DNA of 64,000 nucleotides, taken from the NCBI RefSeq assembly GCF_024746835.1, contig NZ_CP080531.1, forward strand, positions 4,484,001-4,548,000, given 5' to 3'. Shown here in pieces: positions 1 to 64,000 of the stretch. Both the position numbers and the translations under genes were made by a program. Within the stretch, counting starts at the first letter, position 1. Every line of letters begins with the position of its first letter. Source of the stretch: Mesorhizobium sp. AR02 (lineage in GTDB: Bacteria; Pseudomonadota; Alphaproteobacteria; Rhizobiales; Rhizobiaceae). Below the pieces are notes generated by a model. The model saw only the letters and a program-made list of their open reading frames with translations, did not search any database and was not told the origin of the DNA.

Positions 1-1
1 T

Positions 2-289
2 CCGGCGACGGTCACGACGCTGGCGCGCGCTCAGGATATGCGTCCGCAATCGATGGGCGCCATTGTTTCAGCGCTGCAAGTGGCCGGTCTGGTGGAAGGT
101 GCGCCGGATCCGGCCGATGGCCGGCAGACCCTCCTGTCGCTCACACCGGCCTGCCGGGACATGATCGCGACCGGACGGGCGGCAAGGCAGGATTGGCTGT
201 TCCGCGCCATCCAGTCGAAGCTTGACCACGAGGAGCAGGAGCAACTTGCAGGCGCCGTCGAACTGCTCGGGCGCCTCGCCGACTTCTGA
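2..289 (+). CDS. MarR-family transcriptional regulator, C-terminal part (5' end outside window)
   Basis: The frame is open from the left edge of the window, so only about the last 95 residues are visible. They show the MarR winged helix: a recognition-helix segment (MRPQSMGAIVSAL), then GLVEG, the wing DPADGRQTLLSLT and a closing dimerisation helix. MarR proteins are small DNA-binding repressors, often released by phenolic ligands. The next gene starts 54 bases downstream on the same strand and the following genes are tightly packed, so this regulator probably controls the isochorismatase-like and MFS genes. The ligand cannot be told from the sequence. Confidence 0.8.
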   Translation, partial: PATVTTLARAQDMRPQSMGAIVSALQVAGLVEGAPDPADGRQTLLSLTPACRDMIATGRAARQDWLFRAIQSKLDHEEQEQLAGAVELLGRLADF

Positions 290-343
290 CCAATCGTCCG
301 GCGTGCAACGCGCGCTGTTCCAATCATCGGAAGGAAAACACGG

Positions 344-907
344 ATGGCAGTCACCACGCTCGACCAGAAAACGGCACTTATCGTCATCGACCTGCAGAAA
401 GGCATCGTCTCCTTGCCCGCTGTCCATCCGATCGGTGACGTCGTGCGGCGGGCGAGCTCGCTTGCCGATGCGTTCCGCGGCCGCGGCTTGCCGGTCGTGC
501 TCGTCAATGTTGCCGGCGCGCCTCCAGGTCGGACGGAGCAGGCGCCTCGCATGCGGGAATTTCCCGCCGGCTGGGCCGATCTTGTCCCCGAATTGCAGCA
601 GCAGCCGGCGGACCACACCGTGACCAAACGCACCGTGGACGCCTTCGTCGACACTGATCTCGGAACCTGGCTCAAGGGCGAGGGCGTTACCCAGGTGGTG
701 ATCGCCGGCGTCTCCACCAGCATGGGCGTCGAAGCGACAGCACGCCATGCCCGCGATCTCGGGTTCAACGTCACGCTGGCCGTCGATGCCATGACCGACG
801 GCAATCCCGACGCCCACGCCAACAGCATCGATCGCATTTTCCCGAAACTCGGCGAAAGCGGCACGACGCGGGACGTCCTCGATCTCCTGGCGAAGAGGAG
901 TGCCTGA
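344..907 (+). CDS. Isochorismatase-family hydrolase without the catalytic cysteine
   Basis: This 187-residue protein has the isochorismatase/cysteine-hydrolase fold. The catalytic Asp lies in LIVIDLQKG (D16) and the Lys in TVTKRTVDAF (K95). The usual nucleophilic Cys is replaced by Gly in the motif STSMGVEATAR (G128). True isochorismatases such as PhzD also lack the Cys, whereas nicotinamidases and N-carbamoyl hydrolases need it, so an amidase role is unlikely. A GGAAGGA ribosome site precedes the ATG. It sits between a MarR regulator and a small membrane protein plus MFS exporter. The substrate is unknown. Confidence 0.8.
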   Translation: MAVTTLDQKTALIVIDLQKGIVSLPAVHPIGDVVRRASSLADAFRGRGLPVVLVNVAGAPPGRTEQAPRMREFPAGWADLVPELQQQPADHTVTKRTVDAFVDTDLGTWLKGEGVTQVVIAGVSTSMGVEATARHARDLGFNVTLAVDAMTDGNPDAHANSIDRIFPKLGESGTTRDVLDLLAKRSA

Positions 908-909
908 CA

Positions 910-1239
910 ATGCAATGGATCGACTGCGTGTCCTATTTCTTCGGCGGCGCCGTGCTGACCAACGCCGTGCCGCATTTCGTCAGTGGCGTGATGGGGCGGC
1001 CTTTTCAAAGTCCCTTCGCCAAGCCGCGCGGCCAGGGGCATTCTTCCTCGACCGTGAACGTGCTGTGGGGATTTCTGAACCTGGCGATCGGTTATCTCCT
1101 GGTGCTCCGTGTCGGAGATTTCGACCTGCGATCCGCGGCTGACGTCCTTGCGCTGGGGCTGGGCACCCTCCTGATGGGCGTGGCGATGGCACGCATGTTC
1201 GGCCGCTTCAACGGCGGCAATTCCCCGGCCGACGGATGA
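910..1239 (+). CDS. Small membrane protein of unknown function
   Basis: This 109-residue protein is not recognised. It has about three hydrophobic segments: near the N-terminus (VSYFFGGAVLTNAVPHFVSG), in the middle (VLWGFLNLAIGYLLVL) and near the C-terminus (LALGLGTLLMGVAMA). It starts two bases after the hydrolase stop, and its last four bases overlap the MFS start, so the three genes are probably co-translated. The composition resembles small integral membrane proteins that accompany transporters, but no function can be assigned. Confidence 0.65.
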   Translation: MQWIDCVSYFFGGAVLTNAVPHFVSGVMGRPFQSPFAKPRGQGHSSSTVNVLWGFLNLAIGYLLVLRVGDFDLRSAADVLALGLGTLLMGVAMARMFGRFNGGNSPADG

Positions 1240-2516
1240 GTGGTCCGGCAAAAGGCACGTTCCGTTCGCTGGCCAATTTCAATTACCGAGTCTGGGCCGG
1301 CGGCGCGATCGTGTCCAATGTGGGAACGTGGATGCAGCGTACCGCGCAGGACTGGGTGGTGCTGACGCAACTGACCCACAACAACGCGACCGCCATGGGC
1401 GTGGTGATGGCGCTGCAGTTTGCTCCGCAGATCCTGCTGCTGCCATGGACCGGCTTTGCCGCCGATCATCTCGACCGGCGCAAGCTGCTGCTCGCCACGC
1501 AGGGCGCGATGGGCCTGCTTGCGCTCGGCCTCGGCCTGCTCACCGTCGCCGGGCTCGTGCAGTTGTGGCACGTCTATGTGTTCGCCTTCCTGCTTGGCTG
1601 CACGACAGCGTTCGATGCGCCGGCGCGCCAGACATTCGTCTCGGATCTGGTTGGCGAGGCAGACCTGTCGAATGCCGTGGCGCTGAATTCCACCTCGTTC
1701 AATGTCGCGCGCATGATCGGGCCCGCGGTCGCCGGCGCCCTTATCGCTTCCATCGGCTCCGGCTGGGTCTTCCTGATCAACGCTGCATCGTTTGCCGCTG
1801 TCCTTGCCTCGCTCGGCCTGCTGCGTGTCGGCAAGCTTCACCTGAAGGACAAGGCGCAGCGGAGCCGCGGCAGCCTTGCCGAGGGCTTTGCCTATGTGTG
1901 GAAGCGTCCTGATCTCAAAGCCATCCTTCTGATGCTCTTCCTGATCGGCACGTTTGGGCTCAACTTCCCGATCTTCATTTCGACCATGTCCGTCTCCGTC
2001 TTTCACGCGGGCGCCGGCCAATACGGGCTGCTGACGTCGACCATGGCGATCGGATCGGTCAGCGGCGCGCTGCTGGCCGCCCGGCGCGAGCAACCCCGCC
2101 TGGCGTTTCTTCTGGCGGGTGCCGCGATCTTTGGTCTGGGCTTCAGCCTGGCCGCTGTCACGCCCAACTACTGGCTGTTTGGCCTCGCGCTCGTTGTCAT
2201 CGGCATCTCTGCGCAGACGATGACCACCTCGACGATCAGCCTGGTGCAGCTCTCGACCGAGCCCGCCATGCGTGGGCGCGTGATGGCGATCCTGCTGGCC
2301 ACAACGCTGGGCGGCACCGCTCTCGGCGCGCCGGTGGTCGGCTGGGTGGCCGATGATGTCGGCCCGCGCTGGGCGCTTGGCGTGGCCGCCATTGCCGGCT
2401 TTGCGGCTGTTATCGTCGGGGTTCGCTATCTCGCGACGTATCGCCAGCTGCGCGTGCGGATCGAGGCCGGGCGTTTGCGCTTTGACCTCGATGGCGGCAA
2501 AGCCGAGCCGGCATAG
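1236..2516 (+). CDS. MFS exporter, EntS-like (MFS_3) type
   Basis: This 426-residue major facilitator has about 12 hydrophobic segments and the loop 2-3 signature as AADHLDRRKLL. The N-terminus (FRSLANFNYRVWAGGAIVSN, then GTWMQRTAQDWVV) is typical of the MFS_3 group, which includes the enterobactin exporter EntS and multidrug pumps. It overlaps the upstream small membrane protein by four bases. The neighbouring MarR regulator suggests induction by a small molecule. The substrate is unknown; a catecholate or other aromatic compound would fit the neighbours. Confidence 0.85.
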   Translation: MSGPAKGTFRSLANFNYRVWAGGAIVSNVGTWMQRTAQDWVVLTQLTHNNATAMGVVMALQFAPQILLLPWTGFAADHLDRRKLLLATQGAMGLLALGLGLLTVAGLVQLWHVYVFAFLLGCTTAFDAPARQTFVSDLVGEADLSNAVALNSTSFNVARMIGPAVAGALIASIGSGWVFLINAASFAAVLASLGLLRVGKLHLKDKAQRSRGSLAEGFAYVWKRPDLKAILLMLFLIGTFGLNFPIFISTMSVSVFHAGAGQYGLLTSTMAIGSVSGALLAARREQPRLAFLLAGAAIFGLGFSLAAVTPNYWLFGLALVVIGISAQTMTTSTISLVQLSTEPAMRGRVMAILLATTLGGTALGAPVVGWVADDVGPRWALGVAAIAGFAAVIVGVRYLATYRQLRVRIEAGRLRFDLDGGKAEPA

Positions 2517-2664
2517 GCCGCCTTCTCCGGCGTCCTGATAAAATATGATTACTGAAGTCAAGTTTCTGTGGAAACCCTGGCGACGCTGTGGCATGCCCGG
2601 CGATGGCGAAGAGGCCGAGATATTTCGGTGGCTTCGTTTGAACTGCTATCGAAGGATTTCAGCG

Positions 2665-3744
2665 ATGGACCAGTCGAGCGCGCAGACCCGCATCAGCGAT
2701 GCGGCAATCAGGTCGGCGATCGAGCGCCTGCGCGCCGAGCACGGCGAATTCGAGATCGAAACCGGCGCTGCCGACCGATGGGAGCTTCGCCTGTATTACG
2801 GGTCTTTGAGCGCCACGCTCGAAGGCGACGCCATGCTGATCCGCGTCGCGGCAACAGACGAAACCTGCCTCTCCTACATGAAGATGACGGTCGCCGGCCA
2901 TGTCGCCCAGCATCTCGGCACGGCCAGTGGATTGCGCTGGCAAGGCGACGGCAGCGATGCCGGCACGCCGGTCTTCTTCCGCGAGATCACGGTGGTGTCG
3001 TCGACGCGGATTTCGCCGCATATGCAGCGCCTGCGCTTCGCCGGCACGGACCTCGGCCGCTTCACCCATGGCGGCCTCCACATGCGGCTGCTGTTGCCGC
3101 CACGTGGCCGGCGGCCAGTCTGGCCCTCCATGGGCACTGACGGCCTACTTGTCTGGCCCTCGGGCGAGGATGCGCTCACCATACGGGTCTACACGATCCG
3201 GGCGATCGATTCGGCAAGCGGCTGGCTCGATGTCGATTTCGTGCTGCACCCCGGCCAGGATACGCCGGCCGCCACCTTTGCGCAGAACGCCCAGGCGGGA
3301 GACGTGATCGGGATGATCGGACCCGGTGGCGGCGATGCACCGAAAGCGCAGACCCTGTTTCTCATCGGTGACGATACCGCGCTGCCGGCCATTGGCAGGA
3401 TCCTCGAGCAGCCGCCGCCGTCAACTCAAGTGGAGGCGCTCATCGAGGTCGATGGTCCTGACGACCGGATCGCGCTGCCGCAAGGCGAGACCATCGCCAT
3501 CAGCTGGCTCTACCGGCATGGCCGCGACGCTGGCACCGCCAGTCTGCTGCCGGCAGCCCTGCGCGGGCGCAGCCACGCCGCACTTGCCGACGGCCTTTTC
3601 GTCTGGGCCGGATGCGAATTCACCGACTTCCGCGAGATCCGCAGGATCGTGCGCAGGGAATGGGGCCTGCCACGCGACAGGCATCTGGTCACCGCCTATT
3701 GGCGCCGCGGCGCGCAGGGCGAAAATGGGGGTGGCGAGGAGTAG
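2665..3744 (+). CDS. Siderophore-interacting protein with N-terminal DUF2218
   Basis: This protein of about 359 residues has two parts. The first ~90 residues match the DUF2218 pattern (RAEHGEFEIETGAADRWEL, later YMKMTVAGHVAQHLG). The rest is a siderophore-interacting FAD-binding domain followed by its SIP C-terminal domain, ending HLVTAYWRRG. Such flavoproteins reduce ferric siderophores in the cytoplasm using NAD(P)H. The frame is open back to an ATG at 2545, but the ATG at 2665 is preferred because GAAGGA lies eight bases upstream and DUF2218 begins there. It lies about 150 bases after the MFS gene. Confidence 0.85.
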   Translation: MDQSSAQTRISDAAIRSAIERLRAEHGEFEIETGAADRWELRLYYGSLSATLEGDAMLIRVAATDETCLSYMKMTVAGHVAQHLGTASGLRWQGDGSDAGTPVFFREITVVSSTRISPHMQRLRFAGTDLGRFTHGGLHMRLLLPPRGRRPVWPSMGTDGLLVWPSGEDALTIRVYTIRAIDSASGWLDVDFVLHPGQDTPAATFAQNAQAGDVIGMIGPGGGDAPKAQTLFLIGDDTALPAIGRILEQPPPSTQVEALIEVDGPDDRIALPQGETIAISWLYRHGRDAGTASLLPAALRGRSHAALADGLFVWAGCEFTDFREIRRIVRREWGLPRDRHLVTAYWRRGAQGENGGGEE

Positions 3745-3765
3745 GGCTCCGATGGGGAAAAGCCG

Positions 3766-4863
3766 TCAGTCCCGGATGCTTCTCGCCACCAGCCGAGCAA
3801 CGCTCGGGCCGACAAGCAGCACGATCAGGAAGCGCGCCGATTGCAGCGCCATGACGAAGGAGATGTCGACGTTCTGCGCCGCGGCGGCGATGATGGCGAC
3901 GCTGTCCATGCCGCCGGGGCTGGTCGCCAGATAGGCGGTCAGCGGATCTATGCCGAGCAGGTGGCTGATCAGGAAGGCGAGCCCGCCGCAAAAGGCGATC
4001 AGCGCCACGATCGAGGCGATGATCTGCGGCAGCGCGCGTGTCGCATGGCGCAGGATCGGCCTGGTGAAGTTCAGCCCGATCGACCAGCCGACCATGGCGT
4101 AGCTGACCGCCAGCAGCCATGGCGGCAACTGCATCTCGATGCCAAGGCCGAGATGGATGACGGCGCCGAAGATGAAGGTACCGAGGAAGAAGGGCGAGGG
4201 CAGCCGGCACAGCTTGCCCGCCAGGCCGCCGACCAGCGCGATGCCTGACGTGGCGGCGAAGGCTTGGGCATCGATCGGCGGAAACCAGATGATCGGCGTG
4301 ATTTCGATGCCCGACGTGTCGACCCACATCTTGGCGACGAGAGCCGCCGTCATCGAGACGAAGATGACGCGCAGATACTGCATGAAGGCGACGAGGCGCT
4401 GATCGGCGCCGAACGCGCCAGCCATCAGCACCATGGCGGTGGCCGCACCTGGCGAGGAGCCCCAGACGGCGGTGGTGCCGGGCAGGATGCGCCAGCGGCT
4501 GGTCAGCCAGCCGAGCAGGCTGGAGGCTGCGACTGTCGCAATCACCACGCCCAGGAACAGCGGCCATTCCTGGTAGAAGACGGGAAAGATGTCGGCCGAG
4601 ATCGACGCGAGGCAGCCGACAATGGCCTGGGCGGAGCCGAACAGCAGGCGCGGCACCCGCACCGTAGCGCCATTGGTGCCGGCGATGATCGCCGCCAGCA
4701 TCGGCCCGATCAGCAGCGCCGCCGGCAGAGCGGCGAGTTCGAGCGCGCCGGCAAACAGGGCGGAAATGGTGAGCAGGACCAGCCATTGCCAAGGCTTGCC
4801 CATCCGCGCCATGCGCTCGGTGGCGGGCTGGTCAGGGGATGGCTGCTGGGCCGAGGAATCCAT
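3766..4863 (-). CDS. AbrB-family membrane protein (putative transporter)
   Basis: This 365-residue polytopic membrane protein carries the internal duplication typical of the AbrB membrane family (PF05145, formerly called putative ammonia monooxygenase). Each half has a Pro/Gly-rich hairpin such as LPAALLIGPMLAA, and the middle contains LPGTTAVWGSSPGAATAMVLMA. Members are about 340-380 residues long and their substrates are poorly defined. The name is unrelated to the AbrB DNA-binding fold. It converges on the siderophore-interacting gene and is divergent from the parDE pair. Confidence 0.8.
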   Translation of the reverse strand: MDSSAQQPSPDQPATERMARMGKPWQWLVLLTISALFAGALELAALPAALLIGPMLAAIIAGTNGATVRVPRLLFGSAQAIVGCLASISADIFPVFYQEWPLFLGVVIATVAASSLLGWLTSRWRILPGTTAVWGSSPGAATAMVLMAGAFGADQRLVAFMQYLRVIFVSMTAALVAKMWVDTSGIEITPIIWFPPIDAQAFAATSGIALVGGLAGKLCRLPSPFFLGTFIFGAVIHLGLGIEMQLPPWLLAVSYAMVGWSIGLNFTRPILRHATRALPQIIASIVALIAFCGGLAFLISHLLGIDPLTAYLATSPGGMDSVAIIAAAAQNVDISFVMALQSARFLIVLLVGPSVARLVARSIRD

Positions 4864-4990
4864 GTTTCGGTCTTAGACCCGGCCGCGAAAATACGAACCC
4901 TTGCGGCGAAAATGGGCACGATTTCTCTCAGTTGGCGACGCTGGCTTGGAGTCTACGTCAGTACGGGCATTTTCACGCTGATGTCAGTAA

Positions 4991-5019
4991 TTGCGCAAAT
5001 TTTGTTATTTGCGTATAAT
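4991..5019 (+). promoter_or_regulatory. parDE promoter with overlapping inverted-repeat operator
   Basis: A -35 box TTGCGC (4991-4996) and a perfect -10 box TATAAT (5014-5019) are separated by 17 bases. Between them lies the inverted repeat CGCAAAT / ATTTGCG (4994-5000 and 5007-5013, six-base spacer). ParD antitoxins usually repress their own operon by binding such a repeat, so this is the likely operator. The ribosome site GGAGG follows just before the ATG at 5043. Confidence 0.7.
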
Positions 5020-5042
5020 GAAAGGGACAAGGAGGTACACCT

Positions 5043-5288
5043 ATGAACGTATCATTGGGAGATCGTTGGGAAAATTTTGTCTCCGACATCGTCAAGCTTG
5101 GCCGCTACGGCTCGGCCAGTGAAGTCGTGCGCGAGGGGCTGCGCCTGGTCGAAGAACGCGAGGAAAAGCTGAAGGCTTTACGCGCTATGCTTGACAAATC
5201 GTTTGCTGAGGGTGGTGAAGCCACCGAACAGGACATTGATGCATCTTTAGACGCCAAGGCGGCACAGCTCGCAAAGGAAGGTCTCTAG
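5043..5288 (+). CDS. parD: ParD-type ribbon-helix-helix antitoxin
   Basis: This 81-residue protein begins MNVSLGDRWENFVSDIV and continues GRYGSASEVVREGLRLVEERE. That is the ribbon-helix-helix DNA-binding unit of ParD antitoxins, followed by a toxin-binding tail rich in Glu, Lys and Ala. A strong ribosome site (AAGGAGG) and a consensus-like promoter precede it. The toxin gene starts two bases after its stop. The pair is expected to be self-repressed through the inverted repeat in the promoter. Confidence 0.85.
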   Translation: MNVSLGDRWENFVSDIVKLGRYGSASEVVREGLRLVEEREEKLKALRAMLDKSFAEGGEATEQDIDASLDAKAAQLAKEGL

Positions 5289-5290
5289 GG

Positions 5291-5605
5291 GTGCCACGCC
5301 TTCGCATGCTCCCTTCAGCCCAAGCAGACTTGGTCGGTCTTCTTGAGCATATCGCTCGAGAAAGCGGCAACCTCGAAATCGCGAGACGGTTTGTAGAGGT
5401 CTTGCGTCAAAAATGTCGCGACCTCGCGACATTGCCAGCCACTATCGGGCGTGCGCGACACGAACTCAGACCTGACGTGAGAAGCTACGCATTTCGCGGA
5501 TATGTGATCTTCTTCCGTTATCGGGACGATTTCTTCGAAGTCGCCAACATAATCGAGGGGCATCGAGATATTGACGCTCTGTTTTCTAAAGCAGAGGGTG
5601 ACTGA
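5291..5605 (+). CDS. parE: ParE/RelE-superfamily toxin
   Basis: This 104-residue protein is read from a GTG start two bases after the antitoxin stop. It shows the ParE pattern: LPSAQADLVGLLEHIARESG at the N-terminus, a central RRFVEVLRQKCRDLATLP, GRARHELRPDVRSYAFRGYVIFFRY and the end NIIEGHRDIDALF. ParE proteins poison DNA gyrase; the related RelE proteins cut mRNA on the ribosome. The sequence and partner favour ParE. An in-frame ATG at 5309 is a possible later start, but GTG keeps more of the first strand. Confidence 0.85.
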   Translation: MPRLRMLPSAQADLVGLLEHIARESGNLEIARRFVEVLRQKCRDLATLPATIGRARHELRPDVRSYAFRGYVIFFRYRDDFFEVANIIEGHRDIDALFSKAEGD

Positions 5606-5706
5606 GGAGTATTCCGTATCAATGCCACTATCCTCAGCGCCGTGCCGACGCGCGCTAGCGCCCGGCCATGGGTCCGCATTCGAGAATGCGCTTGCTCTGT
5701 TGAGGC

Positions 5707-6015
5707 TCAGCCCGTCTTGCCGTCAGCCAAGCCAAAGCCGCCGACGGGGTGGGTTTCCACCTGGAACTCGAAGCCGGCGATGAAGGGGCGCGCCTTGGCG
5801 ATGGCCGCTTGGACTTCCGGAAGTTGCAGCGAGGCCTTGTGGCTTTCGGCGTCGGTCCACACTTCGGTGACCCAGATCGCATCGGCATCCGCGGGGTCGC
5901 GGGCGATGATGTAACTCAGGCAGCCGGGCAAGGCACCGGTGCTGGCGCGCAGGACGTCCATGACCGCGTCGCGCTGGCCGCGCGATGCCCGCATCTTGCC
6001 GATCAGTCCGTACAT
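5707..6015 (-). CDS. Antibiotic biosynthesis monooxygenase-type small protein (ABM domain)
   Basis: This 102-residue ferredoxin-like ABM-domain protein has the typical beta-strand start MYGLIGKMRA, the central SYIIARDPADADAIWVTEVW and the helix LPEVQAAIAKARPFIAGF. The family includes quinol monooxygenases such as YgiN and proteins that handle small reactive compounds, usually as dimers. It lies 64 bases downstream of an SDR gene on the same strand, so the two may be co-transcribed. The reaction is unknown. Confidence 0.8.
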   Translation of the reverse strand: MYGLIGKMRASRGQRDAVMDVLRASTGALPGCLSYIIARDPADADAIWVTEVWTDAESHKASLQLPEVQAAIAKARPFIAGFEFQVETHPVGGFGLADGKTG

Positions 6016-6079
6016 TCTGTTGTCTCCCCTTCAAAGTCTCCGACAAGAGTATGCGGACCTTCAGTATGCAGATAGCCGG

Positions 6080-6859
6080 TCACGGCATCAACTGGCCGCC
6101 ATTCACCTCGATCACCTGGCCGGTGATGTAGCCGCTCAGCAGGTCCGACGACAGGAACAGATAGGCGCCGACGCAGTCTTCCGCCGTGCCGGCGCGGCCC
6201 TGCGGAATGGTGGCGACCATGCCCTTGATCTGCTCGTCGGTCGAATAGCGCTCGTGGAACGGGGTCAGGATCGTGCCCGGCGCCACGGCGTTGACGCGGA
6301 TGCCGAAGCCGATCAGTTCCTTGGCCATGCCGCGTGTCACATTGGAGACGAAGGCCTTGGCCGAACCGTAGAGACCGGCGCCACCGCCGGCGCCATTGCG
6401 CGCGGCGATCGACGAGGTGTTGACGATGAAGCCGCCCTGCTTCTTCAGCCACGGGATGGCCTTGCGCGAGGCTGTCAGCACCGAACGGGCGTTGAGGTCC
6501 ATCACCGCGTCGTAGTGCGCTTCGGTCTGCTCGGCATAGGGCACGCGGCCAAGCATGCCGCCGGCATTGTTGACCAGCCCGTCGAGGCGGCCGAAATGCT
6601 GCGCGCTGTCCTCGACGACGCGTTCGACATCGGCGGCAACGGAAAAATCGCCCTGGACGAGGAACACTTCGCCGCCGCTGTCGGCAATGGTCTTGCCCAG
6701 TTTCTCGGCGGCATCGCGGCTCGAATTGTAATGCAGCGCCACCCTGGATTTCTGCGCGGCATAGGCCAGCGCCAGTGCTGCGCCTATGCCGGTAGAAGCG
6801 CCGGTGACCAGCACCGCCTTGCCGGCGAGATCGGGAATGGTAAGCGCGGTCGTGGACAC
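6080..6859 (-). CDS. Short-chain dehydrogenase/reductase (SDR)
   Basis: This 259-residue classical SDR carries the cofactor motif TGASTGIGAALA (from about residue 20), NNAGG, the catalytic Ser in VNTSSIAARNG and the YGSAK active site. The end SGYITGQVIEVNGGQLMP is the usual substrate-loop and tail pattern. It reduces or oxidises a hydroxyl or keto group with NAD(P)(H); the substrate is not evident. It precedes the ABM-domain gene on the same strand. Confidence 0.88.
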   Translation of the reverse strand: MSTTALTIPDLAGKAVLVTGASTGIGAALALAYAAQKSRVALHYNSSRDAAEKLGKTIADSGGEVFLVQGDFSVAADVERVVEDSAQHFGRLDGLVNNAGGMLGRVPYAEQTEAHYDAVMDLNARSVLTASRKAIPWLKKQGGFIVNTSSIAARNGAGGGAGLYGSAKAFVSNVTRGMAKELIGFGIRVNAVAPGTILTPFHERYSTDEQIKGMVATIPQGRAGTAEDCVGAYLFLSSDLLSGYITGQVIEVNGGQLMP

Positions 6860-6923
6860 TGCTGGTCCTCCGGAGGGTTTCGGCGAGACCAGCCGTTCCC
6901 GGCCCCGGAGTCAAGACTGTGCA

Positions 6924-7361
6924 CTATGGCCGGAGATAGGCATAGCCCTGGCTTTGCAGTTCCGCGAGCTTGACGACGCCACCCTTGTCGGCGGCATGGA
7001 AACCGTCGAGCAGATCGGCGAGCGAAATGTCCATGCCGCGCATGGTGTTGGCGCAGGCCTGCGGCACGAGCCCTTGCTGCACCAGGCCGGCCAAGCGACC
7101 CGAGACCGCGGCCGATATGCCCTTCGACTTGAAGGCGGCCAGGGCCGGGCCGTGGACAACCAGCACGATGTCGACATTGCCGCCGGTGCCCTCATAGTGG
7201 TTCTTGATGTTGCCGAGCACGAAGTTGACCTTGTCGGGATCGCTCAGGTGATAGGCGACCTTCAGCTTGGCCGGCTCCGTGGCCGCGGCCTGCACTGCCC
7301 GCAAGCCAAGAAGCGTTCCGGTTCCGGCAAGAACCGCGCGGAACATGTCGCGTCGGCGCAT
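6924..7361 (-). CDS. Exported DsrE-family protein
   Basis: This 145-residue protein starts at an ATG five bases after GGGAGG; a longer frame upstream has no comparable ribosome site. The N-terminus MRRRDMFRAVLAGTGTLLGL is a signal peptide with an arginine cluster, possibly a Tat signal, cleaved near AVQAAA. The mature part follows the DsrE/DsrF-like pattern (LKVAYHLSDPDKVNFVLGNI, VDIVLVVHGPALAAF, a Cys in PQACANTMRGM). DsrE proteins act in sulfur relay, but exported versions like this have no settled role. Confidence 0.75.
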   Translation of the reverse strand: MRRRDMFRAVLAGTGTLLGLRAVQAAATEPAKLKVAYHLSDPDKVNFVLGNIKNHYEGTGGNVDIVLVVHGPALAAFKSKGISAAVSGRLAGLVQQGLVPQACANTMRGMDISLADLLDGFHAADKGGVVKLAELQSQGYAYLRP

Positions 7362-7457
7362 GGCATCCTCCCTGGATTTCACCGCAATTTGCGTGGCTGC
7401 GGCCGTAATACTAGCATAAATTGACGTTACGTCCTGCCGATGCGAGGAGAGGGTCAC

Positions 7458-8561
7458 ATGACGTTCAGGGCAGGGGCATGGAAGACAATTGCCGGCGCGG
7501 GGTTTGGCGTTGTGTTGCTCGGGTTGCTGGCAGGCACGGCTGTCGCCGACGACGCGCTTAAACTTAGGGAACTCAGCCCGAACGGGGCGGACGCCTGTTT
7601 CGGCCGTGTCTACGACCCGGCGCATCTCAAGGCGCATCCGAAGCAGAAAGTGGCGCGGATTTTCTTCTACTACGGCCATGACCCGGTCAGCCGGCCGAAC
7701 GAGGAACCGACCGCGAATTCGGACACCTCCTACAATGGCTTTGTCACCACGACGGTGCGGGGCGCCAAGGCGCCGCAATGGGCCAGCGGCTGGTGCAATC
7801 ACGAGTCCGAAGACGGCACATCAGGCCCGATCCGCTGCGGCATGGATTGCGACCGCACGCTGGCCTCGCTGAAGGTCGACGACAAGGGCCGGGTGCTGCT
7901 GTCCGACCTGTCGCCCGATATTTACCTCGATCCGGATTCGGAGGAACAACTCGGCAAGGCGGAATATGACAGGCAGGCGCTCGGCTCCGAGGACGACAAT
8001 TTCCGCCTCGACCCGATGCCGGTCGCGACCTGCCAGGCGGAGTTCGCGCGCATCGATCCGATCGACCCGGCGCTCGGGGCCCCGCTGCGCGAGCGGCTGA
8101 AGCCTGACCAGCCCTTCTGCTATGGCCGCGATTATGATGCGGCGCATATGAGCTCACACCCCAACCAGCTGACGCAGTCGATCCGGGTTTTTCGAGGGCC
8201 GGTGGAACTCGCTTCCTACGCTTCGAGCGGTGACGCCGCCAATTGGCCTGATGGCGCCGACATCGCCGTTTCGGTCACGACGCGCCTGAAGCCGGGCAAG
8301 GTCACGCAGACCTATTCCTGCCAGGGCGAGGCCGACCAGTGGCGTTGTGCGGCAAGCTCGAAGCTGAGCGATTTCTCCTGCGACATTGCGCAGAAGGAGA
8401 TCTTCCTCAAGCGCGGCGCCAATGGCATGATGATGCTGGCCAACCCCAACAGCAGCCTGGCGATCGTCGATCTCTGCTCAAAGGCCGCCGACGGCAAGAC
8501 GAAGTCGGACGACAAGGTCTACCGACTGGAGCCGATGCCGCAATCGGCCTGCGCGCCGTGA
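7458..8561 (+). CDS. Secreted protein with two tandem copies of an unknown domain
   Basis: This 367-residue protein is not recognised. The ATG at 7458 follows GAGGAGAGGG, and a signal peptide (AGFGVVLLGLLAGTAVADD) is clear. The mature protein is an internal duplication. Copy one has CFGRVYDPAHLKAHPKQKV and ends FRLDPMPVATC. Copy two has CYGRDYDAAHMSSHPNQ and ends YRLEPMPQSAC. Each unit is about 165-170 residues and carries conserved Cys residues, suggesting disulfides outside the cytoplasm. It is divergent from the DsrE-type gene. Confidence 0.75.
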   Translation: MTFRAGAWKTIAGAGFGVVLLGLLAGTAVADDALKLRELSPNGADACFGRVYDPAHLKAHPKQKVARIFFYYGHDPVSRPNEEPTANSDTSYNGFVTTTVRGAKAPQWASGWCNHESEDGTSGPIRCGMDCDRTLASLKVDDKGRVLLSDLSPDIYLDPDSEEQLGKAEYDRQALGSEDDNFRLDPMPVATCQAEFARIDPIDPALGAPLRERLKPDQPFCYGRDYDAAHMSSHPNQLTQSIRVFRGPVELASYASSGDAANWPDGADIAVSVTTRLKPGKVTQTYSCQGEADQWRCAASSKLSDFSCDIAQKEIFLKRGANGMMMLANPNSSLAIVDLCSKAADGKTKSDDKVYRLEPMPQSACAP

Positions 8562-8590
8562 GGTCGGACTTGTCTACGTCGTCTTGAAGG

Positions 8591-8609
8591 GATATATCTT
8601 TGCTATATC
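8591..8609 (+). promoter_or_regulatory. Probable vapBC operator
   Basis: The inverted repeat GATATA / TATATC with a seven-base spacer lies 16 bases upstream of the vapB start, inside an AT-rich stretch that could also hold the promoter. VapB antitoxins usually bind such repeats to repress their own operon. Confidence 0.45.
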
Positions 8610-8624
8610 TCACTTGAGGATAGC

Positions 8625-8873
8625 ATGATGGACAAGGCAAAAGTGTTCTGGTCGGGACGATCACAGGCTGTGCGACTGCCCAAGGAGTTCCGTTTCGAAA
8701 CAGACGAGGTTTCGATTCGCCGTCATGGGCAAACCGTCATCCTGGAGCCGCTTGCGCAGGATTGGGCGTGGCTCGACCAAGTGATCGGACCAGTTGACAA
8801 CGATTTCGCCGAGGCAGCGCTGGAACACCAGGACGGGCAGGATCGACCTGCCTTGGATGACGTCTTCAAGTGA
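8625..8873 (+). CDS. vapB: VapB-type antitoxin (AbrB/SpoVT fold)
   Basis: This 82-residue protein begins MMDKAKVFWSGRSQAVRLPKEFRF, the swapped-hairpin DNA-binding fold of VapB antitoxins. It continues EVSIRRHGQTVILEPL and ends in an acidic tail (RPALDDVFK) that would thread into the toxin. A second ATG directly follows the first, so the true start may be three bases later. Its stop overlaps the vapC start by four bases. Confidence 0.85.
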   Translation: MMDKAKVFWSGRSQAVRLPKEFRFETDEVSIRRHGQTVILEPLAQDWAWLDQVIGPVDNDFAEAALEHQDGQDRPALDDVFK

Positions 8874-9256
8874 TCTACCTGCTCGACACCAATGCCGTTA
8901 TCGCAGTCATCAAGGGTGATGAGGGTCTGCTGGCTCTGCTCAAACAGCATACGCCGCAGGACTTTGCTCTCTCTGCGATCGTCCTGCACGAACTGTACTA
9001 TGGTGCTGAAAAGAGCCAGCGAAAAGCCGAGAATTTAACGCGCATCGAAGCTCTGCAGTTCCCCGTTCTGGAATTCGACCGGGAAGACGCGAGACATGCC
9101 GGAGAGATTCGAGCAACGCTTGCGACACTGGGAACTCCGATTGGTCCCTACGATGCGTTGATTGGCGGGCAGGCGCGTGCTCGGAACCTCACGCTGGTGA
9201 CCCGCAACGTCAGGGAATTCGAGCGGATCAAAGCTCTTTTTGTCAAGACGTGGTGA
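8870..9256 (+). CDS. vapC: VapC PIN-domain ribonuclease toxin
   Basis: This 128-residue PIN domain is read from a GTG overlapping the vapB stop. The acidic metal-binding residues are visible: the N-terminal YLLDTNAVI, the Glu in LHELYYGAEKS, and Asp in IGPYDALIGGQA followed by the NLTLVTRNVREFERI end. VapC toxins cleave specific tRNAs or rRNA. It converges on the CDF transporter gene with only six bases between them. Confidence 0.88.
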   Translation: MIYLLDTNAVIAVIKGDEGLLALLKQHTPQDFALSAIVLHELYYGAEKSQRKAENLTRIEALQFPVLEFDREDARHAGEIRATLATLGTPIGPYDALIGGQARARNLTLVTRNVREFERIKALFVKTW

Positions 9257-9262
9257 GCCGCA

Positions 9263-10210
9263 TCAAGCAAACGGCACGGCCGTCGTGCCCTTCGGCAACT
9301 TCGCCTCGTCGTCAGGCTCGACGTGGATGGTGACGCGCACCGAGGGGATTTCGGCCTTCAGCGCATCCTCGATGCGGTCGCAGATGACGTGGCTGGCGCC
9401 GACCGACATGTCGGCGTCGACGACCAGATGGAACTCGATGAAGGTGGCGCGGCCGGCGATGCGGGTCTTCAGGTCATGCACCTCCAGCGCGCCCTTGCAA
9501 TTGGCCGAGATGACGTCGCGGATGTGCATATGCTCCTGGGTGTCGACGGCGCGGTCCATCAGGCCGTTCATCGACGAGCCGATGACATGCCAGCCCTGCC
9601 ACAGGATGTTGAGCGCGACGATGACAGCGAGTGCCGGATCGAGGATCTGCCAGCCGGTCAGGATCGCCCCGACCAGGCCGCCGAAGACGCCGATCGAGGT
9701 GACGACGTCGGTCATGATGTGATTGCCGTCGGCGACCAGCGCCGGCGATTTCTCGGCCCTGCCGGCGCGGATCAGCGTCCAGGCCCAGAAGGCATTGATG
9801 ACCGTGGCAATACCGTTGACGGCAAGGCCGTTCCAGGGCTTTTCCAGCGGCGCCGGCGCCTGCCAGGAGCGCCAGACCTCGTTGAGAATCAGCAAAGCCG
9901 CGAGCACGATCAGCACGCCTTCCAGCACGGCCGAGAAATACTCGGCCTTGTGATGGCCGAACGGATGGTCCTGGTCCGCCGGCTTGTAGCTGACCTGGAT
10001 CGCCCAGAAGGCGGCGCCCGAGGCAATGACGTTGACGATCGATTCCAGTGCATCGGAATAGAGCGCGACAGAGCCGGTCACGTACCAGGCGGCGGCTTTC
10101 AGCGCGAGCACGACAAAGGCGACCACGATCGACCAGAAGGCAAGGTTGGCAACCCTGCGCTTCGCGGCCGCCTTGGCTGCGATCGCCATCGTGTTCTCGG
10201 CTTCGGCCAT
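9263..10210 (-). CDS. Cation diffusion facilitator (CDF) metal exporter
   Basis: This 315-residue protein has about six membrane segments and a cytoplasmic C-terminal domain. Metal-site residues are seen in SVALYSDALESIVN (transmembrane 2), the loop HPFGHHKAEYFSA and GNHIMTDVVTSIG (transmembrane 5). Family members export Zn, Fe, Co or Mn by proton exchange; the particular metal cannot be read here. An in-frame ATG seven codons in (10189) is an alternative start. It lies six bases downstream of the trpE(G) stop on the same strand. Confidence 0.88.
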   Translation of the reverse strand: MAEAENTMAIAAKAAAKRRVANLAFWSIVVAFVVLALKAAAWYVTGSVALYSDALESIVNVIASGAAFWAIQVSYKPADQDHPFGHHKAEYFSAVLEGVLIVLAALLILNEVWRSWQAPAPLEKPWNGLAVNGIATVINAFWAWTLIRAGRAEKSPALVADGNHIMTDVVTSIGVFGGLVGAILTGWQILDPALAVIVALNILWQGWHVIGSSMNGLMDRAVDTQEHMHIRDVISANCKGALEVHDLKTRIAGRATFIEFHLVVDADMSVGASHVICDRIEDALKAEIPSVRVTIHVEPDDEAKLPKGTTAVPFA

Positions 10211-10215
10211 CGAGG

Positions 10216-12405
10216 TCAGGCTGCCTTTTCCTTGGCCTTGCGGGGCAGGTGGGCGACGATGTTCTCGATGATGCGCATGCCGGCATTGTGGCCGAGCGTC
10301 ATGATCGATTCCGGGTGGAACTGCACCGCGGCGATCGGCTCCTTGCGGTGCTCGAAGGCCATGATGACGCCGTCCTCTGTCTCGGCCGTGACGATGAAAT
10401 CATCAGGCAGCCGCACCGGATCGGCGAAGATCGAGTGGTAGCGGCCGACGGTCACTTCCTTGGGCAGGCCGGAGAAGATGATGCCCGGCTTCGAGACGCG
10501 GATGCGCGAGGGCTTGCCGTGCATGGGAATATGCAGTTGGCGCAGCTCCCCGCCATAGGCCTCGGCCAGCGCCTGCAGGCCAAGGCAGACGCCGAAGATC
10601 GGCAGGTCGCGGGCGCGGGCCTTCTTGATGGTCGCGGCGCAGTCGAAATCCTTCGGCGTGCCCGGTCCTGGCGACAGCACGACAAGGTCGGGCTTCAGCC
10701 GGTCGAAGACTTCCTCCGGCACCGGCGTGCGCACGGTCGAGACATTGGCGCCCGTCTGGCGGAAGTAGTTGGCCAGCGTGTGGACGAAGGAGTCTTCATG
10801 GTCGACGAGCAGGATGTTGACGCCGTCGCCGACGCGCGCGGTGGTGCGCTCGGTGCTGGCTGAGTTGCCCGTCTTGGCGTCGCGAATGGCGGAGAGCATG
10901 GCGGATGCCTTCAGTTCGGTTTCGGCTTCTTCTTCCTCGGGAATGCTGTCGAACAGCAATGTGGCGCCGGCGCGCACTTCGGCGATGCCGTCCTTGATGC
11001 GGATGGTGCGCAAGGTGAGGCCGGTGTTCATGTCGCCGTTGAAATTGACCATGCCGATGGCGCCGCCATACCAGGCGCGGGGGCTTTTCTCGTTCTGCTC
11101 GATGAAGCGCATGGCCCACAGTTTCGGCGCGCCGGTGACGGTAACCGCCCAGGCGTGCGAGAGGAAGGCGTCGAAGGCGTCCATGCCTTCGCGCAGCCGC
11201 CCCTCGATGTGATCGACGGTGTGGATCAGGCGTGAATACATCTCGATCTGGCGGCGGCCGATGACTCGCACCGAACCCGGCTCGCAGACCCGCGACTTGT
11301 CGTTGCGGTCGACGTCCGAGCACATGGTCAGCTCGGACTCGTCCTTCTTGGAGTTGAGCAGCTTCAGGATCTGCTCGCTATCCGAAATCGCATCGTCGCC
11401 GCGCTTGATGGTGCCGGAGATCGGGCAGGTCTCGACGCGGCGGCCATTGACGCGCACGAACATTTCGGGCGACGCGCCGATCAGATATTCGCCTTCGCCC
11501 AGATTGATGAAAAAGGAATAGGGCGAGGGGTTGATCGACTTCAGCTTGCGCGAGATCTCGGATGGCTGCGTCTCGCAGCGCTCATAGAACATCTGGCCGG
11601 GAACGACCTCGAACAGGTCGCCGCGCTTGAAACTATCCATCGCCTTGCGCACGAGATTGGCGTATTCGCCGGGCTCATGGTCGCCGCGTGGCGGAATGCG
11701 GTCGGCGGTCTTGAACGGTTCGGCGATTTCGTCGCGCGACAGGCCTTCGGTCGAAAAACCCTCGCCTGAATAGTCGTAGCGGTCGGTCCAGGCTTTGGCT
11801 GAATAATGGTCGACGACCAGGATCTCGTCGGGCAGGAACAGGACGAGGTCGCGCTGGCTCGGCTTGCGCCCGAGCTTGTAGTCGACCGGGTCGAACTGGA
11901 AGGCAAGGTCGTAGCCGAAGGCGCCATAGAGGCCGAGATTGGCGTCTTCCTCGGTTTTGAACAACGCGGTGATGGCGCGCAGCACGGTAAACACCGAAGG
12001 CACGCGGCTGCGTTCCTCCTCGGTGAAGACACGGCCTGGCTTGGCGACACCGAGGCGGATCAGCGTCTTCGTCGTCTCGGCGATGGTGATGTCGGCAAGG
12101 CTACCGAGCGTCTTGCCGATGACCGGCAACAGCGCCTCGCCACGGCGGTTCAGCGCCTCGATGCGCATGGCGCGGCCGCGCGCGGAAATCACCAGCGGCG
12201 GATCGATGATGGCGGTGTCCCAGCGCGTGTAGCGGCCGGGATATTCGTAATTGGAGGAAAACACCGCACCCCGGCGCGAGTTCAAGCCATCGACATAGGT
12301 ATCGATCGCGCCTGCATAGGGCCGGTCATGGCGCTCGCGGGTGATGGTGATGCCACCCGCGGTCACGAAGCTTTCAGCGCCGTTTTCCAGAACCTTCATC
12401 GTCAT
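10216..12405 (-). CDS. trpE: Anthranilate synthase, fused TrpE-TrpG
   Basis: This 729-residue fusion of both anthranilate synthase subunits is characteristic of Rhizobiales. The chorismate-binding TrpE part ends around residue 520 ([28 protein letters not shown]). The TrpG glutaminase follows, with the oxyanion motif LSPGPGTP, the nucleophile in [13 protein letters not shown] and the His-Glu in VQFHPES. It converts chorismate and glutamine to anthranilate, the first step of tryptophan synthesis. The ATG at 12405 is chosen because GGAG lies six bases upstream; the frame is open further but would run through the attenuator. Expression is governed by the leader described separately. Confidence 0.93.
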
Positions 12406-12453
12406 TGCCGTCTCCATCAGCTTGTTGGGGCAACGGACCCGGGACTGGCTTGG

Positions 12454-12490
12454 AAAAACAAATGGCCGCCCGGACTTTCCGTTGCGGCCA
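12454..12490 (-). terminator. trpE(G) attenuator terminator
   Basis: On the minus strand a perfect seven-base stem TGGCCGC / GCGGCCA (12484-12490 and 12463-12469) encloses a second small stem CGGA/TCCG and is followed by TTTGTTTTT, a rho-independent terminator. The 5' arm is also complementary to GCGGCC at 12522-12527, just past the leader-peptide stop. The two structures exclude each other, as expected for a transcription attenuator. Confidence 0.85.
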
Positions 12491-12529
12491 CCCTCTCTTT
12501 TCACGCACGCGCGTTCGAACAGGCCGCTG

Positions 12530-12574
12530 TCAGCAGGCCCACCACCAAATGGTCTTGGTCGAACGCATGTTCAT
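12530..12574 (-). CDS. trpL: trp leader peptide with three consecutive Trp codons
   Basis: A 14-codon frame reads [14 protein letters not shown]. The three tandem Trp codons sit right before the stop, as in the known Sinorhizobium meliloti trpL. A ribosome starved of Trp would stall there and favour the antiterminator pairing. The start is uncertain: in-frame ATGs also exist at 12586 and 12568, and no strong ribosome site precedes any of them. It lies 125 bases upstream of the trpE(G) start. Confidence 0.85.
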
Positions 12575-12723
12575 GGCGAAATCCATAGCGGCGAAAAACC
12601 GGATGCGCAACAGGTTTGAAAAGTCTGTTCAGTGGCCGCCGCTTCTCGGTCTCTGGCACATCGCCACAGCCGGTGGCGTTGCCTACACTATACATCCAAT
12701 ATCCAGAGAACGGGAAAATACCA

Positions 12724-13494
12724 ATGACCGATCAGGCTGAGCGCGCGCGGACGTTCCATTCCCTTCACGTCAAGGGCAACCCGATCGTTCTCTACAATGC
12801 CTGGGATCCGGGCTCGGCCAAGATCGTCGAGAAGGCGGGCGCCAAGGCGATCGCGACGGGAAGCTGGCCTGTGGCGGCCGCCTTTGGCTATGCCGATGGC
12901 GAGAAAATCCCGCTGGAACTGGCGCTCGACAACATCAAGCGTATCGTGGCGGCGGTCGACCTGCCGGTGACCATGGACCTAGAAGGTGGTTACGGCGTCG
13001 AGCCGGAAGTCGTTGCCCAGACGGTGACACGCGCCCTGCAGGCTGGTGCCATCGGCTTCAATTTCGAGGACCAGATCGTTGGCGGCACCGGCCTGCACGA
13101 AATCGCCGTGCAGGTGAAGCGGGTCGAAGCCGCTGCAGCGGCGGTCAAGGCCTCCGGCATTCCGGCTTTCCTCAACGCCCGCACCGACATCTTCCTCAAG
13201 GCGAAGCCCGATGCGCATGACAGGGCATTGCTCGACCAGGCGATCGAGCGGGCGCATGCCTATGAGAAGGCCGGAGCGAGCGGCTTCTTTGCGGCCGGCC
13301 TCGGTGACGAGGGACTGATCGAGGCGCTGTGCAAGGCCACGGCGCTGCCGGTCAACATCATCGCATTGGCGCATGTGCCGCCACGCCAGCGGCTGGCCGA
13401 ACTCGGCGTCGCCCGCATCAGCCATGGTCCGGTGCCGTATCGGCAAATGGCCGAATGGCTGGAGGCCAAGGCGCGGCTGGCGATCTCCGGATAG
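12724..13494 (+). CDS. Isocitrate lyase / PEP mutase superfamily protein
   Basis: This 256-residue alpha/beta barrel protein has the superfamily pattern: YNAWDPGSAKIVEKAGAKAIATGS at the N-terminus, the metal-binding region TMDLEGGYG, GFNFEDQI and the INARTD-type segment LNARTDIFL. The group includes 2-methylisocitrate lyase and phosphonomutases; compact members of about 255 residues are usually uncharacterised C-C or P-C lyases. The ATG at 12724 matches the family N-terminus. It is divergent from the trp leader. Confidence 0.82.
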   Translation: MTDQAERARTFHSLHVKGNPIVLYNAWDPGSAKIVEKAGAKAIATGSWPVAAAFGYADGEKIPLELALDNIKRIVAAVDLPVTMDLEGGYGVEPEVVAQTVTRALQAGAIGFNFEDQIVGGTGLHEIAVQVKRVEAAAAAVKASGIPAFLNARTDIFLKAKPDAHDRALLDQAIERAHAYEKAGASGFFAAGLGDEGLIEALCKATALPVNIIALAHVPPRQRLAELGVARISHGPVPYRQMAEWLEAKARLAISG

Positions 13495-13540
13495 TGCTGC
13501 TGCATGCGGCAGCCAGTCGGGATGAGGCGAAGCCTCCCAA

Positions 13541-13725
13541 CGTCATCATCCCCTGGCGAAGCTCCGTCGCGGAGACCCTGAGATCCATGCCGCGACCTTA
13601 GACCTTGGATGCAGCGGAGCAGAAATTCCGCACCGCCGCGGCGCTCAGAAGTAACGGCATGGATTCTAGGGTCTGCGCCGCGTCGCTTCGCTCCTTGCTC
13701 CGCCCTAGAATGACGAAGCTATGGG
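13541..13725. repeat. Two facing copies of a rhizobial-type intergenic repeat
   Basis: The 264-base gap between two convergent genes holds two related units in opposite orientation. The right unit has perfect arms ATTCTAGGG / CCCTAGAAT (13663-13671 and 13703-13711). The left unit (about 13541-13592) has the matching elements reversed: a GGATCTCAGGGTCTCCGCG-like string on the minus strand and CGTCATCATCCCC at its outer end. No gene is seen in the gap. It may serve as a bidirectional terminator. Confidence 0.6.
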
Positions 13726-13758
13726 GTGCCTGGGTAAAGCGAGCAGGCAGATGCTTCC

Positions 13759-14814
13759 TCAATCCTCCAGCGTACCCGACCTCGCATCGGCGCTCTTCCT
13801 GTCGCCAACCAGCTTCAGCAGATCCTCGCCGGCGCGGATGATGCGCCGCGAGCGGCGGGTCAGGATGATGCCGTCCTGCGGCGCGAACACTTCGGCGCGG
13901 CCGTCGGTTTCGCCGGGCGCGTGGACGATGGTGGCGAGGCGATCGCCACGGGCGACGTGGTCGCCGGGCTTCACGTCGTAGAGCACCGCACCCGCCCGGG
14001 GCGAAGGCATCATGTCGATGTTTTCCAAGGGAGCGACGACACCCTTGAAAGGACCGGGCGCAGGCAGCGCGTTGTCGATGACCACGCCGCGCGCCACCAG
14101 CAGCCGGTATAGGCCCTCGGCGTCGGCAGCGGCGAGCGCACCATCGACATCGAGGATGCCGCGATATTCGACCGTGGTGGCGACGCGACGGTCGAACTTC
14201 GCCACATCGGCGGGGACATTCTGGTAGGGCATGATCGAGGCGCCCTCGAAGGTGCCGTCAGTGTCCTCGCTCCACAGCACGACCGCATCGACGCCCATGG
14301 CGGCGGCGCAATCGGCCATCGCCGGCCACAGGCTGGTGTGGACGTAGAGATAGGCGAGACCCTCATCGTCGCAATGCAGGTCGAGCACGATGTCGTGGCC
14401 GAGCGACAGCTGCACCAGGCGTGACTTCAGCCGCTGATCGGCGCCACCGAAGCTGGTGTCGGGCAAGAGCTTGGCGTCGGGCGCGGCAAGCAGCGGAAAG
14501 GCGCGGTTGAAATTGGTGCGGGTGCCCAGATGAAAGCGGCCCTGGTGTTCGCCGAAATGATATTGCGCGCGGCCGATCGGGTTGGCCCAGGGCACGATGG
14601 TGATATCGCCCTTGATGCGGCCCTCGGCTGCGGCCTTGTCCAGCGTCGGCATCAATGCGTCGATGGCGACGACGCCCGGCAGTTCGCCGGCATGGAGGGC
14701 CGCCTGCAGATAGGCCGAGGGTGCCGCTTTATCGGTGCCGGCGAAGCGGAACACCGGGAATTCAAAGGACACGCCCTCGCTGTCACCGGCGATGCGTTCG
14801 ATCGATTTCTGCAT
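13759..14814 (-). CDS. Succinylglutamate desuccinylase/aspartoacylase-family deacylase
   Basis: This 351-residue zinc hydrolase is of the AstE/AspA type (M14-like fold). Zinc ligands are seen in LHAGELPG and VLDLHCDDEG; NPIGR and GTRTNFNRAFP mark substrate-binding loops. The C-terminal half (PRAGAVLYDVKPGDHVARGDRLATI) looks like a biotinyl-lipoyl-like beta domain, common in this subgroup. The ATG at 14814 follows GGAGGA by five bases and is preferred to an ATG seven codons upstream. It likely removes an acyl or peptide group from a small amide; the substrate is unknown. Confidence 0.82.
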   Translation of the reverse strand: MQKSIERIAGDSEGVSFEFPVFRFAGTDKAAPSAYLQAALHAGELPGVVAIDALMPTLDKAAAEGRIKGDITIVPWANPIGRAQYHFGEHQGRFHLGTRTNFNRAFPLLAAPDAKLLPDTSFGGADQRLKSRLVQLSLGHDIVLDLHCDDEGLAYLYVHTSLWPAMADCAAAMGVDAVVLWSEDTDGTFEGASIMPYQNVPADVAKFDRRVATTVEYRGILDVDGALAAADAEGLYRLLVARGVVIDNALPAPGPFKGVVAPLENIDMMPSPRAGAVLYDVKPGDHVARGDRLATIVHAPGETDGRAEVFAPQDGIILTRRSRRIIRAGEDLLKLVGDRKSADARSGTLED

Positions 14815-14902
14815 GACTTCCTCCATCAAGAGCAAGAAGACATGCCCATTTGAGGCTATCGATGTCGATTGGTCCAGCCGGCCGCGCTATGGGCGCAAGA
14901 GG

Positions 14903-16078
14903 TTACTCTGCGGCAGCCTGAAGTGGGACAGGCGCGCGCCGGTCCAGCGCCTGCGACAGCACCGCAACGGTTACAGCCAGCAAAGCGAGCACCGCGCCGA
15001 CCAGTGGCAGGTGGGCGTAGGAGACGCCGGCCGAAAGGGCCACGCCGCCGATCCAGGCGCCGCTGGCATTGCCGACATTGAAGGCGCCCTGGTTCAGCGT
15101 GGCGGCAAGGTTCGGTCCCTCGGACGCGGCCTCGACGACGCGAATCTGCAGCGGCGGCACGACGACGAAGATGAGCAGGCCCCACAGGAAGACGATGCCG
15201 ATGGCGACACTGGCGATGGCGCCGAACTGCATGAAACCGACGAACAGCACCGCCATCAACAGCAGCGTGCCGATGACGGTCGGCATTAGCTTCCAGTCTG
15301 CCAGCCGGCCGCCGATGATGTTGCCGATGGTCATGCCGGCGCCGAACAGCAAAAGCACCCAGGTAACCGCAGAGGTCGACAGGCCGGACACGTCGGTGAG
15401 GTAGGGTTTTATGTAGGTGAAGACGGCAAACAGGCTGGCCGAGGCAAGGGAAGCGATGAGCATCGCCAGCCAGACCTGCAGCTTGCCCAGCACCCGCAAC
15501 TCGCCGCGCAGGCCGCCGCCGCTCGGCTCAGTGACATCGGACGGCACCAGCCAGGCGATGGCGGCGACCGAGATCAGACCAATGCCGACGACGGCGATGA
15601 ATGTGGAGCGCCAGCCGAAAGCTTCGCCTAGCGCTGTGCCGGCGGGAACGCCCAGAATGTTGGAAAGCGTCAGGCCGGCGAACATCAGCGCCATGGCGCT
15701 GGCGCGCTTGTTGCGCGGCACCAGGCTGGCGGCAACGACCGAGCCGATGCCGAAGAAAGCGCCGTGGCCAAAAGCGGTGAAGACGCGCGCGGCCATCAGC
15801 GTCCAATAGTCCGGCGCGATGGCGCAGAACAGATTGCCGACGACGAACGACGCAGTCAGCCCGACCAGCACCGGCTTGCGCGGCAGATGCGCGGTGGCCA
15901 TGGCGACGATCGGCGCGCCGAAGACGACGCCCAGCGCATAGCCGGTGACCAGCAGCCCGGCCGAAGGGATCGACACGCCTAGGTCGGCGGCGACCTCCGG
16001 CAGCAGGCCCATGATGACGAATTCGGTGGTGCCGATGCAGAAGGACGCAATGGCAAGCGCAAGGATCGGCAAAGGCAT
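14903..16078 (-). CDS. MFS efflux transporter, AraJ/DHA1 type
   Basis: This 391-residue 12-helix transporter begins PILALAIASFCIGTTEFVIMG and continues LLPEVAADLGVSIPSAGLLVTGYALG. That is the signature start of the DHA1 drug:H+ antiporter group containing AraJ, YdhP and chloramphenicol efflux proteins. The ATG at 16078 gives the standard N-terminus; the frame runs 28 codons further upstream through an inverted repeat. Substrates are not predictable. The region upstream has an operator-like repeat. Confidence 0.87.
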   Translation of the reverse strand: MPLPILALAIASFCIGTTEFVIMGLLPEVAADLGVSIPSAGLLVTGYALGVVFGAPIVAMATAHLPRKPVLVGLTASFVVGNLFCAIAPDYWTLMAARVFTAFGHGAFFGIGSVVAASLVPRNKRASAMALMFAGLTLSNILGVPAGTALGEAFGWRSTFIAVVGIGLISVAAIAWLVPSDVTEPSGGGLRGELRVLGKLQVWLAMLIASLASASLFAVFTYIKPYLTDVSGLSTSAVTWVLLLFGAGMTIGNIIGGRLADWKLMPTVIGTLLLMAVLFVGFMQFGAIASVAIGIVFLWGLLIFVVVPPLQIRVVEAASEGPNLAATLNQGAFNVGNASGAWIGGVALSAGVSYAHLPLVGAVLALLAVTVAVLSQALDRRAPVPLQAAAE

Positions 16079-16098
16079 GGGGTGTCCAGACTGAATCG

Positions 16099-16118
16099 GT
16101 TCAATTTGGAGATTGAAC
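16099..16118 (-). promoter_or_regulatory. Operator-like inverted repeat upstream of the MFS gene
   Basis: GTTCAAT / ATTGAAC, a seven-base inverted repeat with a six-base spacer, lies 21 bases upstream of the MFS start. Its size and position suit binding by a dimeric repressor. Three copies of AATGCA follow further upstream (16138, 16153 and 16161). Confidence 0.4.
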
Positions 16119-16189
16119 GAGGAGCTAAGCCATGCACAATGCACATTGCTGCAATGCACCAATGCAGAAAGTCTGGAGCTTGAGATGCC

Positions 16190-17566
16190 TCAGGCCAGCG
16201 GCTTCAACTCCTGCGCAATCGTGGGCAGCAGTTCCGAGACGGTGGGATGGATGTGCACCGCGCGCGCCAGCGTGTCGACCGGTGCCTTGGCGTACATCAA
16301 ATCGAGCACGCAATGCACCGCCTCGTCGCCGCCGGGGCCGAGCACCGAGCAGCCGAGGATTTCCCTGGTGTCGGCATCGACAAGGATCTTCATGAAGCCT
16401 TGCGTCTCGCCCTTTTCGACGGCGCGGCCGACGCGGGTCATCGGTCGCTGGCCGACCAGCGCGCGGCGTCCGGATTTCTTCACCGCCGCTTCCGTCATGC
16501 CGCAGCGGCCGAGTGGTGGATCGATGTAGAGCGCGTAAGCCTCGATGCGGTCGCTGACTTTGCGCGGATCATTGTCGAGCAGATTGGCGGCGACGATCTC
16601 GTAGTCATTGTAGGAGGTGTGGGTGAAGGCGCCCTTGCCGTTGCAGTCGCCCATCGCCCAGATGCCCGGCACGCTGGTGCGCAACTGGTCGTCGACGATA
16701 ATGGCACCACGTTTGTCGACGGCGACGCCGGCTCTGTCGAGGCCGAGATCGTCGGTGTTGAGGGTGCGCCCCAGCGCCAGCAGCACATGCGAACCGACAG
16801 CCGGCGGCTTGCCGGCCGAGAAGGTCACGGCGATGTCGGTACCTTGTTTGGCGAAGCCGATGTCGTCGGCGCCGACATGGACCGCGATGCCTTCGTTTTC
16901 GAGAATGGACAGGATGGTGGCCGAGACGTCCTCGTCCTCACGGCCGGTCAGGCGCGGGCTCTTTTCGACGACGGTGACGTCCGAGCCGAAGCGGCGGAAC
17001 ATCTGCGCGAATTCGAGCGAGATGTAGCTGCCGCCGACGACAATCAAATGGCGCGGCAGGACGTCGAGATCCATCATCGAGGAATTGGTCAGGTAGTCGA
17101 TGTCATGGATGCCGGGCAGGTCGGGCACGGAGGCTCGGCCGCCGGTGTTGAGGAAGATCTTTTCGGCGGTCAGAAGATCGTCGCCGATGCGCACCGTGTT
17201 GGCGGATTCGAAGCGCGCATGGCCGCGATAGAGGGTGCATTTGTCCATGCTGGCGATCCAGCTTTCCAGCCCGGTGCGGGAGGCGCCCGAAACCTTGTCC
17301 TTGCGCGCCTTGATCGCCTTATAGTCGACGCCGACAGGGCCACTGAGCGTCACGCCATAGTCGGCGGCGCGTCGCGCCAGATGCGCGGCATAGGCACTCG
17401 CCACCATCGTCTTGGTCGGGATGCAGCCGGTGTTGACACAGGTGCCGCCGACCAGCTTGCGCTCGATCAGCGCCACGCTCATGCCGGCTGCGTTCAGCCT
17501 GCCGGCGAGCGGTGTGCCGGCCTGTCCGGCGCCGATGATGATGGCGTCGAAAGTCTTCTCCGTCAT
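16190..17566 (-). CDS. FAD-dependent pyridine nucleotide-disulfide oxidoreductase, mercuric reductase-like
   Basis: This 458-residue class I flavin disulfide oxidoreductase has the FAD motif IIGAGQAGTPLAGRL, the redox-active pair in GGTCVNTGCIPTKT (CxxxxC), a second nucleotide-binding motif VVGGSYISLEFAQMF, the FAD contact GIWAMGDCNG and the C-terminal interface His-Pro pair in IHPTVSELLPT. There is no N-terminal metal-binding domain and no C-terminal vicinal Cys pair, so true mercuric reductase activity is unlikely. The start overlaps the stop of the DUF4126 gene by four bases. Confidence 0.87.
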   Translation of the reverse strand: MTEKTFDAIIIGAGQAGTPLAGRLNAAGMSVALIERKLVGGTCVNTGCIPTKTMVASAYAAHLARRAADYGVTLSGPVGVDYKAIKARKDKVSGASRTGLESWIASMDKCTLYRGHARFESANTVRIGDDLLTAEKIFLNTGGRASVPDLPGIHDIDYLTNSSMMDLDVLPRHLIVVGGSYISLEFAQMFRRFGSDVTVVEKSPRLTGREDEDVSATILSILENEGIAVHVGADDIGFAKQGTDIAVTFSAGKPPAVGSHVLLALGRTLNTDDLGLDRAGVAVDKRGAIIVDDQLRTSVPGIWAMGDCNGKGAFTHTSYNDYEIVAANLLDNDPRKVSDRIEAYALYIDPPLGRCGMTEAAVKKSGRRALVGQRPMTRVGRAVEKGETQGFMKILVDADTREILGCSVLGPGGDEAVHCVLDLMYAKAPVDTLARAVHIHPTVSELLPTIAQELKPLA

Positions 17567-18024
17567 GCCACCGCCGCCACGATCAGCAGGCCGCCGATGA
17601 TCGCCACCGCGTCCTCGATGAAGGCGGCGGGCGGGTCCTTGCCGAAAGCGGCCGCCAGCCGGCCGCGCGCTTCGGCCCCACCCAGCGTGCCGATGACCGC
17701 GCCGATGGCGCCGGCAATCAGGCCGCCGATGGTGGAACCACCCGTTGCGCCGATCACCGCGCCGGTGAAAGCGCCCATGATGATGCGGGCGCCGAATTGC
17801 TGTGGCACTTTACGGCTTGGCGTCGACGGCAGCTGGTCGGTGACGAGCTCGACGATGGCCAGGATGGTGAAGATGCCGACAGCAGCCCAATGGCTCATGA
17901 AGCTGGCCCAGGTGCCGGCAACCGGCAGCCAGCCGAGCCAGGCGCCCCAGGCGACCGCGGCCGGCGCGGTCATGGCGCGCAGACCGGCAATGACGCCGAT
18001 CAGAAGTGCAAGAAGATAGAGCAT
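17563..18024 (-). CDS. DUF4126 membrane protein
   Basis: This 153-residue membrane protein begins MLYLLALLIGVIAGLRAMTAPAAVAWGAW and contains ELVTDQLPSTPSRKVPQQFGARIIMGAFTG, the pattern of DUF4126. It ends in a Gly-rich segment similar to glycine-zipper membrane proteins. GAGGGGA eight bases upstream supports this start; a longer open frame upstream is not used. It overlaps the downstream oxidoreductase gene by four bases, so the pair is co-translated. Function is unknown. Confidence 0.8.
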   Translation of the reverse strand: MLYLLALLIGVIAGLRAMTAPAAVAWGAWLGWLPVAGTWASFMSHWAAVGIFTILAIVELVTDQLPSTPSRKVPQQFGARIIMGAFTGAVIGATGGSTIGGLIAGAIGAVIGTLGGAEARGRLAAAFGKDPPAAFIEDAVAIIGGLLIVAAVA

Positions 18025-18163
18025 GTTGATCCCCTCGATCCCCGGGCCAGGACGGCCTTGAGACGGCAGGCTACCATAGGTCCGATATTTGACCAGTACT
18101 TGGATTGGCGCTTTTCTGCTGGTCGCAACTATGCTTTGCAATGACGTCAATTGGAGACCTGCC

Positions 18164-18721
18164 ATGGCTGCAAGCGAGCGCGCGAAGATGGCGGCCGGCG
18201 AATGGTACTCTTGCCTCGATGACGAGTTGGAGGCGCTGCGCGTCACGGCGCGCGACGCGGTGTTCGCGCACAATTGCCTGCCGCCGCGGCAGCGCGGCAA
18301 TCTCGGGCCAGGCCTCAAGGCATTGCTCGGGAAGGTGGGCGAGGGCGCCCGTGTCGAGGCGCCGTTCCACTGCGCTTATGGCTTCAACATCTTTCTCGGC
18401 GACGGCGTCTTCCTCAATGCCGGCTGCACCATTCTCGACACGGCAAGCGTGCGCATCGGCAAGGGGACGCTGCTTGGTCCCAATGTGCAGATCTACTGCG
18501 CCGAGCACCACAGGCAAGCGGCAGGGCGGCAAGCGGGACTGGAGATCGCCAGGCCGGTCGAGATCGGCGCCAATGCCTGGATCGGCGGCAGCACCATCAT
18601 CCTTGGCGGCGTCAGCATCGGCGAGGGCGCCATCGTCGGTGCTGGCGCGGTGGTGACGCGTGACGTAGCTGCGAACACGACGGTGGTTGGTAATCCAGCG
18701 CGGGCCGTCAAGCGCGACTGA
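18164..18721 (+). CDS. Maltose O-acetyltransferase-type (left-handed beta-helix) acetyltransferase
   Basis: This 185-residue protein begins with the MAT-type helical segment (MAASERAKMAAGEWY, ELEALRVTARDAVFAHN). Hexapeptide repeats follow: FHCAYGFNIFLGDGVFLNAGCTI, GPNVQIYCAEHH with the likely catalytic His, IGANAWIGGSTIILGGVSIG and the end VGNPARAVKRD. It transfers acetyl from acetyl-CoA to a sugar hydroxyl. NodL belongs to this family, but nothing in the surroundings suggests nodulation. The ATG at 18164 with GGAG eight bases upstream is chosen over an in-frame ATG 25 codons earlier. Confidence 0.87.
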   Translation: MAASERAKMAAGEWYSCLDDELEALRVTARDAVFAHNCLPPRQRGNLGPGLKALLGKVGEGARVEAPFHCAYGFNIFLGDGVFLNAGCTILDTASVRIGKGTLLGPNVQIYCAEHHRQAAGRQAGLEIARPVEIGANAWIGGSTIILGGVSIGEGAIVGAGAVVTRDVAANTTVVGNPARAVKRD

Positions 18722-18738
18722 ATTCCCTTGGCATGCGA

Positions 18739-19725
18739 TCAGGCCTGCGCCACCCGTTCGTCCCGATCTACCCGCCTGGAAAACTCGCGCCGATATTGCA
18801 CCGGCGATGTCCTGAGCCTTGCCGCAAAATGCTGGCGCAGCGAGGTGGCGCTGCCGAAGCCGGCTTCGAAGGCGACGATATCCATCGATTTCTCCGTCGC
18901 TTCCAGCAACCGTTGCGCCAGTTCGATCCGCTGGCTGGTCAGCCAATCGCCAAAACTGGTGCCGATCGATTTCTGGAAGCGGCGGGTGAATGTACGTCGT
19001 GTCAGACCGGCGGCCTCGGCTACGCTGTCGAGGCTGTGCGCTTCGCCGAGCGTTGCGCGCACTGCGTCGAGAGCCTGGGTGAAACGGTCGGCATTGGCGC
19101 TTTTTGCCACGGGGCGCTCTATGAATTGCGCCTGTCCGCCCTGTCGGTGTGGGGACAGAACGATCTGGCGGGCGAGCCGGAGTGCGGCCTCAGCGCCATA
19201 GCGGGCGCGCACGATGTGGAGGCAGCAGTCGAGGCCGGCGGCGACGCCCGCCGAGGTCACCACATCGCCATTGTCGACATAGAGCACCGTGGCATCGACA
19301 GCGATGTCGGGATGGAGTTTTTGCAGCCGCTCGGCATAGGCCCAGTGCGTCGCAGCACCGCGACCTGAAAGCAGCCCGGCAGCGGCGATGGCAAAGGTCC
19401 CGAGACACAGGCCGACGATCAATGCGCCATGCTCGTGCGCCTGACGCAGCGCCTTTATCAGCAGCGGCGATGGTGGCTCGCCGAGATGATGCCAGCTTGG
19501 GATGATGACGATGTCGGCGCCATCGAGCCCGTCGAGCCCGTGCGGCGCGGCAACCGTCAGCCCGGCTTCGGTATGGACGGGGCCGGCCTTGAGCGCGCAG
19601 ATGCGGAATTCGAAGCGCGGCAGACCAAGGGATGTTCTGTCCTCACCGAACACCAGGCATGGCACGGAGAGATGGAACGGGCTGATGCCATCGAAGGCGA
19701 GGACGGCAATGATCGGGGCGGTCAT
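18739..19725 (-). CDS. GlxA-type transcriptional regulator (DJ-1/PfpI plus AraC domains)
   Basis: This 328-residue regulator has an N-terminal DJ-1/PfpI-like domain (IIAVLAFDGISPFHLSVPCLVFG, then VGLCLGTFAIAAAGLLSGRGAA with the elbow Cys). The C-terminal AraC domain has two helix-turn-helices (LDSVAEAAGLTRRTFTRRFQ and MDIVAFEAGFGSATSLRQHF). Such proteins usually activate genes in response to small metabolites. It is divergent from a cysteine-hydrolase gene across 128 bases and may control it. It converges on the acetyltransferase gene. Confidence 0.88.
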   Translation of the reverse strand: MTAPIIAVLAFDGISPFHLSVPCLVFGEDRTSLGLPRFEFRICALKAGPVHTEAGLTVAAPHGLDGLDGADIVIIPSWHHLGEPPSPLLIKALRQAHEHGALIVGLCLGTFAIAAAGLLSGRGAATHWAYAERLQKLHPDIAVDATVLYVDNGDVVTSAGVAAGLDCCLHIVRARYGAEAALRLARQIVLSPHRQGGQAQFIERPVAKSANADRFTQALDAVRATLGEAHSLDSVAEAAGLTRRTFTRRFQKSIGTSFGDWLTSQRIELAQRLLEATEKSMDIVAFEAGFGSATSLRQHFAARLRTSPVQYRREFSRRVDRDERVAQA

Positions 19726-19853
19726 GGGCTACTTCCGCTAGTGAAAAGCGGATTGTCCCAATTCTTTCGAGTGATGTCAATCGGGCCACTTTTGGCCGCT
19801 CGTCGACTGGCCTATTTTCGGCCCATCGCATTCAAGCCGGAAAGGAAAACACC

Positions 19854-20498
19854 ATGTCTGACCCAGCCAACACCACGCCGCGCCGCGCGCTGATCGTCGT
19901 CGACGTCCAGAATGATTATGATGGCGGCAACCTGGCCATCCAGCATCCGCCCTTCCGCGACAGCGTCGTCAATGTGGCACGCGCCATGGATGCCGCGGCG
20001 GCGGCCGGCATCAAGGTGGTTGTTATCAAGCAGATGGCGCCCGAAACCTCGCCGATCTTCGCCAAGGGCAGTCACGGCGGCGAACTCCACCCGGAAATCG
20101 CCAGGCGCGGCCGTGACCATTATGTCGAGAAGAACCTGCCCTCAGCCTTCACCGGCACCGACCTCGAAGAGTGGCTGCGCGCCAACGCCATCGATACGCT
20201 CACGGTGGTCGGCTACATGACGCATAATTGCGACCTGTCGACCATCATCCACGCTGTCCATATGGGGTTTGCGGTCGAGTTCCTGTCCGACGCGACCGGC
20301 GCGGTGCCCTATGCCAACAGCGCCGGCTATGCCTCGGCCGAGGAGATCCACCGCGTGGTGACGATCATCCTGCAGTCGCGCTTCGCCGCGGTGCTCAAGA
20401 CCGCCGAATGGGTCGAGTGCCTGAAGACCGGCGCCTTGCCGGAGCGTGACACGATCTATGCGTCCAACCAGCGGGCGCTGGCGCGCGCCGCGGCGTAA
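19854..20498 (+). CDS. Cysteine hydrolase, isochorismatase family
   Basis: This 214-residue protein has the complete triad of the isochorismatase-like cysteine hydrolases: Asp in ALIVVDVQNDY, Lys in VEKNLPSAF and Cys in GYMTHNCDLSTII. This contrasts with the Cys-less relative at 344. Likely reactions are hydrolysis of an amide or N-carbamoyl bond. GGAAAGGA upstream supports the ATG. Its position opposite a GlxA-type regulator is a common pairing and suggests inducible expression. Confidence 0.85.
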   Translation: MSDPANTTPRRALIVVDVQNDYDGGNLAIQHPPFRDSVVNVARAMDAAAAAGIKVVVIKQMAPETSPIFAKGSHGGELHPEIARRGRDHYVEKNLPSAFTGTDLEEWLRANAIDTLTVVGYMTHNCDLSTIIHAVHMGFAVEFLSDATGAVPYANSAGYASAEEIHRVVTIILQSRFAAVLKTAEWVECLKTGALPERDTIYASNQRALARAAA

Positions 20499-20513
20499 AA
20501 TCCCTGGAAACAG

Positions 20514-20543
20514 AAAGGGCGCCGCAGCGATGCGGCGCCCTTT
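20514..20543. terminator. Bidirectional terminator
   Basis: A perfect 13-base inverted repeat, AAAGGGCGCCGCA / TGCGGCGCCCTTT with loop GCGA, lies between the convergent cysteine-hydrolase and fhs genes. The A and T ends allow use in both directions. Confidence 0.8.
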
Positions 20544-20562
20544 CGCTTGTCGGGACAAAAGA

Positions 20563-22242
20563 TCAGAACAGGCCTTCGATCTGGCCGGCCTCGTTGAGGA
20601 AGATCTTTTCCGAGGACGGTGCCTTGGGCAGGCCGGGCATGGTCATGACCTCGCCGCAGATGATGACGACGAAGCCCGCACCCGCCGAAAGCCTGACCTC
20701 GCGCACCGGCACGGTGTGGCCGGTCGGCGCGCCGCGCAGGTTCGGGTCGGTCGAGAAGGAGTACTGGGTCTTGGCCATGCAGACCGGCAGATTGCCGTAG
20801 CCGGCTTGCTCCCAGGCGTGCAACTGGTCGCGCACCGACTTGTCGGCGATCGCCTCCGAGCCGCGATAGATGCGCTGGACGATGGTGTTGATCTTCTCGA
20901 AAAGCGGCATCGCATCCGGATAGAGCGGCGCGAACTGCGAGGCGCCGGATTCGGCCAGCGCCACCACCTTGTTGGCAAGCTCCTCGATGCCTGCCGAGCC
21001 CTTGGCCCAATGCTTGCACAGGATCGCCTCTTCGCCCATCGAGGCGACGTAGTCCTTCATCGCCTGGATTTCGGCGTCGGTGTCGGAATAGAAGTGGTTG
21101 ATGGCAACCACCGCCGGCACGCCGAACTGGCGGATGTTCTCGATGTGGCGGCCGAGATTGGCGCAGCCCTTCTTCACCGCCTCGATGTTTTCCTTGCCGA
21201 GGTCTTCCTTCTTGACGCCGCCATTCATCTTCATGGCGCGCACGGTGGCGACGATGACGGCGGCTGCCGGCTTGAGGCCCGCCTTGCGGCACTTGATGTC
21301 GAAGAATTTTTCAGCGCCGAGATCGGCGCCGAAACCGGCTTCGGTGACGACATAGTCGGCAAGCTTGAGAGCCGTCGTGGTGGCGACGACCGAGTTGCAG
21401 CCATGGGCGATGTTGGCGAACGGACCGCCATGAACGAAGGCCGGGTTGTTCTCCAACGTCTGCACCAGGTTCGGCTGCATGGCGTCCTTCAAAAGCACGG
21501 CCATGGCGCCGTCGGCCTTCAGGTCGCGGGCGTAGACCGGCGACTTGTCGCGGCGGTAGGCGACGATGATGTCGCCGAGGCGCTTTTCCAGGTCCTTCAG
21601 GTCGGTAGACAGGCACAGGATGGCCATGACTTCCGAGGCGACGGTGATGTCGAAGCCGCCCTCGCGCGGAAAGCCGTTGGCGACGCCGCCGAGCGAACAG
21701 ATCATCTCGCGCAACGCCCGGTCGTTCATGTCCATGACGCGGCGCCAGACGACACGACGGGTGTCGATGCCGAGCTCATTGCCCCAGTAGATGTGGTTGT
21801 CGATCAGCGCCGAGAGCAGATTGTGCGCAGTGGTGATGGCGTGGAAGTCGCCGGTGAAATGGAGGTTCATGTCCTCCATCGGCACGACCTGCGCATAGCC
21901 GCCGCCGGCGGCACCGCCCTTGACGCCGAAGTTCGGGCCAAGCGAAGCCTCGCGGATGCAGACGATCGCCTTCTTGCCGATGCGGTTGAGGCCATCGCCG
22001 AGGCCGACGGTGGTGGTGGTCTTGCCTTCACCGGCCGGGGTCGGGTTGATGGCGGTGACCAGGATCAGCTTGCCGTCCTTGTTGCCCTTCACCGACTTGA
22101 TGAATTCGGCCGATATTTTGGCCTTGTCGTGGCCATAGGGCAGCAGATGTTCGGTCGGGATGCCGATCTTTTGGCCGATCTCCTGGATCTGCTTTTTGTT
22201 CGCGGCGCGCGCGATCTCGATGTCGGACTTCACTTCGGCCAT
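20563..22242 (-). CDS. fhs: Formate-tetrahydrofolate ligase
   Basis: This 559-residue enzyme makes 10-formyl-THF from formate, THF and ATP. Family marks are visible in order: [10 protein letters not shown] near the N-terminus, the P-loop-like [63 protein letters not shown] and the C-terminal [24 protein letters not shown] ending. Full length for the family. A possible promoter lies about 85 bases upstream. It supports one-carbon metabolism. Confidence 0.95.
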
Positions 22243-22325
22243 GATGGCTTTCCTCTGGACTGAACGGTGGAGGGGACGGGGTTGAGCTCTATCGCAAGCA
22301 GGTTGAAACCGGGCGCGCGGGCATG

Positions 22326-22354
22326 TTCTAACCCTGTCGCTGCCGTGGCGTCAA
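22326..22354 (-). promoter_or_regulatory. Possible fhs promoter
   Basis: On the minus strand TTGACG (22349-22354) and TTAGAA (22326-22331) are 17 bases apart, a reasonable vegetative promoter placed about 85 bases before the fhs start. The rest of the 314-base gap (22243-22556) shows no gene I can support. Confidence 0.4.
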
Positions 22355-22556
22355 CTTCCATGCAACTATGTTTCCTATAGAGAAAATTCTTCTGCGGCCG
22401 GCCGACCTGTCCTCGGTTCTTTCTGGCTCCGCTTGCCGCGCCGTATAGAAGCCAGAGCAAGGGCGCTTCCGCCGTCTCAAAACAGCCGCACAATGCACGG
22501 AATGCGACAGAGGCGACGGCGCAAATTCGCCATCGCTAGAGTTGCGACCGGTGTGC

Positions 22557-23681
22557 CTACTGCGTCAGCACGTTGCTGATTTCGACCATGTTGGAGCGCA
22601 CACGCAGGATGTAGAAGCCCATTGTCGTCAGGTGCGTCGGCAAGAGCCAGCCGTCCTCGCGGCCATTGGCGATGATGAAGGGCTGAATGCGCAGCGCCGA
22701 GACGAATTGCGCGTCCATCGTGTCCCACAGGCTCTGCAGGTGCTTTTCCTTGATGACATCCTCGAAATCGGCCTGGGCGCCCTTCATCAGGCCGTAATAG
22801 GCATAGAGCTGGCCATAGGCGAACCAGTAGCGGTCGTCGGCGCGGGTGTCGAACCAGCCATTGTTGTGGTTCTCGGCACGCTCCTTGAGGATGGCCGAGG
22901 TCGAGCCGATGTCCGATGCGATGCGGTCGATATACTGCTTCAGATTGTCGGCGCGGGCATCGAAAGTGGCCTGGCAGGTGGCCAGCCTTGCGTTGAACGA
23001 GCGCAGCTTGCGCACCGCGTCGCGATAATAGCTCGGGGTCGGCGTCTTCGGGCCGAACGGGCTGACGCCGAAATACCAGGTGTACTCGTCGAACTGCAGA
23101 TTGCCGCGCGCGTCTTGCAGATCGGCATCGATCTGGGAGGTCGTGCGCACGCGGCCGAGATTGTCGGCAAGCTCGGTCGCGGTGCGCCGCACAGCCTGGT
23201 TGATGCCACGCTGGAACGAGGCCTTGTTGTCCATCCACGGCGTATCGTCCCAGTTGATGCCGAACAGGCCGAGCTTGTAGAGGATCATCGACGAGATCCA
23301 GGCATTCTGGTTGACGTTGAAGTCGGTCAAGTCGGCCGCGATCTGGGCAATGCCGGAGTTGCCGCAAGTCTTGGCCGTATCGGTGCCGGTGCCGGCGGCC
23401 ACCTGCTCACCGGCGGAAACGTTGCGCTTCTCGAACGTGTAGGTGTCTGGATAGTTCGGGTTGAAATTGTTCCACCACTGGGTGGCGTAGAAGAAGTTGG
23501 CGTAGAGGCCGATCAGCACCAGCAGGGCCAGGCCGAACACGGCCTTGAGGATCCAGCCGCGCTGCGTGTACCAGCGGCCGGCCCACAGGAACGGCCACAG
23601 GATGACGCCGATCAACAGGCCGATGCCGCGGCCGATCCATTGGAAAATCCGGGTGAAGAAGTTCACGATCGGATCGAGCAT
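22557..23681 (-). CDS. Membrane-anchored protein, probable DUF2333 family
   Basis: This 374-residue protein has an amphipathic start (MLDPIVNFFTRIFQWIGRG), hydrophobic segments (IGLLIGVILWPFLWAG and VFGLALLVLIGLYANFF) and a large soluble part, probably periplasmic, with long helices (RAQADFEDVIKEKHLQSLWD-like stretch) and the end RVRSNMVEISNVLTQ. The pattern resembles DUF2333, but that is from memory. It is the last gene of a five-gene unit, separated from the preceding gene by a terminator-like hairpin and a palindromic repeat. Function is unknown. Confidence 0.65.
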   Translation of the reverse strand: MLDPIVNFFTRIFQWIGRGIGLLIGVILWPFLWAGRWYTQRGWILKAVFGLALLVLIGLYANFFYATQWWNNFNPNYPDTYTFEKRNVSAGEQVAAGTGTDTAKTCGNSGIAQIAADLTDFNVNQNAWISSMILYKLGLFGINWDDTPWMDNKASFQRGINQAVRRTATELADNLGRVRTTSQIDADLQDARGNLQFDEYTWYFGVSPFGPKTPTPSYYRDAVRKLRSFNARLATCQATFDARADNLKQYIDRIASDIGSTSAILKERAENHNNGWFDTRADDRYWFAYGQLYAYYGLMKGAQADFEDVIKEKHLQSLWDTMDAQFVSALRIQPFIIANGREDGWLLPTHLTTMGFYILRVRSNMVEISNVLTQ

Positions 23682-23701
23682 GGCTGTGTCACCCCCTCAA
23701 A

Positions 23702-23743
23702 GCATGATGCCAAAAAGTTGCAGGCTTTTTGGGTAAAATCATG
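23702..23743. repeat. Rhizobial-type palindromic repeat
   Basis: An interrupted palindrome has outer arms GCATGAT / ATCATGC and inner arms CAAAAAG / CTTTTTG. Related palindromes occur at 39634 and 54566 in this window. It lies between two genes of the five-gene unit. Confidence 0.6.
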
Positions 23744-23746
23744 CGC

Positions 23747-23785
23747 AAAAACAATTAGAACGAAATGACGGTTCATTTCGTTCTA
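23747..23785 (-). terminator. Rho-independent terminator overlapping a stop codon
   Basis: On the minus strand TAGAACGAAATGA / TCATTTCGTTCTA forms a perfect 13-base stem with a four-base loop, followed by ATTGTTTTT. The first three bases of the stem are the TAG stop of the 433-residue gene. Most transcripts probably end here, with some read-through to the last gene. Confidence 0.75.
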
Positions 23786-25084
23786 GTCAGTCAGGCCGTA
23801 GAGGCGTGTGCGGAACGCCACCTTGTCCTTCAAATATGTGGTTTTCAGAACGTCCACAACATGCGATCGCCAAGCGTCGCTGAAGCCGTCATAGTCCTTG
23901 TAGAAGCCGTCCTTGTTGAAGATGTAGCGCGAGACGAAGTCCGACGGCACGAAATCCGAAATCAACCGGTTGGTCAGCCAGGCGTCGGGATGGTCCGGCT
24001 TGGCGCGGATCACCAGGAAGCGCTGCTGCGGGAAGACATCGTCGATCTTGAGGTGGCCGAGCTGGGCGATCTCGCGCTTGGCGGCGTTGAGGAAAGGGAA
24101 ATTGCCGTCCTTGGTGATCAGGTCGGCATGGCTCTGGATCCAGGTCTGCAGCCAGACCTTGTCGACATCGGTCAGATTGCGGTCCGGCTCGGCGTCGCGG
24201 ATCAGCGCGCGCACCACCATCTCGGCCCGGTGTTCGAGATAGCCGGAGGCCTCGATCCAGGAGGCGCGCGGCAATTCGATGCGGCCGGTGCTGGCCAGGA
24301 ACTTGAACACCTTGTCGGCGTCGTTGATGGAGAGATAGCTCACCTGCCACGGCCGCGAGCGGCGGAAGCCCGGGGCAGCCGGATCGCTGATCACCGTTGT
24401 CATGTCGGGGTCGACGAACACATAGAGCCCGCCGAAATGGCTGGTCCAGTAGGCATTGTGGCGGAAAATCACCTGGTCGGGCACCAGTGCGTTCTCTCGG
24501 ATATCGCCGCAGATTTTCGCCAGCTCCACCATGCGGGTCAGCATGGCATTGTCGCGCCAGGCGTCGGGCTCCTGCTTCAGCCGGTCGACGAGCTTGCCGA
24601 GTTCGGCGGCCTTGCCCAGCACGTCCTCCGCCGACAGCACCTTGAACTCGACCTGGTTGATCGACAGCAGGTCCTCGATGTCGTTGACCTTGGGAACGGA
24701 ATCCTCGATCTCGCCGTAGATGACGTCCTTGATGGTCAGCGCGTCGATGGCGCGCTGGTTCTTCGACATGAACTCGAACATCAGCTGCGAAGTGTTGGAG
24801 AAGGCGGTGTGCACCACCGGCAGGTCGATCTGCGACGGCGTCAGGATGATGAAGCGGCGGTTGACCTCGTCAGGGTCGAGATAATCGTAGTCGCCGCATT
24901 CCTCGGCCACTTCGGGCGAGAAACCGGTGCGGTCGATCTGGAAGCTGGTGAGCTTGGTGGGCTTCTTGCCGAACGCGGCCAGTGCCTTGTTGTAGCGATC
25001 GATCAGATGCGGCTCGTCGACGGTGAGCAAACGGCCGTAGATGAGTTCGTTGTCGCGCAGAAGGTCGGGTTTCTTGGCGTTCAC
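23783..25084 (-). CDS. Conserved unknown protein of the AAA+ unit (433 residues)
   Basis: This protein is not recognised. It is soluble, with no signal peptide, and is rich in Asp, Arg and aromatic residues (GDYDYLDPDEVNRRFIILTP, FRHNAYWTSHFGGLYVFVDPDM, DFVPSDFVSRYIFNKDGFY). I chose the GTG at 25084 because the upstream open frame is only repeat and IS sequence, and GAAGGA lies four bases before this GTG. That ribosome site is inside the 3' arm of a repeat hairpin. An IS110 element lies between this gene and the ATPase gene upstream, so it may now be partly cut off from the operon promoter. Confidence 0.65.
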   Translation of the reverse strand: MNAKKPDLLRDNELIYGRLLTVDEPHLIDRYNKALAAFGKKPTKLTSFQIDRTGFSPEVAEECGDYDYLDPDEVNRRFIILTPSQIDLPVVHTAFSNTSQLMFEFMSKNQRAIDALTIKDVIYGEIEDSVPKVNDIEDLLSINQVEFKVLSAEDVLGKAAELGKLVDRLKQEPDAWRDNAMLTRMVELAKICGDIRENALVPDQVIFRHNAYWTSHFGGLYVFVDPDMTTVISDPAAPGFRRSRPWQVSYLSINDADKVFKFLASTGRIELPRASWIEASGYLEHRAEMVVRALIRDAEPDRNLTDVDKVWLQTWIQSHADLITKDGNFPFLNAAKREIAQLGHLKIDDVFPQQRFLVIRAKPDHPDAWLTNRLISDFVPSDFVSRYIFNKDGFYKDYDGFSDAWRSHVVDVLKTTYLKDKVAFRTRLYGLTD

Positions 25085-25088
25085 TTTT

Positions 25089-25136
25089 CCTTCTCCCCGT
25101 TCACGGGGAGAAGGTGCCCGAAGGGCGGATGAGGGG
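25089..25136. repeat. RIME-type palindromic repeat directly before a start codon
   Basis: Arms CCTTCTCCCCGT / ACGGGGAGAAGG (12 bases, two-base loop) are followed by a small stem CCCgaaGGG and CGGATGAGGGG. This is the usual rhizobial intergenic mosaic pattern, here five bases from the GTG at 25084. A further copy with the same outer string is at 41573-41621. Confidence 0.75.
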
Positions 25137-25145
25137 CGCGGCTCT

Positions 25146-25203
25146 CCCTTCTCCCCTTGTGGGAGAAGGTGGATCGGCGCGTAGCGCCGAGACGGTTGAG
25201 GGG
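25146..25203. repeat. RIME-type repeat, left copy flanking the IS element
   Basis: A 26-base segment (25146-25171) with the inner palindrome CTTCTCCC / GGGAGAAG is followed by the stem GGCGCgtaGCGCC and TTGAGGGG. The same 26 bases occur in reverse complement at 26410-26435 on the other side of the IS. Confidence 0.7.
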
Positions 25204-25249
25204 TGCGTGCCGGAGCGCCGTCGGCGTCAAGCTGGAACACCCCTTGTAT

Positions 25250-25437
25250 CTGCACGGAGGAGACTTTGTGCGATGGAAGCGACTGAGCCTCGAACCGGAC
25301 GGCCATCCGATTCGAGGCTTGGCGAAGTCGCCCGACACCCCTGCGGCTACAACCGTGGATGAGCCTGGGATCTTCGCCTTCGTCACGCACGACCGAATAG
25401 TCGCTTGGCTCCAATCGCACGCACAAGGCAGGTTACC
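25250..25437 (+). ncRNA. Putative bridge RNA of the IS110 element (ends approximate)
   Basis: The non-coding left end can be read as an IS621-like bridge RNA. A 5' hairpin has nine-base arms (25286-25294 and 25311-25319). A loop closed by GGCGAAG/CTTCGCC (25321-25327, 25372-25378) contains ACACCCCT (25335-25342), identical to the left target, and GGATGAG (25357-25363), complementary to the right target CTCATCC. Further on, ATAGTCGCT (25397-25405) equals the last nine bases of the element's right end including the core. ACAAG (25423-25427) is complementary to CTTGT at the left end. These are the expected target and donor guides in the expected order. Exact RNA ends are not visible. Confidence 0.8.
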
Positions 25438-26373
25438 GTGAACACGACCCTCTGTGGAATAGATATTTCGAAAGACTGGCTCGATGCCCATATCGAGCCG
25501 ATGGGAGCGGCAAACCGCTTCGCCAACGATGCGGCAGGCATCGCCGATCTGGCCGCCTGGTGTCAGAACCATGCTGTCGAACTCGTCGTCATGGAGGCCA
25601 GTGGCGGCTACGAACGGTTGGCCTTCTTGCTGTTGTGGGAGATGGGGCAACCCTGCGGCATGGCCAATGCGAGGAGCGTTCGCTACTTCGCCGAGGCAAT
25701 GGGTTTCCTGGAGAAGACCGACGGGATCGATGCCGCCATGATTGCCCGTTATGGTGCCGTCAAGCGGCTCAAGCCGACGCCGCCGCCGAGCGCGGCCCAG
25801 CAGCGGCTCAAGGCGCTGGTTGCGCGGCTTTCCCAAGTGGGAGGTGACCTCACCATTCAAAAGCAGCGCAAGAGCACTGCCGATGCCGAAACCATCGCCA
25901 GCCTTGATGAGGTGATCGCGCTGCTTGCGCGCCAAAGCCGCAGGCTCGAGGGTGAGATCGCCACGCTCATCGATGACGATCCGCTGTGGGCATGCCTCGA
26001 CCGGGCCTTCCGCTCGCTCAAGGGTGTTGCCTCTCGCACCGTGGCGCGGCTGATGGCGCAGTTGCCCGAGATCGGCATCCTCTCCAACAAGGCCATCGCC
26101 AAGCTGGCCGGTCTGGCGCCGATCGCCAATGACAGCGGCAAGCGCAGCGGTCGAAGACCAGTGCGCGGTGGTCGTGCGGGGCCGCGCGGCGTCCTCTTCC
26201 TCGTCGCCAGCATCGTTGCCAAATATGATCCGCATCTGGCAGCTTTCAAGCAACGGTTGCAGACCGCCGGAAAGGAGAAAATGGTCATCCGCATTGCGCT
26301 CGCCCGCAAGCTGCTCGTCATTCTCAACGCAAAAGCACGCGACGCGCGTAACGAATTCGCAAATGCAACTTGA
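25438..26373 (+). CDS. IS110-family transposase (DEDD)
   Basis: This 311-residue protein is read from a GTG at 25438, with AGG upstream; it begins VNTTLCGIDISKDWLDAH. The RuvC-like DEDD residues are D9 (CGIDISK), E53 (VVMEASGGYE), D95 and D98 (KTDGIDAAMIARY). A coiled-coil middle is followed by the C-terminal transposase domain (LKGVASRTVARLMAQLPEIG, then LAGLAPIANDSGKRSGRR), where the catalytic Ser of the family is expected. The frame is intact and full length for a short IS110 member, so the enzyme may be active. Confidence 0.93.
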   Translation: MNTTLCGIDISKDWLDAHIEPMGAANRFANDAAGIADLAAWCQNHAVELVVMEASGGYERLAFLLLWEMGQPCGMANARSVRYFAEAMGFLEKTDGIDAAMIARYGAVKRLKPTPPPSAAQQRLKALVARLSQVGGDLTIQKQRKSTADAETIASLDEVIALLARQSRRLEGEIATLIDDDPLWACLDRAFRSLKGVASRTVARLMAQLPEIGILSNKAIAKLAGLAPIANDSGKRSGRRPVRGGRAGPRGVLFLVASIVAKYDPHLAAFKQRLQTAGKEKMVIRIALARKLLVILNAKARDARNEFANAT

Positions 26374-26390
26374 CACCTCAGATAGTCGCT

Positions 26391-26436
26391 CATCCGTCGC
26401 CTTCGGCGACACCTTCTCCCACAAGGGGAGAAGGGA
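26391..26436. repeat. RIME-type repeat interrupted by the IS (right part)
   Basis: CATCCG, a small stem GTCGCCttcGGCGAC, and the palindrome CTTCTCCC/GGGAGAAG continue the repeat whose first half (up to ACACCCCT) lies left of the IS at 25237-25244. It ends 14 bases before the stop codon end of the AAA+ gene. Confidence 0.75.
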
Positions 26437-26449
26437 AGGCTGGCGCGGC

Positions 26450-28360
26450 TCACGCATTCCACAGCCCCTTCTTCTTCATCTCCTCCATCTCGCGCGCGGC
26501 GCGTTCGCGCAGGCGGGCGTCGCGCAGGAGCTTTTCTACGGCGGCATCGTCCGACTTGTCGGAATAGCGGAACTCGGAATCGGCGTAGCGGTTAATCTCC
26601 TGCATGACCATGTCCATCGAGAACGGGCCGCGCAGTTCCTCGATCATCGCTTTCTTCTCGTCATAGCCCTTGTGCATGAAGGCTTCCGGCTTTTCGAACC
26701 AGTCATCGGGCAGTTCGATGTCCATGGCGCGCATCTTGATGGCGTCGGTGACGTTCTTGATGGCGCGGCCGGTGAAGCGCGGTTCGGCGTCCTTGATCAG
26801 GTGCAGATAGGTGCCGATGTCGGCCATGGTCTTGGGCGCGCCATTCTCCTTCATGTAGCGCTCGTAGACCCGCATCAGCCCGTCCTCTTGCGGCTTCTCA
26901 TGCTCCTCATAGGCCTCCTCGACAGCGCGCTGGATCTCCTGCGCGGCGTAGAGTTCGTGCTTGCCCAGAGGGATCTCGTGGTTCTTGCCGGCGAGCAGCA
27001 CGAAGATGTCGATATAGTCGTCGCGGGTCTGCGGACCGTCGACCAGCCAGCGGGCGCCGGCGCGCTGGCGCAGCGCGTCGTCGACATTTTCGGGATAGTT
27101 GGAGAACATGCCGAACGAGCAATTGCCGCGCACCACGGTTGAAGCGCCGGCGAAGGCATCCATCAGGACGCCGGTGATTTCCTGCTGGCCGGCCGAGGCG
27201 CGGTCGTCGGAGCGGCGTGCCGCCACCTGGTCGATGTCGTCGATGGTGCCGAAGCCGATGACGCGCGGGTTCAAGACATTGTTGATGAACTGGCGGCAGT
27301 TCTGGCCCGACTTGCCCTGGTAGGACGAGATCTGGTCGACGCCGAAATTCTCGTAGGCGAAGGGATAGCCGGCAACCTGGCAGTAGTCGTTGACGAGGCC
27401 GGCGATCATCTGGATCAGCGTCGTCTTGCCGGTGCCGGGCGCGCCGTCGCCGATGAAGGTGAACAGGAAGCCACCGAGCTCGACGAACGGGTTCAGCTCG
27501 CGCTCGAAATCATAGGCCATCAGCATCCTGGCGAGCTTGACCGACTGGTATTTGGCGATGTGGTTGCCGACGACCTCTTCCGGCTTCTTGAAGGTCATCA
27601 CCAGCGGCTTGGAGCGCTTGCCGGGGGCGACGTCGAAACCATCGAGGGTGAAATCGTCGGCATCGATGCGGATATGGGCGTTCTCGAACGGGCCGATGCC
27701 ATCGAAGCGGCCTTTTCTGGCCAGCAGCCCGTCGATGGCGACACGGGCAAAGGCGCGCGCCCTGATCATCAGGTCGGCATCATCCTTCGAGCCCGCTATC
27801 GCCTTGTCGAGGCCGGCGAGGATCGACTTCACCGCATCCTGCGGCGTGTCGAACAGGAAATCCGGCTCGGGGATGTCGTTGGGCGCTTCGCCGTCGCTGT
27901 CGATCAGCTGGAACAGATAGGAGGCGAGGCTGAAGGCCGAGATGTAGGCCGAGGCCGACAGGAGTTTCTTGAAGGCGGAGGCTTCGTCGCCTTCGAGCAG
28001 GGCGCGGGTGTTTTTCGCCTGCAGGCTTTCGAGGTCGGAGCCTTCGGCGAAAACATCCGATACGGCGAGTGCAATCGCCGTGCCGCGACGGGCGCGAAAC
28101 AGAAGCGTGTGCTGCGGGATGGTCAGCAACTGGTCATCGGGATGGACGGCGCCGACCGTCTTCGTCAGCTCGACCTCGCGCGTACGGCGCACCGAGCCGA
28201 CCGAGACGGTGGAGACGAAGCGGCGGTTGGTGCCGGCCAAGGCCGTGCCGGATTCGCGTGAGGGATCCTCCAGCACGACGATGCGGGTGATAAAACTCTG
28301 CGCGGTGGCGCGGTGCTTCTCGATCGCAGCTTCCGGGATGGTGGTCAGGCCGGTGTCCAT
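26450..28360 (-). CDS. AAA+ ATPase of unknown function
   Basis: This 636-residue protein has a ~290-residue N-terminal region with no recognised domain, then a AAA+ ATPase domain. Walker A is GDGAPGTGKTT (about 304-314) and Walker B is VIGFGTIDDID (about 368-376). NYPENVDDALRQRAGARWLVDGP looks like the sensor/arginine-finger region. The end is a charged helical tail (REMEEMKKKGLWNA). No protease, helicase or DNA-binding part is visible. It is the third gene of the unit that starts at 30659, with a 24-base gap to the gene before it. It probably remodels a protein partner encoded next to it. Confidence 0.8.
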   Translation of the reverse strand: MDTGLTTIPEAAIEKHRATAQSFITRIVVLEDPSRESGTALAGTNRRFVSTVSVGSVRRTREVELTKTVGAVHPDDQLLTIPQHTLLFRARRGTAIALAVSDVFAEGSDLESLQAKNTRALLEGDEASAFKKLLSASAYISAFSLASYLFQLIDSDGEAPNDIPEPDFLFDTPQDAVKSILAGLDKAIAGSKDDADLMIRARAFARVAIDGLLARKGRFDGIGPFENAHIRIDADDFTLDGFDVAPGKRSKPLVMTFKKPEEVVGNHIAKYQSVKLARMLMAYDFERELNPFVELGGFLFTFIGDGAPGTGKTTLIQMIAGLVNDYCQVAGYPFAYENFGVDQISSYQGKSGQNCRQFINNVLNPRVIGFGTIDDIDQVAARRSDDRASAGQQEITGVLMDAFAGASTVVRGNCSFGMFSNYPENVDDALRQRAGARWLVDGPQTRDDYIDIFVLLAGKNHEIPLGKHELYAAQEIQRAVEEAYEEHEKPQEDGLMRVYERYMKENGAPKTMADIGTYLHLIKDAEPRFTGRAIKNVTDAIKMRAMDIELPDDWFEKPEAFMHKGYDEKKAMIEELRGPFSMDMVMQEINRYADSEFRYSDKSDDAAVEKLLRDARLRERAAREMEEMKKKGLWNA

Positions 28361-28384
28361 GAAGTGTGCTCCGTGGTGTTACGG

Positions 28385-29530
28385 TCAGACGTCTGAGATG
28401 ACCTGTCCGTTGGACAGGATATGAACCTTGTAGCCGCCAAAGATCTTCTGTGCTTCGCCGGCGGCATAGAGCGCCTGATAGGCCTCATGCGGGATCAGCG
28501 CGTGGTTCTCGTAGCTCGACACGCCCTGGCGCGCGGCTTCAAGATCGTCGGTGTTGATGAAGAATTCCTGCGTCGTCTTCTCGCTGGAAAACAGTCCCTT
28601 GCGGCCGGGCTTCTCGCCCTTGGAATAGACCTCCTGGATGGTCCAGGTCAGCAGCCAGGCATTTTCCGGCTTGCGCACCTTGGCCAGCACTTCCGTGACC
28701 GTCGAATTGTTGTCGGTAATCCCGGCCGAATAGAAGGGGCCGAGCACAACGCGGCGCAGCTGCTTGGGATGCAACGGCTCGAAATCCTTGTCGAGATTCA
28801 CCGCAATCGTCGCCGGCGACAGCGTGTAGGCGGAGTTCTTTTCGGTGAAATCGTCGAAACGGTGGGCAAGCTCGGGATTGAGCAGGCCGTCGACCGGCAG
28901 CGGGATGTCGACCTTGTCGTTGAGCTTGCCGTTGCTGTCGACGAGCTGGCGGATCATGCTTTCCGAGGAATCCTCGACCGTCACCATATAGACCAGGGGC
29001 AGGTTGGCACTGCCGTCGAAGGTCGCCCAATGGACGAGATAATAGGGCCGCGCCGTCTTCGGATTGACCGACACCTTGGCCGTCTGCGCCAGCGTGAATG
29101 GCCCAAAGGTCTGCTCGCTCTTGACGTCCTCGAGATAGAGCCGCTCGGCCATCGACTTCTGCAGCGCCTCGGGGAATTCCTTGTGGCGCAGGATGAAGTC
29201 GGCCATCTCCTCGCGCAGCTCGCCGGCGAGCGGGATGTTGGCGAGCCGCGCATCGGCCTGGCGGCGGTCGTTTTCCAGTTCGAGCAGGTTCTGGAACACC
29301 GGGAAGCCGCTTTCGGCGCGCGAAATGCGGAACGTGTCCATGAAGCCCAGCCGGTTGCGCCAGCAGGAGAAGGACTTGTCGAGCCGGGCGATGTATTCGG
29401 CAACGATCTTGGCGACGATGCCATGCCGGTAGAGCGGCGAGCGGTCGTCGCGCATGAACACTTCAAGGCCGCTGAGCGCGGCCGTGATTGCCGAGAAATA
29501 CCGCGCCGCCGCGTCGTTTTCGGGGGTCAT
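28385..29530 (-). CDS. Conserved unknown protein of the AAA+ unit (381 residues)
   Basis: This protein is not recognised. It has no signal peptide or membrane segment. The first ~130 residues look helical (MTPENDAAARYFSAITAALS, ELREEMADFILRHKEFPEAL). The rest looks mixed alpha/beta, with the end GGYKVHILSNGQVISDV. It is placed between the coiled-coil gene (40-base gap) and the AAA+ ATPase gene (24-base gap), so it is very likely co-transcribed with both. It could be an adaptor or substrate of the ATPase; this is inference from position only. Confidence 0.7.
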   Translation of the reverse strand: MTPENDAAARYFSAITAALSGLEVFMRDDRSPLYRHGIVAKIVAEYIARLDKSFSCWRNRLGFMDTFRISRAESGFPVFQNLLELENDRRQADARLANIPLAGELREEMADFILRHKEFPEALQKSMAERLYLEDVKSEQTFGPFTLAQTAKVSVNPKTARPYYLVHWATFDGSANLPLVYMVTVEDSSESMIRQLVDSNGKLNDKVDIPLPVDGLLNPELAHRFDDFTEKNSAYTLSPATIAVNLDKDFEPLHPKQLRRVVLGPFYSAGITDNNSTVTEVLAKVRKPENAWLLTWTIQEVYSKGEKPGRKGLFSSEKTTQEFFINTDDLEAARQGVSSYENHALIPHEAYQALYAAGEAQKIFGGYKVHILSNGQVISDV

Positions 29531-29570
29531 GCTGTCAGTCCTGGGATTGTCGCACCAATGCGCGCGGCAA

Positions 29571-30659
29571 TTATGACTGCACGTAATTGGCCGAATTGTG
29601 CTTCTTCAGCACCTCGTCGAAGCGGCGGGCAAAGGCGTCGTCGGCGAGCTTCTTGCGGCGCTGGATGTCGGCGCTGGCGACCATGTTCTTCTCGTGCATT
29701 TCAAGCAGGTCGCCGATGTGCTTCTGCGAGGCGGCGCCGATGCCGGCCATGGTTTCTTCCGCCGTGTTGTCGACCTGACTGCCCAGTGTGTTGATCTTGT
29801 GGGCGACGTCCTGCTGGGCGGCGGTCTTCAGCGAATCTTCCAACGCCTTGTAGAGCACGATGCGCTGCTCGGTATCGATGGTCAGTTTGTTGATCAGCGT
29901 CGACTGCGCGGCGATCTGGTTGTTAAGCGAATCGACGAAGGTCTGGAACATCGAGGTGTAGCGCTCGAGCGTCTGGCTTTCGGCCAGCAACTCCTGTTCC
30001 TTGGCCTGCTTCTCATTGTATTCGGTGGCGAGTACGGAGCGTTCGCCTTCGAGCTGCGTGCGGTCCTTCTGACTGGTCGAGGCCGCGATCTTGTTCTCGA
30101 TGTCGAGCAGCATCGGATTGAGCTCCTCGATGCGCTTCTGCACCGCTTCGAGATTGGACATGGTGGTCTTGCGGCGTTCGATCACCTGCGACAGGCTGGC
30201 CTCTGAGGTCTTGTAGCGCTGGTCGAGGACCTCTTTCTGCGCCTTCAGAATGCCGACGATGGTGTCGGACTTGGCCAGAAGTTCCTGCAGATTGCCGGTC
30301 AGCGACATGTTGCGGACGCGGTCGGTGCGCATGCGCTGCTTGCGCTGTGCCGAAAAGATGCCGACGAAATTTTCCCAGCCGGAATAGTTCTTCATGCTTT
30401 CGAACTCGGCGCCGAAGACGTTGGTGGCGTCCTCAAGGCCGATGATCAGGTCGGCAATGTTGCCTTCCATCACCTTCTGCTGCTTCAGCACATCCTCGAT
30501 GCGGGCGTTCTCGATGTCGAAATTGGCGTCGCCGATCTTCTTGTCCGCGGTGGCGAGCGTATCAAGCACGGTGCCGGACTGCTCGATCTTGGTGCGCATG
30601 TCCTGGACGACCTGCTTGGTCTTGGCAATTTCGGCATCGAAATTCTGCAATGTCGCCAT
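29571..30659 (-). CDS. Long coiled-coil protein, first gene of the AAA+ unit
   Basis: This 362-residue protein is helical and coiled-coil almost throughout, rich in Glu, Gln, Lys and Leu (ATLQNFDAEIAKTKQVVQDM, IEELNPMLLDIENKIAASTS, EYNEKQAKEQELLAESQTLE). There is no signal peptide or membrane span. The ATG at 30659 follows GGGAGG by five bases; the open frame extends 21 codons further but has no such site. Coiled-coil partners next to AAA+ ATPases often form filaments or scaffolds. A TelA-like identity was considered but the signatures were not found. Confidence 0.72.
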   Translation of the reverse strand: MATLQNFDAEIAKTKQVVQDMRTKIEQSGTVLDTLATADKKIGDANFDIENARIEDVLKQQKVMEGNIADLIIGLEDATNVFGAEFESMKNYSGWENFVGIFSAQRKQRMRTDRVRNMSLTGNLQELLAKSDTIVGILKAQKEVLDQRYKTSEASLSQVIERRKTTMSNLEAVQKRIEELNPMLLDIENKIAASTSQKDRTQLEGERSVLATEYNEKQAKEQELLAESQTLERYTSMFQTFVDSLNNQIAAQSTLINKLTIDTEQRIVLYKALEDSLKTAAQQDVAHKINTLGSQVDNTAEETMAGIGAASQKHIGDLLEMHEKNMVASADIQRRKKLADDAFARRFDEVLKKHNSANYVQS

Positions 30660-30967
30660 AGGGGCCTCCCGCTTCGGCTTCCGGTCGCTGGTTGCGAACA
30701 GCGGCGAATATATGTGGGGCATCCGGGGATTGAAAGACGTGAAGACAAGGGCGGCGTGAAAACAAAAGAATCCGCCAAGGCCTTGAAAGACAATGAAGGT
30801 GGGGTCATGGCGTGATTAGCCAGCCGGCTTGGCCTAGTTCAACTGTCATTGAACTTTAATGCCGGCGAAGCAATCGCTCTTCGCCAACGCTGATATGTTG
30901 AATTCGGCAGGGAATTGAACCAGTTGCAGGCACACATATCAGGTTAAGCCGACGCCGTGGTGCGCAC
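30660..30967. other. Intergenic region upstream of the AAA+ unit
   Basis: This 308-base gap must hold the promoter of the five-gene unit. A TATATT hexamer on the minus strand (30707-30712) is a possible -10, but no convincing -35 was found. GTTCAA / TTGAAC, a six-base inverted repeat with a six-base spacer, lies near 30837-30854. No gene is supported here. Confidence 0.4.
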
Positions 30968-31357
30968 TCAGGGCTTCGGGTCGGCCTTCAGATAGGCGAT
31001 GACGTTGGCGATATCGTCATCATTGGTCAGGCCGCCAAAAGCCATCTTGTTGCCGGGAACCTTGAGCTTGGGAGCCCTGAGATATTCGGCAAGATTTGCC
31101 TCGTCCCAGACGAGACCGCCAGCGCCCGCACCCTTCATTGCCTCTGAATAATGACCCAGGAAGCTTTCCGCGGTGCCCGCGGTGCGGCCGACGACACCCA
31201 GCAAATGCGGGCCGACCTTGTCGCGGTCGCTGGCTGCTTCATGGCAGGCGATGCAGCGGTTGAAAACGTGCTTGCCCTGCACGGCGTCGCCGCCGGCATG
31301 AGCGGCCATGGAGGTGGCAAGCAGAAGAAGGCTGGCTGAGGAAATGGCTCGAAGCAT
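30968..31357 (-). CDS. Class I c-type cytochrome, periplasmic
   Basis: This 129-residue protein has a clear signal peptide (MLRAISSASLLLLATSMAAHAG), the haem-binding motif CIACH soon after it, and the axial Met in the region PGNKMAFGGL. It ends with the usual C-terminal helix DDDIANVIAYLKADPKP. It resembles small soluble cytochromes of the c2/cytochrome c-550 group that shuttle electrons in the periplasm. The start at 31357 follows AGGG by eight bases; a longer frame is not used because it would bury the signal peptide. Confidence 0.88.
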   Translation of the reverse strand: MLRAISSASLLLLATSMAAHAGGDAVQGKHVFNRCIACHEAASDRDKVGPHLLGVVGRTAGTAESFLGHYSEAMKGAGAGGLVWDEANLAEYLRAPKLKVPGNKMAFGGLTNDDDIANVIAYLKADPKP

Positions 31358-31478
31358 GGCTGACCCTGGAGAGCTCTGGCTGACGGCCTTATAGGACCGA
31401 GGCCTTAACAAGCTGCATCGTGGCGGGATTGGGGATAGGCGGGCCGACACCCAATCTCCTGCGACCAGGACGATGATC

Positions 31479-32336
31479 TCAGGCCTGCTGTGCGAGGTCG
31501 CGGCGCAGGAAATCATGCAGCCGATCGACCGCCGGCGTCGTCGACACCGGGTTGCGCAGAATGCCGATTTCGAGATCCGGCAGCACGGGAAGGCCTTCAT
31601 TGCCGCCGATGATGCGCAGCGATGGCGGCACGCTGCGTTGAGCGAGACCCGCGACCGCAAGCCCGGCCTGCACGACCGCGATCAGGCCAAGCAGCGAGGC
31701 GCTGGAATAGGTGCAGCGGTAGGATCGGTCGGCTTCGCCAAGTGCCTGCAGGACGTTCATCCTGGCGGCGCAGCCGGGCTCGAACAGCGCGACGGGCAAG
31801 GGATCGGTCTGCCACGCGACATGGTTTGGCGAGGCGACCCAGACGAAACGTTCGAGCCGGATCACCTCGAGCGCCTGCTCCGGCAAACGGGTGACGATCG
31901 CCAGATCGAGCCGCCCTTCCGCCAGGGTTTTCACCAGCGCGGTCGACTGTTCGCAGACCAATTCCACCGTCACCAACGGATGATCCTCGGCGAAGCGCGA
32001 CAGGACGGGTGGCAGCAGGAAGGCTGCATAGTCGTCCGGTACGCCAAGGCGCACGCTGCCCGTTTCCTTCGGCCGCGTGACGCTCGCCCAGGCCTCATCC
32101 GACAGCTTCAGCAACCGGCGCGCATAGATGAGAAAGTCCTCACCGATGGCGTTGGGGGTAACCGTTCTCGGTCCCCGCACCAGAAGCTGGTTGCCCACCA
32201 TCTCTTCCAGCCGCTGCATCTGCATGCTGACCGCCGACTAGCTGCGGCCGACCCGCGGCGCCGCATTGGACAGGCTGCCGCTCTCGACGACGGCGACGAA
32301 GGTTTTCAGCAAATTGAGGTCAAGCGGAGCGGCCAT
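31479..32336 (-). pseudogene. LysR-family regulator broken by an in-frame nonsense codon
   Basis: The full frame from the ATG at 32336 would encode about 285 residues. It starts MAAPLDLNLLKTFVAVVESG, the standard LysR helix-turn-helix, but codon 33 is TAG (32238-32240) where relatives have CAG (RVGRSQSAVSMQMQRLE pattern). The rest is intact: LLVRGPRTVTPNAIGEDFL and a normal effector domain. A fragment could restart at the internal ATG at 32225 but would lack most of the DNA-binding helix. It is divergent from an EamA transporter, its likely former target. A sequencing error is possible. Confidence 0.8.
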
Positions 32337-32448
32337 GGTGCTATCAGCATATCGAATAGCTAGGTCCAAATCTATTCGCTTGTTTGAAAGCTATCCTGCT
32401 GGCCAGATGGGTCTCGCCCGTCCGAGGCATAGTCCCGAGGGATTTTCG

Positions 32449-33345
32449 ATGAAGGACCTGCCAACCTCCCGTTTTCCGGCCGCGAGCCTGGCCTTTGCGA
32501 TGACGATCGCCGGCACGGTTGGCGCCTTCGTGACGGAAGCGGGGCTTCATCCCGTGACAATCGTGTTCTGGCGCTGCGTGTTCGGCGCCATGTTTCTCGG
32601 CGCATGGTGCCTGCTCCGGGGCTATTTGCCGGACAGGACGCTGTCGCCGTCGCGACTCGCGCTGGCAGCGCTTGGCGGCGCCTGCATGGTGCTGAGCTGG
32701 ACGGCCTTCTTCGCCGGCTTCGCCATGACCTCGATCGCCACGACGACGATCGTCTATCACGTCCAGCCCTTCTTCGTGGTTGTCATCGGCGTGGTCTTCC
32801 TCAAGGAGCGTATCTCGCTCGACCAGATGCTGTGGATGCTTGGCGCGTTTCTTGGCGTCGTGCTGGCCAGCGGGCTGGTGGTTTCGCATGCGCAGGCCAG
32901 CACGGCATGGGCGCTGGGCATCGCGCTGACGCTGGTCGCCGCGCTGCTCTATGGGGTGGCGACGATCCTCGCCAAGGGCCTGGGCCAGCAGCGCGCGGAG
33001 GTCACCGTGCTTTGCCAGACGATCGTCGGGATTGTCATGCTCGCGCCCTTCGCCGGGATCGGCCAGCATGTTCCCGCGCATTCATGGGGCTGGCTGGTCA
33101 GTATCGGCGTGCTGCACACCGGCATTGCCTATGTGTTGATGAACTCGGCCTTTCCGCGCCTGACGACGCCGGTGATCGGCATCATCACCTTCATCTATCC
33201 TGTCGTTGCCATTATCATCGACTGGGCGGTCTATGGGCATCCGCTTGGGCCGGCGCAGGCCGCCGGCATGGTGCTGATCGCCGTGGCGACGCTCGGTGTC
33301 CGGCTGGGCTGGCGGTTTCCGCTTCGGCGCGTCTCGGCGGCCTGA
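32449..33345 (+). CDS. EamA-family (DMT) transporter
   Basis: This 298-residue protein has ten hydrophobic helices in two EamA repeats. Typical segments are AFVTEAGLHPVTIVFWRCVFGAMFLG in repeat one and ITFIYPVVAIIIDWAVYGHPLGPAQAAGMVLI in repeat two. The ATG at 32449 with GAGGGA upstream is preferred; the frame runs 61 codons further into the LysR promoter region. Family members export amino acids or small metabolites, among other substrates. It is divergent from the broken LysR gene. Confidence 0.87.
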   Translation: MKDLPTSRFPAASLAFAMTIAGTVGAFVTEAGLHPVTIVFWRCVFGAMFLGAWCLLRGYLPDRTLSPSRLALAALGGACMVLSWTAFFAGFAMTSIATTTIVYHVQPFFVVVIGVVFLKERISLDQMLWMLGAFLGVVLASGLVVSHAQASTAWALGIALTLVAALLYGVATILAKGLGQQRAEVTVLCQTIVGIVMLAPFAGIGQHVPAHSWGWLVSIGVLHTGIAYVLMNSAFPRLTTPVIGIITFIYPVVAIIIDWAVYGHPLGPAQAAGMVLIAVATLGVRLGWRFPLRRVSAA

Positions 33346-33367
33346 CGCGGATCGCAGGGTAGCATGG

Positions 33368-33979
33368 TCAGGCTTTCATGAAGCCGATGAAATCGTCGGG
33401 CGCGGCGCGGCCCATTTCTTCTTCCCAGTGGCGGCGGCAGAGCGAGACATAGACGTCCTTGCCGATCGCCACCTGTTCGCCCTGGCGGGCCACCTTGCCG
33501 TCGGCGCCGAGGCGCACGACCATCGTCGCCTTGCGGCCGCAGCGGCAGATGGTGCGCACCTCGCGCAGATCGTCGGCGATCGCCAGCAGCGCGCGCGAGC
33601 CTGAGAACAGCTTGCCCTGGAAATCGGTGCGCAGGCCGTAGCACATCACCGGGATGTTCAGTCGGTCGGCGATGCGGGCCAATTGCCAGACCTGCTCCTC
33701 GTCGAGGAACTGCGCCTCGTCGACGAAGACGCAATGCACCGTCGTATGGTCGTGATGTTCGGCGACGCGGGCGAACAGGTCGTCGCCATCGCGGAACATC
33801 TCGGCCTCGGTCTCAAGCCCGATACGCGACGAGATCAGGCCGGTGTCGCCCTTGCGGTAGTGGCCGGCGACGAACAGCATCGTCGTCATGCCGCGCTCGC
33901 GATAATTGTACGACGCCTGCAAGAGCATCGTCGTCTTGCCGGCATTCATCGTTGCGTAGTTGAAGTAGAGCTTGGCCAT
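33368..33979 (-). CDS. tdk: Thymidine kinase
   Basis: This 203-residue type II thymidine kinase begins MAKLYFNYATMNAGKTTMLLQASYNY, which holds the P-loop (MNAGKTT). The Walker B-like segment is FVDEAQFL. Zinc-binding Cys residues are in TICRCGRKA and in the C-terminal lasso VSLCRRHW. It phosphorylates thymidine in the salvage pathway. It converges on the EamA gene with 22 bases between them. Confidence 0.93.
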   Translation of the reverse strand: MAKLYFNYATMNAGKTTMLLQASYNYRERGMTTMLFVAGHYRKGDTGLISSRIGLETEAEMFRDGDDLFARVAEHHDHTTVHCVFVDEAQFLDEEQVWQLARIADRLNIPVMCYGLRTDFQGKLFSGSRALLAIADDLREVRTICRCGRKATMVVRLGADGKVARQGEQVAIGKDVYVSLCRRHWEEEMGRAAPDDFIGFMKA

Positions 33980-34216
33980 GCCGCTCTTTTAAGCTGACTT
34001 GCCTCCGCGCGGGGAGGGCCCGCCGCCGCATTCCCCCGAAAAAGCAGCCTTGCACAACAAAAGCGTCAACCGTGTCGCTGATTGGCCAGTCTGCGCCGTT
34101 GATCGTGATTGCCTTACCGCTTGAATCCACACCAGAATGGTGTTTGGCTGACGAAACAAGGCGGGCAGAGAAACCGTAACTACGCTTCGCCAAAGAATCA
34201 CAATGGGAGACTGTCT

Positions 34217-35152
34217 ATGTCGCGTATGAATTCCTTCGCCGCCGGCCTCGGCCTGGCGGCTTTGTTGTCCACGAGCGTCGCCTTCGCCGGTGACGCCGCA
34301 AGCTGCAAGACCGTGCGTCTTTCCGATGTCGGCTGGACCGATATCCAGGCGACCACCGGGGTTGCCTCGGTGCTGCTCACCGCGCTCGGCTACGAGCCGA
34401 AGGTGATCCAGCTGTCGGTGCCGGTCACCATGGCGTCGCTGAAGAACAAGGACCTTGATGTCTTCCTCGGCAACTGGATGCCGTCGATGACCAACGACAT
34501 CAAGGATTACACCGCCGATGGCTCGGTCGAGACCATCAGCACCAACCTGACCGGCGCCGGCTACGGCATCGTCGTGCCGACCTACGTGGCGGATGCCGGC
34601 GTCAAGTCGCTGACCGACCTTGGCAAGTTCAAGGACAAGTTCAACGGCAAGATCTACGGCATCGAAGCCGGCAATGACGGCAACCGCATCATCCTCGACA
34701 TGATCAAGAATCCCGCCGACAAGCTCGACGGCTTCGAACTCGTCGAGTCCTCGGAGGCCGGCATGCTGACGCAGGCCGAGCAGTCGATGAAGAACAATGA
34801 GTGGATCGCCTTCCTCGGCTGGACGCCGCATCCGGTGATGGGCGCCATGAAGATCACCTATCTCGACGGCATGGGCGACAGCGGCTTCGGCGCCGCCACC
34901 GTGTTCACCAATGTGCGCAAGGGCTACACCACCGAGTGCCCGAATGCCGGCAAGTTCATCGCCAACCTCAAGTTCAATCTGGACATGGAAGGCCAGATGA
35001 TGGACGCGATCCTCAAGGGTGGCGATGCCGCCACGGTGGCGACCGACTGGCTGAAGAAGAATCCAGACGCGGTCAAGCCATGGATTGCCGGCGTGACCAC
35101 CTTCGATGGCGGTGACGCGGCTGCGGCCATCAAGACCGCGCTCGGAAGCTGA
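34217..35152 (+). CDS. choX: Choline ABC transporter, substrate-binding protein
   Basis: This 311-residue periplasmic protein has a signal peptide (AAGLGLAALLSTSVAFAGDA). It shows the ChoX/ProX-type ligand box: VRLSDVGWTDIQATTGVASVLL, FLGNWMPSMTNDI, NNEWIAFLGWTPHPVM. Aromatic residues in these loops bind the quaternary ammonium group. GGGAG upstream supports the ATG at 34217. It is the first gene of choXWV. A terminator after it should keep binding-protein mRNA in excess. Confidence 0.92.
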   Translation: MSRMNSFAAGLGLAALLSTSVAFAGDAASCKTVRLSDVGWTDIQATTGVASVLLTALGYEPKVIQLSVPVTMASLKNKDLDVFLGNWMPSMTNDIKDYTADGSVETISTNLTGAGYGIVVPTYVADAGVKSLTDLGKFKDKFNGKIYGIEAGNDGNRIILDMIKNPADKLDGFELVESSEAGMLTQAEQSMKNNEWIAFLGWTPHPVMGAMKITYLDGMGDSGFGAATVFTNVRKGYTTECPNAGKFIANLKFNLDMEGQMMDAILKGGDAATVATDWLKKNPDAVKPWIAGVTTFDGGDAAAAIKTALGS

Positions 35153-35182
35153 GCCGACTGAATTCGGCAAGGCCGAACCAGG

Positions 35183-35216
35183 AAGGGCAGCCATCTTAGA
35201 AAAGGCTGCCCTTTTT
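35183..35216 (+). terminator. Intra-operon terminator between choX and choW
   Basis: AAGGGCAGCC / GGCTGCCCTT form a perfect ten-base stem with an 11-base loop and a run of T residues, 30 bases after the choX stop. Partial read-through would give less ChoW and ChoV than ChoX. Confidence 0.85.
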
Positions 35217-35284
35217 CATATCGTGTGACAAGATGACGTTGCGCGAGCCGAGAGCAGGGCGGCTCCTGGACGAAGAGGGGTGAG

Positions 35285-36139
35285 ATGGATCCGATTTCGC
35301 AATTCATGGTCGACCACAAGATCCCGATCGGCGCCTGGGGAAAGGCGTTCTTCGGCTTCCTTACCGACAATTTCGATACCATCTTCAGGGCCTTCTCCAA
35401 TGGCCTCAACTTCCTGCTCGACGGGCTGGTCAACATCCTGCTGCTGGTGCCGCCGGTGCTGCTGGCACTGGTCATCGCGATCATTGCATGGCTGCTGCAG
35501 CGCTCGCGGCCGCTCGCCATCGGTGTCTTCCTCGGCCTGATCTTCATCATCAACCAGAACCTGTGGAAGCAAACGGTGCAGACCTTGGTGCTGGTCGTCG
35601 CGGCCGCGGCCATGGCCATGGCCATCGGTGTGCCGCTCGGCATCTGGGCGGCGCACAAGCCGAAGGTCTACCGCATCATGCTGCCGGTGCTCGATTTGAT
35701 GCAGACGCTGCCGACCTTCGTCTACCTGATCCCGGTGCTGACGCTGTTCGGCCTCGGCAATGCGCCCGGCCTCATCGTCACCATCATCTTCGTCATCCCG
35801 ACCGCGGTCAGGCTCACGCATCTCGGCGTCGTCTCGGTGCCGAAGTCGATCATCGAGGCCGGCGAGGCGTTCGGCGCCACCAAGAGCCAGCTTCTGTGGA
35901 AGGTGGAACTGCCTTCGGCGCTGCCCACAATCATGGCCGGCCTGACGCAGTCGATCATGCTGTCGCTGTCGATGGTGGTGTTCGCCGCCCTCATCGGCGC
36001 CGGTGGCCTCGGCACCGAAATTAACCGCGCGCTCGGCTCGCGCCGTATCGATCTTGGGCTTGAGGCGGGCCTCGCCATCGTCGTGCTCGCCATCGTGCTC
36101 GACCGGATGACCCGCATTGGCGTTGGAGGCAAGAAATGA
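35285..36139 (+). CDS. choW: Choline ABC transporter, permease
   Basis: This 284-residue inner-membrane permease has about six to seven helices and the EAA loop (VSVPKSIIEAGEAFGATKSQLLWKVELPSALPTIMAGL). The N-terminal region (DGLVNILLLVPPVLLALVIAIIAWLLQ) is like ProW. The middle segment PVLDLMQTLPTFVYLIPVLTLFGLG is strongly conserved in quaternary amine transporters. It overlaps choV by four bases. Confidence 0.92.
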   Translation: MDPISQFMVDHKIPIGAWGKAFFGFLTDNFDTIFRAFSNGLNFLLDGLVNILLLVPPVLLALVIAIIAWLLQRSRPLAIGVFLGLIFIINQNLWKQTVQTLVLVVAAAAMAMAIGVPLGIWAAHKPKVYRIMLPVLDLMQTLPTFVYLIPVLTLFGLGNAPGLIVTIIFVIPTAVRLTHLGVVSVPKSIIEAGEAFGATKSQLLWKVELPSALPTIMAGLTQSIMLSLSMVVFAALIGAGGLGTEINRALGSRRIDLGLEAGLAIVVLAIVLDRMTRIGVGGKK

Positions 36140-37317
36140 CCGTCGCCGTCGATTTCAAGAACGTCGATATCGTCTTCGGCGCCGACCAGGCCGGCTCGCT
36201 GGCGATGATCGACAAGGGGGCCACGCGCGCCGAAATCCTCGAGAAGACCGGCAATGTGCTGGGCTGCGCCGACGCCAGCCTGACCGTGCATGAGGGCGAG
36301 ATTTCGGTGCTGATGGGCCTGTCAGGCTCCGGCAAGTCGACGCTGCTCAGGGCCGTCAACCGCCTCAACGTGGTGTCGCGCGGCCAGGTGCTGGTCAAGG
36401 ACGGCGACAAGATCGTCGATGTCGTGACCTGCGACCAGGCCACCTTGCGGCGCTTGCGCCAGAAGCAGGTGGCGATGGTGTTCCAGCAGTTCGGCCTGTT
36501 GCCGTGGCGCACGGTCGAGGAAAATGTCGGCCTTGGCCTCGAGCTTGCCGGCGTACCGGAGGCCGAGCGCAAGGAGCGCGTGCACAAGCAGCTCAAGCTG
36601 GTCAATCTCGACCAGTGGTCGAAGAAATACGCGCATGAGCTCTCGGGCGGCATGCAGCAGCGCGTCGGCCTTGCCCGCGCCTTTGCCACCGAGGCGCCGA
36701 TCCTGTTGATGGACGAGCCGTTCTCGGCGCTCGACCCGCTGATCCGCACCAAGCTGCAGGATGAATTGCTGCAGCTGCAGGCGGAACTGAAGAAGACCAT
36801 CATCTTCGTCAGCCACGATCTGGAAGAGGCGCTGAAGATCGGCAGCCACATCACCATCATGGAAGGCGGCCGCATCGTCCAGACCGGCGCGCCGGAAGAC
36901 ATCGTGCTGCGCCCCGCCAACGACTATGTCCGCGACTTCATCGCCAATGTGAACCCGCTCTCGGTGCTGACCGCCTGGAACGTCATGCGCGACCGCCGCG
37001 ACCTGGAGCACGGCGACAATGGCTGGGTGTGGCTCGACCGGCGCAAGACGACGCGCTTCAAGATCGACGAGCACGGGCTGGTGGCGGCGGCCGAACGCGA
37101 CGGCAAGCCGGCGGTGTGGGTCTCCTGCGCCGATGTCGAGGCCCAGCCGGAGGAAGCGGCGCAAGTGTTCTGGGCCAATCCCGGCACCTCTCTGAAAACC
37201 GTCATGCTCGCCATGCACCGCTCGCAGACGGCCCCCGTGGCGCTGTTCGACGACCAGTCGCGCTTTGTCGGCGCCATCGGCATCCGCGACGTGCTGAGCG
37301 CGGTGCTGCGGCGGTAA
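36136..37317 (+). CDS. choV: Choline ABC transporter, ATP-binding protein
   Basis: This 393-residue ATPase is of the glycine-betaine/choline (ProV-like) type. Walker A is GLSGSGKST, the signature is LSGGMQQRVGLARAFA, Walker B is ILLMDEPFSALD and the switch His is in VSHDLEEALKIG. The region between residues about 30 and 50 (GATRAEILEKTGNVLGCADA) is typical of this group. The C-terminal ~120 residues carry CBS-like sequence. It starts within the last codons of choW. Confidence 0.93.
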   Translation: MTVAVDFKNVDIVFGADQAGSLAMIDKGATRAEILEKTGNVLGCADASLTVHEGEISVLMGLSGSGKSTLLRAVNRLNVVSRGQVLVKDGDKIVDVVTCDQATLRRLRQKQVAMVFQQFGLLPWRTVEENVGLGLELAGVPEAERKERVHKQLKLVNLDQWSKKYAHELSGGMQQRVGLARAFATEAPILLMDEPFSALDPLIRTKLQDELLQLQAELKKTIIFVSHDLEEALKIGSHITIMEGGRIVQTGAPEDIVLRPANDYVRDFIANVNPLSVLTAWNVMRDRRDLEHGDNGWVWLDRRKTTRFKIDEHGLVAAAERDGKPAVWVSCADVEAQPEEAAQVFWANPGTSLKTVMLAMHRSQTAPVALFDDQSRFVGAIGIRDVLSAVLRR

Positions 37318-37353
37318 GCGCCTCGCTATCCTTGTTTTGACGTCATTGCTGCG

Positions 37354-38760
37354 TCAGGCCGCCAGCGGCAGGCGCAGCTCCGTCAGCAGCCCGCCGTCCG
37401 GATGGTTGGACAGGCGGATCTCGCCGCCAGCCGCGCGCGCGATGTTGCGGGCGATGGTGAGGCCGAGGCCGAGGCCGCCGGTCTGGCGGTTGCGCGACTG
37501 TTCGAGGCGCACGAAGGAGCCGAACACGGCATCGATCTGGGCCTGTGGTATGCCTGGTCCTTCGTCGCGGATGGTGAGCGTGATGGTGCCGTCCGAGCGG
37601 TGCAGGCTGAGATGCGCCTTCTTGCCGTAGGTGACGGCGTTCTGCACCAGATTGGTGACGCAGCGTTTGAGCGCCACCGGCCGCGCGATGCAGATCAGGC
37701 CGCGCGAACGGGTGTCGTCATTGTCGAACAAGACCTCCGGATAGGGGTCGGCGATCGATTCCACGAGTGACCAGAAATCGATGCGCTCGGGCTTCTCCTC
37801 GTTCACCTCGAAAGTGGCAAAGTCGATCACTGAACTGGCGATGCTCTCGACATCGGCGAGATCATGCGCCAGCGCCTCGCGCACCGCCGATTTGCGCAAC
37901 AGTTCCAGGCGCAGCCGCATGCGCGTCATCGGCGTGCGCAGGTCGTGCGCGAGCGCGGCAGCCAGATGTTCGCGGTCCTCGACATATTCGCGCAACCTCG
38001 CCTGCATGGCGTTGATCGCCCTCGCGGCAGCCTGAACCTCGCGGCTACCCGACTCGGCGATCGGCGGGCTCTTCAAATCCTTGCCGATCCTGTTCACGGC
38101 GGTTTCCATCATCCGGTAGGGCGCGGTCAGCCGGCGCAGCGACCAGATCGACATGATCACCACCAGGCCGGCGATCAACGCATAGAGCGGCAGGCTGTCG
38201 AAGCTGAGGATCGGGCCGACAGGCGTGATCGGCTCGGTGAAGTTCAGCCATTGACCGTCGGCGAAGCGCAGCGAGGCCGTCAGCTTGTCGCTCTGGGCGA
38301 AATCGGCGGCCAGCACCAGAAGGTCGCGCTCGACCTGGCCGATGTCGGGGCCGGATGCGGTGCTGGCGTCGTCGGCCTCGCGCGTCGCCGGATCGCGCCG
38401 CACGCGCGCGTCGGTCACGCCGAACTTCGACAGCCGGCCAACGAGGATGTCCTCGAGTTCTGCCAGCTCGTCATCGCCGGCGATCGAGGAGGTGACGGCG
38501 GGCGTGTCCGAGACGGTGAGGGCGTAAGTCGAGTTGAACAGGCCCGCGGCGGTTGCCTTGCGCTCCTCGGGCGTGGCGCTGCTCATCAGCTGTACCAAAG
38601 AGAAGGCGCGGTCGTTGAGCCGGTAGAGGTCGACCACGTCGTTGGCGGCGGCGCGGTCGCGCGACACGATGTAGAGGGTCGCGACCTGGCTGATCAAAAG
38701 GCCGGCAATGACGATCAGCAGCACCCAGACAGGCAAGGTCTGCGGCAGGAAACGTCTCAT
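37354..38760 (-). CDS. Two-component sensor histidine kinase
   Basis: This 468-residue membrane kinase has a first helix (VWVLLIVIAGLLISQVATLYIV), a periplasmic loop of ~150 residues, a second helix (LYALIAGLVVIMSIWSL), a HAMP domain, the phosphoacceptor box LAALAHDLRTPMTRMRLRLELL and an ATPase domain with NLVQNAVTYG, IRDEGPGIP and QTGGLGLGLTIARNIARAAGG. It resembles EnvZ-type kinases. It overlaps the response-regulator stop by four bases. The signal is unknown. Confidence 0.9.
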   Translation of the reverse strand: MRRFLPQTLPVWVLLIVIAGLLISQVATLYIVSRDRAAANDVVDLYRLNDRAFSLVQLMSSATPEERKATAAGLFNSTYALTVSDTPAVTSSIAGDDELAELEDILVGRLSKFGVTDARVRRDPATREADDASTASGPDIGQVERDLLVLAADFAQSDKLTASLRFADGQWLNFTEPITPVGPILSFDSLPLYALIAGLVVIMSIWSLRRLTAPYRMMETAVNRIGKDLKSPPIAESGSREVQAAARAINAMQARLREYVEDREHLAAALAHDLRTPMTRMRLRLELLRKSAVREALAHDLADVESIASSVIDFATFEVNEEKPERIDFWSLVESIADPYPEVLFDNDDTRSRGLICIARPVALKRCVTNLVQNAVTYGKKAHLSLHRSDGTITLTIRDEGPGIPQAQIDAVFGSFVRLEQSRNRQTGGLGLGLTIARNIARAAGGEIRLSNHPDGGLLTELRLPLAA

Positions 38761-39473
38761 TCGGAGGTCGTCTCGGGCAGGAACTGGTAGCCGCCGCTGC
38801 GCACCGTCAGGATCAGTTTCGGCGTTTTCGGATCATCTTCCATCTTGCGCCGCAGCCGGCTGACCAGGATGTCGATGCTGCGGTCGAAGGAATAGTCGCT
38901 GTCGCCGCCGGAGAGTTCGATGAGCTGGTCGCGGGTCAGCACGCGCTGGGCGCTCTTGACGAAGGTCTGCAGTAGGTTGAACTCGGCCATGGTCAGCTCG
39001 ACCCTGACATCGTCGGGCGCCGTCAGCCGGCGCCGCGAACAGTCCATCGTCCAGCCGGCGAAATGGTAGATCTGCTTGGTGGTGGCGCGCTTCGGCTCGG
39101 CAGCACCATTGCGCCGCAGCACGGCGCGGATGCGCGCCAGGAGTTCGCGCGGATCGAAGGGCTTGGGCACATAGTCGTCGGCGCCCATTTCCAGGCCGAC
39201 CACGCGGTCGGTTGTCTCGGTGACGGCGGTCAGCATGATGATCGGCGTCGTATACTGGGCGCGCAGGTCACGGCACAGTTCCAGCCCGCTCTTGCCGGGC
39301 AGCATCACGTCGAGCACGATGAGATCCACCTGCGAGCGGCGCAGGATGGCCTCCATCTCGGTGCCGTCGGCGGCAACCGATGTGTGCAGCCCCCGCTTCT
39401 GGAAGAACTCCTGAAGCAGGTCGCGGATGCCCTTGTCGTCGTCGACGATCAGTATGTGTGCGTCGGATTTCAC
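38757..39473 (-). CDS. OmpR-family response regulator
   Basis: This 238-residue protein has a receiver domain (ILIVDDDKG, phospho-Asp in LIVLDVMLPGKSG, the Lys in YVPKPFDPREL) and an OmpR/PhoB winged helix (LTMAEFNLLQTFVKSAQRVLTRDQL, IDILVSRLRRKMEDDP). The GTG at 39473 is chosen because AGGG lies seven bases upstream and the receiver starts directly after it; the open frame extends 41 codons further. It pairs with the downstream kinase. Confidence 0.9.
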   Translation of the reverse strand: MKSDAHILIVDDDKGIRDLLQEFFQKRGLHTSVAADGTEMEAILRRSQVDLIVLDVMLPGKSGLELCRDLRAQYTTPIIMLTAVTETTDRVVGLEMGADDYVPKPFDPRELLARIRAVLRRNGAAEPKRATTKQIYHFAGWTMDCSRRRLTAPDDVRVELTMAEFNLLQTFVKSAQRVLTRDQLIELSGGDSDYSFDRSIDILVSRLRRKMEDDPKTPKLILTVRSGGYQFLPETTSE

Positions 39474-39633
39474 GAGGTGCCCTGTCTCGATTGCCGGCCA
39501 AGTCATTCTGGCAGGTGAGCCACACGATAGAATTCGGGCCATATGTTGGCCAGTGCCTTGGATTTCAAGGGAGAACGAATTCCACCTTCTCCACATGGAA
39601 AGCTATGGCCGCTGTAAAGGTCTTTGTTTCCAC

Positions 39634-39676
39634 GCGTGTCGTTTTCCCAAAACCGGGGCCACTTTGGGCGACACGC
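39634..39676. repeat. Rhizobial-type palindromic repeat
   Basis: Arms GCGTGTCG / CGACACGC enclose a TTTTCCCAAAACCGG-like centre and TTTGGG. It lies in the 344-base gap 39474-39817 between the response regulator and a small secreted protein. No gene was supported elsewhere in that gap. Confidence 0.55.
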
Positions 39677-39817
39677 ATCAGCCGGGCCGGCCAGACACAA
39701 TCCAGAAACAAAATTCTACAATCGGGAAAAACTCCTGAAAAGGTAGGGCGGCATAACGGTGCCGTGGCGGTCAGATTATCGGCTGCGACGCTAATCTCCG
39801 GGTTCACGGAAAAACCG

Positions 39818-40117
39818 ATGCCAAGGTTGTCGATCAGTTTGTTGGGTGCGTTGCTGGGCCTTGGCCTGGTCACTGCCGCTGTCGGACAATCGGACGCAAA
39901 GGCGCCGCTCACCCGGAGCGAACGGTGCGCCAATCTCAGCCACCAATTTGATGAAGCCCTCGAAACCCATGCCACGGCAACGCAGGTCACCGCGGCAAAG
40001 GCACTTCAGAGAAAGGGCAACCGGTATTGTGCTGCCAAGAAACAGGCACAGGGCATCCGGATGCTCGCCAACGCTTTGAAGCTGCTTGGAGTGACACCGA
40101 ACGACCCGGTCCAGTGA
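39818..40117 (+). CDS. Small secreted protein of unknown function
   Basis: This 99-residue protein is not recognised. A signal peptide (MPRLSISLLGALLGLGLVTAAVGQ) is followed by a short helical mature part with two Cys residues (ERCANLSHQF and NRYCAAKKQA), which may form a disulfide. The ATG at 39818 is chosen because the signal peptide starts there; the open frame runs further upstream through the intergenic repeat. The next small secreted gene follows 38 bases later. Confidence 0.6.
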   Translation: MPRLSISLLGALLGLGLVTAAVGQSDAKAPLTRSERCANLSHQFDEALETHATATQVTAAKALQRKGNRYCAAKKQAQGIRMLANALKLLGVTPNDPVQ

Positions 40118-40155
40118 CGCTCGAAATCGACCCGCATAAAAAGGAAAATGAAGCC

Positions 40156-40446
40156 ATGAAAAAGTCCCTTCTGTCGGCCCTCGGCCTCACCGTTGCTCTC
40201 GCCTTCTCGATGCCGGCTCTCGGCAACGCTGCTGCCACCACGACCGCTGCCCCGGCTGCTGCCGCCACGACCACCGCTCCGGCCGCTGCCGCGACGACCA
40301 CCGCTCCGGCCAAGGCTGCTCCGAAGAAGGTCGCCAAGAAGACCGTCTGCAAGGTGACCAAGAAGCACAAGTGCCCGGTCAAGAAGGCCCCCGCGAAGGC
40401 GGCGCCCGCGAAGGCTGCTCCGAAGGCTGCCCCGAAGAAGCCCTGA
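40156..40446 (+). CDS. Secreted Ala/Lys/Pro/Thr-rich low-complexity protein
   Basis: This 96-residue protein has a signal peptide (KKSLLSALGLTVALAFSMPAL) and a low-complexity mature part. Near-repeats of AAATTTAPA come first, then a basic tail with AKAAPKK-type repeats and two Cys residues (KKTVCKVTKKHKCPVKK). The net charge of the mature part is strongly positive. No enzyme domain is present. A GC-rich hairpin follows the stop, so it may be the last gene of its transcript. A cell-envelope or nucleic-acid-binding role is possible, but not shown. Confidence 0.65.
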   Translation: MKKSLLSALGLTVALAFSMPALGNAAATTTAAPAAAATTTAPAAAATTTAPAKAAPKKVAKKTVCKVTKKHKCPVKKAPAKAAPAKAAPKAAPKKP

Positions 40447-40469
40447 TCGGCTTCGAGATCAGTTCTAGC

Positions 40470-40506
40470 AAGGCCGCCCCAGCCGCAAACCGGCTGGGGC
40501 GGCCTT
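40470..40506 (+). terminator. GC-rich hairpin, probable terminator
   Basis: AAGGCCGCCCCAGCCG / CGGCTGGGGCGGCCTT is a perfect 16-base inverted repeat with a five-base loop, 24 bases after the preceding stop. The T run is short (TT, then C), so strength is uncertain. Confidence 0.7.
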
Positions 40507-40608
40507 CTGCCAGGCACCCGATCGGGCGGCTGAACACCGGTGGCTCACAGCCAGCCACCTCGATCGCATTTAACCCGTTTTCAACGCCGGCCGTGTAGGA
40601 CAATCCGC

Positions 40609-40923
40609 ATGAAGAAGCGGCTTTCGTCCATTTTGCGTTCCATGGTGATTGGCGGCCTCGTGGCCACCGGTGTCGCCAGGGCGCTGATTCTGCTCACCGC
40701 CAGCCCCGTGCCCGACCCGGCCAGTGGCCGTACCGAACCCTCGCTGTTCGCGCCGATAATTTCCAGCAACTGGGACTACATTACGCCTGTCCAGGCATGG
40801 CTGCTGATCGTGCTTCTGGCCGTGACTCTGATCTGCGTTGCCGGATGGCCGATCGCGGCGTGGTTGGAACGCCGGGCGGATGCCGGCGCGAACCGCCGTA
40901 TCTTCGGCCGCCAGGGCCGTTGA
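40609..40923 (+). CDS. Small membrane protein of unknown function
   Basis: This 104-residue protein is not recognised. It has a basic start (MKKRLSSILRSM), a first hydrophobic segment (VIGGLVATGVARALILLTA), a ~35-residue loop with Pro and Ser, a second membrane segment (AWLLIVLLAVTLICVAGWPIAAW) and a basic end (RRIFGRQGR). AGGA lies nine bases before the ATG. It stands alone between a terminator-like hairpin and clpS. Confidence 0.55.
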   Translation: MKKRLSSILRSMVIGGLVATGVARALILLTASPVPDPASGRTEPSLFAPIISSNWDYITPVQAWLLIVLLAVTLICVAGWPIAAWLERRADAGANRRIFGRQGR

Positions 40924-41062
40924 ACCGCGCCCGACAATTCCCCACATGATTGTGGATGACCGGGCTCTCCCGCCGGTGGTCCGCACGCCAATCAAAATGG
41001 ACGATCGCTGCCGCCCGTGGCAAAATGCGCGGTGAAGCCCGATCGCGAAACTGTCGGTTCCG

Positions 41063-41368
41063 ATGCCTGAAATCACCACAAAACCGCGTACCAAGGTCAA
41101 GTCGCAGACCGAGCGGCCGAAGCTCTACAAGGTCATCCTCATCAACGACGATTTCACGCCGCGCGAATTCGTGGTGACGGTGCTGAAGGGCGAGTTCAAG
41201 CTCAGCGAGGACCAGGCCCACCGCATCATGATCACCGCCCACCGGCGCGGCGTCTGCGTGGTCGCGGTGTTCACCAGGGATGTCGCCGAGACCAAGGCGA
41301 CGCGGGCCACCGACGCCGGCAAGGCCAAAGGCTATCCGCTGCTGTTCACGACGGAGCCGGAGGAGTGA
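41063..41368 (+). CDS. clpS: ClpS adaptor of the ClpAP protease (ClpS2-like)
   Basis: This 101-residue protein has the ClpS core: LYKVILINDDFTPREFVVTVL (N-degron pocket region), EDQAHRIMITAHRRGVCVVAVFTRDVAETKA and the end YPLLFTTEPEE. ClpS brings proteins with destabilising N-terminal residues to ClpA. The ending and the basic N-tail resemble the second ClpS paralogue of Rhizobiales, so a ClpS1 gene is probably elsewhere in the genome. Confidence 0.9.
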   Translation: MPEITTKPRTKVKSQTERPKLYKVILINDDFTPREFVVTVLKGEFKLSEDQAHRIMITAHRRGVCVVAVFTRDVAETKATRATDAGKAKGYPLLFTTEPEE

Positions 41369-41523
41369 GGAGTGGTCGCCCGTAGGGCGATCAATCGACA
41401 ACGATTTGTCGATTGAAGCGACGAACGCCCGGAGCCATAGCGGAGGGCAGGGGCCGGTTCGCCGCAGTTAGATAACAGATCGCACAGGAGGCGGCCCTTC
41501 GCAGGCTCAGGGCGTTCGAAGCT

Positions 41524-41549
41524 CGAAAAGCCAAGCAATTGGCTTTTCG
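41524..41549 (+). terminator. Hairpin downstream of clpS
   Basis: CGAAAAGCCAA / TTGGCTTTTCG form a perfect 11-base stem with loop GCAA. A second small hairpin GTCCGC/GCGGAC follows directly. The 266-base gap 41369-41634 also has CAATCGACAA-type repeats near 41390 and a RIME copy; no gene is seen in it. Confidence 0.55.
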
Positions 41550-41572
41550 TCCGCTACGCGGACCGCTTCTCA

Positions 41573-41621
41573 CCCCCTCATCCGCCCTTCGGGCACCTTC
41601 TCCCCGTGAACGGGGAGAAGG
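41573..41621. repeat. RIME-type palindromic repeat
   Basis: CCCCCTCATCCG, a small stem CCCttcGGG and the palindrome CCTTCTCCCC / GGGGAGAAGG match the copy at 25089-25136 in reverse. It contains an intact CCCCTCATCC, the kind of site the IS110 element at 25243 appears to use. Confidence 0.75.
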
Positions 41622-41634
41622 AATAAGCGCCGCG

Positions 41635-43713
41635 CTACCTTCCCTCGCGGTACCACATCGAACCCATCGCCAGGAGCAGCAGGCCGAGGCCGAGGAAGCC
41701 GCCGAACAGCGGCACGCGCGAGACGGCTTTCAAGACGCTGTCGTCGGTGGTGCGCAGGCCGATCCAGTCGCTGCCCGACGCTTCGCCGGCCGAGCGCACC
41801 GGCACGATGGAAGGCAGGGTCACGTCGCTGCCAAGGGCCGTGGACGAGGCCAGCCGGCGCACGCTGCCGCCGGTGGCTTCCGCCGGTGCCCTCAGGCGGT
41901 TTTCGGTGGAGACGACGTCGGCGAATTCCGGCGCGTTGACCGGGCCGACATGGGCGAGCGCGGTGAGATCGCCATTGGCGACCTGGAACAGGCCGATCTC
42001 ATTGGTCTGGACGCTACCGAGGAAGACGCCGGGCTCGGATTTGTCGAGCTTGACGGTCACGGTCTTGCCGGACGGGGTGATGATCTGCGCCGGGCCTGGA
42101 TCGTCGGCCATGGTCTGGCGGCGGATCTCCAGCACCATGCCGCGCCCCTCGGCGGTCAGCCGCTCTTCCTCGAGCTCGGGCTCCTTCATCAGCCAGTGGG
42201 CGATGCGCCGGTAGAGCTGGACATGCGGTCCGCCGCCCTCGAAGCCGCGCGCCCACAGCCAGCCCTGGTCGGACAGAAGCATGCCGACGCGGCCTTCACC
42301 CTTGCGGTCGAGCAGGAGCAGGGGCCGGTTGTCGGCGCCCTTCATCACCACTTCGCCTTGCGGGTTCTGCACGCCGATGGTGCGGAACCAGCGGCTCCAG
42401 TGCGGCGGCTCGGTGGCCGAACCATCGAGGCCGCGCGTCACCGGATGACGCTGGCCGAGTTCGGTCAGCCGCGGATAGAACGCCTTTTCGACCACCTCGC
42501 CGGTCGGCATCGCCGGCAGGGCCGACATCAGCGGCGTGCGTGCGATCGAAGCCTCGCCGGCATATTCGGGGCCGGCGGCGATCAGCAGCGCGCCGCCCTT
42601 TTCGACATATTCGGAGATGTAGTCGTAATAGAGGATCGGCAGCACGTCGCGGTGCTGGTAGCGGTCGAAGATGATGAGGTCGAAATCCTTGATCTTCTCG
42701 ACGAACAGCTCGCGGGTCGGGAAGGCGATCAGCGACAATTCGTTGATCGGCGTGCCGTCCTGCTTTTCCGGCGGCCGCAGGATGGTGAAATGGACGAGAT
42801 CGACCGAGGCGTCGGATTTCAGCAGATTGCGCCAAGTGCGCTCGCCCGCATGCGGCTCGCCGGAAACGAGCAGCACGCGCAAATTCTCGCGGATGCCGTC
42901 GACCAGCGCGATGGCGCGGTTGTTGGTGTCGGTGAGTTCGCCGGGTTCGCGGTCGATGGCGAGTTCGATGATGTTGCGCCCGGCGCCCGGAATGGTCACC
43001 TGCAGCGGCATGGCCTGGCCGACAGTGGCATGCTCGACCGCGACCTGCTCGCCATTGACCGAGACGCGCACATCGACCGGGCCGGTCTCGTTCTCCGTCG
43101 AAATGACGCGGTAGGTCATGTCCAGCGGCTTGCCGACGATGCCGAAACGCGGCGCGTTCTCGAAGCGGATGCGGCGGTCCTTTTCGTGGTCATTGCCGGT
43201 GATCAAAGCGTGCAGCGGGGCGTTGAAGTCGGGTGCGCCCGGGGGCGCGTCATGCACCTCGCCATCGGTGATCATGATGGCGCCGCCGATGCGCGACGGC
43301 GGCACGTCACGGAAGGCGCCTTCCAGTGCGCCGAACAGCCGCGTTTCGGTCCGCTCCTCGGCGGCGTCGGACTTGCCGGCCTCGACAACGCGGACGTCGA
43401 ATTGCTTGAAGCGGCCGAGACGCTGCTGCAGCCCGGCCACCGCCTCATCGGTCTGCCTGGTGCGGTCGCCAATGTCCTGGCTCTGGCTGCGGTCGACGAT
43501 GAGCGCAACGACACTCTTCAGCGGCTCGCGCTCCTCATTGAGGAACACAGGGTTGAACAAAGCGGCGGCAAGCGCCAGCAGGGCGACGAAGCGCAGGACA
43601 CCGCCGCGCTGGCGAAACCACAGGCCGACAAGCGCAAGCAGCGCCAGCGGCACCAGAACCAAGGCCAGCAACGGCCAGGAGATCAGTGGTTCAAAGGAGA
43701 TCGACCAGTTCAT
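41635..43713 (-). CDS. Large membrane protein of the MoxR/DUF58 operon (692 residues)
   Basis: This protein has two N-terminal membrane helices (WPLLALVLVPLALLALVGLWF, then VLRFVALLALAAALFNPV). A von Willebrand A-like stretch follows (VVALIVDRSQSQDIGD). The middle resembles a glutamine-amidotransferase-like fold (DFDLIIFDRYQHRDVLPILYYDYISEYVEKGG), and a last helix ends the protein (GFLGLGLLLLAMGSMWY). Similar proteins accompany DUF4159 and BatA-like proteins in Rhizobiales. It is the last gene of the operon. Its ribosome site lies in a hairpin. Function is unknown. Confidence 0.75.
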   Translation of the reverse strand: MNWSISFEPLISWPLLALVLVPLALLALVGLWFRQRGGVLRFVALLALAAALFNPVFLNEEREPLKSVVALIVDRSQSQDIGDRTRQTDEAVAGLQQRLGRFKQFDVRVVEAGKSDAAEERTETRLFGALEGAFRDVPPSRIGGAIMITDGEVHDAPPGAPDFNAPLHALITGNDHEKDRRIRFENAPRFGIVGKPLDMTYRVISTENETGPVDVRVSVNGEQVAVEHATVGQAMPLQVTIPGAGRNIIELAIDREPGELTDTNNRAIALVDGIRENLRVLLVSGEPHAGERTWRNLLKSDASVDLVHFTILRPPEKQDGTPINELSLIAFPTRELFVEKIKDFDLIIFDRYQHRDVLPILYYDYISEYVEKGGALLIAAGPEYAGEASIARTPLMSALPAMPTGEVVEKAFYPRLTELGQRHPVTRGLDGSATEPPHWSRWFRTIGVQNPQGEVVMKGADNRPLLLLDRKGEGRVGMLLSDQGWLWARGFEGGGPHVQLYRRIAHWLMKEPELEEERLTAEGRGMVLEIRRQTMADDPGPAQIITPSGKTVTVKLDKSEPGVFLGSVQTNEIGLFQVANGDLTALAHVGPVNAPEFADVVSTENRLRAPAEATGGSVRRLASSTALGSDVTLPSIVPVRSAGEASGSDWIGLRTTDDSVLKAVSRVPLFGGFLGLGLLLLAMGSMWYREGR

Positions 43714-43718
43714 GTCTT

Positions 43719-43741
43719 ACCCTCCCTCTTGCAGGGAGGGT
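43719..43741 (-). promoter_or_regulatory. Hairpin covering the ribosome site of the 692-residue gene
   Basis: ACCCTCCCT / AGGGAGGGT, a perfect nine-base stem with a five-base loop, ends six bases before the ATG at 43713. The Shine-Dalgarno bases GGGAGG form the 3' arm in the mRNA. It may limit translation unless ribosomes arriving from upstream genes open it. Confidence 0.5.
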
Positions 43742-43776
43742 CGATCCACTCAAGTCGAGCAACAAGGAGCCTCATC

Positions 43777-46596
43777 CTACTGCCCCAGCCGTTCGAGCAG
43801 AATGGGGACATGCACCTGGTCGGATTTGTAGTTGCCGGTCAGCATGTACATCATGATGTTGACGCCGGCGCGCAGCGCATAGATGCGCTGCATCGGGTCG
43901 GCCGGCACGGTCGGCAGCAGCGGATCGCCGTTCTCGTCGACCGCCCAGGCGCCGGCGAAATCATTGGCGGTGATCATGATCGGCGAGACGCCGTCTCCGG
44001 TGCGCACCGGCCGGTTGTCGGTGTTGCTGGCGTCGAGCGAGGCCTCGACCCAGAGCGGGCTGCCACTGAAGCGGCCGGGAAATTCCGGCAGGATGAAGAA
44101 GGATTTGGTCAGCACGTGGTCCGAGGGCACCGGCTCCAGCGGCGGCACGTTGAGGTTGCCGAGGATGTCGCGCAGCCGCTCGGTCGCCGGGCTGGTGGAA
44201 TCGGCGCCGATGCCGTTGGCGAACTGGTCGCGCGTGTCGAACAGCACCGTGCCGCCCTGCTGCATATAGGCGTCGATGCGGGCGATCGCGGCCTGGCTCG
44301 GCATGGGGGCCGCCGGATCGATCGGCCAGTAGATCAGGGGATAGAAGGACAGCTCGTCCTTCGAAATGTCGACGCCGGCCGGTGCGCCGGGTTCCAGCGC
44401 CGTCTTCTCGATCAGGAAGCGGGTCAGGCCTTCGAGCCCGGCGCGGCTGATCGAATCGTCGCCCGGCACGCCGGTCAGCACATAGGCGATGCGGGTCTTC
44501 GAAATCGCCGTGATGGCCGCCTCGTCGCCCGGCTTGGCATCGTCGGCGCGGGCGAAATCGGCATGGCCGAACAATGCGCCAAGCGCAATCAGGACCGCTG
44601 CGGTGGTGGTCACCGCGCCGGCGCGGCGCGGCCGGCGCGAGAACAGGCCGCCCATCCAGAACACCGCCAGCGTGTCGAGCAGCATCAGCACCAGGGCGGC
44701 GGTGACCAGCGAACCCTTCAAATTGCGCGATTCATCGAAGGCGTACTGGATGGTGGTGACCGGAACAGTGAATTGCGGGCGGGCCAGCGGCACGAACGTG
44801 CTTGCGGCATCGAGCAGGTTATGGGCGAAAACGCCGGTTTCCGAGCCGTAGAGGCCGGGCGGGTTCTCGAAGGTCACCGGCGCGCCGGCTCCCGGCACCA
44901 GCGGCCGCGCATCCGGCGTCGGCGGCACCAGCGAGCCGTCTGCCGCGATCATGCGGTAGGGCGCCAGCGATGTGGCGGCGGCTTCGGCATTGGCGATCGC
45001 CGCGCCCTGGTTGCGCGACAGCTGGACGATACGGCGCAGCATCTCGACGAAGCTGCCGGATATCGGCAGGTTCGACCAGGTCGCCTCGGGCGTGACGTGG
45101 AACAGCACCAGCGTGCCCTTGCCTTTCTTCAGCCCGGTGACCAGCGGCGTGCCATCGGCGAGCGCTGCCCAGGTGCGCTCGACGATGTCGGGTGTCGGCT
45201 CGGCCAGCACCTGCCTGCTCACGGTCACTTCGGTCGGCGGCGCCAGGTCCGCGAACGGACCGGCCTTGGGAAATTCGGTGACCGGCTGCGGCGAGGTCCA
45301 TGACAATGCGCCGCCGAGCGAACGCTCGCCGGTGCGCAGGCGAACCGGCAGCAGATCGTCATCATTGCCGGCGGCAGCCAGCCGCGAGCCGGCGAAACGC
45401 ACCAGCGTGCCGCCATTGTCGACCCAGTCGACCAGCCTTTGCCGGACCTGCGCCGGAATGGTGCCGATATCGGCCATGATGATCATCGCCGGCTTCTGGT
45501 CGAGGATCTGCGGGATGGCGTCGGCGAGATCGGCGCTGGAGGGTTCGACCAGGTCGGCGAAGGGCTGCAGCGCGCGCCTGATGTAGTAGAGCGGCGACAG
45601 AAGCGGCTGCGCCTGGTCGGCCTCGGCCTGCGACAACAGCCCGACACGGCGGCGCTTGGAGCTTTCGTCCAGCACGCGCACCGCACCCGCCTGGCGCTCG
45701 CCGTCGAGCGCGATCGAGGCGAAGTCGTTGCGCAGCTCGAACGGCACCGCCATCGTACCGGTGGCGGTGGCCTCGCCCGGTGCGAAGGTCAGCGTCGCAT
45801 CGGCGATGCGGCGTCCCTTGTCGTCGAAGGCGCCGGCGGTGACCTGTTCCGGCGCCGGGTCGCCGGGCGCGCGGATGGCGGTCAGCGCAAAACCGTCGAC
45901 TTGGTTGTCGGCGCTGGTCAGGCCAGTCAGCGAAAGCCGGTCGGCGGTTGCCCACACGATTCGAGCGGCATTCTTCGACAACAGCGTGTTGAAGGCGGCC
46001 TCGTCGCCCTTGGCCGCGAGGCCGTCGGCCAGTACGGCAACGCTGGCGCCGGGCAAGGTCTCCAGCACGCCGGCGACGCGGGCATAGACGGCGGGCCGGT
46101 CGGTCGGGATCGGCCTCGGCTTGGCGGCGCGCAGCCGGTCGAGCGCGGCGGCGGCATCGAAGGGGCCGATCTCCGCATTGGCCTTTTCGGCGGTGAAGGC
46201 GATGATGACCGGCACGCCGTTCGAGCCGGCGTCCTTGATCAGCCGCTCGGCGGTGGCGACGCGCTTGTTCCAGTCGGCGGCGCTGGCCCAGTCATTGTCG
46301 ATGACCAGCGCAAGAGCGGCACCCTCGGCCGGCAGTTTTTCGCGCGGGTTGAAGACCGGTTCGGCAAGGGCGGCGACGATGAGGCCCGCCATCAGCAGCC
46401 TGAGCAGCGTCAGCCACCAGGGGCTTTGATGCGGGGTCTCCTCGCGCTTCAGCACGCGCGCCAGGATCTTCAGCGGTGGGAAGATTTCGGCCTGCGGCTT
46501 GGGCGGCGTCAGCCTGAGCAGCCACCAGATCACCGGCAGCGCCAGCAGGCCCCACAGCACCATGGGGGCGCCAAAGGAGAGCGGCAGCCAGCTCAT
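43777..46596 (-). CDS. DUF4159 protein with BatA-like N-terminus (939 residues)
   Basis: The N-terminus matches the BatA/aerotolerance-type start (SFGAPMVLWGLLALPVIWWLLRLTPPKP, a second helix LLRLLMAGLIVAALAEPVF). A large extracytoplasmic part follows, then membrane helices near residues 640-690 (ALVLMLLDTLAVFWMGGLF and AVLIALGALFGHADFA). The C-terminal ~230 residues are DUF4159 (TRIAYVLTGVPGDDSISRAGLEGL, FYPLIYWPIDP, GGTVLFDTRDQF). It starts four bases inside the DUF58 gene. Bat-like proteins are linked to envelope stress in other bacteria; the precise role here is unknown. Confidence 0.85.
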   Translation of the reverse strand: MSWLPLSFGAPMVLWGLLALPVIWWLLRLTPPKPQAEIFPPLKILARVLKREETPHQSPWWLTLLRLLMAGLIVAALAEPVFNPREKLPAEGAALALVIDNDWASAADWNKRVATAERLIKDAGSNGVPVIIAFTAEKANAEIGPFDAAAALDRLRAAKPRPIPTDRPAVYARVAGVLETLPGASVAVLADGLAAKGDEAAFNTLLSKNAARIVWATADRLSLTGLTSADNQVDGFALTAIRAPGDPAPEQVTAGAFDDKGRRIADATLTFAPGEATATGTMAVPFELRNDFASIALDGERQAGAVRVLDESSKRRRVGLLSQAEADQAQPLLSPLYYIRRALQPFADLVEPSSADLADAIPQILDQKPAMIIMADIGTIPAQVRQRLVDWVDNGGTLVRFAGSRLAAAGNDDDLLPVRLRTGERSLGGALSWTSPQPVTEFPKAGPFADLAPPTEVTVSRQVLAEPTPDIVERTWAALADGTPLVTGLKKGKGTLVLFHVTPEATWSNLPISGSFVEMLRRIVQLSRNQGAAIANAEAAATSLAPYRMIAADGSLVPPTPDARPLVPGAGAPVTFENPPGLYGSETGVFAHNLLDAASTFVPLARPQFTVPVTTIQYAFDESRNLKGSLVTAALVLMLLDTLAVFWMGGLFSRRPRRAGAVTTTAAVLIALGALFGHADFARADDAKPGDEAAITAISKTRIAYVLTGVPGDDSISRAGLEGLTRFLIEKTALEPGAPAGVDISKDELSFYPLIYWPIDPAAPMPSQAAIARIDAYMQQGGTVLFDTRDQFANGIGADSTSPATERLRDILGNLNVPPLEPVPSDHVLTKSFFILPEFPGRFSGSPLWVEASLDASNTDNRPVRTGDGVSPIMITANDFAGAWAVDENGDPLLPTVPADPMQRIYALRAGVNIMMYMLTGNYKSDQVHVPILLERLGQ

Positions 46597-47548
46597 GCGA
46601 CCGCCTTCCCGGCACGAGCGGAGGTTGGCCCGGCATGACCAGAGGTCAGCCCGGCATAACCGCCATCAGCGGTCATTGCCATGTGCAGGCGCACCAGTGC
46701 GTCGGACGCGAGCCGATCGGTGTGGTTGACGGTAAAACTCCAGCCGAGCCGCTTGCACCAGCCGGCCAGCTCCTGGCGGCGGGCGGTGTAGAGCAGGCGG
46801 TATTCGTCGCCGAGCATTTCGGCACGGCCGGCGGTCAGCTTGTCGCCGCTCTCGGGATCGGTGAACTCGGTGCGGCCGGCATAGGGGAAGGTTTCCTCGG
46901 CCGGGTCGGCGACCTCGATCAGATGGGCGCGCACGCCGTGGCGGGCGAGCACGTCGAGCCATTCCATCGTTTCCTCGACCGGATCGAGGAAATCGCTGGC
47001 GATGACGATGTCGCAGAAGCGCCTGATGTCTGTGAGGTCAGGCTTTGCCGGCAAGTCGCCGGCATGCATCAGCTGAGCGGCGATGCGCTCGGCGCCGTTG
47101 CGGGCGGTGAAGGGGTCGGTCAGGCCCGGCCAGGCGATGCGCTCGCCGCTGCGCGACAACAGCTCGGCCATGGCCAGCGCCAGCACCAGCGCGCGCGATT
47201 GCTTGGAAACGCTGGCGCCGGTCGATTTGTAGAGCATGGACGGCGAAGGGTCGGCCCACAGCCACACCGTATGAGCGGCTTCCCATTCGCGGTCGCGCAC
47301 ATAAGTATGGTCGTCGCGGGCCGAACGGCGCCAGTCGATGCGCGAGGAATCGCCTTCGACATAGGGCCGGAACTGCCAGAAATTCTCGCCAATGCCGCGC
47401 TTGCGGCGACCATGCCAGCCGGCGATCACGGTGTTGACGATGCGGCGCGCCTCGACCAGCAGGTCGGGCACCAGCGAAGCCCGCAACCGGCCGCGAGCGA
47501 GCGCGTCTCTCGTCTCCGTCGGTGCCTGGACCTCGCCAATACGCGCCA

Positions 47549-47549
<1 letters not shown>
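46593..47549 (-). CDS. DUF58 protein
   Basis: This 318-residue protein has the DUF58 core: GENFWQFRPYVEGDSSRIDWRRSARDDHTYVRDREWE, followed by a vWA-like strand (HTVWLWADPSPSMLYKS) and DIVIASDFLDPVEE. DUF58 proteins are partners of MoxR ATPases. The start overlaps the MoxR stop by one base (TGATG), and the stop overlaps the DUF4159 start by four bases. This strict packing supports a single complex. Confidence 0.9.
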
Positions 47550-48553
<1,004 letters not shown>

Positions 48554-48694
48554 TCGGCTCGATCCCTTTGGTTGGAAATACCGGCCCGCACCATATCATA
48601 GGTTGCCGCGATTCGGCCTCGCGTAGCGCCTATGGTCGAACTTAAATCACAGACTTAGGCTGACAAGCGGAACAACAGTGACTATTTCGTGACG

Positions 48695-49324
48695 ATGACG
48701 GAACACTACGAACATCGCGAACAAAGCCTTACGAGCGCTACCGAGGCGCGCGGCCTGGAGGCGCTGATCTCGCGCGCGGCGCGTGCCGGCAAGGGCGCAG
48801 CGCCCGTCGAGCGCTGGAATCCCGACTTTTGCGGCGATCTTGACATGGAGATCAAGGCCGATGGCACCTGGTTCTATCTGGGCACGCCGATCGGCCGCAT
48901 GCCGCTGGTGCAGCTTTTCTCCTCCGTGCTGCGCAAGGACGCGGACGGCAGGACCTATCTGGTGACGCCTGTGGAAAAGGTCGGCATCCGCGTCGCCGAT
49001 GCGCCCTTCATCGCCGTCGAAATGGATGTTTCGGGCAGCGGCGACGAGCAGATCATCACCTTCCGCACCAATGTCGGCGATGTGGTCGAGGCCGGGCCGG
49101 AGCGGCCGCTGCGCTTCGTCGACGAGAACGAGACCGGCGGCCTGAAGCCCTACGTGCTGGTGCGCGGCCGGCTGGAGGCGCTGGTGGGGCGGCCTGTCAT
49201 GTATGAACTGGTCGGACATGGCGAGGAGATCGAAATCGGCGGCAATACGATGTTTGCCGTGCGCTCGAAGGGCGCTGTGTTCCCGATCATGCCGGCGGAC
49301 CAGTTGAAACGGCTGAGCGCATGA
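48695..49324 (+). CDS. DUF1285 protein
   Basis: This protein of about 209 residues has the DUF1285 pattern: PVERWNPDFCGDLDMEIKADGTWFYLGTPIGRMPLVQLFSSVLRKD, then YLVTPVEKVGIRVADAPFIAVEMD. The fold is small and soluble; the function is not known. An in-frame GTG lies two codons earlier at 48689. It overlaps the NUDIX gene start by four bases, and those two genes plus the CCA-adding enzyme form one translational unit. Confidence 0.85.
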   Translation: MTEHYEHREQSLTSATEARGLEALISRAARAGKGAAPVERWNPDFCGDLDMEIKADGTWFYLGTPIGRMPLVQLFSSVLRKDADGRTYLVTPVEKVGIRVADAPFIAVEMDVSGSGDEQIITFRTNVGDVVEAGPERPLRFVDENETGGLKPYVLVRGRLEALVGRPVMYELVGHGEEIEIGGNTMFAVRSKGAVFPIMPADQLKRLSA

Positions 49325-49956
49325 TGGACCAGGTATCACTGGCGCCGTTTTCGTCGGCGGATTTTCGCGCGCGCTTCGCCGCGCAGCCGGACGCGCATGC
49401 CGGCGACGACTATGGCGATCATCGCTTCAATCCCGGCCATCCACGCCTCAACCAGGGCAAGCCGCTGCGCAATGCGGCGGTGCTGATCCCGGTGGTCGAT
49501 CATGATGGCGAGGCGACGGTTCTCCTGACCAAACGTGCCGAAAAGCTGCGCAGCCATTCGGGGCAGGTGGCCTTCCCCGGCGGCACCATCGACCCCACCG
49601 ACGCCAGTCCGGAGGCGGCGGCGCTGCGCGAAACCTTCGAGGAGATCGGCCTTGGCGGGGACCGCATCGAGATCGTCGGCCGCATGCCCGACTACGTCGC
49701 CGGCAGCGGCTACCGCATCGCGCCGGTGCTGGGCATCGTGCAGCCCGGCTTCCAGCTGACTTTGAACGCCGAGGAGGTCGATGCCGCCTTCGAAGTGCCG
49801 CTGCGCTTCCTGATGGACCCTGTGAACCACAAGCGCGACAGCCGCATGTGGAACGATCTCGAATGGTTCTTCTACGACATGCCCTATGGCGACCGGCGCA
49901 TCTGGGGTGTCACCGCCGGCATTATCCGTACGCTCTATGAAAGGCTCTATGCGTGA
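49321..49956 (+). CDS. CoA pyrophosphatase (NUDIX hydrolase)
   Basis: This 211-residue protein has the CoA-type NUDIX region: the UPF0035-like LLTKRAEKLRSHSGQVAFPGG followed by the Nudix box with the core REXXEEXG as RETFEEIGLGG. It ends with IWGVTAGIIRTLYERLYA, typical of the family. It hydrolyses CoA and its derivatives to 3',5'-ADP and phosphopantetheine. It overlaps both neighbours by four bases. Confidence 0.92.
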   Translation: MMDQVSLAPFSSADFRARFAAQPDAHAGDDYGDHRFNPGHPRLNQGKPLRNAAVLIPVVDHDGEATVLLTKRAEKLRSHSGQVAFPGGTIDPTDASPEAAALRETFEEIGLGGDRIEIVGRMPDYVAGSGYRIAPVLGIVQPGFQLTLNAEEVDAAFEVPLRFLMDPVNHKRDSRMWNDLEWFFYDMPYGDRRIWGVTAGIIRTLYERLYA

Positions 49957-51215
49957 GTGTTTCGATCGCGGGCAGGGCCGACTGGCTCACCGACAAGCAT
50001 TTGCAGCGCCTGCTTGCCGCCCTGGCTGAGGGCGGTGAGGAGGCGCGTATCGCCGGCGGCGCCGTGCGCAACACGCTGATGGGCCAGCCGGTCGCCGATA
50101 TCGACATCGCCACCACCTGCCTGCCCGAGGAAACCATCCGCCGCGCCGAGGCGCAAGGTTTCAAGCCGGTGCCGACCGGCATCGAGCACGGCACCATCAC
50201 GGTTGTTGCCGGCGGCAAGCCGTACGAAATCACCACCTTGCGCGCCGATGTCGAGACCGACGGCCGCCGCGCCAAAGTGTCGTTCGGCCGCGACTGGAAG
50301 CTGGATGCCGAGCGCCGCGACTTCACCATCAATGCGCTCTACGCCGAAGCCGATGGTACTGTCATCGACCTGGTCGGCGGCATCGCCGATATCGCGGCGC
50401 GGCGGCTGCGCTTCATTGGTGATGCGGAAGCGCGCATCCGCGAGGATTATCTGCGCATCCTGCGTTTCTTCCGCTTCTTCGCCTGGTATGGCGAAGGTCG
50501 GCCGGACGCCGAGGGGCTGAAGGCTTGCGCCCGGCTGAAGGAGGGCCTGGCCCAACTCTCGGCGGAGCGCGTCTGGTCCGAACTGAAGAAGCTTTTGTCG
50601 GCGCCTGACCCGTCACGGGCACTGCTCTGGATGCGGCAGGCTGGTGTCTTGACCGCCGCGCTGCCGGAAAGCGAGAAATGGGGCATTGATGCCATCCACG
50701 GGCTGAGCAAGGCCGAGAAGGATCTGGGCTGGGCGGCGGACCCGATGCTGCGGCTGGAGGCGATCGTGCCGCCGGATGCCGCGCGCATGAAGACGCTGGC
50801 CGAGCGGCTCCGGTTTTCGACCGCGGAATCAGACCGCTTGCGCCACTGGGCACTCTCCACCGCCGTCGAGCCGAAGACGACCGAAGGCGAATTGGCAAAA
50901 AGGCTCTATCGCGGCGAGCGGCAAGGGTTTGTCGATCGGCTGCGGCTGTCGCTTGCCGCCGCACGGGTGCGCGCCGTCGAGAACAATGACGCGCTGCTCG
51001 AAGCCGGCGGCTTTGCGCGCCTGCTGGCCTTCGCGCTTAAATGGGAAAGACCGGTGTTTCCGCTGAAAGGCGCCGATCTGACGGCGCTTGGCGCAACACC
51101 GGGGCCGAAGCTCGGCGAAATCCTCAAGAACCTCGAGACGGAATGGGTCGAAGCGGGATTCGCGCCGGATCGCGGCGCGCTGCTCGACCGCGCGGCAAAG
51201 GCGCTGGAAACCTAA
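49953..51215 (+). CDS. cca: CCA tRNA nucleotidyltransferase
   Basis: This 420-residue class II nucleotidyltransferase is read from a GTG overlapping the NUDIX stop. The head domain shows IAGGAVRNTLMGQPVADIDIATT (metal-binding DxD), GTITVVAGGKPYEITTLRADVETDGR and RRDFTINALYAEADG. The neck follows with RRLRFIGDAEARIREDYLRILRFFRF. It builds or repairs the 3' CCA end of tRNA. The fixed link of DUF1285, CoA pyrophosphatase and this enzyme is common in Rhizobiales. Confidence 0.92.
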   Translation: MSVSIAGRADWLTDKHLQRLLAALAEGGEEARIAGGAVRNTLMGQPVADIDIATTCLPEETIRRAEAQGFKPVPTGIEHGTITVVAGGKPYEITTLRADVETDGRRAKVSFGRDWKLDAERRDFTINALYAEADGTVIDLVGGIADIAARRLRFIGDAEARIREDYLRILRFFRFFAWYGEGRPDAEGLKACARLKEGLAQLSAERVWSELKKLLSAPDPSRALLWMRQAGVLTAALPESEKWGIDAIHGLSKAEKDLGWAADPMLRLEAIVPPDAARMKTLAERLRFSTAESDRLRHWALSTAVEPKTTEGELAKRLYRGERQGFVDRLRLSLAAARVRAVENNDALLEAGGFARLLAFALKWERPVFPLKGADLTALGATPGPKLGEILKNLETEWVEAGFAPDRGALLDRAAKALET

Positions 51216-51250
51216 AGCGCGTCGCGCTCGTCGAGCGAAATGCTGCGCGC

Positions 51251-52231
51251 CTATCTGATTGCCACCGGAGCCAGGGCGCGAGAAAGGCTCGCCTCACCCT
51301 TGCCGTAGACGGAGGGGTTATAGTTGACCAGTGTATCCGTACGAGCCGCATTGAGCAGATCGTTGGTGATCTGGGTCGGCGTGGCCTTGGTGAATTTGCT
51401 GCCGATGATCGCAGCATATCCTGAAATGATCGGCGCGGCGAAGGACGTGCCGTAAAGGCCGGTCTTGTCGCCGGTGACACCCACGACGAGGAAATGGCTC
51501 TGCACAGCCGTGCTCGAGCCGGCGTAGTTGGAATACCAGGCAAGCTGGGCCTTGTTCGACGTCGTGCCGTTGGTGGATAGCGCGCCGACGAAGATCGCAG
51601 ATGGTTTTCCGATCAGGGCCAGGTCGAGATAATCCTGCTGGCCGCCGGTGACGCCGCCCACGGCAACCGAGTCGTTGCCAGCCGCCTTCGAAACAACAGC
51701 CATTCCTCTGGTGGCGTAGGAGATGATCGAAGCTTCCTCCGGTGCCCACCCGATCTGGTTTGAGCTGTAGCCCGCTTTGGCGTACATGCCGTAGCTCAGA
51801 TTGAGCACGTTCAGGCCGCTCGCCAGCGGGACGTATGAACTGGTGGTGAAGTCTTTCGACTTTATGGTCGCCAAGGGCGCAACCATGCTGGCTTCCTCGC
51901 GGGTCCATTCACCGTGCCGCTGGGTTTGAACCCCGAGGCCGAAATTGCCGGAAAAGCGCGACGAGCTGCTGAAGTCGTCGACCATGGTGATGGTGACGCC
52001 CTTGCCCTTGTACCCTGCTGCCCATGCGGCGCCGACGTCGGGGCTCATCCAGTTCTGTACCGTCTGCGCCGCCGGCGCGGCCGGGATCGTCGCGCTCACG
52101 CATATGGACCCGCCACCGTGGCAAAGCGCGGCCATCTCATCGGCGTCGAGGGCCTCCTGCGCCGACGCGAATGGCGCCGAAAGGATGACAAGGGCGACGG
52201 CGAGGCCGAACTTCATGCAAGTACCCGACAT
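51251..52231 (-). CDS. Secreted S8 (subtilisin-family) serine protease
   Basis: This 326-residue protein has a signal peptide (KFGLAVALVILSAPFASAQ). The subtilisin triad is seen at D85 (ITMVDDFS), H106 (QRHGEWT) and S263 (GTSFAAP), with the oxyanion Asn in AAGNDS (N186). The His context (HGEW) is unusual; most have HGT. There is no C-terminal autotransporter barrel or cell-wall anchor. The ATG at 52231 follows GGAG by seven bases. A small secreted protein gene lies 82 bases upstream on the same strand and may be co-expressed. Confidence 0.85.
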   Translation of the reverse strand: MSGTCMKFGLAVALVILSAPFASAQEALDADEMAALCHGGGSICVSATIPAAPAAQTVQNWMSPDVGAAWAAGYKGKGVTITMVDDFSSSSRFSGNFGLGVQTQRHGEWTREEASMVAPLATIKSKDFTTSSYVPLASGLNVLNLSYGMYAKAGYSSNQIGWAPEEASIISYATRGMAVVSKAAGNDSVAVGGVTGGQQDYLDLALIGKPSAIFVGALSTNGTTSNKAQLAWYSNYAGSSTAVQSHFLVVGVTGDKTGLYGTSFAAPIISGYAAIIGSKFTKATPTQITNDLLNAARTDTLVNYNPSVYGKGEASLSRALAPVAIR

Positions 52232-52313
52232 GTTCTTACTCCAGTCAGACAACAACCAGGATGAGCGATCGCTTTCGGAGCCAGATGAGTTCCCCATTCG
52301 CAGCTCGCGGCGA

Positions 52314-52892
52314 TCAGAAAGTAACACGGTAGTTCAGCCAGAGATGCTGGCTTTCCGGTTTAGCATTAACCAGATATTTCAAGGTTTCCTCAGGCGCCAT
52401 CTGGCTGGCCGCGAGCCGGCAATTGACGCTGTAGGTACCGAAGTCGCCATAGTCGGCTTCACAGGACTTTTCGGTGAGCTTGCCGCCGAAGGTCGTGGTG
52501 AACGACAGGGAAAGCGTACTGTTGGGGTTGGGATGCATCTGAGTGAGGAACCCAAGCTTGAGGCTGGGCGCGATCCGATACTTCTCGCCCTCTTCTCCGG
52601 TTCCGAAACCCCAAAGGACGCCGGTATCCTCGGTGATCTGGGTCAAAAGGTCCACATGCATGTCGACCCAGCTTGCGCGGTACCACTGGTTGAACGAGAC
52701 AAAGGTTCCGTTCTGCAGTTCGTAACCGCCATTGCCCAGGCTCCTCGCGCGGTCACTGAGCGGCGAACCCTGGTGGATGTCGACCAACGATGTCGTCATT
52801 TCCTGGGCAATGGACGGGGACCCCCCGACGAGCGCGCACAGCAGGAGCGCCGCCATGCGGAAACGCACTCGATTGCCGGACTTTTCGCGCAT
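52314..52892 (-). CDS. Exported protein with a possible small outer-membrane barrel
   Basis: This 192-residue protein is not recognised. A signal peptide (RFRMAALLLCALVGGSPSIAQ) leads into a part rich in alternating aromatic and polar residues (ELQNGTFVSFNQWYRASWVDM, IAPSLKLGFLTQMH, STLSLSFTTTFGG). It ends LWLNYRVTF, and the final Phe is typical of outer-membrane beta-barrels. Two Cys residues (KSCEADYG and VNCRLA) may pair. The ATG at 52892 has GAGGTG eight bases upstream; a GTG seven codons earlier is possible. It lies just upstream of the S8 protease gene. Confidence 0.55.
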   Translation of the reverse strand: MREKSGNRVRFRMAALLLCALVGGSPSIAQEMTTSLVDIHQGSPLSDRARSLGNGGYELQNGTFVSFNQWYRASWVDMHVDLLTQITEDTGVLWGFGTGEEGEKYRIAPSLKLGFLTQMHPNPNSTLSLSFTTTFGGKLTEKSCEADYGDFGTYSVNCRLAASQMAPEETLKYLVNAKPESQHLWLNYRVTF

Positions 52893-53191
52893 GCGCGAAA
52901 CACCTCGCCCCACCGTTCCGGATCAGCGCCTGGTGGCGACGGGCTTCTCAGGCAGCCCACTGTAGCCGGATTGTCCGCGCGACATTGGCACGGGTTCGGT
53001 TACCGCAGGGTTTACTTTAGCGGAGGTAAATATGATTTTTGACCTGAAAAATCTGGCTCGCGCCGTGACCGCGATGGCGTCAAACGCGAGTCGCGGGCGG
53101 CGCGGCCCAAAGCCGTTTATCCGCTTTCGTCCAATAGTGAGCGCCGGCGCGGTTCGCTTGCCGCCGCCCACGAAGCAAAGCCGGGCAAAAC
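52893..53191. other. Intergenic region with one doubtful short frame
   Basis: This region of about 300 bases separates the barrel-like gene from the DUF1059 gene. A frame from 53032 (+) has a good ribosome site (GGAGGTAAAT before ATG) and starts MIFDLKNLARAVTAMASNAS, but it becomes Arg/Ser-rich and runs into the DUF1059 gene on the other strand. I regard it as unproven. TTTAC / GTAAA flank its ribosome site. Confidence 0.3.
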
Positions 53192-53377
53192 CTAGGCGGC
53201 GTCGCGAACCTTCTCGATGCGCGAGCGGATCGCCTCGATCATCGTCTCGCGGATAACAGTCTCGCCATGCGTCTCACGCATATGCTCGACGGCACGGCGC
53301 ATCACTTCTGCCTCTTCATCGGCACGGGTGTGCCACTCACAGCCGGGTACGAGCGACCCGCAGTGGAATGCCTTCAT
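53192..53377 (-). CDS. DUF1059 small protein
   Basis: This 61-residue protein begins MKAFHCGSLVPGCEWHTRADEEAEVMRRAVEHMRETHG, the DUF1059 pattern with two Cys and His residues that could bind metal. AAGGAG lies seven bases before the ATG. The longer open frame upstream lacks support. Function is unknown. Confidence 0.85.
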   Translation of the reverse strand: MKAFHCGSLVPGCEWHTRADEEAEVMRRAVEHMRETHGETVIRETMIEAIRSRIEKVRDAA

Positions 53378-53548
53378 CGGATTTCTCCTTTTCCTCCGGG
53401 GAGCCGGTCGAGGCTCCGCCATATCTTTTCTTGGCCCACGGTCCATATCGGGGTTGAAGCTTCGGGCCATGAGCGGGGCAAAGATCATAACACGCAAGAG
53501 GCGGTCTGGTTGCATCAAAGCTCCGTGCGCCTCCCGCAGACCTCATGC

Positions 53549-54463
53549 TTACGGCCAGCGCACCTCTGGCGGCAGGCTGGACAGGATCGAGGCGACATTG
53601 CCGCCGGTCTTCAGGCCGAAGATGGTGCCGCGATCGTGAAGCAGGTTGAATTCGACGTAGCGGCCGCGGCGGATGAGCTGTTCGTCGCGGTCGCCGTCGG
53701 TCCAGTTCTCGTTGAAGTTGGCGCGCACAAGGTGACCGTAGACGACAAGGAAGGAGCGCCCGACATCCTGGACGAAGTTGAAGTCGGCATTCCAGCCGCC
53801 TTTGTCCTCGGCTGAATGCAGCCAGTCGAAGAAGATGCCGCCGGTGCCACGCGGCTCGTTGCGGTGCGGCAGGAAGAAGTACTCGTCGCACCAGGTCTTG
53901 AATTTCGGATGGTCGGCGACGTCGGCGTTCTTCTCGCAAGCGAATTGCATGGCGCGGTGGAAGGCGACGGTGTCAGCGTCGTCCTGGGTGCGGCGGCGGT
54001 CGAGCACCGGCGTCAGATCGGCGCCGCCGCCGAACCATTGCCTGGAGGTGACCACCATGCGCGTGTTCATGTGCACGGCCGGAACGTTGGGGTTCCAGGG
54101 ATGCGCGATCAGCGAAATGCCGGAGGCCCAGAAGCGCGGGTCTTCCTCGGCGCCGGGCATCTGCTTCCTGAATTCGGGTGAGAACTCGCCATAGACGGTC
54201 GAGGTGTGGACGCCGACCTTCTCGAAGACGCGGCCATGCATCATCGACATGGTGCCGCCGCCGCCCTTGCCCTGGTCGCGCTCCCAGGGCGTCTTTTCGA
54301 AACGGCCCGGCGACCATGAGGCCAGAGGGCCCTGGAGATCCTGCTCGATCTGCTCGAAGGCGCCGCAGATGCGTTCGCGCAGCGCCTCGAACCACAGGCG
54401 TGCCTTCATCTTCTTCTCTTCGATGTCGGCGGGCAGGCCAGCGGGTATTTCAGGTCGTTCCAA
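53549..54463 (-). CDS. hemF: Oxygen-dependent coproporphyrinogen III oxidase
   Basis: This 304-residue enzyme has the HemF signatures: [85 protein letters not shown] and [23 protein letters not shown]. It oxidatively decarboxylates coproporphyrinogen III in haem synthesis when oxygen is present. The start is probably a TTG at 54463, seven bases after GGAG, giving [18 protein letters not shown]; a TTG twelve codons earlier has no ribosome site. A short inverted repeat lies upstream. Confidence 0.92.
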
Positions 54464-54523
54464 AGCGCCGTCTCCGGTTGCGGGGCGGTGAGTCGACAAA
54501 AGACTCGTCTTTTCCGGGCGCGA

Positions 54524-54541
54524 TCCCTAATCTCTTAGGGA
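54524..54541 (-). promoter_or_regulatory. Inverted repeat upstream of hemF
   Basis: TCCCTAA / TTAGGGA, seven-base arms with a four-base spacer, lies about 60 bases before the hemF start, within the likely promoter. It may be an operator, but the regulator is not known. Confidence 0.35.
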
Positions 54542-54565
54542 ATAGGGTCAAGTCACTTTGGTTTT

Positions 54566-54613
54566 GCGCATGATCCTTTCCGAAACTCGGTTTCCGGTTT
54601 CGGGGCCATGCGC
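54566..54613. repeat. Rhizobial-type palindromic repeat
   Basis: Outer arms GCGCATG / CATGCGC and inner arms CCGAAAC / GTTTCGG give a 48-base interrupted palindrome, similar in style to those at 23702 and 39634. It contains an ATG that could be mistaken for the start of the next gene. Confidence 0.6.
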
Positions 54614-54632
54614 CAGGTGCAAGGAGTGGTTC

Positions 54633-54890
54633 GTGCGCACCCCGGCAAGACCGCCGCTGGATGGCCTGAAGAAAAGGCTGGACCAAAGCCGGGCCGAACG
54701 CGCACGCATGCCGCGCGACGGCTTTTTGCGCGAAACCTTCGTCTTGCCGCGCTCCGATGCGCGGCTCAAGGCCAAAGAATGGTTCGAACGCTTTCCCAAA
54801 CAGGCCTACTGGACCGAGATCGAAAGCTGGTTCGAACGCCCGGGCGACCTGATCGAATTCACCATCAGGCGGTTGCCGGCGGCGGATTAA
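54633..54890 (+). CDS. Small basic protein of unknown function
   Basis: This 85-residue protein is not recognised. The start is most likely the GTG at 54633, with AAGGAG seven bases upstream. ATG and TTG starts further left would place the N-terminus inside a palindromic repeat. The sequence is rich in Arg, Lys and aromatic residues (LKKRLDQSRAERARMPRDG, AKEWFERFPKQAYWTEIESWFERPGDLIEF). There is no signal peptide. It converges on the next small gene with six bases between them. Confidence 0.5.
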   Translation: MRTPARPPLDGLKKRLDQSRAERARMPRDGFLRETFVLPRSDARLKAKEWFERFPKQAYWTEIESWFERPGDLIEFTIRRLPAAD

Positions 54891-54896
54891 TTGCTG

Positions 54897-55097
54897 TCAC
54901 AATGAGAACAGATCACGCAATCCTGGAGAATCCAAGATCAGGTTCTCGCCAAGCAGCCTGCCGAATTTATCGAACCCCATCTTCCGCGCCTCCTCGAAAC
55001 TCACTGACGTGTACAGGGTTGGCATGCCGCCGGAGTCGATCCGGTAGATCGTGATGAGCTGCGTCTCTTCCTCGGCCTGGATCAGGTGTCCCGGCAC
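54897..55097 (-). CDS. Small protein of unknown function (66 residues)
   Basis: This protein is not recognised. The start is set by a near-perfect ribosome site, AAAGGAGG, seven bases before a GTG at 55097. In-frame ATGs upstream have none. The product begins MPGHLIQAEEETQLITIYRID and ends LGENLILDSPGLRDLFSL. It is acidic and soluble. It lies 32 bases downstream of soxR on the same strand and may be co-transcribed with it. Confidence 0.6.
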   Translation of the reverse strand: MPGHLIQAEEETQLITIYRIDSGGMPTLYTSVSFEEARKMGFDKFGRLLGENLILDSPGLRDLFSL

Positions 55098-55129
55098 TGA
55101 TCTACCTCCTTTGTCGCGCTGCATTCCAT

Positions 55130-55573
55130 TCAAGGTGCAATCAACCTTCTCGCGCCGGTGCCTTCCCTTGCCAGCCGGTCGCCCTTGTTCCTGAGCGGGC
55201 ATTTGTCGATCGACATGCAGCCGCAGCCGATGCAGTCGGTCAGCCCGTCGCGCAGTTTCTTCAACTGGGCGATTTTGTGGTCGAGCCCGTCGCGCCAGGC
55301 GGTCGACAAAAGGTTCCAGTCGTCGCGCGTCGGCGTGCGGCCCTCGGGCAGTGATTCAAGTGCGGCACCGATTTCGGCGAGCGAGATGCCGACCTCCTGA
55401 GCGACCTTGATGATCGCCACCCGCCGCAGCACGTCGCGGCCGTAGCGGCGCTGGTTGCCTGACGTGCGGTGGCTGCGGATCAGCCCGCGCGTCTCATAAA
55501 AATGCAGTGCCGACACCGCGACACCGCTGCGCATGGCCACCTGGCCGACCGTCAATTCCGTTACTGGAGCCAT
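55130..55573 (-). CDS. soxR: SoxR, redox-sensing MerR-family activator
   Basis: This 147-residue protein has a MerR helix-turn-helix ([38 protein letters not shown]), a dimerisation helix and the [2Fe-2S] motif [12 protein letters not shown] (CX2CXCX5C). Oxidation of the cluster turns it into an activator. The ATG at 55573 gives the standard N-terminus. A SoxR box lies just upstream. In non-enteric bacteria SoxR usually responds to redox-active compounds and directly controls a few genes. Confidence 0.92.
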
Positions 55574-55591
55574 TTCCCATTTTCCGCTTGA

Positions 55592-55609
55592 CCTCAAGTT
55601 AAGTTGAGC
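55592..55609. promoter_or_regulatory. SoxR binding site
   Basis: CCTCAAGTTAAGTTGAGC is an 18-base near-palindrome (CCTCAA six bases TTGAGC), close to the CCTCAA-N6-TTGAGG consensus of SoxR boxes. TTGACC at 55588 overlaps it as a possible -35 for rightward transcription. It lies 19 bases from the soxR start, so it may control soxR itself and a rightward transcript. Confidence 0.7.
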
Positions 55610-55734
55610 TTGTAGCGAAGAAACGTTGATTGGGCAAATGACAGGAGAAGGCGATGTGCGCCTGGGTGAGAATGGCTGGAGAAACCGCTGTCGTCGGCGA
55701 CGGCAAGCGTGGTGTCGTCGACGGGCTGCGGATC

Positions 55735-56193
55735 CTATCCGAGCTGCCGGACGGCTTCGCCCGCCACCATGGCGACGGAGAGCGCGACATTGATGCTGCG
55801 CGCCGCACCTTGCATCGGGATGGTCAGCCGCGCATCCACCGCCTGATGGACCGGATCCGGCACGCCTGCGGATTCGCGGCCGAACAGCAGGATGTCGCCG
55901 TCCGCGAAGCTGAAGTTGGTGTAGGGGGTCGTCGCTTTGGTCGACAGCAGCACCAGCCGATCCGCGCGGGCCTTGCGCCACTGCTCGAAGGCGTGCCAGT
56001 CGACATGCCGGGTCAGGGCAGCCATTTCGAGGTAATCCATGCCGGCACGCTTGAGCGCTTTGTCGGAAAGCGGAAAGCCGGCCGGCTCGATGATGTCGAC
56101 GCCAAGGCCGAGACAAGCGGCGAAGCGCAGGATTGTCCCGGTATTGCCGGCAATGTCAGGCTGGTAGAGCGCGATGCGGAGACGACAGTTCAT
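55735..56193 (-). CDS. trmL: tRNA (cytidine(34)-2'-O)-methyltransferase
   Basis: This 152-residue SPOUT methyltransferase has [32 protein letters not shown] at the N-terminus and the knot motifs [20 protein letters not shown] and [30 protein letters not shown]. Length and motifs fit TrmL, which methylates the wobble nucleotide of tRNA-Leu isoacceptors. It ends about 160 bases from soxR. Confidence 0.9.
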
Positions 56194-56333
56194 TTCCGCA
56201 TCCTTCTAATAAGTGGCAGATCGGCCACAGCGGGGTCGTGGTTTTGGAAATTGCTGGACCTGCGGCTGGCCATTTTTTGCGAAGTCGGGTATACGGCCAA
56301 CATTGTCAACCCGAACCGATGGAGGGGAAACTC

Positions 56334-56411
56334 ATGATGACCATGCACATCCAGCGCCCCTCTCGTGGGCTTACCTGCCTGCCGGCGGTTTCGGTACGAC
56401 AATTCTCCTGA
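56334..56411 (+). CDS. Possible leader peptide (25 residues)
   Basis: A short frame from ATG at 56334 has a strong ribosome site (GGAGGGG six bases before). It reads MMTMHIQRPSRGLTCLPAVS and five more residues. It has no similarity I recognise. It is followed 29 bases later by a hairpin, then by direct repeats, a small gene and the ABC exporter genes. That order resembles a leader used to sense translation stress, but the function is inferred only from position. Confidence 0.4.
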   Translation: MMTMHIQRPSRGLTCLPAVSVRQFS

Positions 56412-56440
56412 CTCTCTAAGACTTGATCGCACCGATTCCC

Positions 56441-56459
56441 GCCGAAACACCTTTTCGGC
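56441..56459 (+). promoter_or_regulatory. Hairpin after the leader frame
   Basis: GCCGAAA / TTTCGGC, a perfect seven-base stem with a five-base loop, follows the short leader frame and precedes the ATG at 56478. It could be part of an attenuator or translational switch. Confidence 0.35.
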
Positions 56460-56520
56460 TCTCGAAGGAATCCTGCGATGTTTTTCAAAAAGTCAAAAGG
56501 GCTGAACGCCCCACCTGAGT

Positions 56521-56602
56521 GTGTCCAGACCGACACTTGTCGTGTCCAGACCGATGCCTGGCGTCGTGTCCAGACCGATGCTTGGCGTCGTGTCCAGACC
56601 GA
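56521..56602 (+). repeat. Four direct repeats of about 24 bases
   Basis: Units start at 56521 (21 bases), 56542, 56566 (24 bases each) and 56590 (partial), all beginning GTGTCCAGACCGA. Two are nearly identical. In the frame from 56478 they encode the repeat RVQTDAW. They lie between the possible leader frame and the next gene, and may be a regulator-binding array or a recent tandem expansion. Confidence 0.75.
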
Positions 56603-56684
56603 CGCGATGCATGCCTCCGGCCGAATGCCGGCGGACGACATTGCTTCGCCTTTTCATCTCTATTTTCACACGGAGGACGGACCG

Positions 56685-57080
56685 ATGTTCGATCCCTACA
56701 GAATACCTGGCTCAAGAAGCCTGCACGACCAGAAGATGGCGACCTGGGCGCTGCTGATCGGCGACACCTATTCGTCGGCGGTCCATGCCGAGGTCCGCCG
56801 CCGCCCGCATCGCGGCATGCTGCCGGATGTCGATTTTTCGCGCGCGGTGCCCGATCCGAGCCGGCCGTCGCTGGTGCGCCGGATCATCCGGCTGATCCGA
56901 CCGGGTGCGAAAATCCAGCTTGTCGACACCGCACCGTCAGGATCGGCAAACGAGCCTGTCGGCGAAAAGCCCGCGAGCCCCTATATTGCGCGAAGCAGGG
57001 CCGACGGTCCGGATGATTCCGGACCGTCGGCCCTGGGCGCCACACAGCCCGGGGACTTCGCACGTTCCCGCGCCGCGTAA
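56685..57080 (+). CDS. Small protein of unknown function (131 residues)
   Basis: This protein is not recognised. The ATG at 56685 has GGAGGA eight bases before it. The frame is also open from an ATG at 56478, which has its own GAAGGA site, but that longer form would include the tandem repeat. The product begins MFDPYRIPGSRSLHDQKMATWALLIG and has a basic middle (RPSLVRRIIRLIRPGAKIQ). The last part runs through a 17-base palindrome, so the true protein could differ near its end. It is followed 28 bases later by the ABC exporter genes. Confidence 0.5.
   Translation: MFDPYRIPGSRSLHDQKMATWALLIGDTYSSAVHAEVRRRPHRGMLPDVDFSRAVPDPSRPSLVRRIIRLIRPGAKIQLVDTAPSGSANEPVGEKPASPYIARSRADGPDDSGPSALGATQPGDFARSRAA
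56997..57034. repeat. Perfect 17-base inverted repeat before the ABC exporter genes
   Basis: AGGGCCGACGGTCCGGA / TCCGGACCGTCGGCCCT with loop TGAT. It lies within the 3' end of the preceding frame and 75 bases before the first ABC gene. No T run follows, so it may be an RNA switch element or a repeat rather than a simple terminator. Confidence 0.65.
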
Positions 57081-57108
57081 GCGGAAAACAGATTTGTGAG
57101 CATTTCTC

Positions 57109-59007
57109 ATGTTGTTCAGTTGGTTTGAAAAAAGGCTCAATCCGTTCCCGGCAGAGGAGCCGGTCGAGCCGCCCAAGACGCTGGTCGCCTTCTGCCTGCA
57201 CTACACGCGCGGCGCCTTGCCCTACATCATTCCGGACGCGGTCCTGATGACGTCGATCGCCATTGCCGAAGTGTGGATGTTCGGCTTCATGGGCCGCATC
57301 GTCGACTGGCTGTCGGGGCAGAACCGCGAGACCTTTCTTCAGACCGAGAGCTGGAAGCTCGCCGGCATGGCCTTCATCGTGCTGTTCGCGCTGCCGAGCA
57401 CGGTGTGGCTGCATTCGCTGCTCAACCAGCAGACGCTGATGGGCAATTATCCCATGCGCATCCGCTGGCAGGTGCATCGCTATCTTTTGAAGCAGTCGAT
57501 GGCCTTCTATCAGGACGAGTTCGCCGGCCGCATCGCCACCAAGTTGATGCAGACAGCGCTCGCCGTACGCGACTGCGTCATCAAGCTGATCGAGGTTCTC
57601 AACTACGTCATTGTCTACTTCCTCGGCATGCTTTTCATCGTCGGCTCGGCGGACTTTCGGTTGGCGGCACCACTCGTGGTCTGGCTGGTCGGCTATATCG
57701 CGCTGCTGCGTTACTTCATTCCCCGGCTCGGCAAGGTCGGCGAGGAGCAGGCCAATGCGCGCTCGACCATGACCGGCCGAGTCGTTGACAGCTACACCAA
57801 CATCCAGACGGTCAAGCTGTTCTCCCATGCGCGCCGCGAAGCCACTTTCGCCAAGGAGGGGATGGCCGGCTTCCTCAGCACGGTCTATCGCTCGATGCGG
57901 CTGGTGACGGTGCTCTACGGCCTGCTTTACATCCTCAATGCGCTGCTGCTGTTCTCGGTGACCGCGCTGTCGCTGTGGCTGTGGCTCGGCCAGGTGGTGA
58001 CGATTGGCGCCGTCGCCGTGGTCATTAGCCTGGTGCTCAGAATGTGGGGCATGTCGCAGTGGATCATGTGGGAGATGTCGGGCCTGTTCGAAAACATCGG
58101 CACGGTGCAGGACGGGATTGCCTCGATCTCGCTGCCACGCCTGGTCGAGGACAGGCCGGATGCGAAGGAGATCAGCGTTTCCAGGGGTGAGATCCGCTTC
58201 GAGGACATCCGCTTCCACTACGGCAAGCAGAAGGGCGTCATCGAAAACCTGTCGCTGGCGGTGAAGCCGGGCGAGAAGGTCGGCATTGTCGGCCGCTCGG
58301 GCGCCGGCAAGTCGACGCTGGTCAATCTGCTGCTGCGCTTCTACGATTTGGAAAGCGGCCGGATCCTCATCGACGGCCAGGAGATCGCCGGTGTGAAGCA
58401 GGATTCGCTGCGCGCCCAGATCGGCATGGTGACGCAGGACACCTCGCTTTTGCATCGTTCGGTGCGCGAGAACATCCTTTATGGCCGGCCGGACGCCAGC
58501 GACGAAATGCTTGTCGAGGCGGCGCGGCGCGCCGAGGCGCTGGACTTCATCGGCGGGCTTTCGGACCACAAGGGCCGCAAGGGTTTCGATGCCTATGTCG
58601 GTGACCGCGGCGTCAAATTGTCCGGCGGCCAGCGGCAACGCATCGCTATTGCTCGCGTTATGTTGAAGGACGCACCGATACTTATCCTTGACGAGGCGAC
58701 GTCGGCGCTGGATTCCGAGGCGGAAGCGGCCATTCAGGAGAACCTCTACAAGCTCATGCAGGGCAAGACCGTCATTGCCATCGCCCACCGGCTGTCGACC
58801 ATCGCGGCGATGGACAGGCTTGTGGTGATGGACCAGGGTCGGGTCATCGAGGAAGGTTCGCACGAGGACCTGGTCGCCAGGGGCGGGCTCTACGCGCAGC
58901 TTTGGCAGCGCCAGTCGGGCGGGTTCCTGCTTGAGGACATCCCGGCCGACGTCGCCAACGACATCGTTGCCAACGACATTGGCGCAAAGGGCCAAGCTGC
59001 CGAATGA
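57109..59007 (+). CDS. ABC exporter, first half-transporter (fused permease-ATPase)
   Basis: This 632-residue protein has a six-helix membrane domain in about the first 330 residues. The ATPase follows: Walker A GRSGAGKSTL, Q-loop region GMVTQDTSLLH, signature LSGGQRQRIAIARVM, Walker B ILILDEATSALDSE and switch IAHRLSTIAAMD. The active-site residues appear intact. It overlaps the next gene by four bases, and the two halves probably form a heterodimer. Substrates of such exporters are drugs, lipids or peptides. Confidence 0.92.
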   Translation: MLFSWFEKRLNPFPAEEPVEPPKTLVAFCLHYTRGALPYIIPDAVLMTSIAIAEVWMFGFMGRIVDWLSGQNRETFLQTESWKLAGMAFIVLFALPSTVWLHSLLNQQTLMGNYPMRIRWQVHRYLLKQSMAFYQDEFAGRIATKLMQTALAVRDCVIKLIEVLNYVIVYFLGMLFIVGSADFRLAAPLVVWLVGYIALLRYFIPRLGKVGEEQANARSTMTGRVVDSYTNIQTVKLFSHARREATFAKEGMAGFLSTVYRSMRLVTVLYGLLYILNALLLFSVTALSLWLWLGQVVTIGAVAVVISLVLRMWGMSQWIMWEMSGLFENIGTVQDGIASISLPRLVEDRPDAKEISVSRGEIRFEDIRFHYGKQKGVIENLSLAVKPGEKVGIVGRSGAGKSTLVNLLLRFYDLESGRILIDGQEIAGVKQDSLRAQIGMVTQDTSLLHRSVRENILYGRPDASDEMLVEAARRAEALDFIGGLSDHKGRKGFDAYVGDRGVKLSGGQRQRIAIARVMLKDAPILILDEATSALDSEAEAAIQENLYKLMQGKTVIAIAHRLSTIAAMDRLVVMDQGRVIEEGSHEDLVARGGLYAQLWQRQSGGFLLEDIPADVANDIVANDIGAKGQAAE

Positions 59008-60887
59008 TGACAGCCGTTTATCGCTGGTTCGAGAACTGGGTCTATCCGTTCAGGGAGCCGGCGAATCTTCGGCCACCGTCGAGCGTCGGCGGGTTTCTCT
59101 GGCACTATGTCGGCCAGGCGAAGTTCGCCTTCTTCGCCATGCTGGTCATCGGCGGCATCGCGCCGCTGGTCGAAGCCGGCCTGTTCTACTTCGTCGGGCG
59201 GCTGGTCGACATCCTCGACCAGCTTCCCGGCGAGCGCAGCTGGCATGCGCTGTGGACCGCCGCCGGCCCCGAGCTGGTGTTCATGATCGCGGTCGTGCTG
59301 GTCATCCGCACCATCGTCGTCGGCCTGTCGGCGCTGGTCGACGAGCAGACGATCACGCCTGGCTTCTACAATCTGGTGCGCTGGCAGGCGCATCGGCACG
59401 TCTCGCGCCAGTCCTATGCCTTCTTCCAGAACGATTTTGCCGGCCGCATCGCCACAAAAGTCTGGCAGGCGGGGCAGGCGACCGGCGACCTGATGGAAAG
59501 CTTCATCGAGGTCGTCTGGTTCATGCTCGTCTATACGGTGACGACGCTGGCGCTGGTCGCAGGGCTCGATCTCAGGCTGGCGGCGCTGGTGGTGGTCTGG
59601 ATCGTGGCCTTTGGCTGGCTGGCCAGGCTCTATCTGCCGGCGATCCGCAAACACGCCGAGGCGACCGCCGAGGCGGGCTCGATGATCAATGGCCGCATCG
59701 TCGATTCCTATTCCAACGTGCAGACGCTGAAACTGTTTTCGGCCGACGGCGACGACCGCTACATCAGGAACGGTTTCGACATCTATCTCGATGCACTGCG
59801 CCCGTTCACCCGCCGGCTGACCGGCGTGCGGATGGCGCTGACGACGCTGTCGGGCATCATGATCACCGCGATCGGCTGTTTTGCCGTCTATCTCTGGGTC
59901 GAGGGCTCGATCACCGTCGGCGCGGTCGCCTTCACGCTGTCGCTGGTGCTCAGGCTCAACATGCTGCTTGGCCGGCTGATGATGCAGCTCAACGGCATAT
60001 TGCGGAACCTTGGCGTGCTGGAGAACTCCAAGGCGCTGATCTCGCAGCCGCTCGGCCTCATCGATGCGCCCGATGCCAGGGAGCTCGTCGTGGCGGGTGG
60101 GCGTATCGACGTGAAAAATGTCGAGTTCCACTACGGCAAGGGTTTCGGCGTGCTGAACGGCATCGACCTCGTCGTCAAGCCGGGCGAGAAGGTCGGTCTG
60201 GTCGGGCCGTCGGGTGCCGGCAAGACGACGCTCGCCAATCTGATCCTGCGCCTCTACGATCTTGAGAGCGGCAAGATCCTGATCGACGGACAGGACGTCG
60301 CCGATGTCGCGCAAAATTCGCTGCGCGCCAATATCGGCGTCGTCAGCCAGGATACGGCCCTGTTCCACCGTTCGCTGCGCGACAACATCAAGCTCGGCAT
60401 GCCGGACGCGACCGACGCGGAGGTGATCGCGGCGGCGAGGAAGGCCGAGGCGCACGAGTTCATCCTGGGCCTGCGCGACAACAGGGATCGCGCCGGCTAC
60501 GAAGCCTTTGTCGGCGAGCGCGGCGTGAAACTGTCGGGCGGCCAGCGTCAGCGCGTGGCGATCGCGCGTGTCTTCCTCAAGGATGCGCCGATCCTGATCC
60601 TCGACGAGGCGACCTCGGCGCTCGATTCCGACATCGAGGCGGCGATTCAGGAGAATCTCACCCGGCTGATGGAGAACAAGACGGTCATCGCCATCGCCCA
60701 CCGGCTGTCGACGATCGCCGCCCTCGACCGCCTTGTCGTGCTGGACGGCGGCCGCATCGTCGAGCAAGGCACGCATGACGAGCTGGTGGCGCTCGACGGG
60801 CTTTATGCGCGGCTGTGGAAGCGGCAGTCCGGCGGCTTCCTCTATCACGAGGAAAGCGTGCTGGAAGAGACGCGGCCGGCGGAGTAG
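59004..60887 (+). CDS. ABC exporter, second half-transporter (fused permease-ATPase)
   Basis: This 627-residue protein is similar in layout to its upstream neighbour: six membrane helices, then the ATPase with Walker A GPSGAGKTTL, signature LSGGQRQRVAIARVF, Walker B ILILDEATSALDSD and IAHRLSTIAALD. Both subunits keep canonical catalytic Glu residues, unlike heterodimers with one degenerate site. The two share strong similarity (for example IQENL and RQSGGFL endings), suggesting a gene duplication. The following GNAT gene starts five bases after the stop. Confidence 0.92.
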   Translation: MMTAVYRWFENWVYPFREPANLRPPSSVGGFLWHYVGQAKFAFFAMLVIGGIAPLVEAGLFYFVGRLVDILDQLPGERSWHALWTAAGPELVFMIAVVLVIRTIVVGLSALVDEQTITPGFYNLVRWQAHRHVSRQSYAFFQNDFAGRIATKVWQAGQATGDLMESFIEVVWFMLVYTVTTLALVAGLDLRLAALVVVWIVAFGWLARLYLPAIRKHAEATAEAGSMINGRIVDSYSNVQTLKLFSADGDDRYIRNGFDIYLDALRPFTRRLTGVRMALTTLSGIMITAIGCFAVYLWVEGSITVGAVAFTLSLVLRLNMLLGRLMMQLNGILRNLGVLENSKALISQPLGLIDAPDARELVVAGGRIDVKNVEFHYGKGFGVLNGIDLVVKPGEKVGLVGPSGAGKTTLANLILRLYDLESGKILIDGQDVADVAQNSLRANIGVVSQDTALFHRSLRDNIKLGMPDATDAEVIAAARKAEAHEFILGLRDNRDRAGYEAFVGERGVKLSGGQRQRVAIARVFLKDAPILILDEATSALDSDIEAAIQENLTRLMENKTVIAIAHRLSTIAALDRLVVLDGGRIVEQGTHDELVALDGLYARLWKRQSGGFLYHEESVLEETRPAE

Positions 60888-60891
60888 GCGC

Positions 60892-61386
60892 ATGGGTGGG
60901 ACGCCAGAGGTCAACCCGGAGATCGGCTATCTGCTCAGGCGGCTCCGGCCGACCGCGCCGGCCTTCGACAGGCTGAAGGACGAGAGCCGGCTGGAAGGCT
61001 ACTGGATGCTGGTGCGCCTGGCGGATGGCTGGGCAAGCGGGCATAACTCTGGCGGCCGCAACAAGTTCCTGAAGCGGGGCGAGGCGCTTTACGGGGCATG
61101 GCATGGCCGGGAGCTCGCCGGTGTCTGCGGGCTGAACATCGATCCCTATGTCGAGGGCAAGGATCAGGGTCGGGTCCGGCACCTGTTCGTCAGCGCGCCT
61201 CACCGCCGCGCCGGCCTTGGCCGCATGCTGGTCGAGACCGTCATCGATAGGGCTCGCCAGTATTTCACGGTGTTGAACACCCGCGCGCCGCCGGAAGCCT
61301 TCGGCTTCTATGAAGGGCTTGGCTTTCGGCGCGTCGCAGGCGAAGAATTCGTCACCCACCGCTTCGTGCTCGGGAAGGGGAACTGA
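60892..61386 (+). CDS. GNAT-family N-acetyltransferase
   Basis: This 164-residue protein has a GNAT core: GAWHGRELAGVCGLNIDPYVEGKDQGRVRHLFVSAPHRRAGLGRMLVETV (acetyl-CoA loop RRAGLG) and the C-terminal AFGFYEGLGFRRVAGEEFVTHRFVL. The ATG at 60892 with GGAG upstream lies just after the ABC stop, so it is probably co-transcribed with the exporter. An acetyl acceptor related to the exported compound is possible but not shown. Confidence 0.85.
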   Translation: MGGTPEVNPEIGYLLRRLRPTAPAFDRLKDESRLEGYWMLVRLADGWASGHNSGGRNKFLKRGEALYGAWHGRELAGVCGLNIDPYVEGKDQGRVRHLFVSAPHRRAGLGRMLVETVIDRARQYFTVLNTRAPPEAFGFYEGLGFRRVAGEEFVTHRFVLGKGN

Positions 61387-61387
61387 A

Positions 61388-61699
61388 ATGTCCTTGCGTC
61401 CGCCATCTCATCTTGCTGGCTCGTCGGCCGCCGAAGCGGCCTTCGACGCGCTCGGCCATGAAATCCTGGCCGAGAAAGCCGCGGCACTCGGCCGTGCTGG
61501 CCAAAAGGTCGAGGAAACGCTGGCTCGGCTAAGCGACAATGCAGACGAGGAACTGCGTCCCCGGCTTCTCAAGGAGGCTGCTGTGGCCGTGCACGCCTAT
61601 TTCATCCAGCGCGAACTTTGCGGCCTGCGCAGGCACGAGGCCGTCATCCGCGAGTATGGCATACCCAAGGCGGTGCTTGTCCGGTTGGGGGCGATGTAA
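61388..61699 (+). CDS. Small helical protein of unknown function (103 residues)
   Basis: The start at 61388 overlaps the end region of the GNAT gene (its ribosome site AAGGGGA lies in the last GNAT codons). The protein is soluble, Ala/Glu/Leu-rich and helical (SSAAEAAFDALGHEILAEKAA, LKEAAVAVHAYFIQRELCGLRRHEAVIREYGIPKAVLVRLG). It resembles short uncharacterised Rhizobiales proteins. It is the last gene of the rightward exporter group. Confidence 0.65.
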   Translation: MSLRPPSHLAGSSAAEAAFDALGHEILAEKAAALGRAGQKVEETLARLSDNADEELRPRLLKEAAVAVHAYFIQRELCGLRRHEAVIREYGIPKAVLVRLGAM

Positions 61700-61702
61700 G
61701 GA

Positions 61703-62047
61703 TCATTCGAGCCATTCGGTGATGAACTTGCCGTTCTCGTGAATGTCGGTGGTTTCCAGGGGACCCGGACCGAGATTGGTGAATTTGTGCGGCGTGTGGG
61801 GCGGCACGATGACAATCTGGCCGGCGGAAGCCTCGATTTCCTGGTCGCCGACGGTGAACAGGCCGGTACCCTGGCGGATGATGAATATCTCTGCGTAAGG
61901 GTGGGCGTGCAGCCGCGGGCCGCCGCCGACATCGGGCAGGTAGTTGAAGATCAGGCAGGAGTTGGAGCCGTAGGCACCGCATTGCAACTCGCCCTTCCAG
62001 TGGTCGGAGCGAACTGCCCATTCCTCACGGTCTATGACGTGTGCCAT
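61703..62047 (-). CDS. Cupin-domain protein
   Basis: This 114-residue single cupin shows the two motifs: GPRLHAHPYAEIFIIRQGTGLF with metal-ligand His residues and Glu, and IVIVPPHTPHKFTNLG with the second His pair. Such small cupins may be dioxygenases, isomerases or ligand-binding proteins. It converges on the exporter group with three bases between. Confidence 0.85.
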   Translation of the reverse strand: MAHVIDREEWAVRSDHWKGELQCGAYGSNSCLIFNYLPDVGGGPRLHAHPYAEIFIIRQGTGLFTVGDQEIEASAGQIVIVPPHTPHKFTNLGPGPLETTDIHENGKFITEWLE

Positions 62048-62362
62048 GCCTGGGAGGATAGATCACACCAACGCCCCGTGTCGAGGCAAGCTACAGGCTC
62101 GGATTTTGCTGATATTTCCCGGTTGTTTAGCCGCCTTTTGCGGCCATTCGCCGTCCCGCCAGGCAATAGGGGATTTTGTCCCCGCGACAATCTGCCCTTG
62201 TGCCTTGACCCGTCTGGACAAAAACGGGCTTCACGCATAAACCGAAGTCCAAATGCCGGAGGAATTCGCTAGCCTGTTCGCCATGCGCTGTCGGGTTGGC
62301 GTGATTGAGCGGGGAACAAGGCTCGGCCACCGGCGCGGAAGAGGCGAAAGGATCAGGCACCC
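62048..62362. other. Promoter region of petA
   Basis: This 315-base gap between the divergent cupin and petA genes should hold the fbc (petABC) promoter. TTGACC near 62209 is a possible -35, but no clear -10 at proper spacing was found. GGGGATTTTGTCCCC (about 62168-62182) can form a small hairpin. No gene is supported. Confidence 0.35.
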
Positions 62363-62923
62363 GTGAGCGCAACCGACATCCACGATCCCAATCGTCGAGA
62401 TTTTCTTTATGTCGCCACGGGCATGGCCGCTGTGGTCGGGGCCGGTGCCGTCGCCTGGCCGTTCATCGACCAGATGCGTCCCGATGCCTCGACGCTGGCG
62501 CTCGCTTCAGTCGAAGTCGATGTCGCCTCGCTGACGCCTGGCATGTCGCTGATCGTCAAGTGGCGCGGCAAGCCGGTCGTGGTGCGCAACCGCACCGAAA
62601 AGGAAATGAAGGACGGCGAGGCCGTCAACCTTTCCGATCTGAAGGATCCGATCGCCCGCAACGCCAATCTGCCGTCCGACGCGCCGGCGACCGACGCCAA
62701 CCGCACCACGCCGGGCAAGGAAGCCTGGATGGTGATGGTTCAGGTCTGCACGCATCTCGGCTGCATTCCGCTCGGCCAGGAAGGCGATTTCGGCGGCTGG
62801 TTCTGCCCGTGCCATGGTTCGCAATACGACACCGCCGGCCGCATCCGCAAAGGCCCGGCGCCTGAGAACATGGCTGTGCCGTTATTCAAGTTCATTTCCG
62901 ATACCAAGATCCTTATCGGTTGA
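62363..62923 (+). CDS. petA: Ubiquinol-cytochrome c reductase, Rieske iron-sulfur subunit
   Basis: This 186-residue protein is read from a GTG at 62363. A Tat-type signal ([18 protein letters not shown]) anchors it in the membrane. The Rieske cluster motifs are CTHLGC and CPCHGSQYD, with a disulfide between the inner Cys residues, followed by [10 protein letters not shown]. It passes electrons from ubiquinol to cytochrome c1. petB follows 17 bases later. Confidence 0.95.
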
Positions 62924-62940
62924 GGCAGGGGGATATTTCG

Positions 62941-64000
62941 ATGAGCGAGGGACACTCGACCTACACGCCCAAAACCGGTATCGAACGCTGGTTCGACGCC
63001 CGCATGCCGCTGCCGCGGCTGGTCTATGACAGCTTCGTCGCCTATCCGGTGCCGCGCAACCTCAACTACATGTGGACCTTCGGCGGCATCCTGTCGATCA
63101 TGCTGGTGGCGCAGATCCTGACCGGCATCGTGCTGGCCATGCACTACACGGCCGACACCAATCTCGCCTTCGGCTCGGTCGAGAAGATCATGCGCGACGT
63201 GAATTCCGGCTGGCTGTTGCGCTACATGCATGCCAACGGCGCCTCGTTCTTCTTCATCGCCGTCTACATGCACATCTTCCGTGGCCTCTATTACGGCTCC
63301 TACAAGGCGCCGCGCGAACTGCTCTGGATCCTCGGCTGCATCATCTATCTCCTGATGATGGCGACCGGCTTCATGGGCTACGTGCTGCCATGGGGACAGA
63401 TGAGCTTCTGGGGCGCCACCGTCATCACCGGCTTCTTCAGCGCCATTCCGCTGGTCGGCGAGTGGATCCAGCAGTTGCTGCTCGGCGGCTTCGCCGTCGA
63501 CAACCCGACGCTGAACCGCTTCTTCGCGCTGCACTACCTGCTGCCGTTCATGATCACCGGCGTCGTCGTGCTGCACGTCTGGGCGCTGCATGTCGTGGGT
63601 CAGTCGAACCCGACCGGCATCGAGGTCAAGTCGAAGACCGACACCGTCGCCTTCACCCCTTACGCGACCATCAAGGACGCGTTCGGCATGATCGTGTTCC
63701 TGTTCATCTTCGCCTATTTCATCTTCTTCCTGCCGAACTATCTCGGCCATCCCGATAATTACATCGTCGCCAACCCGCTGAAGACGCCGGCCCATATCGT
63801 GCCGGAATGGTACTTCCTGCCGTTCTACGCGATCCTGCGCGCCATCACCTTCAACATCGGGCCGATCAACTCCAAGCTCGGCGGCGTGCTGTGCATGTTC
63901 GGCGCCATCGTCATGCTGTTCCTGGTGCCGTGGCTCGACACCTCCAAGGTGCGCTCGGCGGTCTACCGGCCCTGGTACAAGCTGTTCTTCTGGCTGTTCG
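62941..64000 (+). CDS. petB: Cytochrome b of the bc1 complex (3' end outside window)
   Basis: The frame starts with ATG at 62941, after AGGGGGA, and stays open to the window edge (353 codons seen). It encodes an N-terminal amphipathic part ([20 protein letters not shown]), transmembrane helices with haem His pairs ([22 protein letters not shown] and [20 protein letters not shown]), and the Qo-site PEWY motif. Two more helices follow. The gene continues beyond base 64000. petC, for cytochrome c1, is expected next. Confidence 0.95.

Follow-up and report, generated by a model that had tools for sequence, protein, structure and literature searches.

What directs a bacterial insertion sequence to its place in the chromosome? 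The question is raised by an element in a stretch of 64,000 nucleotides of the Mesorhizobium sp. AR02 genome (the window), in which the region upstream of a recombinase gene carries, in short pieces, the letters of the insertion site and of the element's own ends. The initial annotation read these pieces as the guides of a bridge RNA, and the element as an RNA-guided recombinase system. At the level of sequence, the strongest support for this reading is that guides and targets change jointly; the protein, the architecture of the predicted RNA and an empty site in a relative support it as well. With a probability of about 0.95, the element belongs to the IS110 group of insertion sequences and moves in circular form by bridge-RNA-guided recombination of the IS621 type.

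The element and its recombinase

The complete element is 1,148 bp long with both CT cores (Table 1). Relatives with differing flanks fix its ends, as does the related genome G025, in which the same gene junction has an empty site. Two copies, identical over 1,150 bases, are found in the 8.9 Mb genome, and the nearest named copies belong to the genus Mesorhizobium. The left end is the longer one, with 195 bases before the GTG start at 25438 and 17 bases after the stop. The non-coding RNA region thus lies upstream of the gene, a feature of the IS110 group that is unlike IS1111.

The reading frame of the recombinase is intact from the GTG at 25438 to the TGA at 26373. A longer frame from a TTG at 25405 starts within the RNA region, and the alignment with IS621 begins just past the GTG. 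Two Pfam models, PF01548 and PF02371, match the protein at 71.2 and 48.3 bits, each exceeding its Pfam cut-off, and so does the NCBIfam model NF033542, 'IS110 family RNA-guided transposase' (170.1 bits, cut-off 140). At E values up to 0.001, its only matches among PDB sequences are IS621 (5.7e-27) and ISCro4 (2.5e-25). When the protein is aligned with IS621 (8wt6) and ISCro4 (9t56), five residues, D9, E53, D95, D98 and S233 in the numbering of the translation, fall on the catalytic residues of the IS621 structure. Homology to the IS621 protein is distant, at 98 bits over 290 residues. Of its catalytic residues, D102 and S241 are named in the description of IS621 (PMC11208158). The recombinase (25438-26370) also matches weakly the NCBIfam model of the TIGR-Tas RNA-guided endonuclease, at 25.6 bits for a cut-off of 100.

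Table 1. Features of the element and its insertion site (positions in the window)
Feature	Position	Strand	Evidence or remark
IS110-group insertion sequence, CT core at each end	25243..26390	+	relatives with different flanks; empty site in G025; second identical copy
Left target ACACCC with core CT	25237..25244	+	letters; uninterrupted target ACACCCCTCATCC in L064
Core CT with right target CATCC	26389..26395	+	letters
TATCTG, candidate -10 of circle-junction promoter	25247..25252	+	spacing of 17 bases to TTGACA when the ends are joined
Predicted bridge RNA	25259..25441	+	5' end inferred from candidate junction promoter, 3' end from predicted donor-loop stem
5' hairpin of predicted bridge RNA	25286..25319	+	8/14 pairs with changes on both sides
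Target-binding loop: stem GGCGAAG/CTTCGCC, left guide, small hairpin, right guide	25321..25378	+	folds, two-sided changes
Left target guide ACACCCCT	25335..25342	+	8/8 with target; joint change in relatives
Right target guide GGATGAG	25357..25363	+	7/7 with target; joint change in relatives
Target-loop handshake base C	25364	+	could pair with G before donor core after exchange; 25/25
Donor-binding loop, stem TCACG/CGTGA and GACC/GGTT; 3' strand includes GTG start	25383..25441	+	predicted fold
Left donor guide ATAGTCGCT	25397..25405	+	9/9 with right end 26382-26390
Right donor guide GCA-CGC-ACAAG	25417..25427	+	8/11, discontiguous with left end CTTGT-ATC-TGC
Donor-loop handshake base G	25428	+	could pair with C before target core after exchange; 25/25
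DEDD recombinase, 311 aa, GTG start; D9, E53, D95, D98, S233	25438..26373	+	Pfam, NCBIfam, IS621/ISCro4 alignment
TTGACA, candidate -35 of circle-junction promoter	26370..26375	+	25/25 insertions

Insertion site and empty site

Both copies in the genome sit at the exact 13-base target ACACCC-CT-CATCC, within a palindromic intergenic repeat that we take to be the rhizobial RIME-type repeat. Their left flanks are identical over 60 bases and their right flanks over 4 bases beyond the compared stretch. The exact target occurs at five further sites in the genome, all in the same repeat when read by eye, vs none for the reversed pattern; with at most one mismatch allowed, the counts are 18 vs 1. Exact or near-exact sites often form facing pairs about 40-65 bases apart, and once 104 bases apart. 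In the window, the insertion site lies within a cluster of palindromic intergenic repeats (25085-25242 and 26395-26440) between two long minus-strand reading frames.

The search for the empty site of the first copy found its right flank in 52 of 61 genomes, and the loci of 11 relatives were fetched. The insertion side is readable in six of these (L059, L060, L061, L063, L064 and L066). Of the six, L064 (from G025) alone carries the exact target; there the uninterrupted sequence GGAACACCCCTCATCCGT lies between the same two genes and represents the empty site sought. In L060 a related repeat contains GCCCCTCATCC, and such a repeat is absent from the stretch read at the insertion side in L059, L061, L063 and L066. 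For the second copy, an exact empty target was not found in 280 bases from each of six relatives (of 40) that match one flank; L073 has the near-match ACACCTATCATCC at this locus. The target is made clear by the two insertions at one exact 13-base sequence and by a relative that carries the empty site.

Guides that match the target and the element ends

The letters and coordinates reported for the guides by the initial annotation are all right. The left target guide ACACCCCT (25335-25342) is equal to the left target with its core (25237-25244), and GGATGAG (25357-25363) is the reverse complement of CTCATCC (26389-26395). The left donor guide ATAGTCGCT (25397-25405) is equal to the right element end (26382-26390), and ACAAG (25423-25427) is the reverse complement of CTTGT (25243-25247). 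Each of the four includes the CT core, and they follow one another as left target, right target, left donor and right donor guide, matching the target and the joined ends.

To measure the strength of these matches, the element's first 195 bases were put through 40,000 dinucleotide shuffles. A match of the 8-mer occurs in 0.3% of the shuffles, of the 7-mer in 2.2%, of the 9-mer in 0.02% and of the 5-mer in 12%; the 8-mer followed by the 7-mer, that is, the left and then the right target guide, occurs in 1 of 40,000. By these frequencies, three of the four matches are each unlikely to arise by chance, and the five-base right donor guide is weak by itself.

Guides and targets change together

The guides and flanks were read in 25 complete insertions: two in the genome of the window, eight in Mesorhizobium, Rhizobium or alphaproteobacterial contigs, and 15 in the same-genus relatives G004, G028 and G033. 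Left out of this sample were L032 (missed by the end pattern), L077 (found later), L052 (a duplicate of L012), L007 (right end lost), the right-end-only copies without their guides (L014-L023 and L027), the fragments L024, L033-L037 and L041, and the more distant homologues L025 and L026.

The 25 insertions contain 13 distinct combinations of guide and target. These are Watson-Crick paired at 167 of 195 positions, vs a mean of 139.9 (sd 6.2) when guides and targets are permuted. Permutations as good as the observed pairing number 2 in 200,000, a count that overstates independence and is not a clean probability, because the insertions are related and come mainly from three lineages. The covariation of guide and target in aligned relatives, which had been proposed as a check of the bridge RNA, is borne out; on the donor side, covariation is seen in a compensatory change of the right donor guide.

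The lineages differ in a consistent manner. The clade of the window has the guides ACACCCCT/GGATGAG and is found mostly where CCCCT is followed by CATCC. Clade 2 (G004, G028 and G033) has TACCACCT/GGGAGAG, with TACCCCCT in G028, and is found where CACCT is followed by CTCCC. A third guide type, CCCTCCCT/GAATGAG, is carried by the Rhizobium copy L010, at CCATCCCT followed by CATTC. The sites of clades 1 and 2 are, by eye, about 30 bases apart in one repeat type.

The right target guide is the tighter of the two. It is Watson-Crick paired at all seven positions in 23 of the 25 insertions, the others having one G-T wobble (L011) or one mismatch (L013). Outside the core, the 13 combinations are Watson-Crick paired at 63 of 65 positions for the right guide vs 53 of 78 for the looser left guide, and in clade 2 the two outer positions of the left guide are never so paired. 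In a scan of each RNA region with the left target of that insertion, the guide is the single best match in 20 of the 25 insertions; the best match falls elsewhere in L012 and L030 and is tied in L013, L031 and L048. L012 and L013 match at 5/8 positions each, and the left guide of L012 has CC in place of the CT core. In these two Rhizobium copies the left guide stretch is one base longer (guide region upstream of 3000).

Copies that keep the guides of the window at unrelated targets would speak against the initial annotation. Seven copies with these guides are readable on at least the left side (L003, L004, L005, L006, L007, L008 and L009). The six with both ends fit, matching at 6-8 of 8 positions on the left and 7/7 on the right; among them, L006 lies outside the repeat and has two left mismatches. 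L007 (element from about 2840 to 3930) does not fit: it carries the guides of the window, its left target mismatches at 4/8 positions and its right end is deleted. It remains an unexplained exception to the guide reading.

Some copies outside the sample were also read. The right guide matches at 7/7 in L032 and also in L077, an insertion in a plasmid record whose left guide matches at 5/8, both counts for L077 being made by eye. The right-end-only copies read CTCATCC (L018-L023), CTCATTC (L014-L016), CTCATCG (L017) or CTCATTG (L027). A wider family search in 394 genomes (E up to 1e-90, with at most five candidates scored in each genome) matched two: the genome of the window and one with L052, which is the L012 insertion. 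The plasmid search (E up to 1e-60) matched two records, that of L077 and one that covers 55% of the query.

Donor guides and the joined ends

The left donor guide equals the right end at 9/9 positions in 17 of the 25 insertions; in the other eight, which are the copies of G004 and G028, one position is mismatched. The right donor guide extends beyond the five bases first reported: GCA-NNN-ACAAG (25417-25427) lies opposite CTTGT-ATC-TGC of the left end. In clade 2 the RNA has GTA opposite TAC of the left end, and in the clade of the window GCA opposite TGC, which is consistent in 25/25. The pairing is thus kept through changes in both the RNA and the element end. Discontiguous pairing of the right donor guide is also described for IS621 (PMC11208160). 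Under the handshake rule of IS621, strand exchange brings the base just after a right guide into pairing with the other DNA at its position 7 (PMC11208158). Here the post-exchange pairing is possible in both loops in 25/25 insertions and the pre-exchange pairing in 0/25, with bases that hardly vary.

Across the joined ends, TTGACA is separated by 17 bases from TATCT[GA] in 25/25 insertions. The -10 of this candidate promoter agrees with the sigma-70 consensus, used here for scoring, at only 3/6 positions. The candidate -35 (26370-26375) overlaps the stop codon of the recombinase (TGA, 26371-26373). A junction promoter has been described for IS621 (PMC11208160) and for ISEc21 (PMC11187229). If a circle is formed, its junction is predicted to be GATAGTCG-CT-TGTATCTG.

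Structure of the predicted bridge RNA

Upstream of the gene, a 5' hairpin, a target loop and a donor loop follow one another as in IS621. The RNA region (25252-25441) has a predicted folding energy of -79.3 kcal/mol, and 1 of 200 shuffles folds as well; for the target loop alone, 10 of 200 do. The hairpin that had been noted before the guides has changes on both sides at 8 of its 14 pairs among 12 sequences, and the target-loop stem, a perfect seven-base stem as reported (GGCGAAG 25321-25327 with CTTCGCC 25372-25378), at 1 of 7. The covariation score of the 12 sequences is 0.355 vs 0.125 in shuffles, with slid controls at or below 0.120, and cells with two-sided changes number 36 vs 11.7. The count of pairs with two-sided changes is not outstanding (70 of 500 shuffles as high), nor is the count of further pair types (468 of 500). 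The covariance-model library Rfam gave no family for the bridge RNA region: there is no match in the window at the gathering score, nor in 25200-25500 at E up to 1.

The donor-loop stem is given as a prediction only, because the stability of the loop folded alone is no better than that of shuffles (173 of 200 at least as good), and because the stem is seen in local folds, whole-RNA folds pairing the region otherwise. The GTG start lies within CGTGA (25437-25441), the predicted partner of TCACG (25383-25387) in this stem. Since the start codon would be part of the stem, folding of the guide RNA and translation of the recombinase may exclude each other.

A model of insertion and its alternatives

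By analogy with IS621, it is possible to describe how the element would move, from transcription and circle formation to protein-RNA binding and catalysis. Joining of the ends would place TTGACA of the right end and TATCTG of the left end 17 bases apart, creating a promoter from which the left end would be transcribed. The transcript would then fold into the 5' hairpin, the target loop and the donor loop. In the target loop, ACACCCCT would pair with ACACCC-CT-CATCC on its bottom strand and GGATGAG on its top strand, and in the donor loop ATAGTCGCT and GCA-NNN-ACAAG would pair with the joined ends. Two recombinase dimers would exchange strands at the CT core by means of the RuvC-type DEDD residues and the serine. 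The element would thus be inserted without duplication of target bases beyond the shared core, into a target that is part of the palindromic intergenic repeat.

It could be argued that the recombinase alone picks the palindromic repeat, and that the guide-like stretches are captured remnants of flanking targets or chance matches. REP-type repeats are indeed also targeted by families other than IS110, namely IS3, IS4, IS256 and IS5 (PMC1525189), and five bases of right donor guide, found in 12% of shuffles, say little. Captured remnants would, however, hardly account for three guide types (GGATGAG, GAATGAG and GGGAGAG) that change with the right target while the donor ends stay nearly fixed, for the compensatory change between right donor guide and element end, or for target guides that lie, in the order of IS621, in the loop of a conserved and covarying structure. 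Selection of the site by the protein alone is therefore very improbable. A degenerate IS110 element that is no longer active and keeps a fossil guide RNA is somewhat easier to imagine, as only two copies are found in 8.9 Mb and related copies, L007 and L033 among them, are truncated or broken. Such decay is nevertheless unlikely in view of the intact frame with its catalytic residues, the identity of the two copies over 1,150 bases, and the exact matches of the target guides and the left donor guide.

Bridge-RNA-guided recombination leads to a more tentative suggestion. One recombinase clade, spanning about 73-100% identity to the protein of the window, has seven types of target guide and near-constant donor guides. 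Clade 1 is found at ACACCCCT followed by CATCCG, and clade 2 about 30 bases inward, at CCACCT followed by CTCCCCC, which is either a different palindromic intergenic repeat or a different position in a repeat of the same type. We consider it possible, at rather less than even odds, that the element has been reprogrammed naturally in pursuit of the repeats of its hosts, the target loop being rewritten several times and the donor loop kept nearly fixed, and that the same RNA serves either as guide or as message, because the GTG of the recombinase falls within the predicted donor-loop stem. If the guide reading is true, placing the guides of clade 2 at 25335-25363 should lead to a preference for CCACCTCTCCC over ACACCCCTCATCC.

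Comparison with known systems

The element makes the programme of a bridge RNA readable from sequence in a rhizobial IS110 element, and its clade offers a compact natural series in which to study how guides are rewritten. The recombinase and its guide sets could serve as further tools for DNA writing, the principle of which was published in 2024. Among the papers searched, none treats a bridge RNA in rhizobial IS110 elements, though such work may be in print; published surveys of thousands of IS110 elements may include this one.

As described for IS621 of E. coli (PMC11208160, PMC11208158), the likeness extends to a DEDD and serine recombinase, a left end that encodes the (here predicted) RNA, its 5' hairpin, a target loop made of stem, left guide, small hairpin and right guide, a predicted donor loop, four CT-containing guides, a discontiguous right donor guide, handshake position 7, a candidate promoter across the joined ends and a palindromic repeat as target. 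IS621 differs in the letters of its guides and in its target. The start codon in the predicted donor-loop stem is a possible further difference.

ISEc21, also of the IS110 type, is described as having an upstream non-coding region that gives a seekRNA, with an abundant short form of 74 nt, a junction promoter and insertion without target duplication (PMC11187229). Its relative ISMch6 has been redirected naturally through changes of its guides (PMC11187229). In contrast to the window element, ISEc21 is described as targeting no intergenic repeat but a conserved part of the transposase genes of the IS3 family (PMC11187229). Closer in this respect, by description, are ISRm19, ISPpu9, ISPpu10 and ISPa11, IS110-family elements in palindromic intergenic repeats, the first of them from a rhizobium, Sinorhizobium meliloti (PMC1525189). 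The transposase of ISPpu9 is reported to be regulated by small RNAs (PMC8450116). Covariation of guide, target and donor is known across thousands of IS110 elements (PMC11208160). This covariation, the natural redirection of an ISEc21 relative and the REP targets of IS110 elements mean that the kind of the element is already known. As its proposed mechanism is shared with IS621 and ISEc21, and IS110 elements in REP-type targets are familiar, it is well supported from sequence comparison that the window element is an IS110-group element of the IS621-type bridge-RNA kind, a new example of a kind already known.
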